The position numbers and the translations under genes were made by a program. Below the pieces are notes generated by a model. That model saw only the letters and a list, made by a program, of their open reading frames with translations. It did not search any database and was not told where the DNA came from. Source: Lacibacter sp. H407 (GTDB lineage Bacteria > Bacteroidota > Bacteroidia > Chitinophagales > Chitinophagaceae). Taken from it: a stretch of DNA of 64,000 nt. How positions within the stretch are numbered: the stretch's first letter is position 1; each line of letters begins with the position of its first letter. Of this stretch, positions 1 through 64,000 are shown piece after piece. The stretch lies in the NCBI RefSeq assembly GCF_037892605.1, contig NZ_JBBKTU010000001.1, positions 1,488,001 through 1,552,000 of the forward strand, read 5' to 3'.

Positions 1-18
1 CTCCTCTTTTCAATCGGG

Positions 19-426
19 TCAATTGGCTGCTTTAATATAACTCCAGCCTTCTTCCTGTTTTTTTACTAATTCAAGAATGGCAACAGGAACAACGGTTCCT
101 TCGGGTATCACTCTGTCTGTTTTAATATTCCTCATTTTTAAAGCATTGTTACAAACAGCCATTACCACTCCCTTTTTATGAAAGCCAATGATCTGTTCTT
201 TAAAATAACCGGTGTCTTTCAGCAGACCCCAAACAGCATTTCCGTGAAATACAATTTCAATTTTTGTATCAGGTGCGGCTGCAAGTACATTACCTACCTG
301 TCTGAACAGGATACGTTGCTGGGCAGTATCACCCGATGCCATTTCCCATACAATTTTCGATTGCGCCTTTAAAAAAGATGAACTGATAACCAGTGCTGAT
401 ACGAGTAAGAATTTTAATCCTTGCAT
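19..426 (-). CDS. DsrE-family periplasmic sulfur-relay-like protein
   Basis: About 135 residues beginning MQGLKFLL, with an N-terminal signal peptide ending near KAQ, followed by a DsrE/DsrF-type alpha/beta fold. The segment around KKGVVMAVCNNALK carries the single cysteine expected at the DsrE active loop. I chose the internal ATG at 426 because a signal peptide begins there; a longer frame upstream would overlap the SoxB-like gene. It is last in the minus-strand sulfur operon, 13 bp after the SoxB-like gene, so it may accept or carry sulfane sulfur in the periplasm. The family assignment is fairly secure; the role is inferred from context. Confidence 0.75.
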   Translation of the reverse strand: MQGLKFLLVSALVISSSFLKAQSKIVWEMASGDTAQQRILFRQVGNVLAAAPDTKIEIVFHGNAVWGLLKDTGYFKEQIIGFHKKGVVMAVCNNALKMRNIKTDRVIPEGTVVPVAILELVKKQEEGWSYIKAAN

Positions 427-439
427 ATGAGTTGTTTTA

Positions 440-2227
440 TCAGATAAATGTATAATTATATCCTTCCAGTTGCGATAATAATGTTGACGGAGCATCGGTT
501 GCTGTTGCACGGCCTTCAATTTTTGGCGCTACCATTGGATGTGCAGCCAGATATTCACGCATAATGCCGTGTAATGTATGGCCGGGTTTGCGGGGGTTCT
601 TTACTTTTTCCAGACGGCATAAGGTGTCATCAGGATCACCATCACGTTCGCAGGCGAGCATGGTATATTGTTTCTTTTTATCAAGAGGTTTGCCATTGAT
701 GGTTATCCGGTTTACACGTTTTCCCAAATCATTATTCATGGTGAAGTTCATCTCCATTCCTTTGAAACGAACCACCCAGCCTCCAAAACGTTTGGCGGGA
801 TCTTTAGCAAACACATTGTGCAACTCCTGTTCCATCCAATCATGTAACTGTGCGCCGCTTACTTCACCCATCTTTACATCGCTTTCAACCGGGAGCATGC
901 TCCATAAAAAATCATTGGTGATCTCTGCATATCCTTTTTTTGCATCGGCAACTAATGGGGGACAAAAACGAAAACCATTACTCACCACCACATCAACGTT
1001 TGCATCTTTAAATTTCCACATCAATGCATCGGTGATCAGGTTGTCCATTGGGTTTTCAATAACATAATAGCGTACCAATGTTGTTTTGGTTTTGCCAATT
1101 ACTTTATTGAGTTCTTTTTTATGTGGAGCACTTACTTCTTCAACCAGCCTTTCCATTGCGGGATCGGGTTTATATTTTTCAGGATCCACATCGAGCAATT
1201 GGTAGTTCTCATCTTTTATTTGTCCGTTTTCAATAACGATATCAAGCTTGGCAACAAAAGAACCAAAGGCGCCGGGCTCTGTAACCTTTGCATACTTACC
1301 TTGTATGGGCACACGCACACGTTCATGCGTATCGGCACCAAGTATATAGTCAACTCCCTGTAATTCGGGTTGATTGGCAAGATCAACCTGTTGCGCCAAA
1401 CCCATATGTGTTACTAAAAATATCATTGCGCAATTCTCATACTCTTTAAGAATTTTGACATACTTCGCCACATTTATTTCCGGTTTTGTAAACGTGATGC
1501 CTTTACTGTAAGCAGGCGATTGACGTTTAGGTGTAAGCGGATCGTTATAACCAATGAATCCAATTTTAACTCCACCCAACATTTTTGTCCAGTAAGGAGG
1601 AAAAATCAGATCGTTTTTATTTTCATCCGAATTATCATGAAACATGTTGGCACAGATCTTTGCACTATTGTAACCACCAAGATCTTTCAGCATCATATCT
1701 TTTCCATACACTACTTCCCAGTTACCTGGCAGAATAAGATCATACCCAATATTGTTTATCAGTGGTACAATTCCTTTTCCTTCAGTTAATGCAGCTACAC
1801 CACCGCCCTGGAAGCAATCACCACCGTCAATAATAATGGTGTTTGTTGGGTTTTGTGCTTTGAGGGTATGCAGCATTGTTTTCAATACCGCAAACCCGCC
1901 ACGTTTTTTATAAACCGGTTGGTTGTTTTCAAAAAAGAATTCATCGTGTGTGTATAGCTGTGCATGAATATCGGATGTGTGCAAAAGGGTAAATACTTTT
2001 GCTTTACCATCTTTCACCGCTTTATTCCCTAACAATTCATTTGCATGATAATCGTCGCCGCTTACAGCATTTACAATGGATGCGGGTAACACAGCACCTG
2101 CTGCAATAGCAGATGCTGACTTAAAAAAATCTCTTCTTGAGTTTTGCGAGATGGGTGCGATTTGTTGACCATCTGAACAACTGCTGCATGAACAATTGTT
2201 CAGATGGGTAATTTTTGTATCTGGCAT
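440..2227 (-). CDS. SoxB-like thiosulfohydrolase / 5'-nucleotidase family metallophosphoesterase, Tat-exported
   Basis: 595 residues. The Tat motif SRRDFFK lies at residues 30-36. Metallophosphoesterase motifs follow: HTSDIHAQL (83-91), GGDCFQGGG (135-143), GNWEVVYG (168-175) and GADTHERV (near 298), then a C-terminal 5'-nucleotidase domain. The tryptophan in GNWE, where nucleotidases have GNHE, is a SoxB-like trait as I recall that family. SoxB removes sulfate from a thiosulfate-loaded SoxY carrier in the periplasm, but no soxYZ is seen here. The region before the Tat motif has three clustered cysteines (C12, C14, C17). The gene follows the diheme cytochrome gene by 9 bp. A plain nucleotidase is less likely given the neighbours. 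Confidence 0.8.
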   Translation of the reverse strand: MPDTKITHLNNCSCSSCSDGQQIAPISQNSRRDFFKSASAIAAGAVLPASIVNAVSGDDYHANELLGNKAVKDGKAKVFTLLHTSDIHAQLYTHDEFFFENNQPVYKKRGGFAVLKTMLHTLKAQNPTNTIIIDGGDCFQGGGVAALTEGKGIVPLINNIGYDLILPGNWEVVYGKDMMLKDLGGYNSAKICANMFHDNSDENKNDLIFPPYWTKMLGGVKIGFIGYNDPLTPKRQSPAYSKGITFTKPEINVAKYVKILKEYENCAMIFLVTHMGLAQQVDLANQPELQGVDYILGADTHERVRVPIQGKYAKVTEPGAFGSFVAKLDIVIENGQIKDENYQLLDVDPEKYKPDPAMERLVEEVSAPHKKELNKVIGKTKTTLVRYYVIENPMDNLITDALMWKFKDANVDVVVSNGFRFCPPLVADAKKGYAEITNDFLWSMLPVESDVKMGEVSGAQLHDWMEQELHNVFAKDPAKRFGGWVVRFKGMEMNFTMNNDLGKRVNRITINGKPLDKKKQYTMLACERDGDPDDTLCRLEKVKNPRKPGHTLHGIMREYLAAHPMVAPKIEGRATATDAPSTLLSQLEGYNYTFI

Positions 2228-2236
2228 TGCAATCGT

Positions 2237-3244
2237 TTACTTTGATTTTTGAGAAACGGATTTTTTTTGCTGCTCCTTAAAATCCTTGATGGGACCATAA
2301 GGACCATATTTATGTTGCTGTTCAGTAAATGAATCAGCATAGGGACCAAACGGATGGTCGATTGGTTTCTTTGAAATATCGGGCCAATCGCTGCTCAGAT
2401 CTTTTGAAGGACGTGGTTGCGAGTTAACGAATGCTGCCACATCCCATGCTTCTTCGTCGCTCAGTTGCGGGGCATGATAATCGGTTCCCTGTGGCATATT
2501 ATTTTTTACATAACCTGCAAAGCGTGATAAACGGAATAAACCGGCGCCGCTATTGTAACTGTTCTTACCCCATAATGGTGGATATGCATACGCATTACCA
2601 TCTATGTTCATTAATCCTTCACCATTTGCTCCATGGCAGGTTTGGCATTTCTGCACGTACACTGTTTTGCCTTGTTGCGGATCGGCAGCACGGCTCAAAA
2701 AAGGCAGCTCAACAATACCGGAGCCTTTTGGTTTATCGCCTTTCTTCAAATCTTCGCCCAACCATTTGATGTAGGCATAAATGGCCCGCATCTCTTTTGA
2801 ATTTGTATCAAGTGCTGTTCCATTTAAACTCCGTTCCATGCAATCGTTCACCCGTTTGTAAATGGTTTCTATACCACCTGAGCGATCTCTGAATTTTGGA
2901 TAGGTTGTATAAACAGCCCCATAATTATTCCCCCATGGTTTTGTACCTGCATCTAAATGACAGTTCTGACAATTCATGCCATTCGTGATCTGCAGTACCG
3001 ATCCTTTCGGGCCTAGATATTTCGATGTATTAGCGATCAGTTCATGACCATACCAGATGAGTTTTCCATCTTCTCTTGAGTAATAAGGAATCTGGCTAGC
3101 AGGTGGCCCCTTCCAAACAGTTTGCTGAATGGTTGAGTCAACTGCAGTTGATTCCTCTTTGCCTGATTCATTACAGCTAAACTGTGTAGCTGTAATCAGC
3201 AGCAACAGAATAAGAAATACAAGTATGGTTCTCTGTGTATTCAC
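2237..3244 (-). CDS. TsdA-like diheme cytochrome c (putative thiosulfate dehydrogenase)
   Basis: 335 residues with a lipoprotein-type leader (candidate lipid cysteine C24) and two c-type heme sites, CQNCH (92-96) and CQTCH (200-204). The first domain carries HLDAG after the heme site and NDCMERSLNG around C135; TsdA and SoxA enzymes use a cysteine as distal ligand of the first heme. M250 in NNMPQG is a likely second-heme ligand. TsdA joins two thiosulfates to tetrathionate, and related SoxA proteins couple thiosulfate to SoxY. The start codon appears to be GTG: a stop lies four codons upstream and there is no nearby in-frame ATG. Eighteen bp separate it from the upstream YeeE gene. Confidence 0.78.
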   Translation of the reverse strand: MNTQRTILVFLILLLLITATQFSCNESGKEESTAVDSTIQQTVWKGPPASQIPYYSREDGKLIWYGHELIANTSKYLGPKGSVLQITNGMNCQNCHLDAGTKPWGNNYGAVYTTYPKFRDRSGGIETIYKRVNDCMERSLNGTALDTNSKEMRAIYAYIKWLGEDLKKGDKPKGSGIVELPFLSRAADPQQGKTVYVQKCQTCHGANGEGLMNIDGNAYAYPPLWGKNSYNSGAGLFRLSRFAGYVKNNMPQGTDYHAPQLSDEEAWDVAAFVNSQPRPSKDLSSDWPDISKKPIDHPFGPYADSFTEQQHKYGPYGPIKDFKEQQKKSVSQKSK

Positions 3245-3262
3245 TTTTTTGTGTTACTAAAT

Positions 3263-3814
3263 TTAATGTGGCAGTTGCTCTCTGAATTTCCCATACACCC
3301 ATGTGCCGGCAATTGCACTCAGCAGTGTTACGGCTATAACAGTAGCGCCATTTCCTATCTGCGCAAATAACGGTCCCGGGCATGCGCCGGTAACAGCCCA
3401 ACCTAAACCAAACAGAAGTCCACCATAAATCTGACCCTTATTGAATTTCTTATCAACAAATTCAATTGGTTCACCATAGATAGTTTTGACTTTGAATTTT
3501 TTAATAAGCCAAATACTGATGATACCCACTACTACTGCAGAACCAATGATGCCATACATGTGAAAACTTTGCAGTCGAAACATTTCCTGTATACGGAACC
3601 AGGAAACCACTTCTGCTTTTACGAAGAGGATACCAAACAGTAACCCTACAAATGCATATTTGAAATTATGCCACCATGGATGTTGAAGTTCTGATTCGTT
3701 GAAGCAGGTAGCATCCATCGAACGCATTTCAAAATCTGTATTCTCCGTAAGGAACTCATGGTGTTTTTGTTCCACCACTATTTCTTCTTCAGCTATATTT
3801 TTATGTTGTTCCAT
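3263..3814 (-). CDS. YeeE/YedE-type sulfur transporter half (DUF6691)
   Basis: 183 residues: a charged N-terminal extension of about 48 residues, then four predicted membrane helices. The motif GACPGPLFAQIGNG (from residue 143) contains the cysteine typical of this half of the YeeE/YedE fold. YeeE proteins move thiosulfate or related sulfur species across the inner membrane. It lies 6 bp after the other half-size protein, and the two probably act as a pair, as is usual when YeeE is split. The transported species cannot be read from the sequence. Confidence 0.82.
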   Translation of the reverse strand: MEQHKNIAEEEIVVEQKHHEFLTENTDFEMRSMDATCFNESELQHPWWHNFKYAFVGLLFGILFVKAEVVSWFRIQEMFRLQSFHMYGIIGSAVVVGIISIWLIKKFKVKTIYGEPIEFVDKKFNKGQIYGGLLFGLGWAVTGACPGPLFAQIGNGATVIAVTLLSAIAGTWVYGKFREQLPH

Positions 3815-3820
3815 GAATCG

Positions 3821-4390
3821 TTAGAGTTTAAGAATGAAAGGAAGAAGGAGATTGGCCATGATAAAACCACCCACCATAAAACTGATGGTTGCTACCAATG
3901 AAGGCCATTGCAAAGTAGAAAGACCCATGATTGCATGTCCGCTTGTGCATCCACCGGCATAGCGTGTTCCAAACCCAACGAGGAAACCACCCACCACCAT
4001 CATAATAAAACCACGCAGCGTAAACAGGCTGCTCCAGTTAAACACTTCTGTTGGAACAAGTGAATCGTAATTTGTAATTCCGTACGTGGCCAACTCTGTA
4101 CTCAGCTTTGGATTCACGATCATTGGTTCAGGATTTTGCAGAAAGAGAAACGCAATGAAGCCTCCTAATAAAATACCGCCTACAAAAAATAAGTTCCATA
4201 CTTCTTTTTTCCAATCATAATTGAAGAAAGGAATTTTTGCAGGCAAACATGCTGCGCAGATATGCCGCAGGGAAGAAGAGATACCAAAGGTTTTGTTACC
4301 AATGATGAGTAGCGTGGGTACTGTTAACCCGATCAATGGACCAGCTACATACCAAGGCCACGGTTGTTTAATAAATTCAATCAGGCTCAT
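3821..4390 (-). CDS. YeeE/YedE family sulfur transporter half
   Basis: 189 residues with about five membrane helices. It carries [13 protein letters not shown] (from residue 144), the signature cysteine motif of YeeE/YedE proteins, and a second cysteine pair, CAACLP (45-50). It is the first gene of the operon that continues into the partner YeeE protein, the diheme cytochrome, the SoxB-like hydrolase and the DsrE protein. A CRP-like palindrome and a candidate -7 element lie just upstream. Import of thiosulfate or export of sulfane sulfur are both possible. Confidence 0.85.
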
Positions 4391-4412
4391 GAATTGTTTC
4401 GTTTAAGTTCTT

Positions 4413-4457
4413 GCAAGGTAGATATCCACCTGCCGGAATTATGTGATAAATATTACA
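4413..4457 (-). promoter_or_regulatory. Candidate Crp/Fnr-activated promoter of the yeeE-cytochrome-soxB operon
   Basis: The palindrome TGTGATAAATATTACA (4442-4457) matches TGTGA-N6-TCACA with one mismatch. Reading the minus strand, TACCTTGC (4420 down to 4413) is a weak match (6 of 8, counting the two free positions) to the Bacteroidota -7 element TAnnTTTG. The palindrome centre is 29.5 bp from the first base of that element, the same as at the two other sites in this cluster. Binding by the nearby Crp/Fnr protein is inferred. Confidence 0.5.
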
Positions 4458-4505
4458 TTGAGAACAGGTGTTTCTGTAAGGTACAGAAGAATGAAACGGA
4501 TCAGA

Positions 4506-4736
4506 TCAATTGTTGTTCGAAACCTCGCTTGGTTCTTTTGTTTCCTTTTGCTTTGGTTTGAACATACTGTTGCCAATGGCTCCCATCACCCCAAAATAGA
4601 TCATACTTCTTACCGGGCTTGAAGTGATAAGGCAAGTGCCATCACAACCATAGAATTTCCAATAGAAGAAGCCACCTGCAGCACCCAACAGCAATCCCGG
4701 TAAAACCCAGGTTGCTTTTTTAAATAGATTCTTCAT
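4506..4736 (-). CDS. Small two-helix membrane protein with paired cysteines (DUF6132-like)
   Basis: 76 residues with two predicted membrane helices and a loop YGCDGTCLITSSP (C31 and C35) between them, then a polar tail rich in Lys and Glu. The pattern fits DUF6132. It is the last gene of the persulfide dioxygenase/rhodanese operon and overlaps the preceding small membrane gene by 17 bp, which suggests coupled translation. No function is known to me; the cysteine pair at the membrane face and the operon suggest thiol or persulfide chemistry. Confidence 0.7.
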   Translation of the reverse strand: MKNLFKKATWVLPGLLLGAAGGFFYWKFYGCDGTCLITSSPVRSMIYFGVMGAIGNSMFKPKQKETKEPSEVSNNN

Positions 4737-4950
4737 GCTTATTTACTTGCTTGATTTGTTGTTTGTTTTGCGGAACAGCACAGGCACCTCCCATGCATCC
4801 GATATTCATAAAAGCCTGGATCACTAATACTGCACCTATTACCCAAAGAAAAGGAGTAGGCGAATGAAGCCCTTGAATAATTGCTGCTACACCTATGCCA
4901 AGGCGAAGCAGGCGTATACCATTCCATTGTTTCAACCATTGAATGATCAT
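4720..4950 (-). CDS. Small membrane protein with paired cysteines (DUF2892/YgaP-membrane-like)
   Basis: 76 residues with two predicted membrane helices and the motif NIGCMGGACAVP (C52 and C57) after the second helix, then a lysine-rich tail. It resembles the membrane part of YgaP (DUF2892), which in enterobacteria is fused to a rhodanese. Here the rhodanese gene directly upstream overlaps it by 4 bp (ATGA), which fits a split YgaP-like unit. Domain naming is moderate; function is inferred from context. Confidence 0.65.
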   Translation of the reverse strand: MIIQWLKQWNGIRLLRLGIGVAAIIQGLHSPTPFLWVIGAVLVIQAFMNIGCMGGACAVPQNKQQIKQVNKHEESI

Positions 4951-5258
4951 GATGCCATTTTATTTTGTAAGCTCATCCATGATCCGCCGTTATATGCTTC
5001 AACGCCTGCCTGTTTCAAGATAGATGTGGCAGAACCACTACGCATACCACTGGCGCAACAAGTAATAACAGGCTTTCCTTTTTTCTTAATGTCGTTGATC
5101 TTTGAACGGATACTGTCAACCGGAATGTTAATGGCTCCTTTAATATGGCCGCCGCTAAATTCACCGGCAGTACGCACATCAATAATAACAGCACCTTGTT
5201 GTTGTAATGTTTTAAAATCTGTACCCGGGCCAAATAATTTTTTGAAGAAGTTGAACAT
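4947..5258 (-). CDS. Single-domain rhodanese sulfurtransferase
   Basis: 103 residues forming one rhodanese domain with no signal peptide, so cytoplasmic. The active loop reads CCASGMRS, with C68 in the catalytic position and an extra cysteine just before it. IIDVRTAGEFSGGHIKGAINIP is the usual N-terminal rhodanese motif. It overlaps the small membrane gene by 4 bp and lies 1 bp after another rhodanese, so the products may pass sulfane sulfur between them. Confidence 0.88.
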   Translation of the reverse strand: MFNFFKKLFGPGTDFKTLQQQGAVIIDVRTAGEFSGGHIKGAINIPVDSIRSKINDIKKKGKPVITCCASGMRSGSATSILKQAGVEAYNGGSWMSLQNKMAS

Positions 5259-5259
5259 G

Positions 5260-5544
5260 TTAATTTAGATTTTTCAAGGTTAATAAATCGTACAAGCCGC
5301 CAGCATCGTGTACATTCTCAAGTCCCAGTTGTTTTAAAAGAAAGTATGCATTCATACTTCTTGCACCAGAGCGGCAATACAATACCACCGGGCCGTTAAA
5401 TGTTTTTAATTCCTCTACATTGCTTGTTATTTCAGGCAAAGGGATATTTGTTGCACCAGGGAAATGCCCGTCGGCAAATTCTTCTCTTGAACGCACATCA
5501 ACAAACTTTGTCTGTGGGTTCTGAACGATTTCTTTTAGATTCAT
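5260..5544 (-). CDS. Single-domain rhodanese sulfurtransferase
   Basis: 94 residues covering one short rhodanese domain. KFVDVRSREEFADGHFPGATNIP and the active loop CRSGARS (C57) are intact. There is no signal peptide. It sits between two further rhodanese genes in the operon headed by the persulfide dioxygenase. The short length is normal for a GlpE-size protein. Confidence 0.88.
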   Translation of the reverse strand: MNLKEIVQNPQTKFVDVRSREEFADGHFPGATNIPLPEITSNVEELKTFNGPVVLYCRSGARSMNAYFLLKQLGLENVHDAGGLYDLLTLKNLN

Positions 5545-5561
5545 ATCAAATGGTTTTTCGT

Positions 5562-5933
5562 TTATTGTTTAATTGTTCCTTTCCAGGCAGTGATGCCGCC
5601 TTCCATATTCCAGATACGGCGAAAGCCCTGTTGCTCCATGATGGTTGCTGCTTTGGCACTGCGTCGTCCGCTTTTGCAGTAAACCAGGTAGGACTTTCCT
5701 TTTTTCAGCTGATTGATTTGTTGTACAAATGCAACTGAATCCATCACATCTATATGAACTGCGTTGGGCAAATGACCTTCGTTGAATTCCTGTGTGGTGC
5801 GTACATCCAGTACTACCACTTTCTTTTTATTGAATTTCTTTTCAGCAAATGCAGGCGCTACATTTTTTGTTTGCGCCATTGCTGAGAGAACAGCAAAGAA
5901 TCCAACTGCCAGGAAAAAATATCGGTTTTTCAT
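5562..5933 (-). CDS. Exported single-domain rhodanese
   Basis: 123 residues with a signal peptide of about 20 residues ending AMAQ, so the rhodanese domain is probably periplasmic. The active loop CKSGRRS (C86) and VVVLDVRTTQEFNEGHLPNAVHID are intact. It is the second gene of the operon, 59 bp after the dioxygenase gene. The periplasmic location sets it apart from the two cytoplasmic rhodaneses downstream and would let the operon handle sulfane sulfur on both sides of the membrane. Confidence 0.87.
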   Translation of the reverse strand: MKNRYFFLAVGFFAVLSAMAQTKNVAPAFAEKKFNKKKVVVLDVRTTQEFNEGHLPNAVHIDVMDSVAFVQQINQLKKGKSYLVYCKSGRRSAKAATIMEQQGFRRIWNMEGGITAWKGTIKQ

Positions 5934-5992
5934 AGTATGATTTGAAATGAAGGAGGTTGTAATACACCTTCATGTATTGTTAAAATTGCTTG

Positions 5993-7414
5993 TTACAACA
6001 GCGTGGTTGGACACACGTAATCGGTTAAATTAAACTTACCGCTTTCTTTCATTGCTTTAAAACCACCACGCACATCAATTAAATTATCATAACCACGTGC
6101 ACGAAGAATAGATACAAAGATCATTGAGCGATAGCCACCTGCACAATGCACATAGTAGGTTTTATTTTTATCAACCTTTAACATGCTGTCGTTAATAAAA
6201 TCTAATGGCGTGTTCTCTACATTAAACAAATGTTCACTCTGGTACTCACTTTCTTTACGTACATCGAGAATGTTTGCATCATTATCTTTTGTTACGATCT
6301 CGGCTAACTCTTCTGCAGATACACGTTTGATCTGGTCAATTTCTTTTCCAGCTTCTTTCCATGCATTGAATCCGCCTTTCAGATAACCCAGTGAATAATC
6401 GTAACCAACACGGGCCAAACGGGTAACCACTTCTTCTTCACGACCTTCATCTGTTACCAATAAGATTTCCTGTTTTACATCGGGGATCATACTGCCAACC
6501 CATGGAGCAAAGCTTCCATCGATACCAATGTTGATGGAGTTTGGTACAAATCCTTTTGCAAAAACTTCTCCATCCCTTGTATCGAGGATCAAAGCACCGG
6601 TTTCGTTTGCTGCTGTTTCAAATGCTTCAGGGCTGAGTGCTTGTGTGCCACGCTTCAACACTTCTTCAATGCTGTCGTAACCATGAATATTCATCATTAC
6701 ATTCAAAGGAAAATATTGTGGAGGTGCCACCAAGCCTGTTGTTACTTCTTTAATGAATTCTTCTTTGGTCATGTTTGCACGCAATGCATAGTTGGTTGCT
6801 TTTTGATGACCCAATGTATCAGAAGTTTCTTTACTCATGTTCTTGCCGCATGCACTTCCTGCACCATGCGCGGGATATACGATGAGCTCATCTGCCAACG
6901 GCATGATCTTATTACGAAGAGAATCATACAAATAGCCTGCAAGCATATCCTGTGTAAGATCCACTACAATTTTTTGTGCAAGATCAGGGCGACCAACATC
7001 ACCAATGAATAATGTATCACCGGTGAAGATGGCAATATCTTTTCCATGTTCATCTTTCAACAGGTAACAGGTACTTTCCATTGTATGTCCCGGTGTATGC
7101 AATACTTTGAATGTAAGTTTGCCAACTTTCAGCTCTTCACCATCTTTCGCAGAATGAAATTCAAAATCGGGTTGTGCATTTGGACCGTACACGATCTTTG
7201 CACCAGCTTCTTTTGCAAGATCAATATGTCCACTCACAAAATCTGCATGGAAATGTGTTTCAAATACATACTTGATCTTGGCATTATTGCGCTTTGCTTT
7301 TTCCAGGTAAGGTTTTACTTCACGCAACGGATCGATCACTACGGCCTCGCCTTCACTTTCAATGTAATATGCACCTTGTGCTAAGCAACCGGTATAGATC
7401 TGTTCAATTTTCAT
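5993..7414 (-). CDS. Persulfide dioxygenase-like metallo-beta-lactamase protein with two rhodanese domains
   Basis: 473 residues. The first part, to about residue 240, is a metallo-beta-lactamase fold with the iron-binding motif HFHADFVSGH (54-63), then HTPGHT and FTGDTLFIGDVGRPDL, as in ETHE1-type persulfide dioxygenases. Two rhodanese domains follow. The first (about 262-350) has no cysteine in its active loop (VTDEGREEE), so it should be inactive. The second (about 370-465) has HCAGGYRS. Such enzymes oxidise a low-molecular-weight thiol persulfide to sulfite, which fits the sulfite exporter gene next upstream. The thiol carrier is unknown here. It heads its operon behind a CRP-like site. 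Confidence 0.88.
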   Translation of the reverse strand: MKIEQIYTGCLAQGAYYIESEGEAVVIDPLREVKPYLEKAKRNNAKIKYVFETHFHADFVSGHIDLAKEAGAKIVYGPNAQPDFEFHSAKDGEELKVGKLTFKVLHTPGHTMESTCYLLKDEHGKDIAIFTGDTLFIGDVGRPDLAQKIVVDLTQDMLAGYLYDSLRNKIMPLADELIVYPAHGAGSACGKNMSKETSDTLGHQKATNYALRANMTKEEFIKEVTTGLVAPPQYFPLNVMMNIHGYDSIEEVLKRGTQALSPEAFETAANETGALILDTRDGEVFAKGFVPNSINIGIDGSFAPWVGSMIPDVKQEILLVTDEGREEEVVTRLARVGYDYSLGYLKGGFNAWKEAGKEIDQIKRVSAEELAEIVTKDNDANILDVRKESEYQSEHLFNVENTPLDFINDSMLKVDKNKTYYVHCAGGYRSMIFVSILRARGYDNLIDVRGGFKAMKESGKFNLTDYVCPTTLL

Positions 7415-7455
7415 GTTTATATTTTTTTGTTTTTTTATTGTTGATTCGAATGATA

Positions 7456-7500
7456 CAAAGTTGTGTTTTCAGGAGACAGTGAACTATGACTTTTGTCACA
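7456..7500 (-). promoter_or_regulatory. Candidate Crp/Fnr-activated promoter of the persulfide dioxygenase operon
   Basis: TATGACTTTTGTCACA (7485-7500) fits TGTGA-N6-TCACA with one mismatch. On the minus strand CAACTTTG (7463 down to 7456) matches TAnnTTTG except at its first base. The palindrome centre is 29.5 bp from that first base, placing it near -41.5 from the expected start. The implied leader before the ATG at 7414 is about 37 nt. Confidence 0.6.
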
Positions 7501-7524
7501 TAGAAGCGCCGGAGGAAAAGAAGT

Positions 7525-8322
7525 TTAGCGAATAAACAATTCTTTCACAATAATGTAAATGCCCATCACCAATACAAACCAGCCAAACCCTCTTTTCAAT
7601 TTATCACCGGAGATTTTTTTACTGAGTGCATTGCCAACAAAAATGCCGGCAATGGCCAATGCTGTTACAATGATGAGTAGTTTCCAATCGATGACTTGAT
7701 GCCCAACATCACCAAGGAAGCCGATCAGTGATTTAGCTGCTATAATTAATAGAGAAGTTCCAACGGCTTGTTTCATTGGAAGTTTGCTGAGTAATACCAA
7801 TGCAGGAATAATTAAGAACCCCCCACCGGCACCAACCAATCCGGTTAAGATACCTACGACAGTTCCTTCGACGAGTATCAATGGGTAATTGAATTTCTGT
7901 TCGCCACCGTTACCATTTTCATCTTCGTTCTTTCCCTTGATCATGGAGTACGATGCAAACACCATCAGTACTGCAAACAGCAGCATCATTAAAATGGGTT
8001 TGGTTACGGTGAAACCAGCAAGGGTAAACACTTCATCGGGAATAGCCGGTACTATAAATTTCCGTGTGGCATAAACGGCTGCAATGGCTGGTGCGCCAAA
8101 GATCAAGGCTGTTTTAATATTTACCAGTCCATGCTTGTATTTCGGGAAAACGCCTACCAGCGAAGTGGCCCCAACAATAAATAAGGAATAAGCAGTTGCC
8201 AATACCGGGTTCACACCAAACAGATAGACCAATACCGGTACTGTCAGAATAGAACCACCTCCGCCGATGAGTCCTAACGAAATGCCAATAACAATAGAAG
8301 CGATGTAGCCGATTATTTCCAT
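7525..8322 (-). CDS. TauE/SafE family sulfite/sulfur-compound exporter
   Basis: 265 residues with about eight predicted membrane helices in two repeats. The glycine-rich motif GLIGGGGSILTVPVLVYL opens the first repeat and LVGAGGGFLIIPALVLL the second, as in the TauE/SafE family. It probably exports sulfite made by the persulfide dioxygenase encoded next to it, or another small sulfonate. It has its own CRP-like site and a candidate -7 element that ends only 4 nt before its ATG, so its mRNA may be leaderless. Confidence 0.88.
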   Translation of the reverse strand: MEIIGYIASIVIGISLGLIGGGGSILTVPVLVYLFGVNPVLATAYSLFIVGATSLVGVFPKYKHGLVNIKTALIFGAPAIAAVYATRKFIVPAIPDEVFTLAGFTVTKPILMMLLFAVLMVFASYSMIKGKNEDENGNGGEQKFNYPLILVEGTVVGILTGLVGAGGGFLIIPALVLLSKLPMKQAVGTSLLIIAAKSLIGFLGDVGHQVIDWKLLIIVTALAIAGIFVGNALSKKISGDKLKRGFGWFVLVMGIYIIVKELFIR

Positions 8323-8326
8323 GCTG

Positions 8327-8371
8327 CAAATGTGGATGCAATTTCAGCATCGGAAGGTGATACAAATCACA
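8327..8371 (-). promoter_or_regulatory. Candidate Crp/Fnr-activated promoter of the TauE/SafE gene
   Basis: GGTGATACAAATCACA (8356-8371) holds a perfect GTGAT-N4-ATCAC palindrome. On the minus strand CACATTTG (8334 down to 8327) matches TAnnTTTG except at its first base. The palindrome centre lies 29.5 bp from that base. The site falls between the regulator gene and the exporter gene. Confidence 0.6.
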
Positions 8372-8382
8372 CAGGCAAACAA

Positions 8383-9030
8383 TTATAAATTTTTCAACTC
8401 AATGGCATTGCGGTGCAGACCCACCAAACCTTTTTGCTCCATTTTTTTGAGTAGTCTTGATATTACCTCTCTAGATGTATTTAACTCCTGTGCAATTTCC
8501 TGGTGGCTGATATTGAGTAGGGTTGTTTGCTGCGCATCCTTTGCCCGCTTCAGGTAAAATTCCAAACGCTCATCCATACTGCGGAAGGCAACATTATCTA
8601 ATGTAACAAGTAATTCATCAAAACGGTTACGGTAGGTTTCAATCACAAACTGGTACCAGCTTTTGAATTTACTCATCCATTCGCTCATTGTATCAACAGG
8701 CACCATCATCACTTCTGTTTCAACAACTGTTTTTGCCATAATAGGACTTGCTTCATGCTTGGCTGCACAAACGAGTGATAAAGCACAGGCTTCACCCGGT
8801 TTTAAATAATACATGAGAAATTCATTGCCATCATCATCTTCCCGATAGATCTTGATGAGACCATTTAAAACCAGCATGGTACTGCGGATGTACTGCCCTT
8901 TTCGCATGAGGATCTCATTGGCAGGAAAAGTTTTGAACTCACCTTGTTCTTCAATTTCATCTACTAGCTGATCTTCAAATAAGGGATAACTCTTGCGGAG
9001 AAGATCGTCGTGTACCTGTTGCGTAGCCAT
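8383..9030 (-). CDS. Crp/Fnr family transcriptional regulator
   Basis: About 215 residues from the ATG at 9030 (the frame extends two codons further to a TTG). An N-terminal cyclic-nucleotide-binding-like barrel is followed by a winged helix-turn-helix with ISHQEIAQELNTSREVISRLLKKMEQKG. The barrel has two cysteines in GEACALSLVC where classical CRP has its ligand-binding segment, so redox or persulfide sensing is possible. There is no N-terminal Fe-S cysteine cluster as in FNR. It lies upstream of the exporter gene in the same direction and is the obvious candidate to bind the three CRP-like sites in this cluster. Confidence 0.88.
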   Translation of the reverse strand: MATQQVHDDLLRKSYPLFEDQLVDEIEEQGEFKTFPANEILMRKGQYIRSTMLVLNGLIKIYREDDDGNEFLMYYLKPGEACALSLVCAAKHEASPIMAKTVVETEVMMVPVDTMSEWMSKFKSWYQFVIETYRNRFDELLVTLDNVAFRSMDERLEFYLKRAKDAQQTTLLNISHQEIAQELNTSREVISRLLKKMEQKGLVGLHRNAIELKNL

Positions 9031-9056
9031 ATACAAATGTTGAAATTTTATTTGGA

Positions 9057-9089
9057 TTGAAGAAACAATAGCTTGTTAACTTACTTTTG
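9057..9089 (+). promoter_or_regulatory. Candidate promoter of rnhB
   Basis: TTG (9057-9059), a 22-bp spacer, then TACTTTTG (9082-9089), a full match to the Bacteroidota -7 element TAnnTTTG. The element ends 5 nt before the ATG, so the transcript would have almost no leader. The spacer is slightly longer than the usual 19-21. Confidence 0.4.
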
Positions 9090-9094
9090 AGGCC

Positions 9095-9697
9095 ATGTCT
9101 TTACTGTCGTTTTACCAGGAAGAACTGCTTGAGGCCGGCTGCGATGAAGCGGGGCGTGGTTGTTATGCCGGACCTGTGTTTGCAGCTGCAGTGATTTTGC
9201 CAAAGGAGTTTCATCATCCGTTGCTCAACGACAGTAAACAGGTGAACGAAACAAACAGAACCACGTTACGATTGATCATTGAAGAGCAGGCAATGGCTTA
9301 TGCAGTTGCAAAAGTGGAAGTGGAAGAGATCGATCAGATCAATATTCTCAAAGCATCGTTCAAGGCCATGCATTTGGCAATTGATCAACTCATACAAAAA
9401 CCACAATTACTGTTGATCGATGGAAACCGCTTCATTAAATACAAACGAACGGCACACAAAACATTTGTAAAAGGTGATGGACGTTTTGCTTCCATTGCTG
9501 CGGCCAGTATTTTGGCCAAGACCTATCGTGATGAATACATGCTGAACCTTCACCAACAGTTTCCGCACTACAATTGGCAAAAGAACAAAGGCTATGGAAC
9601 AGCAGAACACCGGAAGGCGATAGAAGTGCATGGGTTATGTGAACACCACCGTAAGTCGTTTAATATTGATCCGGAAAAGATGGTGGAGTTGTTTTGA
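9095..9697 (+). CDS. rnhB: Ribonuclease HII
   Basis: 200 residues, the normal length. The motif CDEAGRGCYAGPV near residue 18 gives the first catalytic Asp and Glu; later acidic residues lie in LLIDGNRF and in the region after KGDGRFASIAAASILAK. The enzyme removes RNA from RNA-DNA hybrids, including misincorporated ribonucleotides. It is divergent from the Crp/Fnr gene and appears monocistronic. Confidence 0.96.
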   Translation: MSLLSFYQEELLEAGCDEAGRGCYAGPVFAAAVILPKEFHHPLLNDSKQVNETNRTTLRLIIEEQAMAYAVAKVEVEEIDQINILKASFKAMHLAIDQLIQKPQLLLIDGNRFIKYKRTAHKTFVKGDGRFASIAAASILAKTYRDEYMLNLHQQFPHYNWQKNKGYGTAEHRKAIEVHGLCEHHRKSFNIDPEKMVELF

Positions 9698-9927
9698 GGC
9701 CTCACCCTCCCCCTTCAACAGAGAGGGAGCGGTGCTGTATCGCTTTACTCTTCTTTTTATTCTTCCATATCAGCTGGAAATCTATTGCCATGCAATAAGC
9801 AGGTAGGTATCACTATTTTAATCCATCAGGTAGTAATTGTTGCTGTGAACAGTGTGAAGAGTTCATCCTATAAACGATATTACTTTTTCATTTTTCATTC
9901 CACATTTCTCATTCTTCATTTCCATAT

Positions 9928-10536
9928 TTATCCGTTCCATTCACCTAAACCTTCTCTTAATACCACCGGTTCATCTTCTGTACAATCAACAATGGTTGAA
10001 GGAACCATACCGCCAATACCACCATCAACAACAAGATCAACCAGCTTTTTAAAATTATCATGCATGTATTCCGGATCGGTGTATTCTTCCACCATCTCTC
10101 CGGGCAATGATGCACTGAGAATGGGGCGACCTAACTCACGGATAATAGTACGTGCAATTTCATTATCGGGTACACGTAACCCAATGGTATCTTTTTTACT
10201 CTTCAGGATCTTAGGTACTTCACGACTGGCAGGTAAAATAAATGTGTATGGACCGGGCAAGTATTGTTTAAGCGTACGATACAAAGGGGTGGAAATACTT
10301 TTGGTATAGGTGCTGAGATCGCTGAGATCGTTACAAATAAAGGAGAGCTGCGCTTTTTGCGGATCAACATTTTTAATACGACAAATTCGTTCGATGGCTT
10401 TGTGCTGAAAAATATCGCAACCCAAACCATAGATGGTATCGGTTGGATAGATGATGATGCCGCCGCTTTGCAGACAGTCAACTATGGTTTTGATCTGCCT
10501 GGGTTGCGGATTGTCTGGATGTACATGCAAAAGCAT
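9928..10536 (-). CDS. L-threonylcarbamoyladenylate synthase (Sua5/YciO/YrdC family)
   Basis: 202 residues forming one YrdC-type domain: IIIYPTDTIYGLGCDIFQ near residue 31, the central PGPYTFILPAS, and GGMVPSTIVDC close to the C-terminus. These are the Thr, ATP and bicarbonate binding motifs of the enzyme that makes threonylcarbamoyl-AMP for t6A in tRNA. There is no Sua5 C-terminal domain, so it is a TsaC/YciO-size protein, and a YciO paralogue cannot be excluded. The 230 bp on its downstream side hold only a small G/C hairpin (9705-9729) and a T/C-rich stretch. Confidence 0.85.
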   Translation of the reverse strand: MLLHVHPDNPQPRQIKTIVDCLQSGGIIIYPTDTIYGLGCDIFQHKAIERICRIKNVDPQKAQLSFICNDLSDLSTYTKSISTPLYRTLKQYLPGPYTFILPASREVPKILKSKKDTIGLRVPDNEIARTIIRELGRPILSASLPGEMVEEYTDPEYMHDNFKKLVDLVVDGGIGGMVPSTIVDCTEDEPVVLREGLGEWNG

Positions 10537-10639
10537 GGTTAAAAGTACGATGCAATCCTTCCAATTTTATCAGCAGGCAAATCAATTATCTGCTTTTGTT
10601 CATTTATATTTGAAGGTAGCTTCATAGCCCTGATCTGTT

Positions 10640-11515
10640 ATGCAACTAAAACCTGTTGACTCTTTTAATGAAATCAGTCCTGAGCAGTTTCGCCTGGAGT
10701 ACTATTTGCCTGGAAAACCTGTGGTGATCAAATCGCTTGCAAAGGCATGGCCTGCCTATAACAAGTGGAACTGGGATTATTTGAAATCTGCTGCCGGGCA
10801 TCATAAAGTAGGTATTTATAATAATATCAAAAGTGATGCATACACGCCTATCAATACGGCTGATGATTACAAGAGTTTTGGCGAATACATTGATATGATC
10901 TCACAGGGCCCGGCTGGTTGGCGCATTTTCCTCTTCAATATTTTCGACCATTCACCTGAGCTTACCAACGATTTTACCTGGCCAGAAGAGTACATGAGAG
11001 GCTTTGTAAAAAAATATCCAATGCTGTTTGTAGGTGGGGCAACGTCCATCACTCATATGCATTTTGATATTGATTTGTCGCACATTTTGCATACACAATT
11101 TGTTGGTCGTAAACGGGTGTTGTTATTTCCGTACGAAGAACAATACAAATTATACCGAAAACCTTATGAGGTATTGAGTCTTGCCGATTTCAGCCACTAC
11201 CATGAAATGAACGGTACGCCGGATTATAAAAAGTTTCCTGCCCTGAAACGTGCCAACGGTTACGAAATAATTCTGGAACATGGCGATACCCTGTTTATGC
11301 CCGCCGGTTGCTGGCACCACATGGAGTATATGGATAGCGGGTTTGCCATGAGTTTGCGGGCTATGCAAGAGGGGATTGCTCAAAAGTTACATGGTGCATG
11401 GAACCTGTTTGGCATGCGGGGCATTGATACTTTGTTGAAGAAAACAGCTCCTCATTGGTGGTATTCGTTCAAAACAAAGAAAGCATTTGCTGCTGCAGAA
11501 AAGGAATTGCTATAA
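10640..11515 (+). CDS. Cupin-like (cupin_8/JmjC-type) Fe(II)/2-oxoglutarate oxygenase
   Basis: 291 residues. The N-terminal region with YYLPGKPVVIKSLAKAWPA is typical of cupin_8 proteins. The metal triad is visible as H141 and D143 in HMHFDID and a histidine of GCWHHME near 226. RKRVLLFPYEEQYKLY between them fits the 2-oxoglutarate-binding part of JmjC-like hydroxylases. The last 50 residues are basic and outside the domain. A candidate -7 element TATATTTG lies at 10605-10612. The substrate is unknown; related enzymes hydroxylate proteins or peptides. Confidence 0.8.
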   Translation: MQLKPVDSFNEISPEQFRLEYYLPGKPVVIKSLAKAWPAYNKWNWDYLKSAAGHHKVGIYNNIKSDAYTPINTADDYKSFGEYIDMISQGPAGWRIFLFNIFDHSPELTNDFTWPEEYMRGFVKKYPMLFVGGATSITHMHFDIDLSHILHTQFVGRKRVLLFPYEEQYKLYRKPYEVLSLADFSHYHEMNGTPDYKKFPALKRANGYEIILEHGDTLFMPAGCWHHMEYMDSGFAMSLRAMQEGIAQKLHGAWNLFGMRGIDTLLKKTAPHWWYSFKTKKAFAAAEKELL

Positions 11516-11831
11516 CTGCAAAAAGAAGCCGTTGATTTTTCTTGCATAATCCAAAAGACTGGTCTATATTTATCTCGTCACATCTGGTCCCCGTCCATCC
11601 CACTTCCAATCTCCGTTGCAGAGCTCCTCATATTCCACGATATCCCGCTGATGAACAAATAGTTCCATACCTCATTATTTATTTACTGTACTTATTCAGG
11701 TAACTGAATATGGTTTGATTCCATAACTCTTACTGAGCCAAAAAAACGATTTTTTTGTGGTTTCAGAGGTAAGCAAAAGGGCCCACGATGTCTATCGGGG
11801 CCCAACTTGTTTACAAAAGACGATGTTTTAT
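11516..11831 (+). other. Intergenic stretch between convergent genes
   Basis: 316 bp with no credible gene. It lies between the convergent cupin-8 gene and the Tat-signal oxidoreductase. It contains an A7/T7 inverted run near 11740-11756, which could end plus-strand transcription, and the strong GGGCCC hairpin listed separately. Nothing else stands out. Confidence 0.6.
11773..11803 (-). terminator. Intrinsic terminator of the oxidoreductase gene
   Basis: A GGGCCC stem extended by CGAT/ATCG with one bulged A and a 4-nt loop (11779-11803). On the minus strand it is followed by TTTTGC. It sits 28 bp after the stop codon of the minus-strand gene that ends at 11832. Confidence 0.75.
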
Positions 11832-13202
11832 TTACAGCTTTATCTCCACCACTTTATTTCCTTTCCTGCTTTGCTCTGCTGCAAAACCCATTAAATGACT
11901 TTCAATGGATGCATCAATTGTTGAGGTGAGTAGTGATGCGTCATTTTTGGAAATTGCTTCGATCCAGTTGGCAACAAGCCGCCAATCGCCGCCACCATGC
12001 ATATCAGTTGCGTTTTTCCATTCTGTTTTTTTACCGGTGAGGAAATCGGTATGTACCATCGTTGTCATATCGCCCACAATATCACCAAGGCTTCCCATTA
12101 CTCTTGTTCTCCTACCTTCATAGGAAGTAAAAGCTTCCATGCTGAAACTGCAGGTAACACCATCTTCAAATAATATGTTGGTAGTATAATGATCGGGTTG
12201 ATCGTTCTCCATTCTGTACACACAGCGACCATAATTGGTTGTTTTTAGTTTCTCCATAATATGATCGGCATGTTTCTCTTTTTCTTCAGGCATGTCAAAT
12301 ACATAGGTTCGTTTTCGTTCACGATAATAAAGTTTCAGAGCGGAATAAGGACAACTTGCTTCCACTTTACAACCATCGGTACAACGTGCAGTACTTCCTT
12401 CGGGAGCATTTGCTTTTTTGAACCAGCTAATATCGCCCAATGCATGAATGCTCTTGCTTTGTTTATCTATCATCCAACGTAATATATCCAGGTCATGACA
12501 ACTCTTTGCAAGAATGATAGGAGTTGTTTCTTTACTGTTATGCCAGTTGCCACGAACATAAGAATGACTCATGTGTGTGTGCTCAATTGGTTCGATATGT
12601 TGTACGCTTACCACTTTACCCAACACGCCACTTTGCATGATCTTACGCAACTCTTCAAAGTAAGGAGCATAACGCAGTACATGACAAACTGCAACGATCT
12701 TTCCTGTTTTCTTTGTCATCGCTAATATATCACGGCATTCTTTTTCACTGGGTGAAATTGGTTTTTCCAGCAATACATGATAACCCATTTCTAATGCCTT
12801 CATACATGGGCCGTAGTGCAGATTATCCGGTGTGGTGATGAGAATTGCATCTGCAAATTTTGGACGTTTAAATACATCTTCCCATGTTTTAAAACGATTT
12901 TCATCTTTTATTGCGTGCTTCTTTGCATAACGTTCATTACGAATAACAATAGGTTCGGCCACACCAACAACATCAAGCTGGGCAGGATATTGAACAGCAT
13001 AATTGCCATACACATTTCCTCTTGAACCGGCACCGCAGGTAATAACAGTGATGGGTTTATCAGGTACAAAACTGCTGCTGAATTCAGGAAGATAGATGCG
13101 TTCACCTTGATCATTGGTGGCCCATGATGAAAGCGGCAACATTGAACTGCCAATGGAAATACCTAATGCTTTTAACGCATCTCTGCGTGATAATGAAGGC
13201 AT
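11832..13202 (-). CDS. Tat-exported Gfo/Idh/MocA family oxidoreductase
   Basis: 456 residues. It begins with a Tat-type leader (LSRRDALKALGI), then a Rossmann domain with ITVITCGAGSRGNVYG near residue 51 and the EKPIS motif near 146 used for NAD(P) and substrate binding, then the C-terminal Gfo/Idh/MocA domain. A cysteine cluster, C274, C278 and C284, interrupts the C-terminal domain. Family members act on sugars or derivatives; the substrate is unknown. It is followed by its own terminator, and an alpha/beta hydrolase gene lies 19 bp upstream in the same direction. Confidence 0.86.
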   Translation of the reverse strand: MPSLSRRDALKALGISIGSSMLPLSSWATNDQGERIYLPEFSSSFVPDKPITVITCGAGSRGNVYGNYAVQYPAQLDVVGVAEPIVIRNERYAKKHAIKDENRFKTWEDVFKRPKFADAILITTPDNLHYGPCMKALEMGYHVLLEKPISPSEKECRDILAMTKKTGKIVAVCHVLRYAPYFEELRKIMQSGVLGKVVSVQHIEPIEHTHMSHSYVRGNWHNSKETTPIILAKSCHDLDILRWMIDKQSKSIHALGDISWFKKANAPEGSTARCTDGCKVEASCPYSALKLYYRERKRTYVFDMPEEKEKHADHIMEKLKTTNYGRCVYRMENDQPDHYTTNILFEDGVTCSFSMEAFTSYEGRRTRVMGSLGDIVGDMTTMVHTDFLTGKKTEWKNATDMHGGGDWRLVANWIEAISKNDASLLTSTIDASIESHLMGFAAEQSRKGNKVVEIKL

Positions 13203-13221
13203 ATATTCTGTTTTAAAATGA

Positions 13222-14235
13222 TCAATTAGTTTGAAGCGGCATTTTCAACACATCCGTCATGAATTTTGTTATTTCTGTTTCCACACCTTGATAGTCGTTC
13301 GATTTAATATAACCACCAATCACATGATCGCCTGTATTGGGCATCGCCACTTTTCTTTTTTGGTCAGATACTGTGCCAAGCTCATCATACATTTTCAACA
13401 TTGCGCTTACTTTCACTACATTATCCTGGTGAACATCATCTTTGTAATAATAGAGCATGAGTGTTGGTTGTTTCACTTTCCCGAATGTTTCCGGCACCAT
13501 CACTGTTTCTAAATATTCCTGCAGATTCACAACCGCTTCCAAACGATATTTTGAATACCAATGTGCTTTGTAAATATCCCGTTGATCGCTGGTGATCTGG
13601 TAATCAGATCCCTTCACCAATCTTGCAATTTGTAAACCCCAAGGATTATTCGCCAGCCACGCATTGGGATCATTGATCGCAATGTTGGGGGAGAGAAGAA
13701 TAATGGATGCGATCTCAGGATAATTGGCCGCCAGCTGTAATGCATTGCTTCCGCCCGTAGAAGTGCCCATTACAATTACTTTATTGCCGAGTTGCTTCCC
13801 GATAGCATAAGCCTGCTTTACACTTTCCCAATAGTTTTCTGAAGTAAGATGAAACATAGCGTCACTTGTATCAATACCATGCTCAGAGAGCCTTGCTAAA
13901 TATAAATTGCAGCCAAACTTTTTGGCGATGGCGGTATGTACCGGATCGCCTTCTTCCTGCGAAGCAGAAAAACCATGCAGATAAACAATCGCATATTCTG
14001 TTTTTTGTTTCAAAGAATCATTTTGCCAAACGATCCTTGCTTCATTTTCAGGTTTTACCTTTCGTTGAGCTTCATTTTGTGTAATATAGTTTTCCAATGC
14101 CGCGGCTTCAGTTGGAACAGCAGGTAATGTAGTTGTATAAACAGGAGTAGATGGGTCAGGACCTAAAAAATAAATGACTGTAAGAACGAGAAGAAGAATG
14201 ACAATCCATTTCAACAATCGTTTAAAGAATTTCAT
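13222..14235 (-). CDS. Alpha/beta hydrolase, membrane-anchored or exported
   Basis: 337 residues. A single hydrophobic helix at residues 10-25 (uncleaved anchor or signal) precedes an alpha/beta hydrolase fold. YLHGFSASQEE is the oxyanion-hole region, GTSTGGSNA the nucleophile elbow with Ser, and GDHVIGG near the C-terminus holds the catalytic His. It is probably a carboxylesterase or lipase-like enzyme; the substrate cannot be inferred. It likely shares a transcript with the oxidoreductase gene that follows. Confidence 0.8.
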   Translation of the reverse strand: MKFFKRLLKWIVILLLVLTVIYFLGPDPSTPVYTTTLPAVPTEAAALENYITQNEAQRKVKPENEARIVWQNDSLKQKTEYAIVYLHGFSASQEEGDPVHTAIAKKFGCNLYLARLSEHGIDTSDAMFHLTSENYWESVKQAYAIGKQLGNKVIVMGTSTGGSNALQLAANYPEIASIILLSPNIAINDPNAWLANNPWGLQIARLVKGSDYQITSDQRDIYKAHWYSKYRLEAVVNLQEYLETVMVPETFGKVKQPTLMLYYYKDDVHQDNVVKVSAMLKMYDELGTVSDQKRKVAMPNTGDHVIGGYIKSNDYQGVETEITKFMTDVLKMPLQTN

Positions 14236-14316
14236 AAGCCTTGTTTAAGTTGATACTTAAAATTACTTATTTACTGTTTACCAAACGTTAACAGGGCAAA
14301 CGATTGAGCAGCGATC

Positions 14317-14646
14317 TTACCAACGTTCAGCTCCTTCGTCATCTATAGTATCCGATCTATGCTCAGCCCGTGATTTGATCTTTTGCAATTGCCGGTCGAT
14401 GATGAGCCTTGCGATCAATTGTGCGGCATTTTCTCCGCCCTGTTGCTGCAACAGTTGTTTCATTTTTGTTTCGTTTACATCAATGCGGTAGAGATAATAG
14501 ACCAGCTTTTCAAAATCTGTATTGATAAGTAGGTTGATATGATCGGTTAGCTGCTGTTCCAGTTCACTCATCGCTAACTTCTCAGAAAGATCAAGCGATA
14601 ATTCTTTGTTGAGTAAGGGGATGATATCCTGGTTAGGATCACTCAT
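14317..14646 (-). CDS. Hypothetical protein, helical and charged
   Basis: 109 residues, no signal peptide or membrane segment, rich in Leu, Gln, Asp and Glu, with a likely helical bundle over residues 10-95. The sequence DHINLLINTDFEKLVYYLYRIDVNE is distinctive, and I believe similar proteins are common in Chitinophagaceae, without known function. It overlaps the preceding small membrane-protein gene by 8 bp, so translation is probably coupled. Confidence 0.65.
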   Translation of the reverse strand: MSDPNQDIIPLLNKELSLDLSEKLAMSELEQQLTDHINLLINTDFEKLVYYLYRIDVNETKMKQLLQQQGGENAAQLIARLIIDRQLQKIKSRAEHRSDTIDDEGAERW

Positions 14647-14848
14647 CTGACTTGTCTTTCCTTTTATTGTAAAACGTAAAAAGCACCGTTAATACAATGG
14701 CGATGATGCTACTTTTTACCAGTACAGAACTGATGGTCGTATCTGCTTTGTTGGCCACCCACACCAAAAAGGCATAGTTGATCAATGTAACGATAACGAA
14801 GTTGACAACAAGAAGAATCAAAAACTGGATGAGCTTAACGGGGTTCAT
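14639..14848 (-). CDS. Hypothetical two-helix membrane protein
   Basis: 69 residues with two strong membrane helices (about 7-32 and 42-60) and a charged C-terminus NKRKDKSDE that should face the cytoplasm. No family recognised. It lies 11 bp after the TIGR02757 gene and overlaps the next hypothetical gene, so the three form one minus-strand unit. Confidence 0.65.
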   Translation of the reverse strand: MNPVKLIQFLILLVVNFVIVTLINYAFLVWVANKADTTISSVLVKSSIIAIVLTVLFTFYNKRKDKSDE

Positions 14849-14859
14849 TTGAATTGTTT

Positions 14860-15624
14860 CTAAAATTTATTTTCCATTACACCTGTTCCAAACAACGCAA
14901 AATCATATTTCACTGGATCGTTCTTATCTAAGATACGCAGATTGGCTGTGAGTTCAAGCGCCGCTTCCCAATCGTCTTGCTTGCGGGAAAGCAGATCATA
15001 CTGTCGTGCCACTCTTGACACATGTACATCCAGTGGGCAAATAAGGTCAGCTGGTTTGATGTTTTTCCAAATGCCAAAATCAACGCCTTTGTTGTCATCT
15101 CTCACCATCCAGCGCAAATACATATTCAATCGCTTACAGGTTGATTTTTGCATGGGTGCCGAAACGTGCTTCTCTGTTCGTTTCAAATGCTCGAATGAGA
15201 AGAAATAGTTTTTGAAATGATTCAATCCTTCTTCCACCGTCATTCCTTTTTTTGGAAAGAAGGCTGTTTCCAATGAATCATGTTTTGAATAATGTTGATG
15301 AAAGAATTCAATGAAGTAATAGAGGTCATCTGTAGTAAATGTGCGATGCTTAAATCCTGTTAATCTTTTCAATCCACCCAAATCATGGTTCAGACAAAAA
15401 TTATGCGGCTGCATATTCATCAGCTGCATGAGTTCTCTTGATTTGTTGATGATAGTAGTGCGGTTGCCCCAGGCGAAGATGGCTGCAAAAAAACCGGCGA
15501 TCTCAATATCCTGTTTTTTGGTAAACAGATGAGGGATGCAGATGGGATCATCTTTAATGAACGAAGGTTGATTGTAGAAATCAACCTTCGCATTGAGAAA
15601 CTTTTTTAAATCTTGTTGTTTCAT
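14860..15624 (-). CDS. TIGR02757 (DUF2400) family protein
   Basis: 254 residues matching the TIGR02757/DUF2400 pattern: an N-terminal DPICIPHLF segment, GFFAAIFAWGNRTTIINKSRELM, NMYLRWMVRDD, and LICPLDVHVSRVARQ with a conserved aspartate near the end. The fold resembles helix-hairpin-helix DNA glycosylases, so a nucleic-acid role is possible but unproven. It overlaps the stop of the upstream PLP-enzyme gene by 1 bp. Confidence 0.85.
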   Translation of the reverse strand: MKQQDLKKFLNAKVDFYNQPSFIKDDPICIPHLFTKKQDIEIAGFFAAIFAWGNRTTIINKSRELMQLMNMQPHNFCLNHDLGGLKRLTGFKHRTFTTDDLYYFIEFFHQHYSKHDSLETAFFPKKGMTVEEGLNHFKNYFFSFEHLKRTEKHVSAPMQKSTCKRLNMYLRWMVRDDNKGVDFGIWKNIKPADLICPLDVHVSRVARQYDLLSRKQDDWEAALELTANLRILDKNDPVKYDFALFGTGVMENKF

Positions 15625-16763
15625 TATCCAATCGCTTTCGCAAGATCTTCAATCAGATCATCTGCATCTTCAATACCAACACTCAAACGGATCAGCGAAT
15701 CGTGCAAGCCATCTTTGATTCGTTTTTCTCTTGGAATAGAGGCATGCGTCATGCTTGCCGGATGATTGATGAGACTTTCCACGCCTCCTAAACTTTCAGC
15801 CAATGCAAATAAATGTGTGGATGATAATACACGTCTTGCTTCTTCAATACTATCGTCTTTCAATTCAAAACTGATCATACCGCCAAAGTCACGCATTTGT
15901 GCTTTCGCAATTTCATGCCCGGGATGATCAGTAAAGCCAGGCCAATATACTTTCGCCACTTTTGGATTTGCTTTTAACCAATGTGCAATTTTTGCACCGT
16001 TGGCACAATGCGCTCTCATACGTACCGCCAAGGTTTTAATACCACGCAACACCAGAAAACAATCCATTGGTCCGGGAACTGCACCGGAGCTTTTTTGAAT
16101 GAAGTATAATTTTTCACGCAATTCTTTATCATTCATGACCAAACAACCTTGTATTACATCACTATGGCCTCCGAGATATTTTGTAGCGGAGTGCATCACA
16201 ATGTCAGCACCAAGATCTAACGGGTTTTGTAAATAGGGAGAAGCAAAGGTGTTGTCAACACAAAGCAATGCACCCGCTTCTTTTGCAATTACGGAAACCG
16301 CTTTGATGTCGGTAATATTCATCAACGGATTGGTAGGTGTTTCAAGCCAGATGAGTTTTGTATTAACAGTGATCGCCGCTTTTACATTATCAGGATTGGT
16401 GGTATCCACATAAATAAACTTCAACCCGAATTTTTCAAATACTTTCATGAACAGGCGATACGTACCACCGTACATATCACTTGCTGCAATCACTTCATCA
16501 CCGGGAGCAAGTAATTTGATGACTGCATCAGTTGCTGCTACGCCGCTGCCAAACACTAAACCAAACTTTCCGTTTTCAATCACTGCCACTGCTTCTTCTA
16601 ATGCAAAACGGGTTGGGTTCTGACTTCTTGCATATTCAAATCCTTTGTTTACACCCGGCGCTTCCTGCACATACGTACTGGTTTGATAAATAGGTGTCAT
16701 AATTGCACCGGTTGAAGGATCGGGATGCGAACCGGCATGGATCATTTTAGTATCTAGTTTCAT
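15624..16763 (-). CDS. Cystathionine gamma-synthase/lyase family PLP enzyme
   Basis: About 379 residues from the ATG at 16763; a longer frame adds 40 residues that are not protein-like and run into the asnB end. It is a Cys/Met-metabolism PLP enzyme with SATKYLGGHSDVIQG, where the Lys of TKY forms the Schiff base, and TNPLMNITDI and YARSQNPTR earlier in the protein. Residues do not separate gamma-synthase from gamma-lyase with certainty. Three CGTCWGACG-type repeats lie directly upstream. Confidence 0.88.
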   Translation of the reverse strand: MKLDTKMIHAGSHPDPSTGAIMTPIYQTSTYVQEAPGVNKGFEYARSQNPTRFALEEAVAVIENGKFGLVFGSGVAATDAVIKLLAPGDEVIAASDMYGGTYRLFMKVFEKFGLKFIYVDTTNPDNVKAAITVNTKLIWLETPTNPLMNITDIKAVSVIAKEAGALLCVDNTFASPYLQNPLDLGADIVMHSATKYLGGHSDVIQGCLVMNDKELREKLYFIQKSSGAVPGPMDCFLVLRGIKTLAVRMRAHCANGAKIAHWLKANPKVAKVYWPGFTDHPGHEIAKAQMRDFGGMISFELKDDSIEEARRVLSSTHLFALAESLGGVESLINHPASMTHASIPREKRIKDGLHDSLIRLSVGIEDADDLIEDLAKAIG

Positions 16764-16777
16764 ATCTATATTTTTTT

Positions 16778-16829
16778 CGTCTGACAAATGAGTTGAGATG
16801 TCTGGTCCGTCAGACGAGGGCGTCAGACG
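16778..16829. repeat. Three copies of a 9-bp near-palindrome before the PLP-enzyme gene
   Basis: CGTCTGACA (16778-16786), CGTCAGACG (16808-16816) and CGTCAGACG (16821-16829). CGTCAGACG is an odd palindrome around its centre base. The first and second copies can also pair into a stem with a 22-nt loop. They fill the 86-bp gap upstream of the PLP-enzyme start and could be an operator array or an attenuator. Confidence 0.55.
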
Positions 16830-16849
16830 GGGATTGCAAAGATGAGGAA

Positions 16850-18742
16850 TTACAACAGATGCGCCGCACAGAAATAACGCCAATCATCATTCTTAACAGC
16901 ATGTGCTGATTGTGCATTCACAGGTTGCTGCAGAATTTCTTTTTTCAGGATGTTTTCTTTCACCAGTTTTTGTCGGCTGTTTTGTAAAAATTCTTTAAAA
17001 CCTACCGATTGCATCCATTGTTGCTGCGGTGGTTCATAACCGATCTTGTCGGTTCGGTAAACAATGGAAGAAGGTAGCGTCTGCTTCATACTTTCTCTTA
17101 AGATGTATTTGGTAAAACCGTTTTGCAGTTTATAATGCGAAGGCAATGAAAAAATAAACTGCACCAACTCATGCGATAAAAATGGCAAACGCACTTCCAC
17201 GCCATGTGCCATGCTGTTACGATCAGCATAACGCAGCAATTCTTCTAATCCCAGCCGCATGGTATTATAATACAGCAGATCGTTGAGCTTGCTGACAGTT
17301 GGTTTGAAAATACTTTTCTTATTAAAATTTGTTTTACGATAATTATTCGCAATGAATTTATTGTTCAGTATTTCTTTGTTGGCTTTGTTTTCTAATTGTA
17401 CTGCTGCCATTTCGGGAAACTTTGCAGCAAGTTTGTTTTTCCAACCCCAATCAACTGAAATATTGTTTTGTGCGAATGCCTTTAACTCACGACTAACGGT
17501 TGACGAATCACGACTTTTCTCCTGGAGAAACCAATGAATGTATTTATGATAACCCGCAAGTGTTTCATCTGCACCTTGTCCATCAAGAATAACTTTTACG
17601 CCCCGTTGCTTCGCAAGTTCATATACTTTGTATTGCGCATAAATACTGCTCGATTGAAATGGTTCTTCCTGCTGATGAATTAATTTTTCTATATCATTCA
17701 ATAATGTTTCTGCTGTTGGAGTAACAAAGTGTTGCTGTAGTTGAAACTGATTTGCTACCTGTTTGGCATAAGCTGTTTCATCTTTTTCAAAGCCAGGAAA
17801 CGAAGCGGTGAAGGTTTGTAATTTGGAATCTGGATTTTGGATTTTGATAATTGCAGCAATGCTTGAACTATCTAATCCGCCACTCAACGATGTACCAACT
17901 TCCACATCACTTCTCAATCTTCTTGTAACAGATGTATTGAGTAGTTGTTGAAACTGTTCAATTGCTTCAGCTTCTGTTATTGTTGATGTTGTTTCTTTAT
18001 CAAGATCCCAGTATTGCCCGATCTCATTTTTACCGGTACGCATATCCAGTTTGAGATAATGCGATTGTGGCAAGCTGCTGATGTTTTCATAAAATGTTTG
18101 CGACAGATCAGCAGGATTTTTTACCCAACCCAACCCGATATAATTGAGCAGCATGCTGTGGTTGATCTTTTTCTCTACACCTGCAGCCCAGAGAGCTTTC
18201 ATTTCACTGGCGAATAAAAACTGTTCACCATCAAAAAAATAGTAGAATGGCTTTTCACCAAAACGGTCACGTGCAGTAAACAGCGTTTGTTCCTGTTCAT
18301 CCCAAATGGCAAAGGCAAACATGCCATCGAACTGTTGAAGACATTCATCTTCCCAATGATCGTATGCAGCAAGGATCACCTCTGTATCAGAATGCGTAAA
18401 AAAAGTATAACCCTTTTGTTTTAGCTCTTCTTTCAGCTCCAGATAATTATAGATCTCTCCGTTGTAGGTAATGCTGTAACGGGCTCTTTCTCTTGGCCCT
18501 CTTTCTGTCAAACCAAAGCGTACTTCTCCTGTAAGAAAAGGGAAGTGCATCGGTTGCTTGCCGGTTTCGCTTAAATCAATAATGGCCAAGCGCCGGTGAC
18601 CAAAACCAACTGTTTTGTTTTCATTCAACCAAAAACCTTCACCATCCGGTCCACGATGCGCAATTGAATCTGTCATGGCTTTCAACCGATCTGTTGAAAC
18701 ATGATGGGGGTTTATTGAAATAATTCCGGCTATACCACACAT
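16850..18742 (-). CDS. asnB: Asparagine synthase (glutamine-hydrolysing)
   Basis: About 630 residues from the ATG at 18742. This start leaves MCGIAG at the N-terminus, so Cys2 is exposed as the amidotransferase nucleophile; the longer frame would bury it. The glutaminase domain has AHRGPDGEGF, GFGHRRLAIID and YNGEIYN. The synthase domain has the ATP loop SLSGGLDSSSIAAI and DGQGADETLAGYHKY. It makes asparagine from aspartate, glutamine and ATP, although family members can also amidate other substrates. Confidence 0.93.
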   Translation of the reverse strand: MCGIAGIISINPHHVSTDRLKAMTDSIAHRGPDGEGFWLNENKTVGFGHRRLAIIDLSETGKQPMHFPFLTGEVRFGLTERGPRERARYSITYNGEIYNYLELKEELKQKGYTFFTHSDTEVILAAYDHWEDECLQQFDGMFAFAIWDEQEQTLFTARDRFGEKPFYYFFDGEQFLFASEMKALWAAGVEKKINHSMLLNYIGLGWVKNPADLSQTFYENISSLPQSHYLKLDMRTGKNEIGQYWDLDKETTSTITEAEAIEQFQQLLNTSVTRRLRSDVEVGTSLSGGLDSSSIAAIIKIQNPDSKLQTFTASFPGFEKDETAYAKQVANQFQLQQHFVTPTAETLLNDIEKLIHQQEEPFQSSSIYAQYKVYELAKQRGVKVILDGQGADETLAGYHKYIHWFLQEKSRDSSTVSRELKAFAQNNISVDWGWKNKLAAKFPEMAAVQLENKANKEILNNKFIANNYRKTNFNKKSIFKPTVSKLNDLLYYNTMRLGLEELLRYADRNSMAHGVEVRLPFLSHELVQFIFSLPSHYKLQNGFTKYILRESMKQTLPSSIVYRTDKIGYEPPQQQWMQSVGFKEFLQNSRQKLVKENILKKEILQQPVNAQSAHAVKNDDWRYFCAAHLL

Positions 18743-18874
18743 GCTGTAAAAATCGAACATTCGATGCAGATAAACCAAAAAGAAAAACAGAGCTTGTTGT
18801 CTGCTCAACTGAAGAGTGACTGAACAACTTTGAGTACTATTTTTTTGTGATCTATCAGACGTTGCAGTTAAACA

Positions 18875-18907
18875 AATAAAAAAAGCCCTGCATTTCTACA
18901 GAGCTTT
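18875..18907 (-). terminator. Intrinsic terminator after the DUF2911 gene
   Basis: On the minus strand AAAGCTCTG (18907-18899) pairs with CAGGGCTTT (18890-18882) with one G-U pair and an 8-nt loop, followed by a T-rich tract. It lies about 70 bp after the stop of the DUF2911 gene. Confidence 0.7.
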
Positions 18908-18977
18908 ATCAACTATTTATCAAACAATTTAAATTTAGTTCACTACGTACATCGTACATCTAATATCGTACTTCCAA

Positions 18978-19550
18978 TCACCAGCTAATCGGCATCTTCA
19001 CCATCACATCATCCCAATCCATGATCAGATTAATACTTTTCTCGGTTGCCTTTTCAAACATCATCGAAAACGATTCAGTAATGTCGGCCGTTCTCGTTAC
19101 CGGACAATCAACCCGTACAACATCCTTTGCCGCATCATATTTAAATGCGCCCCACACATCGGTTTCTTTATTAATGATCACCGTCCATTTGGCCGGGCTT
19201 TCCAACGCATACATCGTGTAGCGTCCTTTCTTTACTGTTTTCCCACCCACCTTCACATCACGGAAAAATTCAATTTCGGTCGCCTCGTTTGCACCCAGTC
19301 GCCAGATCTTTCCATCTTCCACCAGTTCGCCAAAAACCTTGCGGCCACTTTTGGAGGGACGGCTGTACACAACCCTTGCGATCAACGGCTCGGTTATTTT
19401 GTTGGGTTGAATGCGAAGCACCGGATAATTCACCGGGTAATAAGACATGTCCATAGGTGATTTATCGAGCGGTGGCAATTTGGTTCCATTCTGTGCGGTT
19501 GCTGCAAAACCAATAGCCACAAAAACAAGGATCATCGATAGAAATTTCAT
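18978..19550 (-). CDS. DUF2911 domain secreted protein
   Basis: 190 residues with a signal peptide (MKFLSMILVFVAIGFAATAQ). The body matches DUF2911: VVYSRPSKSGRKVFGELV, IWRLGANEATEIEFFRDVKVGGK, KKGRYTMYALE and a closing WDDVMVKMPI. These are Bacteroidota secreted or periplasmic proteins of unknown function. It is divergent from the CoA-transferase gene and has its own terminator. Confidence 0.88.
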   Translation of the reverse strand: MKFLSMILVFVAIGFAATAQNGTKLPPLDKSPMDMSYYPVNYPVLRIQPNKITEPLIARVVYSRPSKSGRKVFGELVEDGKIWRLGANEATEIEFFRDVKVGGKTVKKGRYTMYALESPAKWTVIINKETDVWGAFKYDAAKDVVRVDCPVTRTADITESFSMMFEKATEKSINLIMDWDDVMVKMPISW

Positions 19551-19689
19551 CTCTTTTGTTGTATTTTTTGTTGAGAATAGGCCATACAGTTGTTATGACT
19601 GGGTTTGGCCTGCAATGGTTGTTTTTCGAAACGCAAATTTAGCTCAAAGATTGCTGTCCGTAATCACTAATTGTGCTGTTTGTAGGCAG

Positions 19690-19719
19690 TTGGAGCAGGT
19701 TATTGGTATTTTATTTTTG
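19690..19719 (+). promoter_or_regulatory. Candidate promoter of the CoA-transferase gene
   Basis: TTG (19690-19692), 19 bp, then TATTTTTG (19712-19719). Both elements and the spacing match the Bacteroidota primary sigma consensus TTG-N19-21-TAnnTTTG. The ATG follows 18 nt after the element. Confidence 0.55.
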
Positions 19720-19737
19720 CATTTTAATTCTTAGCAT

Positions 19738-21048
19738 ATGTACAGGCACATCCATTACCAATCAGTTGAACAGGCACTCTCCGTGATCAAAAGCGGGCAA
19801 CGGGTGTTTGTGCAGGGCAGCGCCCAAACCCCTCTTTATTTATTACGTGAGTTGGCGAAACAATCGCACCGGCTTGAAAACGTGGAGCTCGTATTTATTA
19901 CGGTGCAGGGCGACATTACCGTTGATCAGCCACAATACGAAGGTATCTTCAACATTAACTGCATGTTTGTGAGCAACAGCATCCGCAAAGCAGTGAACGA
20001 AGGCAGGGCCGATTTTATTCCTGTGTTCCTCAGCGATATTCCCGATCTGTTCAAGAAAGGATATTTGCCCATTGACGTTGCATTGGTGCATGTGTCTCCA
20101 CCCGATAAACACGGCTATTGTTCGCTGGGTGTAAGTGTTGATATTGCCCGCAGTGCTGTAAACACAGCCAAGCATATTATTGCACAGGTAAACCCCAATG
20201 TACCACGCACACATGGCGACAGTTTGATCCATACCGATCGGTTTACATCACTTGTTTATACAGAAGAACCGCTGCCGGAAGTGGATTATGGAGCAAAAGT
20301 GGGCGAAGATGAACTGAAGATCGGCAGATACATTGCCGGTATGATCGAAGATGGAAGTACGTTGCAAATGGGCATTGGTACAATTCCGGATGCTGTGTTG
20401 AAATCATTACACGATCATAAAAATCTGGGCGTGCATACTGAAATGTGCAGCGATGGTATTATTGATCTGGTTGAACGGGATGTGATCAACAACGTCAACA
20501 AAAAAATTCACCCCAACAAAACCGTAACAGGGTTTGCAGTGGGTACACGCAAGCTCTACGATTATGTAGATGATAATCCTGCATTTGTTTTTCTGGATAT
20601 TGATTATGTGAACGATCCGCATGTGATCCGTCGTAACCCAAAAGTGGTTGCGATCAACAGTGCAATTGAAGTGGATATTACTGGCCAGGTATGTGCCGAT
20701 AGTATTGGTACCACACAATACAGTGGTATTGGCGGACAAATGGATTTTATGCGTGGTGCAGCGTTGAGCGAAGGAGGCAAACCCATTATTGCACTTACAT
20801 CACGCACTGCAAAAGGCGTGAACCGTATTGTGCCATTTTTGAAACAGGGAGCCGGTGTGGTAACCACTCGTGGACACATTCATTATGTGGTAACTGAATA
20901 TGGCGTTGCACAGTTGTATGGAAAAAATTTACGTCAGCGGGCAAAAGCGTTGATTGATATTGCCCACCCCGATGACCGTGAAATGCTGGAACGTGCCTGT
21001 GTGGAACGATTCAAACAGTTCCTGGTATACGATTCTTATATTCATTAA
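19738..21048 (+). CDS. Acetyl-CoA hydrolase/transferase family protein
   Basis: 436 residues, the usual length of 4-hydroxybutyrate or butyryl CoA-transferase-type proteins. LQMGIGTIPDAVLKSL, NLGVHTEMCSDGIIDL (with the catalytic Glu region), SGIGGQMDFMRGA and VTEYGVAQLYGKNLRQRA are the family motifs. It moves CoA between short acyl groups and acetate; the exact acyl substrate is not visible. Its end overlaps the convergent ACP phosphodiesterase gene by 38 bp. Confidence 0.9.
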   Translation: MYRHIHYQSVEQALSVIKSGQRVFVQGSAQTPLYLLRELAKQSHRLENVELVFITVQGDITVDQPQYEGIFNINCMFVSNSIRKAVNEGRADFIPVFLSDIPDLFKKGYLPIDVALVHVSPPDKHGYCSLGVSVDIARSAVNTAKHIIAQVNPNVPRTHGDSLIHTDRFTSLVYTEEPLPEVDYGAKVGEDELKIGRYIAGMIEDGSTLQMGIGTIPDAVLKSLHDHKNLGVHTEMCSDGIIDLVERDVINNVNKKIHPNKTVTGFAVGTRKLYDYVDDNPAFVFLDIDYVNDPHVIRRNPKVVAINSAIEVDITGQVCADSIGTTQYSGIGGQMDFMRGAALSEGGKPIIALTSRTAKGVNRIVPFLKQGAGVVTTRGHIHYVVTEYGVAQLYGKNLRQRAKALIDIAHPDDREMLERACVERFKQFLVYDSYIH

Positions 21049-21619
21049 GCCAGATTTGTACAAAGGCCAAGAGTTCAGGAAAAAACTGTTGATAATAGTT
21101 TTGCAGCAGGTCATAATTTTCTTCAAACAAACGAAAGGCAGTAGCGCTTTCTGTTAAATATGTTGCACGGCGTACTACGCCGTGCAAACTTTTTTCAATG
21201 CCCCAGCGCTCCTGGTAATTGTAGAGCCAGTTTTGTGTTTTCATGTAAGGAAACATTCCGGCAAAGCGTTCTGGAAAAACGGCCGAGTAAGGTTCAAGAT
21301 GTTCGTAAGTAGCTGCCGCAAATTCCTGTAATGAGGAATCGGTAAAGATCGCTGGATCAGTTGCGAGATAATGATCGTACACTACATCAATAAAAGCACC
21401 TGCATATAAACGGTAATGTGGCCGGAAGATCTCTTTTGCTTCTTTGGTTACAGCGTGGTCGTCGGTAAACGTATCGATGGCACGGTGAAGATTCATCCCT
21501 TGTTGAATACCGGGCGAATAGTCGAATTTCTTTTTCCCCTTCACATAATCGCTGATCATATTGCCGACAAGTATGTCGGGCTGGTGAAACGATAGGTATG
21601 CATGGGCGAGGTAATTCAT
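21011..21619 (-). CDS. ACP phosphodiesterase (AcpH/DUF479 family)
   Basis: 202 residues beginning MNYLAHAYLSF, the characteristic start of DUF479/AcpH. GNMISDYVKGKK and GMNLHRAIDTFTDDH supply the metal-binding His and Asp residues of this HD-like fold, and FIDVVYDHYLA follows. AcpH removes the phosphopantetheine arm from acyl carrier protein. The 38-bp tail-to-tail overlap with the CoA-transferase gene places its last 12 codons antisense to it. Confidence 0.86.
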   Translation of the reverse strand: MNYLAHAYLSFHQPDILVGNMISDYVKGKKKFDYSPGIQQGMNLHRAIDTFTDDHAVTKEAKEIFRPHYRLYAGAFIDVVYDHYLATDPAIFTDSSLQEFAAATYEHLEPYSAVFPERFAGMFPYMKTQNWLYNYQERWGIEKSLHGVVRRATYLTESATAFRLFEENYDLLQNYYQQFFPELLAFVQIWLNEYKNRIPGTV

Positions 21620-21694
21620 GTAAAGTATTTTTCAAACGGCGTAAACTTTTTTGAAAACTGCCGTCTAATCCTGTTCAAACTAAATATTATAAAA

Positions 21695-22069
21695 ATGAAA
21701 TTACTCCAATTTTTATTAGCTTTTATGTTCATCGGCGTAGTTGCAAAAGCACAACCACCTGCAGATACATCAAGAGGCAGAGGTCCACGTGTAGATATGT
21801 ACAAGGATCTGAATTTGACCAAAGACCAGCAGGAAAAGGTAAAAGCTATCCAGGAAAAGCAACGGGAAGAGATGGAAGCCATTCGTAACAACAGCTCTCT
21901 TAGCCGTGAAGAGCAGCGTTCAAAGATGATGGACATGCGCAAAAAATACAGTGAGCAGATCGAAGCATTACTCACCGCAGAACAAAAAGAAAAACTGAAA
22001 GCAAAGCAGAAAGAAATGCAGGAGCAGATGCAGCAACGCAGACGAGATGGTGGACAAGGAAATAATTAA
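21695..22069 (+). CDS. Spy/CpxP-like small exported protein
   Basis: 124 residues from the ATG at 21695, chosen because a signal peptide (to about AKAQ) begins there. The mature part is almost wholly helical and rich in Gln, Lys, Glu and Met, with LNLTKDQQEKVKAI and LLTAEQKEKLKA resembling the LTxxQ motif of Spy/CpxP proteins. That suggests a periplasmic chaperone or stress role. A strong terminator starts at the stop codon. Confidence 0.75.
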   Translation: MKLLQFLLAFMFIGVVAKAQPPADTSRGRGPRVDMYKDLNLTKDQQEKVKAIQEKQREEMEAIRNNSSLSREEQRSKMMDMRKKYSEQIEALLTAEQKEKLKAKQKEMQEQMQQRRRDGGQGNN

Positions 22070-22103
22070 CAAATAACCGGCGAAAGCCGGTTATTTGTTT
22101 AAT
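22068..22103 (+). terminator. Strong hairpin terminator, possibly bidirectional
   Basis: A 14-bp perfect stem (22068-22081 with 22086-22099) closed by a GAAA tetraloop. A/T-rich flanks on both sides mean it could also stop minus-strand transcription coming from the T9SS-domain gene that ends at 22154. Confidence 0.85.
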
Positions 22104-22153
22104 GAAACGAAAGCATGTCGAACTGTAATCTTACTTCTTCTATAAATCTTTCG

Positions 22154-23284
22154 TTACTGGATTATGATCGAACTGCTTTTATTGTCTTCTTTCAATCGAT
22201 AAACCCCGGCCGGTATTGAGCCAACAGAAATTGAATGCATACCCGCAGGCAGATACTTCTGCAGCACTAATTGACCGGTATTATTATACAATTCAATCGT
22301 GCAGCTTTGTTTTAACTGAACTGAAAAGGACGTATTTCTTACAACAGGATTTGGAAAAACTGAACGATTGTTTTTTAGTCCTGTAACGATGCTGATAATT
22401 TTGCTGTAACTGCGGTTGCCATCTAAATCTACTTGTTGCAGACGATAATAGTTGTTTCCGGCAAATGGATGATTGTGTAAGAAAATGTAACTGCTTACAG
22501 TGGTACTGTTACTTGCTGCTGCCACAGTGCCAATCGTTTCCCAACTTTGACCATTTGTGCTATGTAAAACAGAATAATGATCTGTATTTTGTTCAGATGA
22601 TGTCAACCAGTTTAAACGTACTGCAGATTGGTTTTCTGGCTTAGCCGTAAAATCAATCCAGCTTACGGGAAGTGTAGATAAGGCTACATTCTGTAATTCG
22701 ATATTATCGATGAAAGCATAAACAACATCTGAACTTGTTATGCGTATTCCACGAATGCCTTTAAACTGGTTAATGCTGTTGACGTTGAAGGTTGTTAAAG
22801 ATGAAACACTTGCCGTACCTGATGTTGTTGCGCCGCTGATAGGATTTCCAGAGCCATCAAGACCGGTTATGGTTACCGTGGCATCACCACTCGCTGAACT
22901 TTGAGCATTGATGCCAATAGAAATTAAATCGAATTGTGCACTACTGTTTGCTGTAATAAAAATGCCGGAAAATAGCGGATTAGTTGTAGATGTTGATTCA
23001 TACAGGGCTACACCGTTTCCGCTGCTAACACTACCATCCCACACCTCTATATTCATCGTTGGAGCGCCATTTGTTGTTGTTAGCCGAAAATCAAATCCTT
23101 CAATATCAGCAGCGGTTATACCACTTCCTGAAGCTGAGCCGCTTGCTTTTAAGCCACCACTTACAGAGTTAAATGCAGTGGTTCCGTTAATTGGGGTTCC
23201 GGCAAACGTAATAAGAGAAAGAAAAATAAACAGGAAAGTAAAGGCTTGTGTTTTCCCTAAGGATGAATTGGATTTTGATAACAT
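22154..23284 (-). CDS. Secreted protein with type IX secretion C-terminal sorting domain
   Basis: 376 residues with an N-terminal hydrophobic signal around residues 15-30, a Ser/Gly/Thr-rich beta-type region, and a C-terminal sorting domain from about residue 305: SVFPNPVV, LYNNTGQLVLQKYL, and GVYRLKEDN close to the end. That domain sends proteins through the type IX secretion system. The middle part, SWIDFTAKPENQSAVRLNWLTSSEQN, is a frequent linker in such proteins. No enzymatic domain recognised. Confidence 0.85.
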   Translation of the reverse strand: MLSKSNSSLGKTQAFTFLFIFLSLITFAGTPINGTTAFNSVSGGLKASGSASGSGITAADIEGFDFRLTTTNGAPTMNIEVWDGSVSSGNGVALYESTSTTNPLFSGIFITANSSAQFDLISIGINAQSSASGDATVTITGLDGSGNPISGATTSGTASVSSLTTFNVNSINQFKGIRGIRITSSDVVYAFIDNIELQNVALSTLPVSWIDFTAKPENQSAVRLNWLTSSEQNTDHYSVLHSTNGQSWETIGTVAAASNSTTVSSYIFLHNHPFAGNNYYRLQQVDLDGNRSYSKIISIVTGLKNNRSVFPNPVVRNTSFSVQLKQSCTIELYNNTGQLVLQKYLPAGMHSISVGSIPAGVYRLKEDNKSSSIIIQ

Positions 23285-23310
23285 GTCAGTGAATTAAGGA
23301 TATTGATGTG

Positions 23311-23318
23311 CAAAGATA
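23311..23318 (-). promoter_or_regulatory. Candidate -7 element of the T9SS-domain gene
   Basis: Minus-strand TATCTTTG, a full match to TAnnTTTG, 26 nt upstream of the ATG. I see no good TTG at the expected -33 position. Confidence 0.35.
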
Positions 23319-23506
23319 TTTTACCGTAATTTTTTAACAGCATACGAGAGCAATAAATAATTTTTTTTATATGTATAATCTTAGGGTGTCTGTTATTTTA
23401 ACTACAAGAAACATCTGGATTGTTTGGTAGAGAGCGAAAGGTTTGTTGGCCATTGTTGGTCGTCTCTCCAATCAACAAGTAAACTGAACAGTTCTTAACT
23501 TTACAG

Positions 23507-25543
23507 ATGCCTTTTCAACTTCATTCACCTTATACGCCATCCGGCGATCAGCCGCAGGCCATTCAACAACTCACCGAAGGAATTCTCAATGGTGAAAAAT
23601 ACCAGACACTATTAGGTGTAACCGGCAGCGGTAAAACATTTACCATGGCCAATGTGATCCAGAATGTGCAGAAGCCAACCTTGGTGTTAACGCACAACAA
23701 AACATTGGTGGCACAGTTGTACGGCGAGTTCAAACAGTTTTTTCCGGACAATGCGGTGGGTTATTTTGTAAGCTATTACGATTATTATCAGCCCGAAGCC
23801 TACATGCCCGTAAGCGGTACGTACATTGAAAAAGATCTGAGCATTAATGAAGAGCTGGACAAACTTCGTTTACATGCAACGAGTGAATTGCTGAGTGGGC
23901 GCAGAGATATTATTGTGGTGGCGAGTGTGAGTTGTATTTATGGTATGGGCAACCCGGTTGATTTTGAAAATGGTATCATCAGGATTCAGAAAAAGCAAAC
24001 ACTGTCACGTCAGGGATTTTTGCATTCACTGGTCAACAGTTTGTACAGTCGTTCGCAAGGCGATTTCAGCCGGGCAACGTTTCGTGTAAAGGGTGATACG
24101 GTTGATATCAACTTACCTTATGTTGATTTTGGTTACCGCATCACATTCTTTGGTGATGAGATCGAAGAAATTGAAACCATCGATATCAAATCAGGAAAGC
24201 GCATTGGCAAAGTGGAGAACGCAGCCATCTTTCCTGCCAATTTATACATTGCACCAAAAGATCAGATGCAGCAAATCATTTATGAAATTCAGGATGAAGC
24301 GGCTGCACAGGAAGAATATTTTAAAAGCGTTGGCAAATACATTGAAGCGCAACGAATCAAAGAACGGACGGAATACGACCTTGAAATGATCCGTGAGCTT
24401 GGTTATTGCAATGGAATCGAAAACTATTCCCGGTTTTTTGATCGTCGTATGCCGGGTACAAGGCCGTTCTGTTTGCTGGATTATTTTCCGAAAGATTATT
24501 TGATGATGATCGATGAGAGCCATCAAACTATTCCGCAGGTGAGTGGTATGTATGGCGGCGACAGAAGCAGAAAATTGGTATTGGTCGATTATGGTTTCCG
24601 TTTGCCCAGTGCAATGGATAACCGTCCGCAGAATTTTAATGAATTTGAAAGTTTACTCAACCAGGTTGTGTTTGTAAGTGCTACACCGGATGATTATGAG
24701 TTAGAAAAAACCGGTGGCGTAGTAGTGGAACAAGTTGTACGTCCTACAGGGTTATTAGATCCACCAATTGAAATACGCCCAAGTGTAAACCAGATCGATG
24801 ATCTGCTCAATGAAATTGATAAACGTGTTAAAAAGGGTGATCGTGTATTGGTAACAACCCTTACCAAACGCATGGCAGAAGAAATGGATAAGTATCTGAA
24901 GCGGATCAACATCAAATCAAAATACATTCACAGTGAAGTGGACACGTTGGAGCGTATTGAAATTTTACGTGATCTGCGTTTAGGAGTCATTGATGTGTTG
25001 GTAGGTGTAAACCTGTTGCGTGAAGGATTGGATTTGCCCGAAGTATCATTAGTAGCAATTCTTGATGCAGACAAAGAAGGATTCTTAAGGAATGAAAAAA
25101 GTTTGACGCAAACAGCAGGCCGTGCAGCAAGAAATGTTGATGGATTAGTGATCTTTTATGCAGATAAAATGACGGAAAGTATGCGCCGCACCATTGAAGA
25201 AACCAGCAGGCGCAGGGAAAAACAGGTGCAGTATAATATTGAACATGGCATTACACCACGCACCATCAAAAAAAGTATTGAGCAGGTAATGGGCCAAACA
25301 TCTGTTTTAGATATTAAAGGATACGATGTGTCGAAGCCATATGCAATGTCGCCCGACGGCGAATTGGTGGAGGCAGCCGAAGACCAGGAAGTATACCAAA
25401 GCATTCCGCAAATGGAACGGGCCATTGCGCAAACCAAAAAGCAAATGGAAAAGGCAGCACGTGATCTCGATTTTATGGAAGCAGCAAGGTTACGGGATGA
25501 AATGTTCAGAATGCAGAAGGAGCTGGAGGGGATGAAAAGTTGA
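23507..25543 (+). CDS. uvrB: Excinuclease ABC subunit B
   Basis: 678 residues, full length. Walker A is LLGVTGSGKTF near residue 37, the beta-hairpin region is YYDYYQPEAYMP, the DEAD-like box IDESHQTIPQ, and motifs V and VI are VGVNLLREGLDLPE and QTAGRAARN. The C-terminal UVR domain (LDFMEAARLRDEMF), which contacts UvrC, is present. It verifies damage during nucleotide excision repair. A TAACTTTA element 3 nt before the ATG hints at a near-leaderless transcript. Confidence 0.98.
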   Translation: MPFQLHSPYTPSGDQPQAIQQLTEGILNGEKYQTLLGVTGSGKTFTMANVIQNVQKPTLVLTHNKTLVAQLYGEFKQFFPDNAVGYFVSYYDYYQPEAYMPVSGTYIEKDLSINEELDKLRLHATSELLSGRRDIIVVASVSCIYGMGNPVDFENGIIRIQKKQTLSRQGFLHSLVNSLYSRSQGDFSRATFRVKGDTVDINLPYVDFGYRITFFGDEIEEIETIDIKSGKRIGKVENAAIFPANLYIAPKDQMQQIIYEIQDEAAAQEEYFKSVGKYIEAQRIKERTEYDLEMIRELGYCNGIENYSRFFDRRMPGTRPFCLLDYFPKDYLMMIDESHQTIPQVSGMYGGDRSRKLVLVDYGFRLPSAMDNRPQNFNEFESLLNQVVFVSATPDDYELEKTGGVVVEQVVRPTGLLDPPIEIRPSVNQIDDLLNEIDKRVKKGDRVLVTTLTKRMAEEMDKYLKRINIKSKYIHSEVDTLERIEILRDLRLGVIDVLVGVNLLREGLDLPEVSLVAILDADKEGFLRNEKSLTQTAGRAARNVDGLVIFYADKMTESMRRTIEETSRRREKQVQYNIEHGITPRTIKKSIEQVMGQTSVLDIKGYDVSKPYAMSPDGELVEAAEDQEVYQSIPQMERAIAQTKKQMEKAARDLDFMEAARLRDEMFRMQKELEGMKS

Positions 25544-25696
25544 TGAGCGGAGCCACAAAAAATTGGTTGAAGATATAGACGGCGGTTTTGATCCAATAAT
25601 ATTCTCCGTGTACCCTTGACAGTTATAAAGTCACTGAAGGGGAGTATTGAAATTCCCTGTATTTCCTTAACTTGAAGCTCCTCAAAAAAATCAGCC

Positions 25697-26437
25697 ATGT
25701 TCACATTTGCTTTATTTAACCTCAAAGGAGGTGTTGGTAAAACGGCCAGTTGTGTAAACTTTGCATACCTCGCTGCAAAAGATGGGTATAAAACCTTGCT
25801 ATGGGATATTGATCCGCAAGGAGCCACTTCGTTTTATTATAAAGTAAAGCCCAAGCAAAAAGTAGTGATGCGTGATCTGGTTGGGAAAGATGCATCACTG
25901 CTCGAAAGTGTAATGGCAACTGAATACGAAAACCTGGATATTATTCCTGCTGATGTTACTGCAAAAGCACACGATGTAATGATTGGTGAAATGCAGGGAT
26001 CAAAAAAACGGTTGGCAACAATTTTAAAACAATTGAAGAATGAATATGATTTCATCTTCATTGATTGCCCTCCGGGATTAAGTTCATTAGCAGAAAATAT
26101 TTTTAATGCAGCTGATATTGTTTTAATGCCGATCATACCAACTACATTATCTGTTCGCACATATCACATGGTGAAGGATTTCTTTAAAGAAAAAGAAATT
26201 GATGCAAAAAAGATGACATGCTTTTTTACCATGACGGATCTTCGCCGCAACATGCACAACGAAGTAATGGAAGAATTATACAAAGACAAACGCTTCTTCG
26301 AAAACTATATTCCGTACTTAAGTGATGTAGAAAAAATGGGTGTACACAAAGCTCCGCTAGAAGAATTTGCACGCAGCAGTTATGCTGCGCAATGCTATCG
26401 GGACCTGTGGGAAGAGATCAAAGAAGGAGTGCTGTAA
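25697..26437 (+). CDS. ParA/MinD-type ATPase, no ParB partner
   Basis: 246 residues with the deviant Walker A FNLKGGVGKTASCVNFA at the N-terminus, LLWDIDPQGATS and the switch IDCPPGLSSLAENI. The C-terminal third (MTDLRRNMHNEVMEELYKD) fits the ParA family. No parB or centromere-like repeat is adjacent; it lies between uvrB and a tiny membrane-protein gene. It may position a protein cargo rather than DNA. Confidence 0.88.
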   Translation: MFTFALFNLKGGVGKTASCVNFAYLAAKDGYKTLLWDIDPQGATSFYYKVKPKQKVVMRDLVGKDASLLESVMATEYENLDIIPADVTAKAHDVMIGEMQGSKKRLATILKQLKNEYDFIFIDCPPGLSSLAENIFNAADIVLMPIIPTTLSVRTYHMVKDFFKEKEIDAKKMTCFFTMTDLRRNMHNEVMEELYKDKRFFENYIPYLSDVEKMGVHKAPLEEFARSSYAAQCYRDLWEEIKEGVL

Positions 26438-26598
26438 CTCAATACTGTAGCGGTTTTCAGCCGACCGTAAATTTACCAGACCCGCATTAAGTACTAACCC
26501 TGAATTTTGGAAATTAGCTTGGGAACTGTTGCATAATTCAAAAACTGTATCTACATTTGAATTGTCCAATTCTTTTGAAAAAACTAAATCCAAATGTC

Positions 26599-26799
26599 AT
26601 GAAAAAACCATTGCGTTTCTTCTCGTTCGTATTTTTCCTATTCGCTATTTATTTAAACGTGTTCTATAAGGAAGATTCTTTCTTAGCACGTGTCGTTGCA
26701 GGCAAATCTGAAGTAGCAAGACAACAAACAGCTCAAAAACAATCTGTAAAGGAAGCAAAGCCTTTAGAAAATGAGCTCGCTGATAATAGCGGCAAGTAA
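26599..26799 (+). CDS. Small hypothetical protein with one hydrophobic helix
   Basis: 66 residues from the ATG at 26599. A basic start and a hydrophobic helix (residues 6-21) are followed by a Gln/Lys/Glu-rich tail. It could be a signal-anchored protein. The strong terminator about 115 bp downstream supports a real transcription unit. No family recognised. Confidence 0.5.
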   Translation: MKKPLRFFSFVFFLFAIYLNVFYKEDSFLARVVAGKSEVARQQTAQKQSVKEAKPLENELADNSGK

Positions 26800-26915
26800 T
26801 TCCTTTGTACATATCGTACAACAACTATTTCGTTAAGCAGTCAACGAACCGGCGATCCGTACCCTATACTATTTTATGCTGCCGGTGTTGAATTTTCTCA
26901 TAATGTAAGTTTTGC

Positions 26916-26950
26916 GGAGGTGGTTTCCACCACCTCCTGTTTTTTCTTTT
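26916..26950 (+). terminator. Strong intrinsic terminator upstream of polA
   Basis: A 9-bp GGAGGTGGT/ACCACCTCC stem with a TTCC loop (26916-26937), followed by TGTTTTTTCTTTTG. The 115 bp between the small gene and this hairpin hold a short TTGTAC-N5-GTACAA repeat but no gene that I can support. Confidence 0.88.
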
Positions 26951-27016
26951 GCTTACAAGTGAACCACGTTGAATAAACGGGGCTTTTGTTGTTTATAAAA
27001 ATTTAAGCAGCGATAG

Positions 27017-27047
27017 TTGGGATAGCTCTGCAGGCAGCTTACCTTAG
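27017..27047 (+). promoter_or_regulatory. Candidate promoter of polA
   Basis: TTG (27017-27019), 20 bp, then TACCTTAG (27040-27047), one mismatch from TAnnTTTG. The element ends 4 nt before the polA ATG, so the transcript would be leaderless or nearly so. Confidence 0.45.
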
Positions 27048-27051
27048 CGGC

Positions 27052-29970
27052 ATGGCCAATGATAAAAAAGTTTTTCTGCTCGATGCGTTTGCACTCATCT
27101 TCCGTGCATATTATGCACTTATTCGCAGTCCACGTAATACATCCAAAGGAAAAAATACCAATGCACAGTTTGGTTTTACCAATGCATTGATCGAACTTAT
27201 TACAAAACAAAAGCCTTCGCACATGGCTGTTTGTTTTGATACGGCTGCACCGACTGAACGTCACACCGATTTTGCAGAATACAAAGCCAACCGTCAGGAG
27301 GCACCGGAAGATCTGTTGCTGGCCATCCCCGATATCAAGCGCATCATTAAAGGATTTAATATTCCGGTAATTGAAAGTGATGGGTATGAAGCTGATGATG
27401 TGATCGGTACACTAAGCAAACAGGGAGAGGCGGCCGGTTATGAAGTGTTTATGGTTACGCCCGATAAAGATTATGGCCAGCTCGTAACAGAGAAAGTAAA
27501 AATTTACAAACCAGCTTACCAAGGCGGTGATGTGGAAATTATGGGTCCGGAAGAAGTGTGTGCAAAGTGGGGCATTAAAAATGTAAGCCAGGTAATTGAT
27601 ATACTTGGTATGATGGGCGATTCGGTTGATAATATTCCCGGTATACCGGGTGTGGGCGAAAAAACGGCCGCCAAACTATTGGCTGAGTATGATACGTTGG
27701 AAAATGTATTGGCAAATGCTGCCAACATTAAAGGAAAGATGGGTGAAAAAGTGGCAGCCGGAAAAGATCTTGCGATCATGAGTAAAAAACTCGCCACTAT
27801 TATTACCAATGTGCCTGTTGAATTTCATGAAGAAGATTTTCGATTGAAAGAATGGAACAAAGAAGAGTTGGCAGCAGTATTTGCTGAACTGGAATTCAAA
27901 ACAATTGGCAAACGGATTTTAGGTGATGACTTTAATGCATTCAGTTCAGCACCGGTTGGTGTGCAGAAAGATCTGTTCGGTAATGTGATCGATACAACAA
28001 TGGGTGAAGTGCGGAAAGAAAAGAAGGCGCCACCAAAATCTGCACAAACAGAAATCTTTGCGTCAACTGATGCAACAGAAGCTGAAGAAACCGCTGAAGA
28101 AGAAGGTTCTGCTGTGTTGGATCTTGGTGCTTCAAAAAATATCAATAACACCGAGCATGAATATATTGCTGTAACAACAGAAGCAGCAATGAAAGAACTT
28201 GTTGCTGAGTTATCAAAGCAAAACGAAATTTGTTTTGATACAGAAACAACCGGTATCGATGCAAATGATTGTGAAATTGTGGGAATGAGTTTTTCGTATC
28301 AACCACATAAAGCGTGGTATGTTCCTTGTCCTGTTGATCAAACAGAAACAAAAAAAGTGCTCTCCATCTTCAAACCATTGTTTGATGATGAGAGCAAAAC
28401 ATGGATCGGGCAGAATATAAAATATGATCTGCTGGTGTTGAAGTGGTATGATGTGGAATTGAAAGGGCCTTTGTTTGATACCATGCTGGCACATTATGTG
28501 GTAGAACCCGATGGCAAACGAAGCATGGATGAGTTGAGTGCACAGTTTCTTGGTTACGAGCCGGTGCATATTGAAGAACTGATCGGCAAAAAAGTTCCAA
28601 AGAACTCAACCTCCAAACAACAAGGAACAATGCGTGATGTGGAATTAGAAAAGATCACTGAGTATGCGGCTGAAGATGCAGACATTACTTTGCAATTAAA
28701 ACATTCGTTGTTTCCATTGCTGAAAGAGAAAGAAGTGGAACGTGTATTTTACGAAGTGGAAAATCCATTGGTGAAAGTGTTGACCGATATGGAGTTTGAA
28801 GGGATACGTGTTGATGTTGAATTCTTAAATGAGTATTCGAAACAACTCGATAAAGATGCAAAGGAAGCAGAACAACGGGTTTATAGTTCTTCCGGTTTGA
28901 AATTTAATCTTGCATCGCCAAAACAATTAGGCGAAGTATTGTTCGATCATTTGAAACTTGATCCTAAAGCGAAGAAAACAAAAACAGGACAGTATGCAAC
29001 CGGTGAGGATGTGTTGTTGAAACTCGCACACACAAGTCCGATCGTAGAAGATATTCTTGCTTTTCGTGAATTGACGAAATTAAGATCAACTTATGTGGAT
29101 GCTTTGCCGCAACTGATCAATCGAAAAACAGGTCGTGTTCATACAACTTATGGACAGGCTGTTGCCGTAACCGGTCGTTTGGCAAGTAACAATCCCAATC
29201 TGCAGAATATTCCCGTTCGTACTGAACGTGGAAGAGAAATACGTAAGGCGTTTATACCAAGAGACGAGAATCATGTATTGGTGAGTGCCGATTATTCTCA
29301 AATAGAGTTACGCATTGTAGCTGCCATCAGTGGCGATCCTGCTATGTGTGATGCATTTATTCAAGGGAAAGATATTCATACTGCTACCGCAGCTAAAGTG
29401 TACAAGATCGAAGAGAAAGATGTAACCAAAGAAATGCGTTACAAAGCAAAGAGTGTAAACTTCGGGATCATTTACGGTCAAGGTGCATTTGGCTTGGCTG
29501 ATAATTTAGGTATCAGCAGAACAGAAGCAAAAGAGATCATTGACAATTACAAGCGGGAGTTTGCAGGCATTCAAAAGTATATGGATGATACCGTGAACTT
29601 TGCACGTGAAAATGGTTATGTGGAAACCTTGATGGGGCGTAAGCGTTGGTTACGTGATATCAACTCCAGCAACTTTACAGTGCGTGGTTATGCAGAACGA
29701 AACGCCATCAATTCACCCATACAGGGAACGGCTGCTGATATGATCAAACTGGCCATGATCAAAACACATGATGCATTAAAGAAGAGCACATTCAAAAGTA
29801 AAATGATCTTGCAGGTGCATGATGAATTGGTATTTGATGTATTGAAAGAAGAAGCAGAGGACATCAAAGCATTGATCATTGATTGTATGCAAACGGCTAT
29901 GCCGCTCACACATGGTGTGCCGGTAATTGCAGAAGCAGGAACAGGCGATAATTGGTTAGAAGCACATTAA
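27052..29970 (+). CDS. polA: DNA polymerase I
   Basis: 972 residues with all three domains. The 5'-3' exonuclease (about 1-290) has LLDAFALIFRAYYA and GDSVDNIPGIPGVGEKTA. An acidic linker of about 60 residues follows. The proofreading domain (about 370-560) keeps its catalytic Asp and Glu in CFDTETTGID and the later YAAEDADITLQL, so it should be active. The polymerase domain has SADYSQIELRI, KAKSVNFGIIYGQGAFGL and QVHDELVFD. It acts in Okazaki fragment processing and repair synthesis. Confidence 0.98.
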   Translation: MANDKKVFLLDAFALIFRAYYALIRSPRNTSKGKNTNAQFGFTNALIELITKQKPSHMAVCFDTAAPTERHTDFAEYKANRQEAPEDLLLAIPDIKRIIKGFNIPVIESDGYEADDVIGTLSKQGEAAGYEVFMVTPDKDYGQLVTEKVKIYKPAYQGGDVEIMGPEEVCAKWGIKNVSQVIDILGMMGDSVDNIPGIPGVGEKTAAKLLAEYDTLENVLANAANIKGKMGEKVAAGKDLAIMSKKLATIITNVPVEFHEEDFRLKEWNKEELAAVFAELEFKTIGKRILGDDFNAFSSAPVGVQKDLFGNVIDTTMGEVRKEKKAPPKSAQTEIFASTDATEAEETAEEEGSAVLDLGASKNINNTEHEYIAVTTEAAMKELVAELSKQNEICFDTETTGIDANDCEIVGMSFSYQPHKAWYVPCPVDQTETKKVLSIFKPLFDDESKTWIGQNIKYDLLVLKWYDVELKGPLFDTMLAHYVVEPDGKRSMDELSAQFLGYEPVHIEELIGKKVPKNSTSKQQGTMRDVELEKITEYAAEDADITLQLKHSLFPLLKEKEVERVFYEVENPLVKVLTDMEFEGIRVDVEFLNEYSKQLDKDAKEAEQRVYSSSGLKFNLASPKQLGEVLFDHLKLDPKAKKTKTGQYATGEDVLLKLAHTSPIVEDILAFRELTKLRSTYVDALPQLINRKTGRVHTTYGQAVAVTGRLASNNPNLQNIPVRTERGREIRKAFIPRDENHVLVSADYSQIELRIVAAISGDPAMCDAFIQGKDIHTATAAKVYKIEEKDVTKEMRYKAKSVNFGIIYGQGAFGLADNLGISRTEAKEIIDNYKREFAGIQKYMDDTVNFARENGYVETLMGRKRWLRDINSSNFTVRGYAERNAINSPIQGTAADMIKLAMIKTHDALKKSTFKSKMILQVHDELVFDVLKEEAEDIKALIIDCMQTAMPLTHGVPVIAEAGTGDNWLEAH

Positions 29971-29982
29971 ACAAAAACGGTG

Positions 29983-31242
29983 ATGCGTTTTTTCTTATTG
30001 ATTGTTTGTATCTCTATAAAAACCGCTCTTGCAGCGCAGGTTAAGTCTATTCACTTTGTCAACGGGCAATGGTTCAACGGCAAAGAGTTTATTGCTACTG
30101 ATTTTTATAGTGTGAACGGATTTCTTACAAAGAATGCACCATCAGCTGTTGATACAGTTGTTGATCTCAAACAACAATTTATTATTCCACCATTTGGTGA
30201 AGCACACAATCATTCACCCGAAACCGACCAGGATCTTGATGTGTTTATTGAACGTTACATTGCTGATGGTATCTTCTACATCAAAAATCCAAACAGCATT
30301 CCGTTTGCAACCAATAAGATAAAAAACAAGATCAATCATCCACGAAGTGTGGATGTGATCTATGCTAATGGCGGACTTACTGCAAATGGCGGGCATCCGA
30401 CAGTATTGTATAACTACATGCTGGGCACTACTTATAAAAAAGCACTGCCCGGCTGGACAACAAAAAGTTTTGAAGGCGAAGCCTATTATCTCATCAATTC
30501 AAAAGAAGAGTTGGAAAAGAAATGGCCGTTTATTCTTTCACAAAAACCAGGCTTTATTAAATTCTATCTCATTTTTTCAGAAGAGTATGACCAACGAAAA
30601 GATGATACAGCCTTCAACGGAAAAAAAGGAATTGATCCAAAGCTGGCAAAGTCGATCACCAAAAAAGCACATGCCGCAGGATTGAAAGTAAGTGCACATG
30701 CAGAAACACCAAGTGACTTGAAAGTTGCATTAGCAGCAGGCGTTGATGAGATCAATCATTTACCGGGTTATCAAGTAAGATGGAGAGATGGTTATACAGA
30801 AAAATATTATAAGCTTACTCCGAAACTTGCAAGAAGTATGAAACGCAAGGGTGTGCATGTTGACCCCACTTATTCTTTGCTGCAAACAGAAATAAAACCA
30901 ATGAGTAATCAGCAGCGTGAAGTGCAGATGAATGTGCAGAGGGAGAACCTGCAGTTGTTAAAAAAGTATCGTGTACCTGTAACGGTTGGTTGCGATAGTT
31001 ATAATCTTACTGCTCAAACCGAAATTGAGTATTTACGCAAACTGAATATTTACAATAATCTCGAATTATTAAAAATGTGGTGCGAGGTTACACCCTCTGC
31101 TATTTTCCCCAACAGAAAAATTGCCAAATTGCAGGAAGGTTATGAAGCAAGTTTTCTTATTCTTAAGAAAAATCCAATAGAAGATTTTGAAAACGCTTAC
31201 AATATTTCTCTTCGTGTAAAGCAAGGAGTGATTTTATGGTAA
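29983..31242 (+). CDS. Exported amidohydrolase-family protein
   Basis: About 419 residues from the ATG at 29983. A signal peptide ends near ALAAQ. Metal-site motifs of the amidohydrolase superfamily follow: FGEAHNHSP (HxH), SAHAETPSD, EINHLPGYQ and TVGCDSYN with the late Asp. The C-terminal LQEGYEASFLILKKNPIEDF is typical of imidazolonepropionase-like and prolidase-like members. The substrate is unknown. It lies 12 bp after polA. Confidence 0.83.
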   Translation: MRFFLLIVCISIKTALAAQVKSIHFVNGQWFNGKEFIATDFYSVNGFLTKNAPSAVDTVVDLKQQFIIPPFGEAHNHSPETDQDLDVFIERYIADGIFYIKNPNSIPFATNKIKNKINHPRSVDVIYANGGLTANGGHPTVLYNYMLGTTYKKALPGWTTKSFEGEAYYLINSKEELEKKWPFILSQKPGFIKFYLIFSEEYDQRKDDTAFNGKKGIDPKLAKSITKKAHAAGLKVSAHAETPSDLKVALAAGVDEINHLPGYQVRWRDGYTEKYYKLTPKLARSMKRKGVHVDPTYSLLQTEIKPMSNQQREVQMNVQRENLQLLKKYRVPVTVGCDSYNLTAQTEIEYLRKLNIYNNLELLKMWCEVTPSAIFPNRKIAKLQEGYEASFLILKKNPIEDFENAYNISLRVKQGVILW

Positions 31243-31279
31243 TGAAAGTTCATATTGCAGAAGATTTTACCTTTGAGCT

Positions 31280-31942
31280 ATGCAACCGATCCTGATCTAT
31301 TGTTATGATGCATATTGCGGCTGGTGTTACGGTTTCAGTCCTGTTATCAAACAAATAAGTGAAGTATATCAACAAAAACTTCATTGCGAAGTATTGAGTG
31401 GTGGTATGATCTTACCTGAGCAACCTGTACATATACGTGCAACGGCTGGTTATATTAAAGAAGCGTACAAAACAGTTGAAGATCATACCGGAATAAAATT
31501 TGGCGAAGACTATCTCTGGCATATCAAAAATCCTGAAGAAAGTGATTGGTTCCCTTCATCTGAAAAACCTGCCATTGCATTATCCATTTTCAAAGAGCTG
31601 TTCCCAGAGCAACAAGTGCAATTCGCTTCTGACCTGCAATACAGTCTGCATTATGAAGGAAGAGACTTGACAGATAATGAAGCCTACCGTCATTTGCTTG
31701 AAAAATATACTATTGACGCAGATGATTTTTATACGAAACTGAAATCAGAAGAGTATAAAGAGAAAGCTTACTACGAGTTTCAATTGTGCAAACAGTTACA
31801 GGTAACCGGTTTCCCACAAGTATTGATACAGCTAACAGAAACAAAATTCCATCTGCTTGCAAGAGGTTATACGGATTATGATACACTTGCCAAACGCATT
31901 GATCTTGTGTTAACCGAAATAGAAAATCATTCTTATAATTAA
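31280..31942 (+). CDS. DsbA-family (FrnE-like) thiol oxidoreductase
   Basis: 220 residues with the redox motif CGWC (13-16) in YCYDAYCGWCYGFSPV and the cis-proline region VTGFPQVLI near 175. There is no signal peptide, so it should be cytoplasmic, as FrnE-like proteins are. A full TACCTTTG match lies at 31268-31275, 4 nt before the ATG, but without a -33 TTG. The gene precedes a PfkB kinase gene by 13 bp. Confidence 0.85.
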   Translation: MQPILIYCYDAYCGWCYGFSPVIKQISEVYQQKLHCEVLSGGMILPEQPVHIRATAGYIKEAYKTVEDHTGIKFGEDYLWHIKNPEESDWFPSSEKPAIALSIFKELFPEQQVQFASDLQYSLHYEGRDLTDNEAYRHLLEKYTIDADDFYTKLKSEEYKEKAYYEFQLCKQLQVTGFPQVLIQLTETKFHLLARGYTDYDTLAKRIDLVLTEIENHSYN

Positions 31943-31955
31943 TTCAACCCGCCAC

Positions 31956-32870
31956 ATGATCCTTACTGTAACACTCAACCCCTGCATTGATAAAAGTTCT
32001 ATTGCTGAGGCACTGAAACCCGAAAGCAAACTCCGTTGTACAGAAGTGGTGAACGAACCGGGCGGTGGAGGCATCAATGTAAGCAAAGCATTAAAAAAAC
32101 TCGAGACTGCATCCATTGCTTTGTTTCCATCGGGTGGGCATAATGGTGATATGCTTTGCTCATTACTGCGAGAAGCCGATCTCGAATTTCATGCAGTAGA
32201 TACAAAAGTGGAAACAAGAGAGAACTGGATCGTTTTGGAATCATCAACCAACAATCAATTCCGTTTTACTTTTCCCGGTCGTGCTGTGCTGGAAGAAACG
32301 ATGATCACACTGATCGATCATATCCGCAGTTTTTCTCCATCGTATGTTATTGCGAGTGGAAGTTTACCTCCCGGTTTACCTGATTATTTTTATGGATTGA
32401 TCGTTAAGAATGCAAAAACTGTTGGTGCACGTTGCATTGTTGATACAAGCGGACCTGCATTGCAGGCATTGCAAGGCAAAGGCGCTTATCTCATCAAGCC
32501 AAATATTGGTGAGTTGTGTAAAATGCTGAATGTAGAATGGCTTGATAAAAATGAAGTACCTGATGCTGCACAACAGGCTATTCGTGATGGCTTTGCTGAA
32601 TTGATCGCTGTGAGTATGGGTCCTGATGGTGCATGGCTCATGAGCACCGATGAAAAACATTTTGCAGCAGCACCAAAAGTTGAAAAGAAAAGTACGGTAG
32701 GTGCAGGCGATAGTATGGTGGCAGGCATGACCTATATGCTGCAACAAAACCGTTCACTAAAAGAAGTGATCTCGTTTGGTGTGGCTTGTGGCAGTGCGGC
32801 TACAATGAATGCCGGCACGCAGCTCTTTCACAAAGCAGATGCTGAACGTTTATTTGCAGCCATGGGCTGA
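31956..32870 (+). CDS. PfkB-type 1-phosphofructokinase / hexose kinase
   Basis: 304 residues starting MILTVTLNPCIDKS, a PfkB-family signature. GGGGINVSKALKKL binds the sugar, ASGSLPPGLPDYFY lies mid-protein, and STVGAGDSMVAGM carries the catalytic Asp and anion hole. It phosphorylates a phosphohexose such as fructose 6-phosphate, fructose 1-phosphate or tagatose 6-phosphate. No PTS genes are near, so I cannot choose the substrate. Confidence 0.88.
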   Translation: MILTVTLNPCIDKSSIAEALKPESKLRCTEVVNEPGGGGINVSKALKKLETASIALFPSGGHNGDMLCSLLREADLEFHAVDTKVETRENWIVLESSTNNQFRFTFPGRAVLEETMITLIDHIRSFSPSYVIASGSLPPGLPDYFYGLIVKNAKTVGARCIVDTSGPALQALQGKGAYLIKPNIGELCKMLNVEWLDKNEVPDAAQQAIRDGFAELIAVSMGPDGAWLMSTDEKHFAAAPKVEKKSTVGAGDSMVAGMTYMLQQNRSLKEVISFGVACGSAATMNAGTQLFHKADAERLFAAMG

Positions 32871-32961
32871 TCTTTATCAACTTGTTTTTCCGGCTTCATC
32901 TTTTTTCTACTTGCAAAAAGAAAGGAAATAGCGTATTTTATTGTTCCTTAAAACAATTAAC

Positions 32962-33606
32962 ATGAAACGAAATGCTCTTTTTCTTTCGTTGATTGCGTTC
33001 TTTTTTACTGCCTGCAATAACGAAACCAAAACAGAATCAACAGCAACAGATACAACCGCTGCTGCACCAACAACAACTTCTGAAGCACCACCAATGGATT
33101 CAGCTGCAATGGCCAAAGCATGGGAGAATTTTATGACGCCGGGTGAAATGCACAAATGGATGGCGAGTCATGCAGGAACATGGGACGCTGAAGTAACCTC
33201 ATTTATGCCCGGAGCTCCACCATCAACATCAAAAGCAACAGAAGTGGTGAAGATGGTGATGAATGGATTGTACCAGGAAGGAAATCTTTCGGGCACCATG
33301 ATGGGTATGCCTTTCACCGGAAAAAGTATAATGGCTTATGACAATGCCAAGAAACAATTTGCACTTACATGGATCGATAACCTGGGCTCAGGTCTTATGC
33401 TCATGACAGGTCAATACGATGCTGCAACAAAAACAATGCACCTGAACGGTACACAAACCGATCCGGCAACCGGTAAGGATTCAAAGGTTCGCCAGGAACA
33501 GAAATTTATTGATGATGATAATTATGTATTAACGATGTATGGTGATGGACCTGATGGCAAAGAAGCAAAGTTTATGGAAGCAACATTTAAGCGTGTAAAA
33601 AAATAG
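32962..33606 (+). CDS. DUF1579 lipoprotein
   Basis: 214 residues from the ATG at 32962. The lipobox is FFTAC, with the cysteine at residue 18, and a Thr/Ala/Glu-rich linker follows. The domain contains HKWMASHAGTWDAEVTSF and LTMYGDGPDGKEAKFMEATFKR, matching DUF1579. It is an envelope lipoprotein of unknown function, ended by a clear terminator. Confidence 0.82.
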   Translation: MKRNALFLSLIAFFFTACNNETKTESTATDTTAAAPTTTSEAPPMDSAAMAKAWENFMTPGEMHKWMASHAGTWDAEVTSFMPGAPPSTSKATEVVKMVMNGLYQEGNLSGTMMGMPFTGKSIMAYDNAKKQFALTWIDNLGSGLMLMTGQYDAATKTMHLNGTQTDPATGKDSKVRQEQKFIDDDNYVLTMYGDGPDGKEAKFMEATFKRVKK

Positions 33607-33627
33607 TCAACCATTAGCCTTATGTGC

Positions 33628-33655
33628 AGCCTCTTGTTTTACAAGGGGCTTTTTT
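33628..33655 (+). terminator. Intrinsic terminator after the DUF1579 gene
   Basis: A 10-bp stem AGCCTCTTGT/ACAAGGGGCT (one G-T pair) with a TTT loop, followed by TTTTT, 21 bp after the stop codon. Confidence 0.85.
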
Positions 33656-33684
33656 ATGTAGATTTATTAAACAAACAATCATTT

Positions 33685-34701
33685 ATGCTCACCAACCGGA
33701 TCATCAATCCAAAAATGATCATTCAGTTTGCCTGGCGTTTACAGGCAGTATGTTTTGTCATCAGTGGTCTTGTATTTATTGCACATGATTTCTTACAAAT
33801 TCAATCAATAGCAATTCCTTTTTTACCGGTAGCAACGATTGGTACTGCAGTTGCATTTTATGTTGGGTTTAAAAATAACTCTGCCTATGATCGGTTATGG
33901 GAAGCCCGGCGTATTTGGGGAAGTATAACCAATGCCAGCCGCATGTGGGGTGCAATGGTGGCAGACGTAGTTGCTTCACGTGCCAGCTCTCCCGAAGAAG
34001 CAACTGCGGTGAAAAAAGAACTAATGTACAGGCATATCGCCTGGTTAAATATGCTTCGTTTGCAATTGCGACGTAAACCTGTTTTTCATGAATCATGGTA
34101 TGTGTCGTCCCCAAAGCTGCAGGTTGTGAGAGATGTATTTGGTGATGAGAAGTTTGAAGACCAGGCAGAGGCAGTAATGACAAAGTTTTTAAGTGCTGCT
34201 GAACGAAAAGAAGTTGAAAATAAACCAAATGTTGCATCATTCTTAATGAAAAGACAGAACGCAGAATTGATCCATTTAAAAAATAGAGGTTGGCTCGATG
34301 AATTTGAACACGGTGATATGGGCCGGTTGGTTCTTGAGTTTTATAATCAGCAAGGAGCATCGGAACGTATCAAAAGTTTTCCTTTTCCACGGCAGTATGC
34401 AAGCTTCAGTACAGTGTTCGTATTCATCTTTATTACGTTGCTGCCTTTTTCATTGATCGGCGAATTAGCAAAGCTGAATGCGAATATCAACTGGTTGGTA
34501 ATTCCGTTCACCATGTTGATCGCCTGGATATTTGCCGTGATGGAACAGATTGGAGATGCAAGTGAAAATCCATTCGACAATGGAGTAAACGATATTCCGA
34601 TGACAGCTATTTGCCGAAACATTGAAATTGAATTAAGAGAAATGCTGAGCGAAAAAGAATTGCCGCCCCGTATAGAACCTGTGAAAGGGATCTTGATGTA
34701 G
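33685..34701 (+). CDS. Bestrophin-family anion channel
   Basis: 338 residues from the ATG at 33685. The family block NNSAYDRLWEARRIWGSITNASRMWG is present, with hydrophobic helices near residues 15-60 and 245-300 and the late DPF-like segment ENPFDNGVNDIPM. Bacterial bestrophins form pentameric ion channels in the inner membrane. The start was moved downstream because the first 21 codons of the longer frame fall within the terminator region of the preceding gene. Confidence 0.9.
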   Translation: MLTNRIINPKMIIQFAWRLQAVCFVISGLVFIAHDFLQIQSIAIPFLPVATIGTAVAFYVGFKNNSAYDRLWEARRIWGSITNASRMWGAMVADVVASRASSPEEATAVKKELMYRHIAWLNMLRLQLRRKPVFHESWYVSSPKLQVVRDVFGDEKFEDQAEAVMTKFLSAAERKEVENKPNVASFLMKRQNAELIHLKNRGWLDEFEHGDMGRLVLEFYNQQGASERIKSFPFPRQYASFSTVFVFIFITLLPFSLIGELAKLNANINWLVIPFTMLIAWIFAVMEQIGDASENPFDNGVNDIPMTAICRNIEIELREMLSEKELPPRIEPVKGILM

Positions 34702-34723
34702 GATAGTGTGGTAGAAAAAATAG

Positions 34724-35872
34724 TTACCTCAACTCTTTCACTACTTCAGCAATTTTTTCCAACACAAAGGCGATCTCTTCATCTGTTGTAAATCGTCCCA
34801 AACTAAACCGAATCGAGCCGGCTGCTGCTTCATCCGTAATATGCATGGCTTGTAAAACATGGGAAGGTTCAATGGAAGCAGATGTACAAGCCGATCCTGC
34901 CGAAACAGCCATGAACTTATTGAGTCGGCCGATCAATTGATCTGCACCAGGAAATAAAAACGAAACATTTGCAACATGTGGTAGTAAATGGGCCCTGCTT
35001 CCATTTAGTTGGGTGTTGCCGATTGCCAGCAATCCATCAAGTAATTTATCTCGCAGTGCAGACAAACGAACACTTTCTGTTTGCAGTTCGTTGCTGCAAA
35101 TACCGCATGCCTTTCCAAGCCCGACTATGCCGGGCACATTTAACGTGCCGCTTCGCATACCACGTTCATGTCCGCCGCCATATTGCAATGGAGTCAATTT
35201 GACCCGTGGATTTTTTCGTCGTACATACAATACGCCTACTCCTTTTGGTCCGTATAATTTATGAGCCGATAATGCAAGCAGATCGATCTCATCTTCCACC
35301 ACATTTACAGGAATCTTTCCAACAGCCTGTGTGGCATCAGTGAAAAACAAAACGCCGTGTTGCTTCGCCAATTTGCCCACTTCCTTTACTGGCATGATGA
35401 CTCCCGTTTCATTATTGGCATACATCATGGCAATCAGAATGGTGTTTGGCTGAATGGCTTTTTCGATAACTGAAAGATCGGGCAAACCATTGGCATTAAC
35501 TTCCAATCTTGTAATGTTTGCACCTTTTCGTTCCAAGGCATCGCAAGTGTCCAGCACTGCTTTATGTTCTGTTTGCAGTGTAATAATGTGGTTGCCTTTT
35601 GCGTGATAAGTTTCAAACACGCCTTGCATGGCAAGGTTGATCGCTTCTGTGGCACCAGAAGTGAAAATAATTTCAGTTGGGTCAGCTCCAAGCAGTTTGG
35701 CCACTTGTTCACGACCTATTGCCACCGCTTCTTCAGCTACCCAACCAAAAGGATGTGTTTTGCTGGCTGCATTACCAAAATTGGTGCTGAAATAGGGCAT
35801 CATGGTTTCCAGCACCCCGGGGTCGCAGGGTGTGGTGGCATTGTAGTCGAGATAAACGGGAGATTTGATCAT
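34724..35872 (-). CDS. Cysteine desulfurase (NifS/IscS family)
   Basis: About 382 residues from the ATG at 35872, beginning MIKSPVYLDYNATTP, the standard start of the family. The PLP lysine lies in LLALSAHKLYGPKGVGVLYV, and the catalytic cysteine in SAGSACTSASIEPSHVL. It releases sulfur from cysteine as an enzyme persulfide for Fe-S clusters and thio-cofactors. No iscU or suf genes are next to it. It is convergent with the bestrophin gene. Confidence 0.93.
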   Translation of the reverse strand: MIKSPVYLDYNATTPCDPGVLETMMPYFSTNFGNAASKTHPFGWVAEEAVAIGREQVAKLLGADPTEIIFTSGATEAINLAMQGVFETYHAKGNHIITLQTEHKAVLDTCDALERKGANITRLEVNANGLPDLSVIEKAIQPNTILIAMMYANNETGVIMPVKEVGKLAKQHGVLFFTDATQAVGKIPVNVVEDEIDLLALSAHKLYGPKGVGVLYVRRKNPRVKLTPLQYGGGHERGMRSGTLNVPGIVGLGKACGICSNELQTESVRLSALRDKLLDGLLAIGNTQLNGSRAHLLPHVANVSFLFPGADQLIGRLNKFMAVSAGSACTSASIEPSHVLQAMHITDEAAAGSIRFSLGRFTTDEEIAFVLEKIAEVVKELR

Positions 35873-36215
35873 TGTTTCTATTCTGCAAATTATAGAATAA
35901 CTCCGTTTCTCAATGCCACTGTTTATGCGATTTATAATCAATCAGTTAGGGTTTAAAAGAACAGGACAAAACAACAGTTCAGACGATGCGGGCAAAGAAT
36001 GGCCCTATTCAAGACCGCTTTTTAACATTCTTTCTTAACGTGCCGGGCTACCTTTGCAATGCTTTCACCACCCACTAGCTATAAACACTTAGTTCCAGAA
36101 CAATTCTGCTGCGAGAGGAAATATTTCTCATCTTAAAACGTTACCGGCTATGAGTTTGGTGAAGAAGATTGTTTTTGTATTTTTAAATATCCAATATCCG
36201 TTAAAAAACACAACT
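35873..36215 (+). other. Intergenic stretch upstream of the L,D-transpeptidase gene
   Basis: 343 bp between divergent genes. TACCTTTG at 36049-36056 is a full match to the -7 element on the plus strand, giving a leader of about 150 nt, but I find no good TTG at the -33 spacing. No other gene or repeat is seen. Confidence 0.45.
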
Positions 36216-36980
36216 ATGAAACTATTCCGTGCCAATGCACTGTATCTGGCTATTGCAGCCTGCATTTTTTTACAAATCCCTATTGCTATTGCGGGCAATA
36301 ATCACGACGCTGCAACACTTACACATTATTTAGAGGAAAAAACAGAACCTGCTGCCGAGGTAAGCATGGAAGAAATGATTGAATTCAAGGCAGACAGTAT
36401 TTATGATACGCTTCACCTTTTGGAAGCTGGTTTGCAAGAAGAAGCCTTTGAGTTGGCTTACAAAGGCTACTACAAACTAATGGAGCAGGGCAGAGTGCAG
36501 AAAAAAGATGTACTAACCATCGCTGATTTTTCAAAACCATCTTCACAAGACCGTTTGTTTGTAATTGATATGGAGCAAGGAAAAATTCTACATAGAACAT
36601 TGGTGGCGCATGGCCGTAAAAGCGGGTTGATCTATGCTACCGATTTTTCAAATAAACCTGAATCAAACAAAAGCAGTCTTGGTTTCTTCTTAACGCTTCA
36701 AAGTTATTATGGATCAAAAGGCTATGCCATGCGTTTACAGGGTTTGGAAAAAGGCATCAACGACAAAGCATTTGAGCGGGCAATTGTATTACATGGTTCC
36801 GATTACGTAACCAATCAATTCGCCAATAGCAACGGATATTTAGGCCGTAGTCTTGGATGCCCTGCTGTACCAATGAAACAAACAAAAGCTATTATCAACA
36901 ACATTAAGGGCGGAAGTTTGTTATTCATTTATCACCCAACAGAACAATACAAAGAAAAATCAACGATCCTCAACAGTTGA
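36216..36980 (+). CDS. Murein L,D-transpeptidase catalytic domain family protein
   Basis: 254 residues from the ATG at 36216, where a signal peptide (to about IAIAG) begins; an earlier in-frame ATG at 36150 would add 22 residues. The domain includes DFSKPSSQDRLFVIDMEQGKIL, HGRKSG and the active-site region LHGSDYV to GRSLGCPAVP, in which His and Cys match the YkuD-like catalytic pair. It should act on periplasmic peptidoglycan. A terminator follows. Confidence 0.85.
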   Translation: MKLFRANALYLAIAACIFLQIPIAIAGNNHDAATLTHYLEEKTEPAAEVSMEEMIEFKADSIYDTLHLLEAGLQEEAFELAYKGYYKLMEQGRVQKKDVLTIADFSKPSSQDRLFVIDMEQGKILHRTLVAHGRKSGLIYATDFSNKPESNKSSLGFFLTLQSYYGSKGYAMRLQGLEKGINDKAFERAIVLHGSDYVTNQFANSNGYLGRSLGCPAVPMKQTKAIINNIKGGSLLFIYHPTEQYKEKSTILNS

Positions 36981-37028
36981 TGAAATAATAAAACGAATTA
37001 ACCGATTGAGATTCGATTCCTGATGATT

Positions 37029-37057
37029 AACCCTGCCATTCCTGACGGGGTTTTTTT
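37029..37057 (+). terminator. Intrinsic terminator after the L,D-transpeptidase gene
   Basis: AACCCTG pairs with CGGGGTT (one G-T pair) across a 10-nt loop, then seven T. It slightly overlaps the 3' end of the convergent membrane-protein gene. Confidence 0.82.
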
Positions 37058-37733
37058 AATGCACAATAAACCAGGAAACCAATTGGAGTATGACGCCCAC
37101 AATAAAACCTACATAAATTTCTGCCGGCTTATGATCGCTGGCAATAAAACGACTCGTGCAAATAACTCCTGTAATAAGAACAGCTAACAACAGCGATACC
37201 ACATCATCCAGTTTGTTTGCAAATAACAGCAGCGTGAAGAATGTGAGCAAACCGGCAGCACTCATAGCGTGCATACTCACTTTCATATAATTATTGATGA
37301 TGAGTGATGCAGAAGCAGCTATAAAAGCACAAAGCAAAAATGCACGAAGTTCAACCGGGTCGCCCAATGTTTTGGAAACGTAAAATGTCCAGAAGAAAAA
37401 TGTAATACAGGCAACGTAGGGAATAATGCGATCCTTTTGTGTGCGTAGTTGAATGGATTGAATAAAACCAAGTCCTTTTAATAACAACACAGTTACCAGC
37501 GGTAGAAAAATACTCGTACTGAATACACGAAGGAAAACAATCAATTTTTGTTCAGTGGGTACACCAATAAACACCAGGTTATTTCTGTACAACAGGTACA
37601 ATACAACCCATGCAATTACAAATAACGGATGAAAAATATAGGAAAGAAGGGTTGCAAGTGCATGCAATACCGGTGAACGATCTTCATTCTTTTCCAGTAA
37701 ATCACCTTCTTCCGTAACAAGCACCTGCTTCAT
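37056..37733 (-). CDS. PAP2-like integral membrane protein
   Basis: 225 residues with six or seven membrane helices. KVSMHAMSAAGL and SRFIASDHKPAEIYVGFIVG resemble the second and third phosphatase motifs of PAP2 proteins (Ser/His then Arg/His), while the first motif is weak (LRTQKDR near 117). It may dephosphorylate a lipid carrier, or it may be a degenerate family member. It begins 2 bp after the rpoN stop, so the two are cotranscribed. Confidence 0.65.
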   Translation of the reverse strand: MKQVLVTEEGDLLEKNEDRSPVLHALATLLSYIFHPLFVIAWVVLYLLYRNNLVFIGVPTEQKLIVFLRVFSTSIFLPLVTVLLLKGLGFIQSIQLRTQKDRIIPYVACITFFFWTFYVSKTLGDPVELRAFLLCAFIAASASLIINNYMKVSMHAMSAAGLLTFFTLLLFANKLDDVVSLLLAVLITGVICTSRFIASDHKPAEIYVGFIVGVILQLVSWFIVH

Positions 37734-37735
37734 GA

Positions 37736-39232
37736 TTATAATTGTTTACGCAACCTGGCCACCGGTATATTCAACTGTTCCCGGTATTTAGCCACAGTTC
37801 TGCGTGCAATATTATAGCCTTTTTCCTGAAGAAGTTCGGTAAGGCGCTCATCGCTTAAAGGTTTTCTTTTCTCTTCAGCATCTACCAGATCAAACAAAAT
37901 TTTCTTCACTTCCCGTGTAGATACTTCTTCGCCACTTTCTGTACTGAGTGATTCGCTGAAGAAAAATTTAAGACGATAGGTACCAAACTCAGTTTGTACA
38001 AACTTGCTGTTGGCAACACGGCTCACGGTGGAGATATCCAGTCCGGTTTTTTCTGCAATATCTTTTAAGATCATTGGGCGGAGTGTTGTTTCATCACCCG
38101 TCAGGAAAAATTCTTCCTGATGTTCCATGATGGAAGTCATGGTATGCAGCAATGTGTTTTGCCGTTGTTTGATGGCATCAATGAACCAACGGGCCGCATC
38201 AATTTTTTGTTTGATAAAAAGAACCGCTTCTTTTTGACGTTTATCACGTTTGCTGCCTTTGTCATATTCTTTCAGCATGTCCCTATAACCTTCGCTGATG
38301 CGGAGATCAGGCGCATTGCGGGAGTTAAGTGTAAGCTCCAGTTTACCACCGCTGTTGAGGATAAAGAAATCCGGAACAATATAGGTTTCCGCTTTATTTA
38401 CCTCGCCCACATTTCCACCAGGCTTGGGATTGAGCTTGATGATCTGTTGAATAATCGCTCTTAACTGCTCATCATCTAACGATAAGCTACGCTGAATTTT
38501 TTCGTAATGCTTTTTGGTAAACTCATCGAAATATTTTTCGAGGATGTTGATGGCCGCATGAATATCAGAAGCCGGATTGGCTTTTAATTTATGCCGGAGC
38601 TGAATCAGCAAACATTCCTGCAGATCACGTGCACATATACCGGCGGGTTCAAACTGCTGGATCAACTCGATTACTTCTTCCACTTCCTGATCAGATGATT
38701 CAATATTCTGGCGGAACGCCAGATCATTGACGATCGCACTGTTTTCACGGCGCAGGTACCCATCATCATCAATGCTTCCAACGATCTGTTCTGCGATCAC
38801 CTTCCGCTTGGCATCGAGGTTGAGCATACCCAGTTGCTGTAACAGTAATTCATAAAAGCTGGTTTCTAACCGAACCGGCGTTGTTTTATGATCTTCCTGA
38901 TCGGGATAATTATCATCTCTTGTGCGGTATTCAGCTACTTCATCATCTCCCTCGTTTACATAATCAGTGATGTCAATATTGTCATATTCATCATCACTGC
39001 CATCGAGATCGTATTCTTCTTCATCTGAAGTATCAAACTCATCTTTCACTTCATCAGTATATTGATCATCGCTTTCTTCGTCGGATTGTTCGAGTGCCGG
39101 ATTTTCTTCCAACTCTTCTTTGATCCGTGCTTCCAGATTTGCCGTAGGTACCTGCAGCAACTTCATTAACTGAATTTGCTGAGGCGATAACTTTTGCAGT
39201 AATTTTTGATGTAACCCCTGACTCAGTGACAT
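37736..39232 (-). CDS. rpoN: RNA polymerase sigma-54 factor
   Basis: 498 residues. Region I is Gln/Leu-rich (LLQKLSPQQIQLMKLLQVP). Region II is a long acidic segment (about 45-110). The core-binding domain follows, then the DNA-binding domain ending with the RpoN box ARRTVAKYREQL. Sigma-54 needs AAA+ activators; none is encoded in this window. The gene is divergent from a small exported protein gene. Confidence 0.96.
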   Translation of the reverse strand: MSLSQGLHQKLLQKLSPQQIQLMKLLQVPTANLEARIKEELEENPALEQSDEESDDQYTDEVKDEFDTSDEEEYDLDGSDDEYDNIDITDYVNEGDDEVAEYRTRDDNYPDQEDHKTTPVRLETSFYELLLQQLGMLNLDAKRKVIAEQIVGSIDDDGYLRRENSAIVNDLAFRQNIESSDQEVEEVIELIQQFEPAGICARDLQECLLIQLRHKLKANPASDIHAAINILEKYFDEFTKKHYEKIQRSLSLDDEQLRAIIQQIIKLNPKPGGNVGEVNKAETYIVPDFFILNSGGKLELTLNSRNAPDLRISEGYRDMLKEYDKGSKRDKRQKEAVLFIKQKIDAARWFIDAIKQRQNTLLHTMTSIMEHQEEFFLTGDETTLRPMILKDIAEKTGLDISTVSRVANSKFVQTEFGTYRLKFFFSESLSTESGEEVSTREVKKILFDLVDAEEKRKPLSDERLTELLQEKGYNIARRTVAKYREQLNIPVARLRKQL

Positions 39233-39291
39233 TTTCGCAGTACATTTATATGATTACAATGCTGTTCGAGGGGGCTAAATTAGAAAAAAAT

Positions 39292-39621
39292 ATGGTTATG
39301 TGTAAAAATTGGAACAATTTTTGTGGTTTGGCGGTTCTTTTCTTAACAATCCCCATACTTGGAAGAGCACAACAAACTGATTCTGTGCAGGTTTTAAATC
39401 CAAAACCAATTATTATCCAACCGCAAATTTTTAACAAATACAGTTTACTGCAGGCCAATCCTGCAAACAGCAAGCTCCAAAAACCAAATTTAGGAAGTCC
39501 TTTTGCCCACTGGGGGTTTATGTGTGTGGGCGAGTACAAGTTGGAGCAGAAAACCGGCATTCCATTAAGGGTCAGGCTTGGTTCACTCGACTATGTAAAT
39601 AAATTAGAAGGTAAGCGCTGA
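39292..39621 (+). CDS. Hypothetical exported protein
   Basis: 109 residues from the ATG at 39292 (39298 is equally possible). A signal peptide ends near LGRAQQ. The mature part has a Pro/Asn-rich segment and GIPLRVRLGSLDYVNKLEGK at the end. No family recognised, though I believe similar short proteins occur in Chitinophagaceae. It lies between divergent rpoN and a convergent helicase gene that ends 2 bp away. Confidence 0.6.
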   Translation: MVMCKNWNNFCGLAVLFLTIPILGRAQQTDSVQVLNPKPIIIQPQIFNKYSLLQANPANSKLQKPNLGSPFAHWGFMCVGEYKLEQKTGIPLRVRLGSLDYVNKLEGKR

Positions 39622-39623
39622 TC

Positions 39624-42101
39624 TTACTCAACGTTCAATTGCAGAAACTGTAAATGATTTTGTGCGGCACGCACGTCAGCAAAGCTATAGTCATCTCCCA
39701 AAGCAATTTTGTGTTCAGTTGTTGATTGGTCACTGAATAACTCAAGCCGGTTTAATATGGTTTGCAGTTTGGCAGGGCTCATGAGTTGTTCTGCTTTTAC
39801 AGCTCCCGTTTTTATTAGCTCAACAAGGTGCCCTTCGATTGTACTAGGTGTAAGCTTCCGCAGAGCAGCTATTTCGGCGATCGTTTTTCCTTCTTTGAAA
39901 TAGTTGAACGATGTAGTGCGTGTATCTTCTTTTACTTCGGTTGATCTTTCTTTTCGTTCCCGTTTAGGATGCTCTTTTTTTGCATCGATATTTGTCGCAA
40001 TATGATGCTCGTCGCAATAGTCTTTCACCATTTCCAGAATTTCCTCTCCATACTTTTCAACTTTGGCTTTTCCAAAGCCGCTGAGTTGCAGCAAATGTTC
40101 TTTTGTCAGTGGCAGATAAGTGCAGATCTCCTGCAGACTGTTACTGTTGGCCAGCATATAGATCGGCATATTATTGTCGTTGCAAACAGCATCCCGCCAC
40201 TCTTTTAATTTGAAGTACAAAGCGGCATGACTGATACCTGTCACCGTCGCTTGTTTTTGATTGGCAGCATAGCAGCTAACCTTTACCCTCGGTACAGCGA
40301 GATTCAACTTATGTTTTAAATAATCGGTTACTGCAAATTGTTGTTCTCCAAAATGCAATTGATAAATGGCTGTATGAAACGCAAGGTATAATGCCTGTAA
40401 ATGTTCATCCACTTCATCCGCAGCTGATTTCAGTTCAGTTACCAAAGGATGTTGCTTCACCTGCTGTTGCAGATTTTCTAATCGTGGAAGAAAATATGCA
40501 GCCGCATCCTGTACACGTTTTTGAAGTGCAGTATTTTTTTCAACAATAGGTTCTTCTTTTAACAACTCATTGATGCGTTGAATAAATTTGAGTGCGACGC
40601 TTTGTTCCTGTTGATACTGCAGCAGCAGTTCTGCGATCCAGTCTTCCGCATGTTCATTCAGATCGTGTTTGTGTTTGCTGATGGATTGTTGCAATTGTTT
40701 CAACGACAATGCTGTTTGAGCGAACGAAAACATTTCTTCCAGCAGTTGCTGTGAAAATAATTTCCTTGCCTGTTCAAAACGTTCGGGTAATGATCCTTTT
40801 GGTGTAAGTGCAGCTTGTCCATTCACCACCTGTTGATTACTGAAAATAACATTGGGTTGGATTTTTGACAGCAACACAATGCCATTTAAACTGGTACAGC
40901 GACTCAATGCTACATACACCTGTCCACTTGTGAACGACAGCCCTGCATCGATCATTACTTTTTCAAAAGTTAAGCCCTGGCTTTTATGAATGGTGATGGC
41001 CCATGCCAGCCGCAATGGGTATTGTTCAAATGTTCCAAGCACATCCTGTTCTAATTTGCCATCGGTCCGATTCAAAGAGTAACGTGAGTGATCCCAGGTT
41101 TCTTTTTGCACACGGATGTTTTCATTGCCGCAACGCACAATCACTTCTTCATCAGTTAATGAATGAACCACACCGATCTTTCCATTGAAAAATCGTTTCC
41201 CCAGCACATCATTTTTTAAAAACATCACCTGTGCGCCTTCTCTTAATACCAACTCTGCATCTGCGGGGTAACTATTCTCGGGAAACTCGCCTTCGATGTT
41301 TGCGGTGTAAGTGTAAGGAGGAGTACTTAGGCGTTGCAACTGTTGCCGGTTGATTAACTCTGCCTGGTTGTTGTGTGATGTAAGCGTAATAAATGTTTCA
41401 TCGCTATCAGGACGAAAGCCGGGTTGATAGCGTTCGTTTAGTATTTCTAAATCCTCTGCGTCCATTTGATTGTTCCGCACTTTGTTGAGCAGTCGCACAA
41501 ACAATTCTTCTTTCTGCCGGTAGATGGTTGTTAATTCAATCAACAACGGCATTTGTTCCTGTATGGCTTTGCTGTCGAAAAAGAAAGTAGTGGTATAATA
41601 TTCCTGCAGTACGGCCCATTCATGATTTTGTGCAACGGGTGGTAATTGAAACAGATCGCCGATGAACAACAGTTGCACACCACCAAACGGTTCATCGTGT
41701 TTGTAGCGTACGCTTCGCAGAATGGTATCGATGGCATCCATCACATCGCAACGCACCATACTCACTTCATCAATAATGAGTACTTCCATTTTACGGAGCA
41801 ATTGCAAGCGTTGTTTGTTATAGCGGATCTTTGCTAATAATTCTTGCTTACCTGTATTGGTTGGTAACAACGGATGCAACGGCAGTTGAAACAAGCTATG
41901 CAGCGTAACTCCACCTGCATTGATGGCGGCCACGCCTGTTGGTGCAGCTACGATGGTATTTTTGGCGCTATGTTCCTTGAGGTATTTTAGAAAAGTTGTT
42001 TTACCTGTTCCTGCTTTACCGGTAAGGAACACGCTTTCCTGCGTTTCGGTAACAAACCGATACGCTAATTCAAACCGTTCATTGCGTTCCACAGATTGCA
42101 T
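39624..42101 (-). CDS. Pif1/RecD-like helicase with HRDC and C-terminal helix-turn-helix domains
   Basis: 825 residues. The superfamily 1 helicase core has Walker A GKAGTGKTT (28-36), Walker B LIIDEVSM, GDLFQLPPV, and late motifs AITIHKSQGLTFEKVMID and VYVALSRCTSL. A helical spacer is followed by an HRDC domain (MPIYMLANSNSLQEI to LSGFGKAKVEKYGEEIL) and a helix-turn-helix of the HTH_40 type (KEGKTIAEIAALRKLTPSTIEGHL). HRDC and this HTH are better known from RecQ, so the combination suggests work on structured DNA. Confidence 0.9.
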   Translation of the reverse strand: MQSVERNERFELAYRFVTETQESVFLTGKAGTGKTTFLKYLKEHSAKNTIVAAPTGVAAINAGGVTLHSLFQLPLHPLLPTNTGKQELLAKIRYNKQRLQLLRKMEVLIIDEVSMVRCDVMDAIDTILRSVRYKHDEPFGGVQLLFIGDLFQLPPVAQNHEWAVLQEYYTTTFFFDSKAIQEQMPLLIELTTIYRQKEELFVRLLNKVRNNQMDAEDLEILNERYQPGFRPDSDETFITLTSHNNQAELINRQQLQRLSTPPYTYTANIEGEFPENSYPADAELVLREGAQVMFLKNDVLGKRFFNGKIGVVHSLTDEEVIVRCGNENIRVQKETWDHSRYSLNRTDGKLEQDVLGTFEQYPLRLAWAITIHKSQGLTFEKVMIDAGLSFTSGQVYVALSRCTSLNGIVLLSKIQPNVIFSNQQVVNGQAALTPKGSLPERFEQARKLFSQQLLEEMFSFAQTALSLKQLQQSISKHKHDLNEHAEDWIAELLLQYQQEQSVALKFIQRINELLKEEPIVEKNTALQKRVQDAAAYFLPRLENLQQQVKQHPLVTELKSAADEVDEHLQALYLAFHTAIYQLHFGEQQFAVTDYLKHKLNLAVPRVKVSCYAANQKQATVTGISHAALYFKLKEWRDAVCNDNNMPIYMLANSNSLQEICTYLPLTKEHLLQLSGFGKAKVEKYGEEILEMVKDYCDEHHIATNIDAKKEHPKRERKERSTEVKEDTRTTSFNYFKEGKTIAEIAALRKLTPSTIEGHLVELIKTGAVKAEQLMSPAKLQTILNRLELFSDQSTTEHKIALGDDYSFADVRAAQNHLQFLQLNVE

Positions 42102-42112
42102 AGATGATGAAA

Positions 42113-42490
42113 TTAATAGATAAGACGTTTATAGTCGAGTGAAGTTCCGCCAAAGTTAATGATCAAACCCAACTTCATTCCGGAGGCTTTTAAATAATTA
42201 AGTGTTTGTGCAATTGCAAAGTCAGCAATGCCATCCTTATTTACTTTTACCTCCACAATGATTTGCTCCCGTAGTGTAAAGTCTGCACTAAAAGAATGTT
42301 TCAGGGTTATTCCCTTATAGTCAACATAAATCTTATTCTCACGCACATAAGTAATATTCCTTTCCTGGAACTCAATCTCCATTGCATCTTTATAAACCAC
42401 TTCTTGAAATCCCAAACCAAGTGTATTATAAACTTCAAGACATACACCAACAATCTTGTATACTTCTGCTCGAAATAAAATATTTGTCAT
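42113..42490 (-). CDS. GxxExxY family protein
   Basis: 125 residues from the ATG at 42490. The name motif is present as GFQEVVY in YNTLGLGFQEVVYKDAMEIEF, and the body has the PD-(D/E)XK-like pattern FSADFTLREQIIVEVKVN, then ALQ-like AIAQTLNYLKASG and GLIINFGGTSLDYKRLI at the end. The biochemical role of the family is unknown to me; the strand order resembles restriction-endonuclease-like folds. A nested palindromic repeat lies directly upstream. Confidence 0.85.
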   Translation of the reverse strand: MTNILFRAEVYKIVGVCLEVYNTLGLGFQEVVYKDAMEIEFQERNITYVRENKIYVDYKGITLKHSFSADFTLREQIIVEVKVNKDGIADFAIAQTLNYLKASGMKLGLIINFGGTSLDYKRLIY

Positions 42491-42505
42491 GGAAATTATT
42501 TTAAA

Positions 42506-42568
42506 AAGCCACGAATTGCACAAATCTTCACGAATTCAAGTCGTGTGCATTCGTATAATTCGTGGCTT
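42506..42568. repeat. Nested palindromic repeat built from CACGAATT units
   Basis: Outer arms AAGCCACGAATT (42506-42517) and AATTCGTGGCTT (42557-42568) are perfect 12-bp inverted repeats. Inside, GCAC/GTGC and CACGA/TCGTG (42529-42533 with 42541-42545) can pair further. The unit CACGAATT or its complement recurs about every 19-20 bp. It lies between ssb and the GxxExxY gene. I recall similar sequences near GxxExxY genes in other genomes, but have not checked. Confidence 0.75.
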
Positions 42569-42574
42569 AAATAA

Positions 42575-42919
42575 TCACGCTGTCGCTTTTTCACCCAACA
42601 TCAGTATTTCATTCACCTGCACTTCGGTGATATACTTTTTGTTGCCCTCTTTATCGTTATAACTGCGGTTGATGAGTTTTCCTTCAATCATCACCTCTTT
42701 TCCTTTCACCAGGTATTTTTCAACAATCTCGGCTACTTTGCCCCAAGCCACCAAACTGTGCCACTGCGTTTCTGTTATCTTTTCGCCTTTGGCGTTACGA
42801 TAACTTTCATTGGTGGCTACACTAAAGCGGGCCATCTTTTTACCACCATCTAATGTTCTTACTTCCGGAGCGTTGCCCAGGTTACCAATCAGCTGCACTT
42901 TGTTTTTTAATGCGTACAT
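42575..42919 (-). CDS. ssb: Single-stranded DNA-binding protein without the acidic C-terminal tail
   Basis: 114 residues, one OB fold: KNKVQLIGNLGNAPEVRTL, ARFSVATNES, TQWHSLVAWGKVAEIVEKYLVKGKEVMIEGKL and TEVQVNEILML. Housekeeping SSBs end in an acidic tip (DDDIPF type) that recruits partner proteins; this one stops at LGEKATA. It therefore looks like a second, tailless SSB paralogue. It lies upstream of the GxxExxY gene, with the palindromic repeat between. Confidence 0.92.
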   Translation of the reverse strand: MYALKNKVQLIGNLGNAPEVRTLDGGKKMARFSVATNESYRNAKGEKITETQWHSLVAWGKVAEIVEKYLVKGKEVMIEGKLINRSYNDKEGNKKYITEVQVNEILMLGEKATA

Positions 42920-43131
42920 AACTTTGAAATTTGCCGCCTGCAGTTATTGTACAGGCGAGGTTTAAAATTTGTTATCTCAGTCGAACAGTACTTGCTTTCC
43001 CGTTGACAACACAAAGATGCCCAGCTGCAAAAACGAGAGTCGGTTGTTACCCGTTTCTTCCCGAAGCTAAACGTGTAGAAACGTTTGCACACGGATAAAT
43101 AAGTTGTATCTTATTGGCTCAAACATCGACT

Positions 43132-43509
43132 ATGACTGCATCTGACAACAAAGTCTGCCTTGCCTGTGGCAAAGCATTAAAAGGAAGAGTGGATAAGAAA
43201 TTCTGTGATGATTACTGCCGCAATAATTACAACAATCAACAAAAAGCAAAAGGGAGCCACAGCAGTTTTGTACGCAACATCAACAATACATTATTAAAGA
43301 ACCGAAAGATCCTGGAAAGTCTTTTACCCGAAGCAGAAGAAACAGCCAAAGCCAATAAAGATAAACTGCAACGGCTCGGCTTTCATTTCAAATACATCAC
43401 ACATCTCTACACAACCAAAACAGGCAAAACCTATTTTTATTGTTACGATTATGGCTACCTGCCTTTAGAGAATGATTGGTTTCTAATTGTGAAAAAGAAA
43501 GAAGAATAA
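43132..43509 (+). CDS. Small zinc-ribbon-like protein
   Basis: 125 residues from the ATG at 43132; the frame extends upstream to a TTG. Four cysteines in CLACGKALKGRVDKKFCDDYCRNNY form a CxxC-CxxxC metal-binding pattern, close to DUF2116-type ribbons. The rest is basic, with KTYFYCYDYGYLPLENDWFLIVKKKEE at the end. Possibly a nucleic-acid-binding protein. Convergent with the LacI gene, 5 bp apart. Confidence 0.7.
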   Translation: MTASDNKVCLACGKALKGRVDKKFCDDYCRNNYNNQQKAKGSHSSFVRNINNTLLKNRKILESLLPEAEETAKANKDKLQRLGFHFKYITHLYTTKTGKTYFYCYDYGYLPLENDWFLIVKKKEE

Positions 43510-43514
43510 GTCAA

Positions 43515-44546
43515 CTATAATTTAATGGCCGACCCACGGATTTGCAACTCAGGTGTAAGTACACGTTTTTCAAAATCTTTTACCGGTCGTTTACTTTCTA
43601 CCAACTGCAATAACAATTCGGTGGCAGCTCTGCCCATTTCTTCAGCCGGTTGACGGATCACGGTCAACGGCGGATCAACCAATTCAGCAATATCAGAATT
43701 ACTGAATCCGATCAAGGCTATATCGCTTGGAATTACAATGCCACGGCGTTTTAATGTTTTTAAGCAGCCGGTGGTTAATTTATCGCTGGTGGTAATGAGT
43801 GCGTCGGGCTTTTGTTTCAGCGTCAGCAATTTGTTCACGGCTTCTTCCACTTCTGAAAAAACCATACCGCCATAAAAACAATGCTGTACATATTCTTTAC
43901 TGTACGAAAGGTTATGTGCTTTCAACGCATCATGATAACCGGCCAACCGTTCGGATGTAATGGATAAAAATTCAGAACCTGCTATGGCTGCAATACGTTT
44001 GAAACCGTTTTTGATAAGATGTTCGGTAGCATCGTAAGCGCCTCTGTAATTATCAACGATCACTTTGTGCGTATCAATTTCATCGTGCACACGGTCGAAC
44101 AATACAATGGGCATACCTCGGTCGTGCAATGCTTTGATATGCGTAAGATCTGTTGTTTCGGTTGAAAGAGAAATTAGCACACCATCCACTGAGCGGGACG
44201 CAAGGAACTGCAGATCGATCACTTCACGATCGTACGACTCACGGCTTTGCGATACAATTACATTATAACCACGATCGTAGGCGATCGATTCAATACCGTT
44301 GATGATCTGTGAGAAGAAGGTGTTGGCAATTTCGCAAACCACCACGCCTATGGAGCGGCTGCGTTTTTCTTTTAAGCTGAGTGCAATGGGATTGGGCTTG
44401 TAATTCAGCTTTTCTGCACAGTCCAGCACCAGCTGTTTGGTTTCGGAACTGATCTCGTGGCTATCACGTAACGCTCTTGAAACGGTAGAGGTGGAAAGCC
44501 CCAATGCCTTCGCAATATCCTTGATGGTAACAGCTTCAAATTTCAT
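43515..44546 (-). CDS. LacI-family transcriptional regulator of the pectin locus
   Basis: 343 residues. The N-terminal helix-turn-helix and hinge are VTIKDIAKALGLSTSTVSRALRDS and KLNYKPNPIALSLKEKRS, followed by a periplasmic-binding-protein-like effector domain. It is divergent from susC, and the 350-bp gap holds a palindrome with a central CpG, the usual form of a LacI-family operator. It probably controls the susCD operon in response to a sugar from pectin; the effector is unknown. A minus-strand TATCTTTA (44570-44563) is a possible -7 element. Confidence 0.93.
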   Translation of the reverse strand: MKFEAVTIKDIAKALGLSTSTVSRALRDSHEISSETKQLVLDCAEKLNYKPNPIALSLKEKRSRSIGVVVCEIANTFFSQIINGIESIAYDRGYNVIVSQSRESYDREVIDLQFLASRSVDGVLISLSTETTDLTHIKALHDRGMPIVLFDRVHDEIDTHKVIVDNYRGAYDATEHLIKNGFKRIAAIAGSEFLSITSERLAGYHDALKAHNLSYSKEYVQHCFYGGMVFSEVEEAVNKLLTLKQKPDALITTSDKLTTGCLKTLKRRGIVIPSDIALIGFSNSDIAELVDPPLTVIRQPAEEMGRAATELLLQLVESKRPVKDFEKRVLTPELQIRGSAIKL

Positions 44547-44929
44547 ATTGGCAGAGTTGAAGTAAAGATAGTTTATTCAGAACGTAAAAAGGGCAGGGCG
44601 TTGAGGCAAAACAGCGTAACCAATTGTGAATCAAATTTTTTTAAAAAACAGACAGCGCAGGACAGTTAAATAAAAATGGCATCGTTCTCGGGAACGATTG
44701 CGTAAATAAAAGGTTTTAAACGCTTCGGGAATCCTCAAAAACTGCATAGACTTGTTCTGAGAAAATGACGAAACTGCTTGTTCCATTCTTTGCCATCGAA
44801 CGGTTTCAATTCACAAGCCATTTGTTAACGATTCAAATTTCTGAGTAACTATTTTATTTAAACATTCCTTCCTGCTTTACCTGCTTACTACACGGAATGA
44901 ATGATCAATTCTTAAAAACAAAGCACAGT
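44547..44929 (+). other. Regulatory region between lacI-type gene and susC
   Basis: 383 bp between divergent genes, with no gene. It holds the candidate LacI operator at 44681-44698, a further half-site-like AACGATTC at 44827-44834, and A/T-rich tracts. I could not place the susC promoter with confidence: the nearest TTTG and TATTTTAT pair is spaced 25 bp. Confidence 0.6.
44681..44698. promoter_or_regulatory. Candidate LacI-family operator
   Basis: ATCGTTCTCGGGAACGAT is an 18-bp palindrome with one mismatched pair and CG at its exact centre. The right half continues as AACGATTGC, a sequence that recurs upstream of the sugar symporter gene. Confidence 0.6.
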
Positions 44930-47900
44930 ATGAAACAATCTTTCTTCCTGCTTTTGCTGATGATGTGCGGTACATTATTGTTTGCCCAAAGCCGCCAGAT
45001 CAAAGGAAAAGTAATGGACGATGCGGGCGCACCTTTACAAGGCGTAAACGTATTACTAAGCGGAACACAAAAAGGAGTGCAAACAGATGCAACCGGAAGT
45101 TTTGCTCTTGATGCACCGGGAACAGGTACGGTAACACTGGTAATCAGTTATAGCGGCTTTAAAACACAAACGCTGAGAGTTGATGGCAAATCAGCAGTAT
45201 CGATCAGTTTAGAAAAAGATGTGAGTACCTTGGAAGATGTAGTGGTGGTTGGCTACTCAACAATTGCCCGTAAAGATCTTACCGGCTCAGTATCATCCGT
45301 AAATTCAAAACAATTAAAAGACATTCCCATTTCTTCAGCAGCCGAAGCAATTCAAGGGCGCTTGGCTGGTGTTCAAGCTATTGCATCAGAAGGTGCTCCG
45401 GGTGCAGATATAATTATTCGGGTGCGTGGGGGCAGTTCCATTACACAAGATAATGGACCATTATATATTGTGGATGGTGTACAAGTAGAAAATGCATTAA
45501 CTGTTCTTTCGCCACAGGATATAGCATCGATCGATGTATTGAAAGATGCTTCTACCACTGCAATCTATGGTGCAAGGGGTGCCAATGGGGTGGTGATTAT
45601 TACTACAAAGGCTGGGCGTCCGGGTAAAACAACAGTAACTTATAATGGAACAGTTGGTTTCAGACAAATACCTAAAACGGTTGATGTACTAAGTCCTTAT
45701 GAATTTGTGAGATGGCAGTATGAGCGCAGCCGAGGTAATACCACCGACAGCAGCAGCTTTGCGCAAACCTATGGCACAAACTGGGATACATTGAACGTGT
45801 ATAAAAACATCGACGCTATAAATTGGCAAGATCGTGTGTTTGGTCGCCAGGCAAAGTTTCAGAATCACAATGTAGCAGTAAACGGAGGCAATCAAAATAC
45901 CAGTTTCAATTTAAGTATTACAGCTAACCGTGAAGAAGGTATTCAGCTGCAATCGGGTTTTGACCGTAACCTCGTTAATTTCAAATTAGATCATAAGATC
46001 TCTGAAAAAGTAAAAGTAGGATTCACAACCCGTTACCTTAATCAGGTAATACGTGGTGCAGGCACAACCAACAGTGGTACACGAACAACCAACCGTTTAC
46101 GCCACACGATAAATTATCGGCCGTTTGAGATTCCGTTCAATGGTGGCGGTGCTGATGATTTTGATGAAGCATATTATATTGCTTCAGCAGGAGCCATTAA
46201 CCCTGTTATTCTTACAGACGCAGAATACCGTAAGCAAACAACAAATGCATTGTACCTGACGGGTTATCTTAATTTCAATATCACAAAGAATTTAGTGTTT
46301 CGTTCAACCGTTGGTTACGATAATGCAGGTGTGGGCACAGATTTGTTTTACAGCAAAATAACTCCAACTGCAAGAAACTTTGCTTCTTTACCTGTTGCCT
46401 CTATTGGTACGCAGGATAACTGGCAGATAAGTAATTCCAATACGTTGCAATATGCAGTAAAGAATTATAAAAAGCACCACGATATTTCTTTGCTTGTTGG
46501 TGAGGAAACAGTTGATCGTCGTTCCAGCCAAAACTCAATTGAAACACGATATTTCCCAAGCGAAATAAGTGCACAAAAGGCATTGGCAAATATGGGCCTT
46601 GGTTCAGTACCTTCCGGTTCAACTGCACAACAGCCGTTGCCAACGTCATTTGTACAACCGGCCGACAGAATACTTTCTTTCTTTGGCCGTGCAAGCTATG
46701 CATATGATGATAAGTATCTTGCAACGTTTAATCTGCGGGCCGATCGCTCATCGAAGTTTGCATCAGAGAATGGCACACTCATTTTCCCATCGGGCTCCAT
46801 TGCATGGCGTTTCTCCAGAGAAAAATTCTTTGAAAAAATAACCTGGCTTAACGATGGAAAAATTCGCTTTGGTTATGGTGCTGTAGGTAATAACCGCATT
46901 GGTAATTTGCTTTATCAGCAATTGTATGGTGTAACCGGCCAGTATGCATTTAATCATTCGATTGTTCCGGGCTTCGCACCAATATCGTTGGCAAATCCGG
47001 GGTTGCGCTGGGAAAAAAATATTACACGTAATCTTGGCCTCGATCTTTCGTTCTTTAATGGAAAGCTGCAATTCACATTTGATGCATATAAAAACTCGGC
47101 AAACGATTTGTTGCTCGATGTGGCAATACCACCAACAACCGGTTACACTTCGCAGATACAGAACATTGGTTCAACATCCAACAGAGGTCTGGAGTTTCAG
47201 ATTAATGCAACGCCTGTAAGTAAACGTGATTTCACGTGGACATCAAACTTTAATATTTCGTTCAATGAAAACAAAGTAGAAAGTCTCGGTGGTGTAACTG
47301 AACTGGTGCGTAACTCCGGTTGGCAGGGAAGTGACGGTGTTCCTGATTTTCTGGTGCGTGTGGGACAACCAACAGGTTTAATGTATGGCTTTGTTACTGA
47401 TGGCTTTTACCAGATCAGCGATTTTAATTACAACAGCACAACCGCAACCTATACCATTAAGCCTGGTATTGCAGTAAACAGTGTGTACGGAACTCCGCAG
47501 CCAGGTATGCTGAAGTGGAAAGATCTTAATGGCGATGGTATTATTACTTCAGACAGTGACCGAACAGTTATTGGCAATGCCAACCCAAAATTCATTGGAG
47601 GATGGAACAATCAGTTTTCTTATAAAAATTTCGACCTCAGTATCTTCTTCAACTTTGTGGTTGGAAATGATCTTTACAATGCAAATAAACTCGAGTGGAC
47701 TGATGGCGCTTTTGCCAACCTGAATATGCTCAATATTATGAAAGACAGATGGACCAATATTGATGCTAATGGAACCACAGTAACAGATCCGGATGCTCTT
47801 GCAAAACTCAATGCCAATGCAAAAATCTGGAGCCCCGTTCGTGTTCAACGTTGGTGGTTACATTCATGGGCCATTGAAGACGGATCATACCTCCGCATCA

Positions 47901-48127
47901 ATAACCTTACGCTTGGTTATACATTGCCAAAGAAAATTACAGGTCGTGTGAAAATTTCATCATTACGTGTATTTGGCACAGTAAACAATTTGGCTACGAT
48001 TACCGGTTATACAGGCTATGACCCTGATGTAACAGCAAGAAGAAACGATCCGCTTACGCCAGGCGTTGACTTTGCTGCGTATCCAAGAGCAAGAACATGG
48101 GTATTTGGTGTAAACGTTGCATTTTAA
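44930..48127 (+). CDS. SusC/RagA-type TonB-linked outer-membrane transporter
   Basis: About 1065 residues from the ATG at 44930; an upstream ATG at 44897 would put 11 residues before the signal peptide. Signal MKQSFFLLLLMMCG to LLFAQ, carboxypeptidase-regulatory-like domain (IKGKVMDDAGAPLQGVNVLLSG), TonB box region (EDVVVVGYS), plug domain with IQGRLAGVQAIASEG and GPLYIVDGVQV, then the barrel ending RTWVFGVNVAF. It imports oligosaccharides across the outer membrane with its SusD partner, here probably pectin fragments. Confidence 0.96.
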   Translation: MKQSFFLLLLMMCGTLLFAQSRQIKGKVMDDAGAPLQGVNVLLSGTQKGVQTDATGSFALDAPGTGTVTLVISYSGFKTQTLRVDGKSAVSISLEKDVSTLEDVVVVGYSTIARKDLTGSVSSVNSKQLKDIPISSAAEAIQGRLAGVQAIASEGAPGADIIIRVRGGSSITQDNGPLYIVDGVQVENALTVLSPQDIASIDVLKDASTTAIYGARGANGVVIITTKAGRPGKTTVTYNGTVGFRQIPKTVDVLSPYEFVRWQYERSRGNTTDSSSFAQTYGTNWDTLNVYKNIDAINWQDRVFGRQAKFQNHNVAVNGGNQNTSFNLSITANREEGIQLQSGFDRNLVNFKLDHKISEKVKVGFTTRYLNQVIRGAGTTNSGTRTTNRLRHTINYRPFEIPFNGGGADDFDEAYYIASAGAINPVILTDAEYRKQTTNALYLTGYLNFNITKNLVFRSTVGYDNAGVGTDLFYSKITPTARNFASLPVASIGTQDNWQISNSNTLQYAVKNYKKHHDISLLVGEETVDRRSSQNSIETRYFPSEISAQKALANMGLGSVPSGSTAQQPLPTSFVQPADRILSFFGRASYAYDDKYLATFNLRADRSSKFASENGTLIFPSGSIAWRFSREKFFEKITWLNDGKIRFGYGAVGNNRIGNLLYQQLYGVTGQYAFNHSIVPGFAPISLANPGLRWEKNITRNLGLDLSFFNGKLQFTFDAYKNSANDLLLDVAIPPTTGYTSQIQNIGSTSNRGLEFQINATPVSKRDFTWTSNFNISFNENKVESLGGVTELVRNSGWQGSDGVPDFLVRVGQPTGLMYGFVTDGFYQISDFNYNSTTATYTIKPGIAVNSVYGTPQPGMLKWKDLNGDGIITSDSDRTVIGNANPKFIGGWNNQFSYKNFDLSIFFNFVVGNDLYNANKLEWTDGAFANLNMLNIMKDRWTNIDANGTTVTDPDALAKLNANAKIWSPVRVQRWWLHSWAIEDGSYLRINNLTLGYTLPKKITGRVKISSLRVFGTVNNLATITGYTGYDPDVTARRNDPLTPGVDFAAYPRARTWVFGVNVAF

Positions 48128-48147
48128 TCAAATAAAAAATGATTGCT

Positions 48148-49965
48148 ATGAATAAAAGAATTTTTCAAATAGTTATTGTTGCTTTTACTGCGCTGTTATC
48201 ATTCTCGATGACAGGCTGTAAAAAATATACTGAAGTTGAGTCAGTGTCGCAATACAGTGTTGCGCAGGCATTTTCTGATCCTGCCAACGCCTATTCAGCA
48301 GTAGTAGGTGTATATGACGAACTGCAGGGCGATAATGGTTATGGCATTCGCATCAGCATGTATTATCCATACGATACTGATGAAGGTATTGTAAGTGGTA
48401 ATATTGATAATGGTCGTCGTGGTGTTGGCCGTTATCAATTGTTACTTACCAATTCAGAAATAGCAAATCCTTTCCGCCAGTTGTATCGTGGTTTGGAAAA
48501 AGCCAATCTGTGCATTGAACAGATCCCTTTAATGGAACAATACAACAACGGTACAGAGGCAGAGAAAAAAGAACTCAGACGTTTATATGGCGAAGCATTA
48601 ACTCTCCGGGCACAGTTTTTATTTGAACTTATCCGCAACTGGGGAGATGTGCCTGCGCCAATGATTCCTGCCTACAAGCAAACGAATTTATTTATACCGC
48701 AAACAAACCGTGATTCAACGTATGATAAACTGATCGCAGATCTTGCAACGGCAATTGACCTCTTGCCATGGCGTTTAGAAGTGCCACGTAACGAACGCAT
48801 CACCAAAGGAGCAGCAAAAGCATTGCGTGCCAGGCTTGCACTTTTCCGTGGTGGTTATTCTTTGCGCAGCAATGGACAAATGGAACGCCGGAACGACTAT
48901 CTCACATACTACCAAATTGCAAAGAAGGAATGTGAAGAGTTAATGGCCAACAGAAATCAGCACACAATCAATCCAAGCTACAGTGACGTTTGGCGAAAAG
49001 TAACAGCTTTTACTTACGACCCCTATGGCGAAATTTTATTTGAAGTTGGAGCAGGTGGGGGTAACAGCAACAGCGATAGCAGGATGGGAAATTATGACGG
49101 GCCGAACCTTAATGCAGCATCACGCTATGGAACCGGTGGTGGTGGTATTGTAATGTTACCCAACTTTTTTTATGCGTTTGACTCGGTTGATACCAGAAGA
49201 GATATTACCATTACACATTACCAGGTAACGTCTGCAACGAATATAAAATCACAACGTCGTTTGGGTGAGTTGAATACCGGTAAGTATCGTCGTGATTGGC
49301 GGGTACCGTTATTGCCAGGTACCGTATTGAATGTTGGTTATAATTGGGCGGTAATTCGTTTCGCTGATGTTTTACTGATGTATGCTGAAGCAGTAAACGA
49401 AATTAATAACGGCCCGACTCCCGAGGCAATTGCAGCTTTTGAAGAAGTAAGAAAGCGTGGATATGGAGCTAACGAATCAATGATTGGAACTACAGCAACC
49501 GATAAAGCAGGTTTCTTTAATGCAATTGTTAACGAACGATTTCTTGAATTTGGTCATGAGGGCATCCGAAAGTATGATTTGCTTCGTTGGAACCTACTTG
49601 CTGCAAAAATTCAGGAAGCGAGAGATAAAATACTACTAATGCGAACACGTACTGCTCCCTACAACAACGTGCCGCAATATATTTACTGGCGTAATAATGG
49701 TGAAGAAATTCAATACTATGCAGGTGTTGGTGCACCGGCTAATGCGCAACCATTCTGGAGACCCACCCAAGTTCCATCTCCTACAACCGGATGGACACGT
49801 GCAGATTGGGCACAGCATTTAACTACTAACAATGCAATTGACGGGTTGCCATTGTATCAAGGTCTGGCAAGATTCTTTACGCCCGGTAAAAGCGAACTAT
49901 TCCCTTACGATCAGGCCACGTTAGCTGCATATCAGGGAATATTAAAACAGAATCCAAATTATTAA
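48148..49965 (+). CDS. SusD/RagB-family outer-membrane lipoprotein
   Basis: About 605 residues from the ATG at 48148 (48139 is an alternative). Lipobox FSMTGC near residue 24, then the TPR-like SusD helices (IRNWGDVPAPMIPAYK, KGAAKALRARLALFRGGY) and the C-terminal part with RFADVLLMYAEAVNEIN and NERFLEFGHEGIRKYDLLRW, all SusD hallmarks. It captures glycan at the surface as lid of the SusC channel. A terminator follows, so enzyme genes downstream may be read at lower level or separately. Confidence 0.95.
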   Translation: MNKRIFQIVIVAFTALLSFSMTGCKKYTEVESVSQYSVAQAFSDPANAYSAVVGVYDELQGDNGYGIRISMYYPYDTDEGIVSGNIDNGRRGVGRYQLLLTNSEIANPFRQLYRGLEKANLCIEQIPLMEQYNNGTEAEKKELRRLYGEALTLRAQFLFELIRNWGDVPAPMIPAYKQTNLFIPQTNRDSTYDKLIADLATAIDLLPWRLEVPRNERITKGAAKALRARLALFRGGYSLRSNGQMERRNDYLTYYQIAKKECEELMANRNQHTINPSYSDVWRKVTAFTYDPYGEILFEVGAGGGNSNSDSRMGNYDGPNLNAASRYGTGGGGIVMLPNFFYAFDSVDTRRDITITHYQVTSATNIKSQRRLGELNTGKYRRDWRVPLLPGTVLNVGYNWAVIRFADVLLMYAEAVNEINNGPTPEAIAAFEEVRKRGYGANESMIGTTATDKAGFFNAIVNERFLEFGHEGIRKYDLLRWNLLAAKIQEARDKILLMRTRTAPYNNVPQYIYWRNNGEEIQYYAGVGAPANAQPFWRPTQVPSPTTGWTRADWAQHLTTNNAIDGLPLYQGLARFFTPGKSELFPYDQATLAAYQGILKQNPNY

Positions 49966-49999
49966 TCCGCTCACTATTTGATATTTTAAAATAGCTCTT

Positions 50000-50030
50000 A
50001 AAAGGCTGTACCGTGCGGGCAGCCTTTTTT
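50000..50030 (+). terminator. Terminator between susD and the pectate lyase gene
   Basis: AAAAGGCTG pairs with CAGCCTTTT across an 11-nt loop, then further T. The pectate lyase ATG follows 11 bp later, so it may act as a partial attenuator inside the locus. Confidence 0.75.
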
Positions 50031-50040
50031 AACTTGAAAC

Positions 50041-51468
50041 ATGAATCAACTAAAATCAACTTCCGTTTTTCTTTTACTCCTCTTAGCCGGCAGCGGCTGT
50101 ATGTCGCAACAACAGTCAGCCACCACTGTTTCAACAACTACTACCATTGCTTTTCCTGGTGCGGAAGGATTTGGAAAATATACAACGGGTGGACGTGGCG
50201 GCAAAGTCCTGATCGTTACAAACCTCAACGACGATGGTGCCGGTAGTTTTCGTGATGCAGCAGAAGCAAAAGGCAAACGCATCATTGTATTTGCAGTGTC
50301 GGGCACTATTCACCTCCAAACAAAACTTTCAATTAAAGGAGATGTAACCATTGCCGGACAAACCGCTCCGGGTGATGGTATCTGTTTCGCAGACCAACCG
50401 GTGAGTTTAAGTGGTGATAATATTATTGTTCGTTATATCCGTGTGCGCATGGGGGATAAATACCAACGTCAAGCCGGACAGGTAAATGGCAGTGGTGGAG
50501 ATGATGCGTTTAGTGCATCTGGCCGCAAACACATCATCATCGATCATTGCTCATTCAGCTGGAGTACCGATGAAGTGTTTTCTGTTTACAAAGGTGACAG
50601 TACCACACTGCAATGGAACATCATAACTGAACCACTCAACTATTCCTATCATTTTGAAACAGGCGATAAAGATTGGGAGCATCATGGCTACGGCGGTATC
50701 TGGGGTGGAAGTCATTTGTCGGCTCATCATAATTTAATTGCACATTGTGTAAGCCGCACCCCACGTTTTAATGGTGCAAGGCTTGGTGCTGACGCAGAGT
50801 TTGTTGATTTCAGAAATAATTTGATCTATAACTGGCAACACAACAATATTTATGGCGGCGAAGGTGGACTGTATAATATGGTCAACAATTATTTCAAGTA
50901 TGGTCCGGTTACAAATAAAAATGTGCGAAGCCGGATTGTGAATCCTTCGAAAATAGAGAACCAGCCGTACGGACAGTTTTATGTGGCAGGCAATTTTGTT
51001 GATGATGCGCCTGAAGTAACAAAAGACAATCTTGCCGGTGTGCACATAGATCCGAAAGGAACAGAAGAAGAAAAGAAAACAGTTGTAAAGACGGTTGCTT
51101 TTCCAACAGATGCGATTGCTGTTCAAACAGCAGAAGATGCTTATAAAGAAATCTTATTAAAAGTTGGTGCATCATTCCAAAGAGATACAATGGATGCACG
51201 CATCATCAACGATGTGATCAACAGAACAGGAGCCATCATTGATGTACAAGGCGGATTTCCGCATCATTCAGCCTTTGAACTAACAACGAACGCATGGCCC
51301 GTTTTAAAATCCGTACCTGCGCTGACCGATACCGATAAAGATGGCATGCCAGATGAATGGGAAAAGAAAAATGGTTTGAATGCAAATGATGCAGCTGATG
51401 CAAGTACAATCAAACTGCATCAGCATTATACCAATATTGAAGTTTACATCAACAGTTTAATTAAGTAA
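50041..51468 (+). CDS. Pectate lyase (polysaccharide lyase family 1 type)
   Basis: 475 residues with a lipoprotein-like leader (LLLAGSGC). The parallel beta-helix lyase fold begins at AFPGAEGFGKYTTGGRGGKV; IIDHCSFSWSTDEVFS and HCVSRTPRFNGARLG hold the calcium-binding Asp and the catalytic Arg region. The end has TDTDKDGMPDEWEKKNG, an EF-hand-like calcium motif common in such enzymes. It cuts polygalacturonan by beta-elimination, probably at the cell surface or in the periplasm. Confidence 0.9.
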   Translation: MNQLKSTSVFLLLLLAGSGCMSQQQSATTVSTTTTIAFPGAEGFGKYTTGGRGGKVLIVTNLNDDGAGSFRDAAEAKGKRIIVFAVSGTIHLQTKLSIKGDVTIAGQTAPGDGICFADQPVSLSGDNIIVRYIRVRMGDKYQRQAGQVNGSGGDDAFSASGRKHIIIDHCSFSWSTDEVFSVYKGDSTTLQWNIITEPLNYSYHFETGDKDWEHHGYGGIWGGSHLSAHHNLIAHCVSRTPRFNGARLGADAEFVDFRNNLIYNWQHNNIYGGEGGLYNMVNNYFKYGPVTNKNVRSRIVNPSKIENQPYGQFYVAGNFVDDAPEVTKDNLAGVHIDPKGTEEEKKTVVKTVAFPTDAIAVQTAEDAYKEILLKVGASFQRDTMDARIINDVINRTGAIIDVQGGFPHHSAFELTTNAWPVLKSVPALTDTDKDGMPDEWEKKNGLNANDAADASTIKLHQHYTNIEVYINSLIK

Positions 51469-51469
51469 G

Positions 51470-52216
51470 ATGAAGAAAGTTGTTTTATTATTCGCATTAC
51501 CGATGTTTGCTTTTCTTATGCCACAGAAAAAAAAGATCAAAATCTTTATTGCCGGCGATTCTACTGCCAGCATTAAAGATGTAAAAGCGTATCCTGAAAC
51601 AGGTTGGGGAATGCCCTTTGTTTATTTCTGGGATTCAACTGTTACAGTAGTGAATAAAGCAAAGAACGGAAGAAGCACTTCTTCTTTTCAAACAGAAGGC
51701 TTATGGAAGTCGATCATGGATGAAGCAGGCGAAGGTGATTATGTGTTCATTCAGTTTGGGCATAACGATGAAGTGCCAACGAAGAAAACGTTTACAACTG
51801 AAACACAGTTTAGAGATAATCTGAAAAAATTCGTAAAAGAAACCAGAGAAAAGAAAGCAACGCCTGTGTTACTAACGCCGGTTGCCAGAAGGAAATTCAG
51901 TGCGGATGGAAAAATAGAAGGAACGCATGATGTGTATGCGCAAATTGTAAGAACTGTTGCCGAAACAGAGAAAGTTTTGTTGATTGATCTCGATAAAAAG
52001 AGCCAGGTGTTATATCAGCAATTTGGCGTAGAGTATTCGAGACTTTTATTCCTGCAATTAAAACCGGGAGAACATCCGAACTATCCCGAAGGGAAAGAAG
52101 ACAATACACATTTTAATGAATTAGGGGCGAGAATGATTGCACAAATTGTATTGCAGGAAATCAAAACATTGAACCCTGAATTATCTGAGCGAATTATAAC
52201 ACGTGTCAATAAATAG
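51470..52216 (+). CDS. Rhamnogalacturonan acetylesterase (SGNH hydrolase, CE12-like)
   Basis: 248 residues with a signal peptide. SGNH blocks are intact: FIAGDSTAS (Ser), GHNDE (Asn) and EDNTHFNELGA (Asp and His). ETGWGMPFVYFW after block I is typical of rhamnogalacturonan acetylesterases. It removes acetyl groups from rhamnogalacturonan or homogalacturonan so lyases can act. It starts 1 bp after the pectate lyase stop. Confidence 0.88.
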   Translation: MKKVVLLFALPMFAFLMPQKKKIKIFIAGDSTASIKDVKAYPETGWGMPFVYFWDSTVTVVNKAKNGRSTSSFQTEGLWKSIMDEAGEGDYVFIQFGHNDEVPTKKTFTTETQFRDNLKKFVKETREKKATPVLLTPVARRKFSADGKIEGTHDVYAQIVRTVAETEKVLLIDLDKKSQVLYQQFGVEYSRLLFLQLKPGEHPNYPEGKEDNTHFNELGARMIAQIVLQEIKTLNPELSERIITRVNK

Positions 52217-52217
52217 A

Positions 52218-53204
52218 ATGAATAGGTTGCTCATTATATTGTTGGTTTGCAGCTGCCGTTTTCAGGTATTTGCACAATCTTACAATGGTATTACCAACGT
52301 AACCGATACCACTTTCAATCTGAGAAACGAATTTGAAAAAGTAAAAAAACAATACCCCGCTATTTCAATTCCTGTTGACCAACGCAGTGCATTTATTGCC
52401 GAACAACGAAATATTCGTTATTACAAACCTGCCAACAGAAACCTGGAACTGGATGCATTTTTTCCAAAGCAAAACAAGGGGTACAGTAAAAAAACTCCTG
52501 CAATTATTATTATTCATGGTGGCGGCTGGCGTTCAGGCAACAAAAGTCAACACCATGCATTAGCGTTCAATCTGGCAGCGAAAGGCTATGCATGTTTTAC
52601 ACCTGAATACCGATTATCAACGGAAGCATTATATCCTGCGGCAGTACAGGATATAAAAGCTGTAGTGAAATGGGTGAAATCAAACGCAGATAAATTTCAT
52701 GTGGATACAAACAGGATCGTTGTGCTTGGATTTTCAGCAGGCGGACAGTTAGCAGCATTGGTTGGAACTACAAACGGTTATCAAAAACTAGAACCTGCAT
52801 TTAGAGCAAAGGCAACAAGTAACGTTCACGCAATCGTTGATATTGATGGTACGCTATCATTTGTACATCCTGAATCGGGAGAAGGCGACGACAGTAAACG
52901 TACCTCAGCCGCTACGTATTGGTTTGGTTATTCCAAAACAGAAAATCCTGAACTATGGAAGCAGGCATCGCCTTTAACACATGCCGGTGCTTTTACTCCA
53001 CCCACCTTATTCATCAACAGCTCTGTTGCAAGAATGCACGCAGGCCGTAATGATTTTATGCAACTGCTTCGCAACAATAATATTTACACAGAAGTAAAAG
53101 AATTTGAAAACTCACCACATTCCTTTTGTTTATTTGAACCGTGGTTCACACCTACGGTTGAAGCTATTGACACATTCCTGCAAAACGTATTTCCTAAAAA
53201 GTAG
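52218..53204 (+). CDS. Exported alpha/beta-hydrolase esterase (BD-FAE/acetylesterase type)
   Basis: 328 residues from the ATG at 52218, 1 bp after the previous stop, with a signal peptide ending VFAQ. IIIHGGGWRSGNKS is the oxyanion-hole HGGG motif, VLGFSAGGQLAAL the nucleophile elbow, and the late EFENSPHSFCLFEPW supplies the His. This is the bacterial esterase/lipase family that includes feruloyl and acetyl esterases on plant polysaccharide. In a pectin locus an acetyl or feruloyl ester is the likely target. Confidence 0.85.
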   Translation: MNRLLIILLVCSCRFQVFAQSYNGITNVTDTTFNLRNEFEKVKKQYPAISIPVDQRSAFIAEQRNIRYYKPANRNLELDAFFPKQNKGYSKKTPAIIIIHGGGWRSGNKSQHHALAFNLAAKGYACFTPEYRLSTEALYPAAVQDIKAVVKWVKSNADKFHVDTNRIVVLGFSAGGQLAALVGTTNGYQKLEPAFRAKATSNVHAIVDIDGTLSFVHPESGEGDDSKRTSAATYWFGYSKTENPELWKQASPLTHAGAFTPPTLFINSSVARMHAGRNDFMQLLRNNNIYTEVKEFENSPHSFCLFEPWFTPTVEAIDTFLQNVFPKK

Positions 53205-53212
53205 AGATCAAG

Positions 53213-54235
53213 ATGAAAAAGATACAACTCCTGATACTGTTGATATTGATTAGTATATATGACGTAACAGCACAAACCTCCAACCCCCAACAGTATAAAT
53301 ATATATTTACTGTTGCAAAGGATGGCACTGGTGATTATAAATATATCCAGGATGCGATCGATGCCATGCGTGTATATCCATTGGCACGTATTACACTGTA
53401 TATTAAAAACGGAGTGTACAACGAAAAGATCGAACTGCCGGCTAATAATACCGACGTAACATTTATTGGGGAGAGTGTAGAAAAAACGATCATCAGCTTC
53501 AATGATTATTCGGGAAGAGGAAAGCATACAACCTTCACTTCGTACACGGCAAAAATTTCGGGCAATCGTTTTATTGCAGAGAATATTACGTTTGCCAATA
53601 GTGCCGGTGCTGTTGGACAAGCATTGGCTTTGTATGTTGATGCTGATAAAGCAGTCTTTCGGAATTGTCGTTTCCTCGGCAACCAGGATACCATTTTTGC
53701 AGCTGGCGAAAATGCACGACAGTTATTTGTTGATTGTTATATAGAAGGTACAACCGATTTTATTTTTGGTCCATCAACGGCGGTATTTCAAAACTGTACG
53801 ATCCGGGCAAAATCAAACTCCTACATTACAGCCGCCAGCACAACTGAAGGGAAAAACTTCGGTTATGTATTTCTTGATTGTAAGATCATGGCCGATTCAA
53901 CTGTTACAAAATTATTTTTAGGAAGACCGTGGCGTGCACATGCTAAAACCGCTTTCATCCGTTGTGAACTACCCAAACAAATTGCAGACGAAGGTTGGAA
54001 TAACTGGAGCAATCCTGCAAACGAAACAACCGTTCGTTATGTTGAATATAAATCTACCGGAGTAGGTGCTTCTGCAGCAAAGCGGGTAGCATGGAGCAAA
54101 CAGTTAACTGACAAAGAAGCGAAAGAATATACACTCGAAAACATTTTTTCAAATTGTAACTCTACTGTTCAGCAGGATTCGCAGTGGTTTCAGCAGATCC
54201 GTACAAAAGCGTTTGAATGGCCTGCAGCGAAATGA
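53213..54235 (+). CDS. Pectinesterase (carbohydrate esterase family 8)
   Basis: 340 residues with a signal peptide ending VTAQ. CE8 motifs are in order: FTVAKDGTGDYKYIQDAIDA, GNQDTIF with the first catalytic Asp, TDFIFGPSTAVFQNC with the second, and LGRPWRAHAKTAFI with the substrate-binding Arg and Trp. It removes methyl groups from homogalacturonan, preparing it for the pectate lyase encoded upstream. Confidence 0.93.
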   Translation: MKKIQLLILLILISIYDVTAQTSNPQQYKYIFTVAKDGTGDYKYIQDAIDAMRVYPLARITLYIKNGVYNEKIELPANNTDVTFIGESVEKTIISFNDYSGRGKHTTFTSYTAKISGNRFIAENITFANSAGAVGQALALYVDADKAVFRNCRFLGNQDTIFAAGENARQLFVDCYIEGTTDFIFGPSTAVFQNCTIRAKSNSYITAASTTEGKNFGYVFLDCKIMADSTVTKLFLGRPWRAHAKTAFIRCELPKQIADEGWNNWSNPANETTVRYVEYKSTGVGASAAKRVAWSKQLTDKEAKEYTLENIFSNCNSTVQQDSQWFQQIRTKAFEWPAAK

Positions 54236-54283
54236 TCCATGTATTTTATCTTGCTATAAATGCTTAATAATTGGAATAGCTGG

Positions 54284-54348
54284 CAACGATTGCATGAAAA
54301 ATGATCTGTACTTTAGTCAACAATTAATATCTTGACCTTTCGAACGAT
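54284..54348. promoter_or_regulatory. LacI-like half-sites upstream of the symporter gene
   Basis: CAACGATTGC (54284-54293) and GAACGAT (54342-54348) repeat the half-site of the palindrome between lacI and susC (GAACGATTGC). TACTTTAG at 54309-54316 is a possible -7 element, with TTG 16 bp upstream, shorter than usual. The same regulator may control the sugar catabolic genes. Confidence 0.4.
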
Positions 54349-54359
54349 CAACTTTCCAT

Positions 54360-55634
54360 ATGAGCCAACGCAATCAGTATCTCTTCCCATTTATTCTAGT
54401 GACCAGTTTATTTTTTCTCTGGGCTTTTCTGCATAATATCAATCCCATTTTAATTCCACATTTAAAGAAAGCCTGCCAGTTAACTGATACGCAATCTGCA
54501 TTTGTCGATACGGCAGTTTATTTGGGTTATTTCTCAATTGCACTACCGGCAGGTTGGTTCATGCACAAATACGGCTATAAAAAAGGGATCATGTTTGGTT
54601 TGCTTTTGTATGGAGTAGGAGCGTTATTATTTATTCCGGCAGCAAATGCCAGAGAATATTCCTTTTTTCTCGTTGCTTTATTTATCAGTGCAGCGGGCGC
54701 TACTTTTTTAGAAACAGTTGCCAATCCATATATCGCCAAACTGGGCGATGCAAAAACTGCTGCACAACGCTTGAACTTTGCACAGTCGTTTAATGGCGTG
54801 GGTGCATTTATTGCTCCCATTATCGGCGGGCAGATCATTTTATCCGGTATTGAGCATTCGAAAGAAGAATTGCAACAAATGGATGCAGCAACACTCGCCA
54901 GTTATCTGGATGGAGAAGCGGCAACAGTAAAAATTCCTTATCTCGTGATTGGTGCAATCGTTATGATCTTACTTGCTTTATTCTTTGTAACAAAGCTTCC
55001 GGAAATAAAAGAAGAGAATGGTGACGATGCAAAAAGTTCAAAATTTTCGTTTCGTGTTTTTAGACATGCGCATTTGAAATGGGCTGTTGTTGCACAATTA
55101 TTTTATGTAGGTGCACAAACTTGTGTTGGTAGTTTTTTTATACGCTTCGCCCGGTTTGCAGAAGACATGCCTGAAAAAAGAGCTGCTTTTCTGTGGGGTT
55201 CGGTTGCCATGGTGGGTTTTATGATCGGTCGTTTTTCAGGAACGTTTTTAATGCGTTACATCAAACCCGCAAAACTATTGGGCATTTACGCAGTGATCAA
55301 TATGTTATTACTCAGTGTGGCTGTATTTGCAAAAGGAGATGCAGCTGTGTATGCATTGATGGCGGTACCGTTCTTTATGTCGATCATGTTCCCCACCATT
55401 TTCGCAATGGGCATTTCGAATTTGGGTGAAGAAACAAAAATAGCTTCGTCTTTTATTGTGATGTCGATCGTAGGTGGCGCAATATTTCCATTGTTCATGG
55501 GACAGATATCGGATGCAAGCGGTGGTAATATTCAACTGGCATATATCGTACCCATTGTGTGTTTTGCTGTAATTGGTTTGTTTGCGTACCGTTTCAGGAA
55601 TCTGTTTACCGATAACACGTCAACCGCACATTAA
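54360..55634 (+). CDS. FucP-like sugar:proton symporter (MFS)
   Basis: 424 residues with 12 predicted membrane helices. LFFLWAFLHNINPILIPHLKKACQLTDTQSAFVD at the start is the pattern of the L-fucose permease family (FHS), where transmembrane segment 1 carries an Asn/Asp for substrate and proton. It imports a monosaccharide into the cytoplasm; the genes that follow point to a 6-deoxyhexose such as L-fucose or L-rhamnose. Confidence 0.9.
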   Translation: MSQRNQYLFPFILVTSLFFLWAFLHNINPILIPHLKKACQLTDTQSAFVDTAVYLGYFSIALPAGWFMHKYGYKKGIMFGLLLYGVGALLFIPAANAREYSFFLVALFISAAGATFLETVANPYIAKLGDAKTAAQRLNFAQSFNGVGAFIAPIIGGQIILSGIEHSKEELQQMDAATLASYLDGEAATVKIPYLVIGAIVMILLALFFVTKLPEIKEENGDDAKSSKFSFRVFRHAHLKWAVVAQLFYVGAQTCVGSFFIRFARFAEDMPEKRAAFLWGSVAMVGFMIGRFSGTFLMRYIKPAKLLGIYAVINMLLLSVAVFAKGDAAVYALMAVPFFMSIMFPTIFAMGISNLGEETKIASSFIVMSIVGGAIFPLFMGQISDASGGNIQLAYIVPIVCFAVIGLFAYRFRNLFTDNTSTAH

Positions 55635-55636
55635 CC

Positions 55637-55966
55637 ATGAAAAGATATTGCCTGGCTTTGGATTTAAAAGATGATGAAGCATTGATTGCTGAATACGAAG
55701 CCTATCACCAAAATGTATGGCCGGAAATTTTGCAAAGCATCAAAGAATCCGGAATTGAACACATGGATATTTACCGAACGGGAAATCGTTTGTTCATGAT
55801 CATGGAAGTAAATGATGCGTTCAATTTTGAAAGCAAAGCAGCCGCAGATGCTGCCAATGAAAAAGTACAGGAATGGGAAACGCTGATGTGGAAGTACCAA
55901 CAGGCACTGCCCGGCAGCAAGCCCGGTGAGAAATGGAAACTAATGGAAAATATATTTTCAATATAA
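55637..55966 (+). CDS. L-rhamnose/L-fucose mutarotase (RhaM-type)
   Basis: 109 residues forming a dimeric alpha-beta barrel-type fold. YCLALDLKDD, YEAYHQNVWPEILQSIKESGI and MDIYRTGNRLFMIMEV match the RhaM family; the His in YHQNVWPE is the expected catalytic residue. It speeds anomer exchange of the imported sugar. It lies 2 bp after the symporter gene, so the two are cotranslated. Confidence 0.88.
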   Translation: MKRYCLALDLKDDEALIAEYEAYHQNVWPEILQSIKESGIEHMDIYRTGNRLFMIMEVNDAFNFESKAAADAANEKVQEWETLMWKYQQALPGSKPGEKWKLMENIFSI

Positions 55967-55968
55967 CA

Positions 55969-56742
55969 ATGTTCAGTTTAAATAATAAGATCGCAATTAT
56001 TACCGGTGCCGGAAGTGGTATTGGAAAAGCAACAGCCAAACTGTTTGCAAAACAGGGAGCACAAGTTCATATTCTTGATTTTGATGAAACGTCTGCATTA
56101 GAAGCAGTCAAAGAAATTACAGAAGAAGGCGGCAACTGTTCTTCTGTAAAAGTTGATGTGAGCAATCAGCAGGAAGTAAAAGCAATCATCGATAACATTG
56201 CTTCTGCATCCGGTCGCATTGATATTTTGTTCAACAATGCCGGTGTTGCCCATGTTGGTACTGTGGAATCTACTTCCGAGCAGGATTTTACACGCCTGTT
56301 CAATGTAAATGTAAAAGGTGTATATAATTGTATGCAGGCTGCCATTCCGCACATGAAAGCGAATGGCGGTAGTATTTTGAATATGGCATCTGTTGCTTCT
56401 TCGGTTGGTATTCCTGATCGGTTTGCTTACTCGATGACAAAAGGAGCCGTTGCAGCAATGACTTTATCTACTGCAAAAGATTATCTCAATACAGGAATTC
56501 GTTGTAATTGTATTTCACCTGCTAGAGTACATACTCCTTTTGTAGATGGATTTATCAATAAAAATTATCCGGGAAAAGAGAAAGAGATGTTTGAAAAGTT
56601 GTCAAAGAGTCAACCCATCGGTCGTATGGGCAAACCCGATGAAATTGCTCATTTGGTTTTGTATCTCTGCAGCGATGAAGCATCTTTTATTACCGGATGT
56701 GATTATCCGATCGATGGTGGATTTATTAAACTGAGTAATTGA
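55969..56742 (+). CDS. Short-chain dehydrogenase, probable 2-keto-3-deoxy-L-fuconate dehydrogenase
   Basis: 257 residues from the ATG at 55969, 2 bp after the mutarotase stop. The Rossmann motif is TGAGSGIGKA, then NNAG, catalytic Ser in MASVASS, and YSMTK as the YxxxK pair, so it should be active. Sequence blocks such as CISPARVHTPFVDGFI fit the SDRs of the non-phosphorylated 6-deoxyhexose routes that oxidise the 2-keto-3-deoxy sugar acid. The role is inferred from the neighbouring FAH and lactonase genes. Confidence 0.8.
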   Translation: MFSLNNKIAIITGAGSGIGKATAKLFAKQGAQVHILDFDETSALEAVKEITEEGGNCSSVKVDVSNQQEVKAIIDNIASASGRIDILFNNAGVAHVGTVESTSEQDFTRLFNVNVKGVYNCMQAAIPHMKANGGSILNMASVASSVGIPDRFAYSMTKGAVAAMTLSTAKDYLNTGIRCNCISPARVHTPFVDGFINKNYPGKEKEMFEKLSKSQPIGRMGKPDEIAHLVLYLCSDEASFITGCDYPIDGGFIKLSN

Positions 56743-56821
56743 TTTGATTCTTACTTGTATAATGTATTATTAACTATAAAAATAAAATGATCTTACCGCT
56801 GATGGGGCTGTGCCAGGATGG

Positions 56822-56840
56822 CCTCCCCGAAAGGGGGAGG
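56822..56840 (+). repeat. G/C hairpin just before the FAH-family gene
   Basis: CCTCCCC (56822-56828) pairs with GGGGAGG (56834-56840), followed by TCGGGAGGGGG and the ATG at 56854. This is a widespread kind of Bacteroidota intergenic hairpin. It interrupts an otherwise tightly spaced operon and could affect mRNA ends or translation of the next gene. Confidence 0.6.
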
Positions 56841-56853
56841 TCGGGAGGGGGTT

Positions 56854-57708
56854 ATGAAACTGATTCGCTTTGGTGAAGCCGGCAACGAAAAGCCCGGCGT
56901 TTGTATCAACCAGGAATACTTTGATGTATCTGGTTTTGTAAAAGATTATGATGAAACTTTTTTTGCAACCGATGGTGTTGCAAACCTTGCAACTATCATC
57001 GAACAAAATAAAATTGCGTTGCCGAAAATTGCAAGCGATACAAGATTGGGTGCTCCTGTTGCACGTCCATCAAAAATTATTTGTATTGGATTAAACTATG
57101 CCGATCATGCAAAAGAAACCAATGCAACCCCACCAACCGAGCCGGTGATCTTTATGAAAGCAACATCGGCGATCTGTGGTCCGTTTGATGATGTAGTGAT
57201 TCCAAAAAATTCGGAGAAGACCGATTGGGAAGTAGAATTAGCCGTCATCATCGGAAAAAAAGCAAGTTATGTTTCTGAAGCTGATGCCATGAATTATGTA
57301 GCAGGATATTGTTTGCATAACGATATCAGCGAACGTGCATTTCAATTGGAAAGAGGCGGTACCTGGGATAAAGGAAAAGGTTGCGATACGTTTGCACCAT
57401 TGGGTCCCTGGTTTGTTACAAAAGATGAAATAACCGATGTAGATGATCTTAAACTTTGGTTGAAAGTAAACGGCAAGCAAATGCAGAATGGTACAACAGC
57501 CAATCTCATCTTCAATGTTCCTTTTGTTGTAGCGTATGTCAGTCAGTTTATGACCTTGCTGCCCGGTGATATTATTTCAACCGGCACACCCGCAGGAGTT
57601 GGATTAGGATTTAATCCGCCTGTGTATTTACAACCCGGCGATGTAATGGAACTGGGTATTGACGGTTTAGGTGAATCAAAACAAACATGCGTGGCGTATG
57701 CGGGTTGA
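56854..57708 (+). CDS. Fumarylacetoacetate hydrolase family protein, probable 2,4-diketo-3-deoxy-L-fuconate hydrolase
   Basis: 284 residues from the ATG at 56854; a longer frame would translate the G/C hairpin and is rejected. The FAH fold has KIICIGLNYADHAKE, EPVIFMKATSA, DWEVELAVIIGK (metal-binding Glu pair) and GDIISTGTPAGVG. In the non-phosphorylated L-fucose route an FAH enzyme splits the 2,4-diketo-3-deoxy acid to pyruvate and lactate. In the L-rhamnose variant a related hydrolase is used. Confidence 0.85.
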   Translation: MKLIRFGEAGNEKPGVCINQEYFDVSGFVKDYDETFFATDGVANLATIIEQNKIALPKIASDTRLGAPVARPSKIICIGLNYADHAKETNATPPTEPVIFMKATSAICGPFDDVVIPKNSEKTDWEVELAVIIGKKASYVSEADAMNYVAGYCLHNDISERAFQLERGGTWDKGKGCDTFAPLGPWFVTKDEITDVDDLKLWLKVNGKQMQNGTTANLIFNVPFVVAYVSQFMTLLPGDIISTGTPAGVGLGFNPPVYLQPGDVMELGIDGLGESKQTCVAYAG

Positions 57709-58519
57709 TACACATGTACATTTTTGGGAGTACGATCAACAGCGTGATGATTGGATGGACAGTATGCCTGTATTGCAACAGAATTATTTACCAGGTAGTC
57801 TGGTTTTGACATTGGAAGAAAATAAGATCGACGGTTGTGTAGCGGTGCAGGCCAGTCAATCGGAAGAGGAAACAATGTTCATGGTTGATCTGGCAAACAA
57901 ACATCAATTCATTAAAGGAGTTGTTGGCTGGATCGATCTGCAAAATGAAAATATTGAAGAGCGGTTGCAGCATTTTTCACAATACCCGATCATTAAAGGA
58001 TGGCGGCATGTGGTGCAAGGGGAACCAAACGATTTTTTATCACGACCCAAATTTCAACGTGGAGTAAAAGCATTACAACCTTTTGGCTACACGTACGATA
58101 TTCTCATCTATCATCATCAACTGCAACCGGCCATTGAATTTGTATCGCAGTTTCCGGAGCAGCAACTGGTGATCGATCATTGTGCAAAACCGGATATTGC
58201 CAATCAACAAATCCATGATTGGAAAAATTTGATGCAGGAAATAGCAAAGGCGCCCAACGTGTATTGCAAACTATCGGGTTTAGTAACAGAAGCAAAGTGG
58301 AACGATTGGACAGAGGCCGACTTGCATGCTTATCTCGATGTGGTGTTTGATGCATTTGGTATCGATCGTTTAATGTTTGGTAGTGATTGGCCGGTAGTAT
58401 TAGTGTCGGGTGGTTATAGCAGTTGGGTGAAAGTGCTCGATAGTTATATGCGGAACTTCAGTGAAACAGACAAAGTAAAAGTGTTCGGTAAAAATGCCAT
58501 GCACTTTTATCATTTATAG
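57698..58519 (+). CDS. Amidohydrolase, probable L-fucono/L-rhamnono-lactonase
   Basis: 273 residues from the ATG at 57698, overlapping the FAH gene by 11 bp. It begins MRVDTHVHFWEYD (HxH metal motif), and LVIDHCAKPDI and MFGSDWPVVLVSGGYSSW add the other His and Asp. This is the amidohydrolase_2 type that includes L-fuconolactonase, which opens the lactone made by L-fucose dehydrogenase. The residues do not fix the sugar. Confidence 0.85.
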   Translation: MRVDTHVHFWEYDQQRDDWMDSMPVLQQNYLPGSLVLTLEENKIDGCVAVQASQSEEETMFMVDLANKHQFIKGVVGWIDLQNENIEERLQHFSQYPIIKGWRHVVQGEPNDFLSRPKFQRGVKALQPFGYTYDILIYHHQLQPAIEFVSQFPEQQLVIDHCAKPDIANQQIHDWKNLMQEIAKAPNVYCKLSGLVTEAKWNDWTEADLHAYLDVVFDAFGIDRLMFGSDWPVVLVSGGYSSWVKVLDSYMRNFSETDKVKVFGKNAMHFYHL

Positions 58520-58539
58520 AACTTTGAAAATACAATCGT

Positions 58540-59328
58540 ATGGATCTGCAATTGAAAGAGAAAGTGATCATTGTTTCCGGTGGTGCCAAAGGTATTGGTG
58601 AGGGCATTGTAAAAGTATTGGCGGCCGAAGGAGCCATACCGGTGATCATTGGAAGAAGTGAAGAAGATAATTTAATAACCGTAAAAGCAATTGAAGCAAC
58701 CGGTGGCAAATGTTTTCAGGTAAAGGCCGAACTTTCTAACCCGGATGAATGCAAACATGCAGTAGAAGCAGTCATTAAACAATTCAACCGAATTGATGGG
58801 CTGGTGAACAATGCCGGTGCAAATGATGGCGTGGGATTAGAAAACGGAGACTATGAAAAATTCATGGCCTCTCTGCATAAGAATTTAATTCATTACTATT
58901 TATTGGCACATCATGCATTGCCGGAATTAAAGAAAACAAAAGGTGCGATCGTAAACATTACTTCAAAAACTGCGGATACAGGACAAGGTGGCACATCGGC
59001 TTATGCTGCCAGTAATGGAGGACGAAATGCATTAACAAGAGAATGGGCTGTTGAATTGTTGAAATATGGCATTCGTGTAAATGCAGTTGTGGTGGCAGAA
59101 TGTTTTACACCGCTGTATGCACGCTGGATCGAAACATTACCCAACCCGCAGGAAAAATTAAAAGAGATCGAATCCAAAATTCCATTGGGCAACAGAATGA
59201 CCACAGCAGAAGAAATTGCAAATGCAGTTGTGTTCCTGTTATCAGAAAGGTCCAGTCATACAACCGGTCAGTTGGTGTATGTAGATGGTGGTTATGTGCA
59301 TCTCGACAGAGCGTTGGCAAATGCATAA
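58540..59328 (+). CDS. Short-chain dehydrogenase, probable L-fucose dehydrogenase
   Basis: 262 residues. It starts MDLQLKEKVIIVSGGAKGIG and continues with ANDGVGLENGDYEKF, NLIHYYLLAHH and ALTREWAVELLKYGIRVNAVV, a pattern I recognise from bacterial L-fucose dehydrogenases. The NAD motif, NNAG, Ser142 and Tyr155 are present, but the lysine of YxxxK is replaced by Asn159 (YAASN). If real, the catalytic mechanism is altered or the enzyme uses another base. It follows the lactonase gene by 20 bp. Confidence 0.82.
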   Translation: MDLQLKEKVIIVSGGAKGIGEGIVKVLAAEGAIPVIIGRSEEDNLITVKAIEATGGKCFQVKAELSNPDECKHAVEAVIKQFNRIDGLVNNAGANDGVGLENGDYEKFMASLHKNLIHYYLLAHHALPELKKTKGAIVNITSKTADTGQGGTSAYAASNGGRNALTREWAVELLKYGIRVNAVVVAECFTPLYARWIETLPNPQEKLKEIESKIPLGNRMTTAEEIANAVVFLLSERSSHTTGQLVYVDGGYVHLDRALANA

Positions 59329-59419
59329 AGAAGTTTAAATGGCAGCAACGGTTATTTCATTATTTCCGTCTGTCAAAGCAGATCGATTGTTTTTCAAATA
59401 GATTTAATTATACAGCAAC

Positions 59420-60319
59420 ATGAAAAAGACAGGTCTTATAATTGCAGCAATGTTTAGTTCAATTGTGTTGCTGGCACAAACAGAAATACCGTTATACAGT
59501 GGTTCCGTTCCTAATTCAAAACCTGCGCCGAATAAAGAAAGTTCGTTGACCAGAGATAATGTTACACGCATTTCAAAAGTGAGTGTGCCAACGCTTACGG
59601 TTTACAAACCTGTAACACCTAATGGTATGTCGGTGATCATTTGCCCCGGTGGTGGTTATGGCATTTTAGCTTTTGATAAAGAAGGTACACGTGTAGCGGA
59701 AGAAATGAACAAATGGGGCATCACTGCTTTTGTGTTGAAATACCGCTTGCCCGATGATACTACCAATATCGACAGAAGTCTTGCTCCGTTACAGGATGCA
59801 CAACAGGCCGTTCGTTTAGTGCGAAGCAGAGCAACAGAATGGGGATTGAAGAAAGATAAGATCGGCATCATGGGTTTTTCTGCCGGAGGACATTTAGCAT
59901 CAACTGCAGCAACACATTTTTCCAGAAAAGCAGATGCAACAAACAACGATACAACTTCTGTTCGTCCCGATTTTACCATTCTTATTTATCCGGTCATCAG
60001 TTTCGACAGTACCATCACACACAAAGGATCAAGAAATAATTTAGTTGGTGCAACTGCATCAGCAGAGAAGATAAAATTATATTCCAACGAATTGCAGGTA
60101 AATGCAAAAACGCCTCCTTCGTTTTTGGTACATGCAGGCGATGATGCTACAGTGCCGGTTGAAAACAGTATTCGTTATTATCAGGCTTGTATTCAATACA
60201 AAGTGCCTGCAGAAATGCATCTCTATCCAAAAGGTGGTCATGGTTTTGGAATGTATAATAAAACAACAACGGATAACTGGATGGAGCGTTTGCAAAACTG
60301 GCTTAACACACTAAAGTAA
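59420..60319 (+). CDS. Exported alpha/beta hydrolase (acetylxylan esterase-like)
   Basis: 299 residues with a signal peptide ending VLLAQ. Motifs: IICPGGGYGILAFDKEG as oxyanion loop, IMGFSAGGHLAST as the nucleophile elbow, HAGDDATVPVENS with the Asp and KGGHGFGMYN with the His. Similar proteins deacetylate xylan or oligosaccharides. It lies between the sugar catabolic genes and GH43, so it probably trims esterified hemicellulose or pectin side chains. Confidence 0.85.
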   Translation: MKKTGLIIAAMFSSIVLLAQTEIPLYSGSVPNSKPAPNKESSLTRDNVTRISKVSVPTLTVYKPVTPNGMSVIICPGGGYGILAFDKEGTRVAEEMNKWGITAFVLKYRLPDDTTNIDRSLAPLQDAQQAVRLVRSRATEWGLKKDKIGIMGFSAGGHLASTAATHFSRKADATNNDTTSVRPDFTILIYPVISFDSTITHKGSRNNLVGATASAEKIKLYSNELQVNAKTPPSFLVHAGDDATVPVENSIRYYQACIQYKVPAEMHLYPKGGHGFGMYNKTTTDNWMERLQNWLNTLK

Positions 60320-60323
60320 TTTT

Positions 60324-61367
60324 ATGAAACCGATCAATACAGCAATCTGTTCCTTTGGTATGAGTGGCTGGGTATTTCATGCACCATTCATCAGTACGCA
60401 TCCCGGCTTTAACTTTTACGCTGTATGGGAACGAAGCAAGAATCTGGCACAGGAAAAATATCCTGCTGTAATAACATACCGAACTTTAGAAGAGATGCTG
60501 GGAGATGAAAATGTTGAACTGGTTGTAGTGAACACACCCAACATTACACATTACGATTATGTAAAAAGGGCATTGCTTGCAGGTAAGCATGTTGTAAGCG
60601 AAAAACCATTTACCGTAACAGTTGTTGAAGCAGAAGAACTCATTGCACTGGCCGATGAAAAAAAATTAAAACTGTCTGTATTTCAAAACAGAAGATATGA
60701 CAGTGATTATAAAACCATCAAATCGGTACTTGATCAAAAACTGTTAGGCAATATTGTTGAAGCAGAATTTCATTTCGATCGGTTTAAAGAAGAGATCAGT
60801 CCGAAAGCACACAAAGAAGTGCCGATGAAGGGAACAGGTGCGTTGTACGATCTTGGTTCGCATCTTATTGATCAGGCATTGCAATTGTTTGGCATGCCGC
60901 AAGCGGTGTTTGCTGATATTACAGCGATGCGTCCTGTTTCACAAGTGGATGATTATTTTGAAGTGTTGCTGTATTATCCTTCATCAAGAGTACGCATCAA
61001 AGGAAGTTACCAGGTGCGTGAAGCATTGCCCGGTTATGTATTGCATGGAAGTAAAGGTTCATTCATCAAACCAAAAACGGATATGCAGGAAGCACAACTG
61101 CAAACACATATGTTGCCGACTGATGCCGCTTATGGCATTGAACCCGAATCTGAAAAAGGATTGTTGCATACAGAAGTGGATGGCAACATCATCAAAGAAT
61201 ATATTCCTTCATACAAAGGAAACTATACAGATTACTACGAAGGCATTTATCAAGCCATTCGTAACAATGCGCCATTGCCTGTAACGGCAATAGAAGGGAT
61301 GCAGGTGATAAAAATTATTGAAGCTGCATTTAAAAGTAGTGAAGAAAAAAGTGTGATTGAATTATGA
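60324..61367 (+). CDS. Cytoplasmic Gfo/Idh/MocA family oxidoreductase
   Basis: 347 residues without a signal peptide. NTPNITHYDYVKRALLAGKHVVSEKPF holds the EKP motif, and GTGALYDLGSHLIDQAL the conserved Asp and His of the active site. The N-terminal nucleotide loop CSFGMSGWVFHAPFI is of the YdgJ/scyllo-inositol dehydrogenase type. It acts on a sugar or cyclitol; the exact substrate is unknown. It follows the esterase stop by 4 bp and overlaps the GH43 start by 4 bp. Confidence 0.87.
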   Translation: MKPINTAICSFGMSGWVFHAPFISTHPGFNFYAVWERSKNLAQEKYPAVITYRTLEEMLGDENVELVVVNTPNITHYDYVKRALLAGKHVVSEKPFTVTVVEAEELIALADEKKLKLSVFQNRRYDSDYKTIKSVLDQKLLGNIVEAEFHFDRFKEEISPKAHKEVPMKGTGALYDLGSHLIDQALQLFGMPQAVFADITAMRPVSQVDDYFEVLLYYPSSRVRIKGSYQVREALPGYVLHGSKGSFIKPKTDMQEAQLQTHMLPTDAAYGIEPESEKGLLHTEVDGNIIKEYIPSYKGNYTDYYEGIYQAIRNNAPLPVTAIEGMQVIKIIEAAFKSSEEKSVIEL

Positions 61368-62968
61368 AACGTGTTTTAACGATAGGCTTTGTTTTGGTAA
61401 GCCTCGCTGTTTCGGCACAGAGTGTTTCGAAAGTGTGGGTGGCTGATAATGGTAATGGCACTTACAAGAATCCGGTAGTGAATGCAGATTACAGCGATCC
61501 CGACGCCATTCGTGTTGGTGATGATTATTATATGGTCTCATCTTCATTTAATCATATTCCCGGCTTACCTATTCTTCATTCAAAAGATCTGGTGAACTGG
61601 AAACTGATCGGTCATGCATTAAAACGTCAACCACCATTCGACCATTTCTCAACTGTACAACATGGTGGTGGTGTATGGGCACCATCGATCCGTTATTACA
61701 ATAATGAATTTTATATCTACTACCCCGATCCTGATTTTGGTATTTATCTCACCAAAGCAAAAAATATCAACGGTCCGTGGAGCGAACCTGTGTTGGTTGA
61801 AGGCGGAAAAGGCTTGATCGATCCATGTCCGTTGTGGGATGATAACGGTAAAGTATATCTCACACATGCATATGCAGGTAGTCGTGCAGGTATTAAGTCG
61901 ATCCTTGTTGTAAAAGAGATGAACAAAGCAGGAACAAAAACGATCAGCGATCCGGTATTGGTATTCGATGGAAGAGAAAGCGACCCAACACTGGAAGGAC
62001 CAAAGTTTTACAAACGCAATGGCTTCTATTACATTTTTGCACCGGCAGGTGGTGTAAGTACAGGTTGGCAATTAGTACTTCGTTCAAAAAATATTTATGG
62101 GCCGTATGAACGCAAAGTGGTGATGGATCAGGGAACTACTACTGTCAATGGGCCGCACCAAGGTGCGTGGGTATCTACACAAACAGGTGAAGATTGGTTT
62201 TTGCATTTTCAGGATAAAGATGCGTACGGACGAGTAGTGCACCTGCAACCAATGAAATGGGTGAATAACTGGCCGGTGATCGGTGCAGATAAAGATGGTG
62301 ACGGTAAAGGTGAACCTGTTCTCACTTACAAAAAGCCAAACGTAGGAAAAACATTTCCGCTTGCTACTCCGCCTGAATCGGATGAATTCAATTCTCCTTC
62401 ATTGGGTTTGCAATGGCAGTGGGAAGCCAATCCGCAACAATATTGGGCGATGGCAACGCCAGCCGGTTCTTTACGGATGTTTTCGGTGCTGAAGCCCGAC
62501 TCTATTACATCTGCCTGGGATTATCCAAACATCCTAGGCCAAAAATTTCCGGCCGATGAATTTACTGCTACAACGAAAATTTTGTTCCAGCCAAAATGGG
62601 AAGGCGAACGGTTTGGGTTGACCATACACGGCGCCGATTATGCGACTGTTTCTGTGATCAAACGGAAAGATGGGAACTACATTTCTTTTGCGATGTGCAA
62701 AGAAGCAGACAGAGGGAAAAAGGAAACAGTACAGGACGGTGAAAAACTCAACAGTAAGGATATTTATTTACGTGTAAAAGTAACACAGGGAGCAGTGTGC
62801 GAATTCAGTTACAGTGAAGATGGAATCAGTTTCAAAAAGATTGGCGACCAGTTGAAAGCAAAACCCGGCAGATGGGTGGGCGCCAAAGTGGGTATGTTTT
62901 TTACACGGACGAATAAAACAAACGATGCGGGTGTAACGGATGTTGATTGGTTTCGAATTACACAATAA
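61364..62968 (+). CDS. Glycoside hydrolase family 43 enzyme (xylosidase/arabinofuranosidase)
   Basis: 534 residues with a signal peptide ending AVSAQS. The five-bladed propeller begins KNPVVNADYSDPDAIRVGDDYYMV with the catalytic base Asp near 45; the middle has GLIDPCPLWDDNGKVYLTHAYAG, and LEGPKFYKRNGFYYIFAPAGG supplies the acid Glu. Residues from about 345 form a beta-sandwich of the type found at the C-terminus of beta-xylosidases. Arabinan or arabinogalactan side chains of pectin are plausible substrates. Confidence 0.9.
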   Translation: MKRVLTIGFVLVSLAVSAQSVSKVWVADNGNGTYKNPVVNADYSDPDAIRVGDDYYMVSSSFNHIPGLPILHSKDLVNWKLIGHALKRQPPFDHFSTVQHGGGVWAPSIRYYNNEFYIYYPDPDFGIYLTKAKNINGPWSEPVLVEGGKGLIDPCPLWDDNGKVYLTHAYAGSRAGIKSILVVKEMNKAGTKTISDPVLVFDGRESDPTLEGPKFYKRNGFYYIFAPAGGVSTGWQLVLRSKNIYGPYERKVVMDQGTTTVNGPHQGAWVSTQTGEDWFLHFQDKDAYGRVVHLQPMKWVNNWPVIGADKDGDGKGEPVLTYKKPNVGKTFPLATPPESDEFNSPSLGLQWQWEANPQQYWAMATPAGSLRMFSVLKPDSITSAWDYPNILGQKFPADEFTATTKILFQPKWEGERFGLTIHGADYATVSVIKRKDGNYISFAMCKEADRGKKETVQDGEKLNSKDIYLRVKVTQGAVCEFSYSEDGISFKKIGDQLKAKPGRWVGAKVGMFFTRTNKTNDAGVTDVDWFRITQ

Positions 62969-63012
62969 GTTTTCAACGATTGTATACATACTACAACTAC
63001 TAAAATTGCCAT

Positions 63013-64000
63013 ATGGAAAGAAGATCATTCGTAAAATACACGGCAGCAGCAGGTGCATCCTTAATGCTGCATCCTTTCTCTTCAATTGCTGCCGGTTCAG
63101 CCACTAAATTAAAACTCGCACTTGTTGGTACAGGTGTACGTGGTACAAGCTTGTGGGGCAAACAAATTGTCACTGAATTTAAAGATGCCTGCGAATTTGT
63201 GGGTTTGTGTGATATCAATCCCGGCCGGCTTGCTTACGGCAAAGAGTACATGGGTGTAAGCTGTCCTACGTTTATCAACGTAGATGAAATGCTGAAACAG
63301 ATCAAAGCCGATTATGTAATTGTCACAACTGTTGACTCTACACACGACGAAATAATTGTGAAGGCCTTGAACGCAGGCTTCAATGTAATTACTGAAAAAC
63401 CAATGACGACTGACGAAGACAAGTGTCGGCGAATTTTAGAAGCAGAGAAAAAATCAGGCAAAAAAGTAACGGTGGCGTTTAACTATCGCCACAGTGTACA
63501 TGCCATGCAGTTGAAAGAATTGCTGGCAGCTAACCGTGTTGGAAAAATAACCTCTGTTGATTTTAATTGGTATTTGAATGTGAATCATGGCTCCGATTAT
63601 TTCCGTCGTTGGCATGGCCGCATGGCAAAAGGTGGTTCATTATGGGTGCACAAAGCAACACACCATTTTGATTTGCTCAACTGGTGGCTCAATAGTGAAC
63701 CGGTTGAAGTAAGTGCCTATGGTTCGTTGGAGCATTACGGAAAAAACAATGCCTTCCGGGGAACCAAATGCCGTGGTTGCGAACACAAACCCAATTGTAA
63801 ATTCTATTGGGACATTACTGCCAACAAACACAATGTCAACCTGTACGTTAACAACGAGCACCACGATGGTTATATCCGTGATGGTTGTGTGTGGAGCAAC
63901 GACATCGATATTTACGACAAGATGAGTGCGCAGATCATTTATGCAAATGGTGTAACTGTTAACTATTCACTTACCACATATTCGCCCTACGAAGGATGGC
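63013..64000 (+). CDS. Tat-signal Gfo/Idh/MocA family oxidoreductase (cut by window end)
   Basis: Partial: 329 codons from the ATG at 63013, still open at the last base. The N-terminus MERRSFVKYTAAAGAS is a Tat-type leader, less perfect than the one at 11832-13202. ALVGTGVRGTSLWG is the nucleotide loop and ITEKPMTTDE the EKP motif. A cysteine cluster, C253, C256 and C262 (TKCRGCEHKPNCKFYW), matches the position of the one in the related gene at 11832-13202. The substrate is unknown; membership of the pectin locus is by position. Confidence 0.86.
   Translation, partial: MERRSFVKYTAAAGASLMLHPFSSIAAGSATKLKLALVGTGVRGTSLWGKQIVTEFKDACEFVGLCDINPGRLAYGKEYMGVSCPTFINVDEMLKQIKADYVIVTTVDSTHDEIIVKALNAGFNVITEKPMTTDEDKCRRILEAEKKSGKKVTVAFNYRHSVHAMQLKELLAANRVGKITSVDFNWYLNVNHGSDYFRRWHGRMAKGGSLWVHKATHHFDLLNWWLNSEPVEVSAYGSLEHYGKNNAFRGTKCRGCEHKPNCKFYWDITANKHNVNLYVNNEHHDGYIRDGCVWSNDIDIYDKMSAQIIYANGVTVNYSLTTYSPYEGW

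Follow-up and report, generated by a model that had tools for sequence, protein, structure and literature searches.

The sulfur genes of Lacibacter sp. H407, a bacterium of soil and water, lie beside a gene for a Crp/Fnr-family regulator (Table 1), and the question raised by this locus is whether that regulator switches its neighbours on, from which positions, and in response to which signal. Every gene discussed here is encoded on the minus strand of the window, by which we mean the whole stretch of 64,000 nucleotides that was analysed.

Table 1. Genes and promoter elements of the cluster (palindromes written 5' to 3')
Feature	Position	Strand	Assignment or remark
Crp/Fnr-family regulator (crp)	8383..9030	-	PF13545, PF00027, PF00325 above cut-off; fold match
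Codons of C-x5-C pair	8767..8787	-	C79, C85 (212-aa query) = C82, C88 (ATG 9030)
Palindrome TGTGATTTGTATCACC	8371-8356	-	before tauE; predicted centre -41.5
-7 box CACATTTG of tauE	8334-8327	-	predicted start 8322
tauE, TauE/SafE-family transporter	7525..8322	-	PF01925
Palindrome TGTGACAAAAGTCATA	7500-7485	-	before mbl
-7 box CAACTTTG of mbl	7463-7456	-	predicted start 7451
mbl, persulfide-dioxygenase-like protein with an MBL fold and two rhodanese stretches	5993..7414	-	PF00753, PF00581
Three single-domain rhodaneses	5562-5933, 5260-5544, 4947-5258 (4947..5933)	-	PF00581
Palindrome TGTAATATTTATCACA	4457-4442	-	before yeeA
-7 box TACCTTGC of yeeA	4420-4413	-	type TAnnTTGY; predicted start 4408
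yeeA and yeeB, paired YeeE/YedE-type sulfur-transport proteins	3263..4390	-	PF04143

Promoters of the sulfur genes

A sequence-only reading of this DNA had noticed three CRP-like palindromes at an identical spacing, and both their coordinates and their letters proved correct in the window: in all three promoters 21 bases separate the palindrome from a downstream -7 box, and the palindrome centre lies 29.5 bp from the first base of that box (3/3). The motif is common by itself, with 98 matches to K-GTGA-N6-TCAC-M at no more than two mismatches against 89.8 expected, hence its significance derives from spacing and conservation. This lack of enrichment is what one would expect of chance palindromes chosen by eye, an explanation that nevertheless is scarcely credible given that one exact offset is conserved in distant genera.

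Class II activators of the CRP type act from sites centred at -41.5. In a published flavobacterial start-site map (PMC9723704) the sigma-A box TAnnTTTG occupies -12 to -5, and a palindrome centred 29.5 bp before the first base of the box is therefore centred at -41.5. The proposal of a class II spacing near this value is thus in agreement with the measured offset and the published box position, and relative to the predicted start sites the three promoters would have the geometry of class II activation. A second box type, TAnnTTGY, is described as SM5 in the same map (PMC9723704), and it is to this type that TACCTTGC of yeeA belongs. The view that this first -7 element is weak had to be dropped, as it is a different and conserved type of box, with TAnnTTGC found at the same offset in all yeeA promoters of the Lacibacter group in which the palindrome is retained (5/5). 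Two kinds of -7 box perhaps point to two sigma factors. The tauE mRNA is predicted to be leaderless: the predicted transcript start at 8322 (minus strand) is the A of the tauE ATG, no in-frame ATG, GTG or TTG lies upstream of it, and the distance from palindrome centre to ATG is 41.5 in nine of the 11 Lacibacter-group loci (window included) and 42.5 in the other two.

Conservation of the spacing in relatives

Regions upstream of tauE, mbl, yeeA, crp and cytc were taken from GTDB loci L032-L111 and the window, loci L002-L031 being left out of these counts for their short flanks. Regions were kept only where the match started no more than 25 residues from the query start with 150 bases upstream (64 for tauE and 73 for mbl, 137 for these two together), and a site was counted where at least 8 of the 10 palindrome letters were accompanied by TTTG at the stated offset after the 16-mer. 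TTTG was found exactly 25 nt past the 16-mer in 107 of the 137 regions and at an offset of 20 in one; none had it anywhere else between offsets 15 and 35. Related promoters thus carry the conserved GTGA-N6-TCAC sites that the sequence-only reading had suggested looking for, at a fixed offset, in 53/64 tauE and 54/73 mbl regions; once similar regions had been removed, 44 of 55 and 34 of 52 were counted, against dinucleotide-shuffle means of 0.04 and 0.03, respectively. Nine Niastella/Longitalea tauE regions kept the palindrome without TTTG at the offset. At two positions that had not been selected for, base 2 of the -7 box and the base after TTTG, all 80 distinct sites had A and a pyrimidine, respectively, while the first base of the box was C in 52, T in 25 and G in three, such that C mostly replaces T. 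Comparison of these sequences establishes the sites, their rigid spacing and conservation and, with the genome counts given below, that they occur together with the regulator.

These features also bear on the direction of control. A centre fixed at -41.5 is where a class II activator binds, whereas a repressor would need no exact offset, and boxes that mostly begin with C rather than T would fit activator-dependent promoters. Both points count against a regulator that binds the sites as a repressor and is released by an inducer; such an arrangement would be in keeping with the persulfide regulators CstR, SqrR and BigR, which are repressors (PMC9774590, PMC5823870), and is nonetheless very unlikely here.

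Among control regions, no site was found upstream of cytc (0/15) or of crp itself (0/66, and 1/66 at a looser 7 of 10 letters), and direct autoregulation of crp via such a site was therefore rejected.

The yeeA site is less widespread, being found in 14 of 53 regions when TTTG, TTGC, TTTA or TTTC was allowed (plain letter-shuffle mean 0.05) and in none of 49 with strict TTTG, although a palindrome of 8 or 9 letters is also present in L032, L033, L034, L039 and nine Niastella/Longitalea loci. Palindromes had been expected to persist in clusters that keep the regulator, and at yeeA this expectation failed in part: four close relatives (L035, L036, L040 and L041) retain the regulator yet lack a palindrome accompanied by a -7 box before yeeA. 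Further sites lie just outside the window, before the CoA-disulfide reductase-rhodanese gene cdr, which is divergent from SQR; the earlier statement that "all three sulfur units" are preceded by palindromes was therefore right as to the three and too low in its count. In the H407 genome, L036, L037 and L038 the proximal cdr palindrome has TACTTTTG or TATTTTTG at this same offset; the proximal site is absent from L041. A search for a site with class II spacing before sqr found none, nor was one found ahead of H407's second MBL copy (best 6/10 letters).

The regulator and attribution of the sites

Counted from its ATG at 9030 the regulator has 215 aa, of which the stretch from 9021 (212 aa) was used in the analyses. 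It combines an N-terminal cNMP-type beta roll with a C-terminal winged helix, as do members of the Crp/Fnr superfamily, its Pfam scores (41.7 bits for PF00027, 44.4 bits for PF13545) are both above cut-off, and fold comparison matched it to CRP, HcpR and FNR structures. It is not CRP proper, as CRP residues E72 and R82, which contact cAMP, align with A and E, and the NCBIfam CRP model scores 53.9 bits against a cut-off of 266. Nor is it FNR, a protein with an N-terminal Fe-S cysteine cluster and a V-E-x2-S-R helix: the regulator has only two cysteines (C79 and C85), and scores 23.8 bits with the NCBIfam FNR model, whose cut-off is 228. The two form a C-x5-C pair at the place of cAMP binding in CRP, and both are present in 81/81 sequences and in 29/29 of alignment A1; the segment 83-86, containing C85 (212-aa numbering), has a pLDDT under 50. 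The recognition helix S-R-E-V-x-S-R, the R-E-x3-R of CRP, is likewise invariant in 81/81 sequences, and together with the GTGA-type half-sites it provides the features of CRP-type DNA specificity, from which binding is predicted.

Whether these sites belong to this protein is a question that the genome itself poses, since it holds 19 cNMP-domain matches, the regulator included. The sites could be operators of another Crp/Fnr protein with which the neighbouring regulator merely travels along, a possibility to which perfect palindromes before non-sulfur genes also lend some weight, as do three genomes (G076, G096 and G003) that have GTGA-type sites, yet no E-type regulator among the matches found there. 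However, of the 18 other cNMP-domain places 17 were inspected, two overlapping loci having yielded the same ORF, and none of the 17 ORFs has the R-E-x3-R helix or both cysteines. Within the genus, moreover, the regulator, mbl and the tauE site occur together in 13 of 14 genomes, most of them from species that also supplied the closest loci; the tauE site is present in all 13 regulator-bearing genomes and the mbl site, with no more than one mismatch, in nine of them, while the fourteenth genome (G321) has no regulator (1e-30), no mbl (1e-120) and no site with up to one mismatch.

Across the family a looser criterion was applied to mbl (at least 7/10 letters and TTT at offset 25), the 76 places among the matches listed being reduced to the best copy per genome (66). 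Among the matches listed, 40 of the 47 genomes with a strong regulator match have a site before their best mbl copy, the other seven having none, as against 0/4 without a regulator match (Fisher p 0.0013, which ignores relatedness, relatives not being independent); the corresponding figure is 5/10 both for genomes with only weak regulator matches and for second mbl copies.

The letters of the sites tend to shift with the regulator helix. After the removal of 12 rows in which the regulator end was identical, at least one GTGA-type half was present in 81/84 non-duplicate downstream sites of E-type regulators as compared with 1/7 for the V-type, and relatives with V for E in the helix mostly have TGTAAC-type sites. 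The exceptions are the E-type sister regulators L267, L268 and L269, which accompany TGTAAC..GTTACA sites, and the V-type genomes G136 and G050, which carry one GTGA half before mbl; a search of 394 genomes for V-type regulators, with an over-strict threshold, returned only two genomes that were already known. Control by another Crp/Fnr protein is on balance unlikely, and the earlier attribution to the neighbouring protein gains from its unique helix (17 others inspected) and from co-occurrence in the genus.

Proposed mechanism and known regulators

In the reading we prefer, a regulator dimer would bind each palindrome with its centre at -41.5, adjacent to both sigma factor and -7 box, from where it would activate tauE, the MBL-rhodanese/rhodanese operon and yeeAB; outside the window it would also act before cdr, divergent from sqr-tusE-dsrE2. 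That the neighbouring Crp/Fnr protein activates these units, cdr among them, as a class II activator is highly probable judging from the comparisons above; the identity of the binding protein, the position -41.5 and activation as opposed to repression we infer from motif and literature. The two invariant cysteines would be in line with the earlier suggestion of a sulfur-responsive regulon with a built-in sensor: the C-x5-C pair, at the position of the CRP cAMP cassette, may be a thiol switch that responds to sulfane sulfur, or to some similar product formed in sulfide oxidation, and turns the regulon on. More speculative again is the wider proposal of a Bacteroidota Crp/Fnr branch in which a C-x5-C dithiol has taken the place of the cAMP cassette and which might both sense sulfane sulfur directly and activate, in class II fashion, the entire regulon for sulfide/thiosulfate oxidation, with, in the Lacibacter group, a leaderless tauE and two kinds of -7 box.

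E. coli CRP recognises TGTGA-N6-TCACA half-sites through an R-E-x3-R helix and is centred at -41.5 at class II promoters, and the half-sites, helix and predicted centre of the present regulator are alike. Unlike in E. coli CRP, A and E are found at E72/R82 and the targets are sulfur genes, and the promoters have a Bacteroidota -7 box instead of -10/-35. BigR/SqrR, CstR and FisR control sulfide-oxidation genes (PMC9774590, PMC5823870) and resemble the regulator in their targets; in these accounts they use two or three cysteines. However, they are of the ArsR, CsoR and Fis types, and BigR, SqrR and CstR act by repression. None of CstR, SqrR, BigR and FisR is a Crp/Fnr protein according to PMC9774590 and PMC7315123, and the titles listed in searches of open-licence PMC papers included none on a Crp/Fnr regulator of such a sulfur cluster. 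A Crp family member of Acinetobacter baumannii, the Crp-like A1S_1182, is reported to be persulfidated after sulfide treatment; it differs in being 50% identical to E. coli Crp and in having its conserved Cys opposite the ligand pocket (PMC7315123). The best sequence match among solved structures, a Crp/Fnr protein of Eubacterium rectale (PDB 3dv8, E 1.5e-16), has Cys at both positions aligned with C-x5-C, at 22% identity to the regulator in the fold alignment.

If the proposal is true, Bacteroidota would have a sulfide switch of their own, whose site and spacing would be exact enough for regulons to be read from sequence alone. The E/V difference in the helix and the matching trend in site letters would form a natural specificity series, and the conserved Cys pair, as a possible sulfur sensor, offers a direct mutational test. 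In a pattern search of the H407 genome, strong sites, including perfect palindromes, were also found before genes unrelated to sulfur.

Conservation of the palindromes

Three CRP-like palindromes, before tauE, the MBL-rhodanese gene mbl and yeeA, had been reported at identical spacing from a -7 box, and all three palindromes and boxes were found in the window at those places and with that spacing. The degenerate motif is not enriched within the window alone (98 matches vs 89.8 expected), so the case rests on relatives. The cluster genes were located in 80 GTDB loci carrying the Crp/Fnr regulator, and 64 tauE and 73 mbl upstream regions were compared, a palindrome being scored if eight or more of its 10 consensus letters were kept. 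In 107 of these regions the TTTG start lay exactly 25 nt past the 16-mer; the remaining offsets from 15 to 35 gave one region in total. After similar regions were removed, sites were present in 44/55 tauE and 34/52 mbl regions (shuffle means 0.04 and 0.03). Owing to relatedness, none of these counts represents independent events. As negative controls, the upstream regions of the regulator gene and of the cytochrome c gene had sites in 0/66 and 0/15 cases, respectively. Nine Niastella/Longitalea tauE regions kept a 9/10 palindrome without TTTG at offset 25, and two loci (L095 and L102) had no site upstream of tauE, yet the mbl site was present in both.

The probable binding protein

The core of the sequence-only reading, that the neighbouring Crp/Fnr protein would activate the cluster, is supported. 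The recognition helix reads [TS]-S-R-E-V-[IV]-S-R, the six single-letter positions being identical in all 81 sequences, and R-E-x3-R is the means by which CRP reads GTGA. This helix was found in none of the 17 other cNMP-domain places inspected, of 18 others in the genome. Regulator, mbl and tauE site occur together in 13 of the 14 genomes of the genus, whose species largely overlap those of the closest loci, so that they do not form a second independent set; nine of these 13 also have an mbl site with at most one mismatch. In genome G321 neither the regulator (threshold 1e-30) nor mbl (threshold 1e-120) was detected, and the site search gave no match at all. Family-wide, under a looser criterion (7/10 letters plus TTT at offset 25, best mbl copy per genome), the site was present in 40/47 genomes whose regulator hit was strong (E < 1e-56), 4/5 with a middle hit, 5/10 with a weak hit and 0/4 without a hit at 1e-40 (strong vs no hit, Fisher p 0.0013).

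Among 19 loci with sister regulators (L261-L279), V replaces the helix E in 13, and the sites of V-type loci are mostly TGTAAC-N4-GTTACA at the same offset. With duplicate regulators removed, at least one GTGA-type half was present in 81/84 sites downstream of E-type regulators and in 1/7 downstream of V-type regulators; changes of E181 in E. coli CRP reportedly alter this base. There are counter-examples: three E-type loci (L267, L268, L269) have TGTAAC..GTTACA sites, two V-type genomes (G136, G050) have one GTGA half before mbl, and three genomes whose weak-hit regulators are not E-type (G076, G096, G003) have GTGA-type mbl sites. Most of the L261-L279 sister regulators contain C-x5-C-C and most lie beside rhodanese genes, the site often overlapping the end of the regulator gene.

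Promoter geometry

In E. coli CRP, a centre at -41.5 is the class II position. The same position, as previously proposed, is predicted for these palindromes: a flavobacterial start-site map has the sigma-A -7 box (TAnnTTTG) spanning -12 to -5 (PMC9723704), and from each palindrome centre to the box start is 29.5 bp. At this position the map has another box too, SM5 (TAnnTTGY), with SM4-6 most likely under alternative sigma factors (PMC9723704). The yeeA box, formerly regarded as weak, is better classed as a different kind of box, because TACCTTGC matches TAnnTTGY and TAnnTTGC is kept at the exact offset in all five Lacibacter-group yeeA promoters retaining the palindrome (window, L032, L033, L034 and L039). 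Nine Niastella/Longitalea yeeA promoters have CAnnTTTA at that offset.

A start placed 41.5 from the palindrome centre would put the first base of the tauE transcript at 8322, on the A of its ATG, and a leaderless tauE mRNA is predicted for the Lacibacter group. Among the 11 Lacibacter-group loci, the window being one, the centre-to-ATG distance is 41.5 in nine and 42.5 in two; the 42 other loci with a site have 51.5-57.5, and no in-frame ATG, GTG or TTG was found upstream of the tauE ATG. For F. psychrophilum, the map gives 5.5% of mRNAs as leaderless (PMC9723704).

Further sites

When the organism's own genome was searched for the palindrome followed by TTTG, tolerating one wrong letter in 14, 10 places were returned, two being mbl and tauE. 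Two more, ~3.5 kb to the left of the window, precede cdr, a CoA-disulfide reductase-rhodanese gene divergent from sqr, tusE/dsrC and dsrE2; in the distal one the wrong letter falls within TTTG. Three palindromes, each with 9 or 10 of the letters, stand in the promoter region that cdr shares with sqr; one (TGTGATTTTTGTCACA) is perfect. The proximal palindrome is accompanied by TACTTTTG at the class II offset, as it is in loci L037 and L038; Lacibacter luteus (L036) has TATTTTTG at that offset, and the L041 cdr promoter is without the proximal site. No -7 box was found at the class II offset for sqr in this region. These sites suggest that the regulon extends to cdr, next to sqr. Across the 14 genus genomes, the pattern matched 79 raw places, promoter or not, vs 15 for the reversed control.

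The SQR scored 644.7 (cut-off 525) with an NCBIfam model for the selenoprotein subtype of type III SQR. A DUF2490 gene, for which no sulfur link was seen, is immediately preceded by a perfect palindrome with its TTTG at the usual offset, and a near-identical place in genome G292 has 0 mismatches. A PSCyt1-type cytochrome gene has another perfect palindrome, TGTGACTTATGTCACA, ~200 bp upstream; no TTTG follows this one at offset 25.

Cluster content and candidate sensor

The organism is a Lacibacter-type member of the Chitinophagaceae, and the nearest named relatives of its regulator are those of Lacibacter cauensis (91% identity) and L. luteus (90%), with MAGs at 91-94%.

Features of the cluster and of further sites (L142, L143 and L145, pieces of the same genome; L040, a GTDB locus)
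Feature	Position	Strand	Remark
Crp/Fnr regulator	8383-9030	-	followed by TauE/SafE transporter
Palindrome	8356-8371		before tauE
TauE/SafE transporter (tauE)	7525-8322	-
Palindrome	7485-7500		before mbl
MBL-fold protein (mbl)	5993-7414	-	two rhodanese stretches
Three small rhodaneses		-	follow mbl
Two short ORFs	4510-4950	-	read by eye
Palindrome	4442-4457		before yeeA
YeeE/YedE pair		-	yeeA and yeeB, 3263-4390
SoxA/TsdA-type cytochrome c and SoxB-like protein	440-3244	-	cluster end
cdr	L142:2648-4342
cdr/sqr promoter region	L142:4340-4644		genome C1 ~1484340-1484644
sqr	L142:4642-5877	+
DUF2490 site	L143:1509-1553	+
Palindrome	L145:1913-1928		PSCyt1-type cytochrome gene
Tandem MBL-rhodanese genes	L040:10860-13857

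Two regulator cysteines, C79 and C85 in a 212-residue numbering (C82 and C88 when counted from the ATG at 9030), are present in 81/81 sequences and align with CRP's phosphate-binding cassette. The AlphaFold model has a pLDDT of 86 overall and below 50 for segment 83-86, so the thiol-thiol distance is not readable from it. For this pair, the mechanism tentatively put forward as the most likely is the kind of persulfide or polysulfide bridge known from CstR and FisR (PMC9774590); the regulator may instead respond to heme, to an Fe-S cluster with a partner or to another ligand.

As the window's SoxB candidate scored 261.7 bits against a model cut-off of 550, it is termed only SoxB-like; beside it and the SoxA/TsdA-type cytochrome c, none of the remaining Sox system parts are in view. 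In L040, where two MBL-rhodanese genes lie in tandem, the palindrome stands only at the better-matching copy. In most of the loci L063-L110 (mostly Flavobacterium), an opposite-strand rhodanese gene lies ~0.3-0.8 kb before the regulator, and in most the gap between tauE and mbl is ~4-8 kb.
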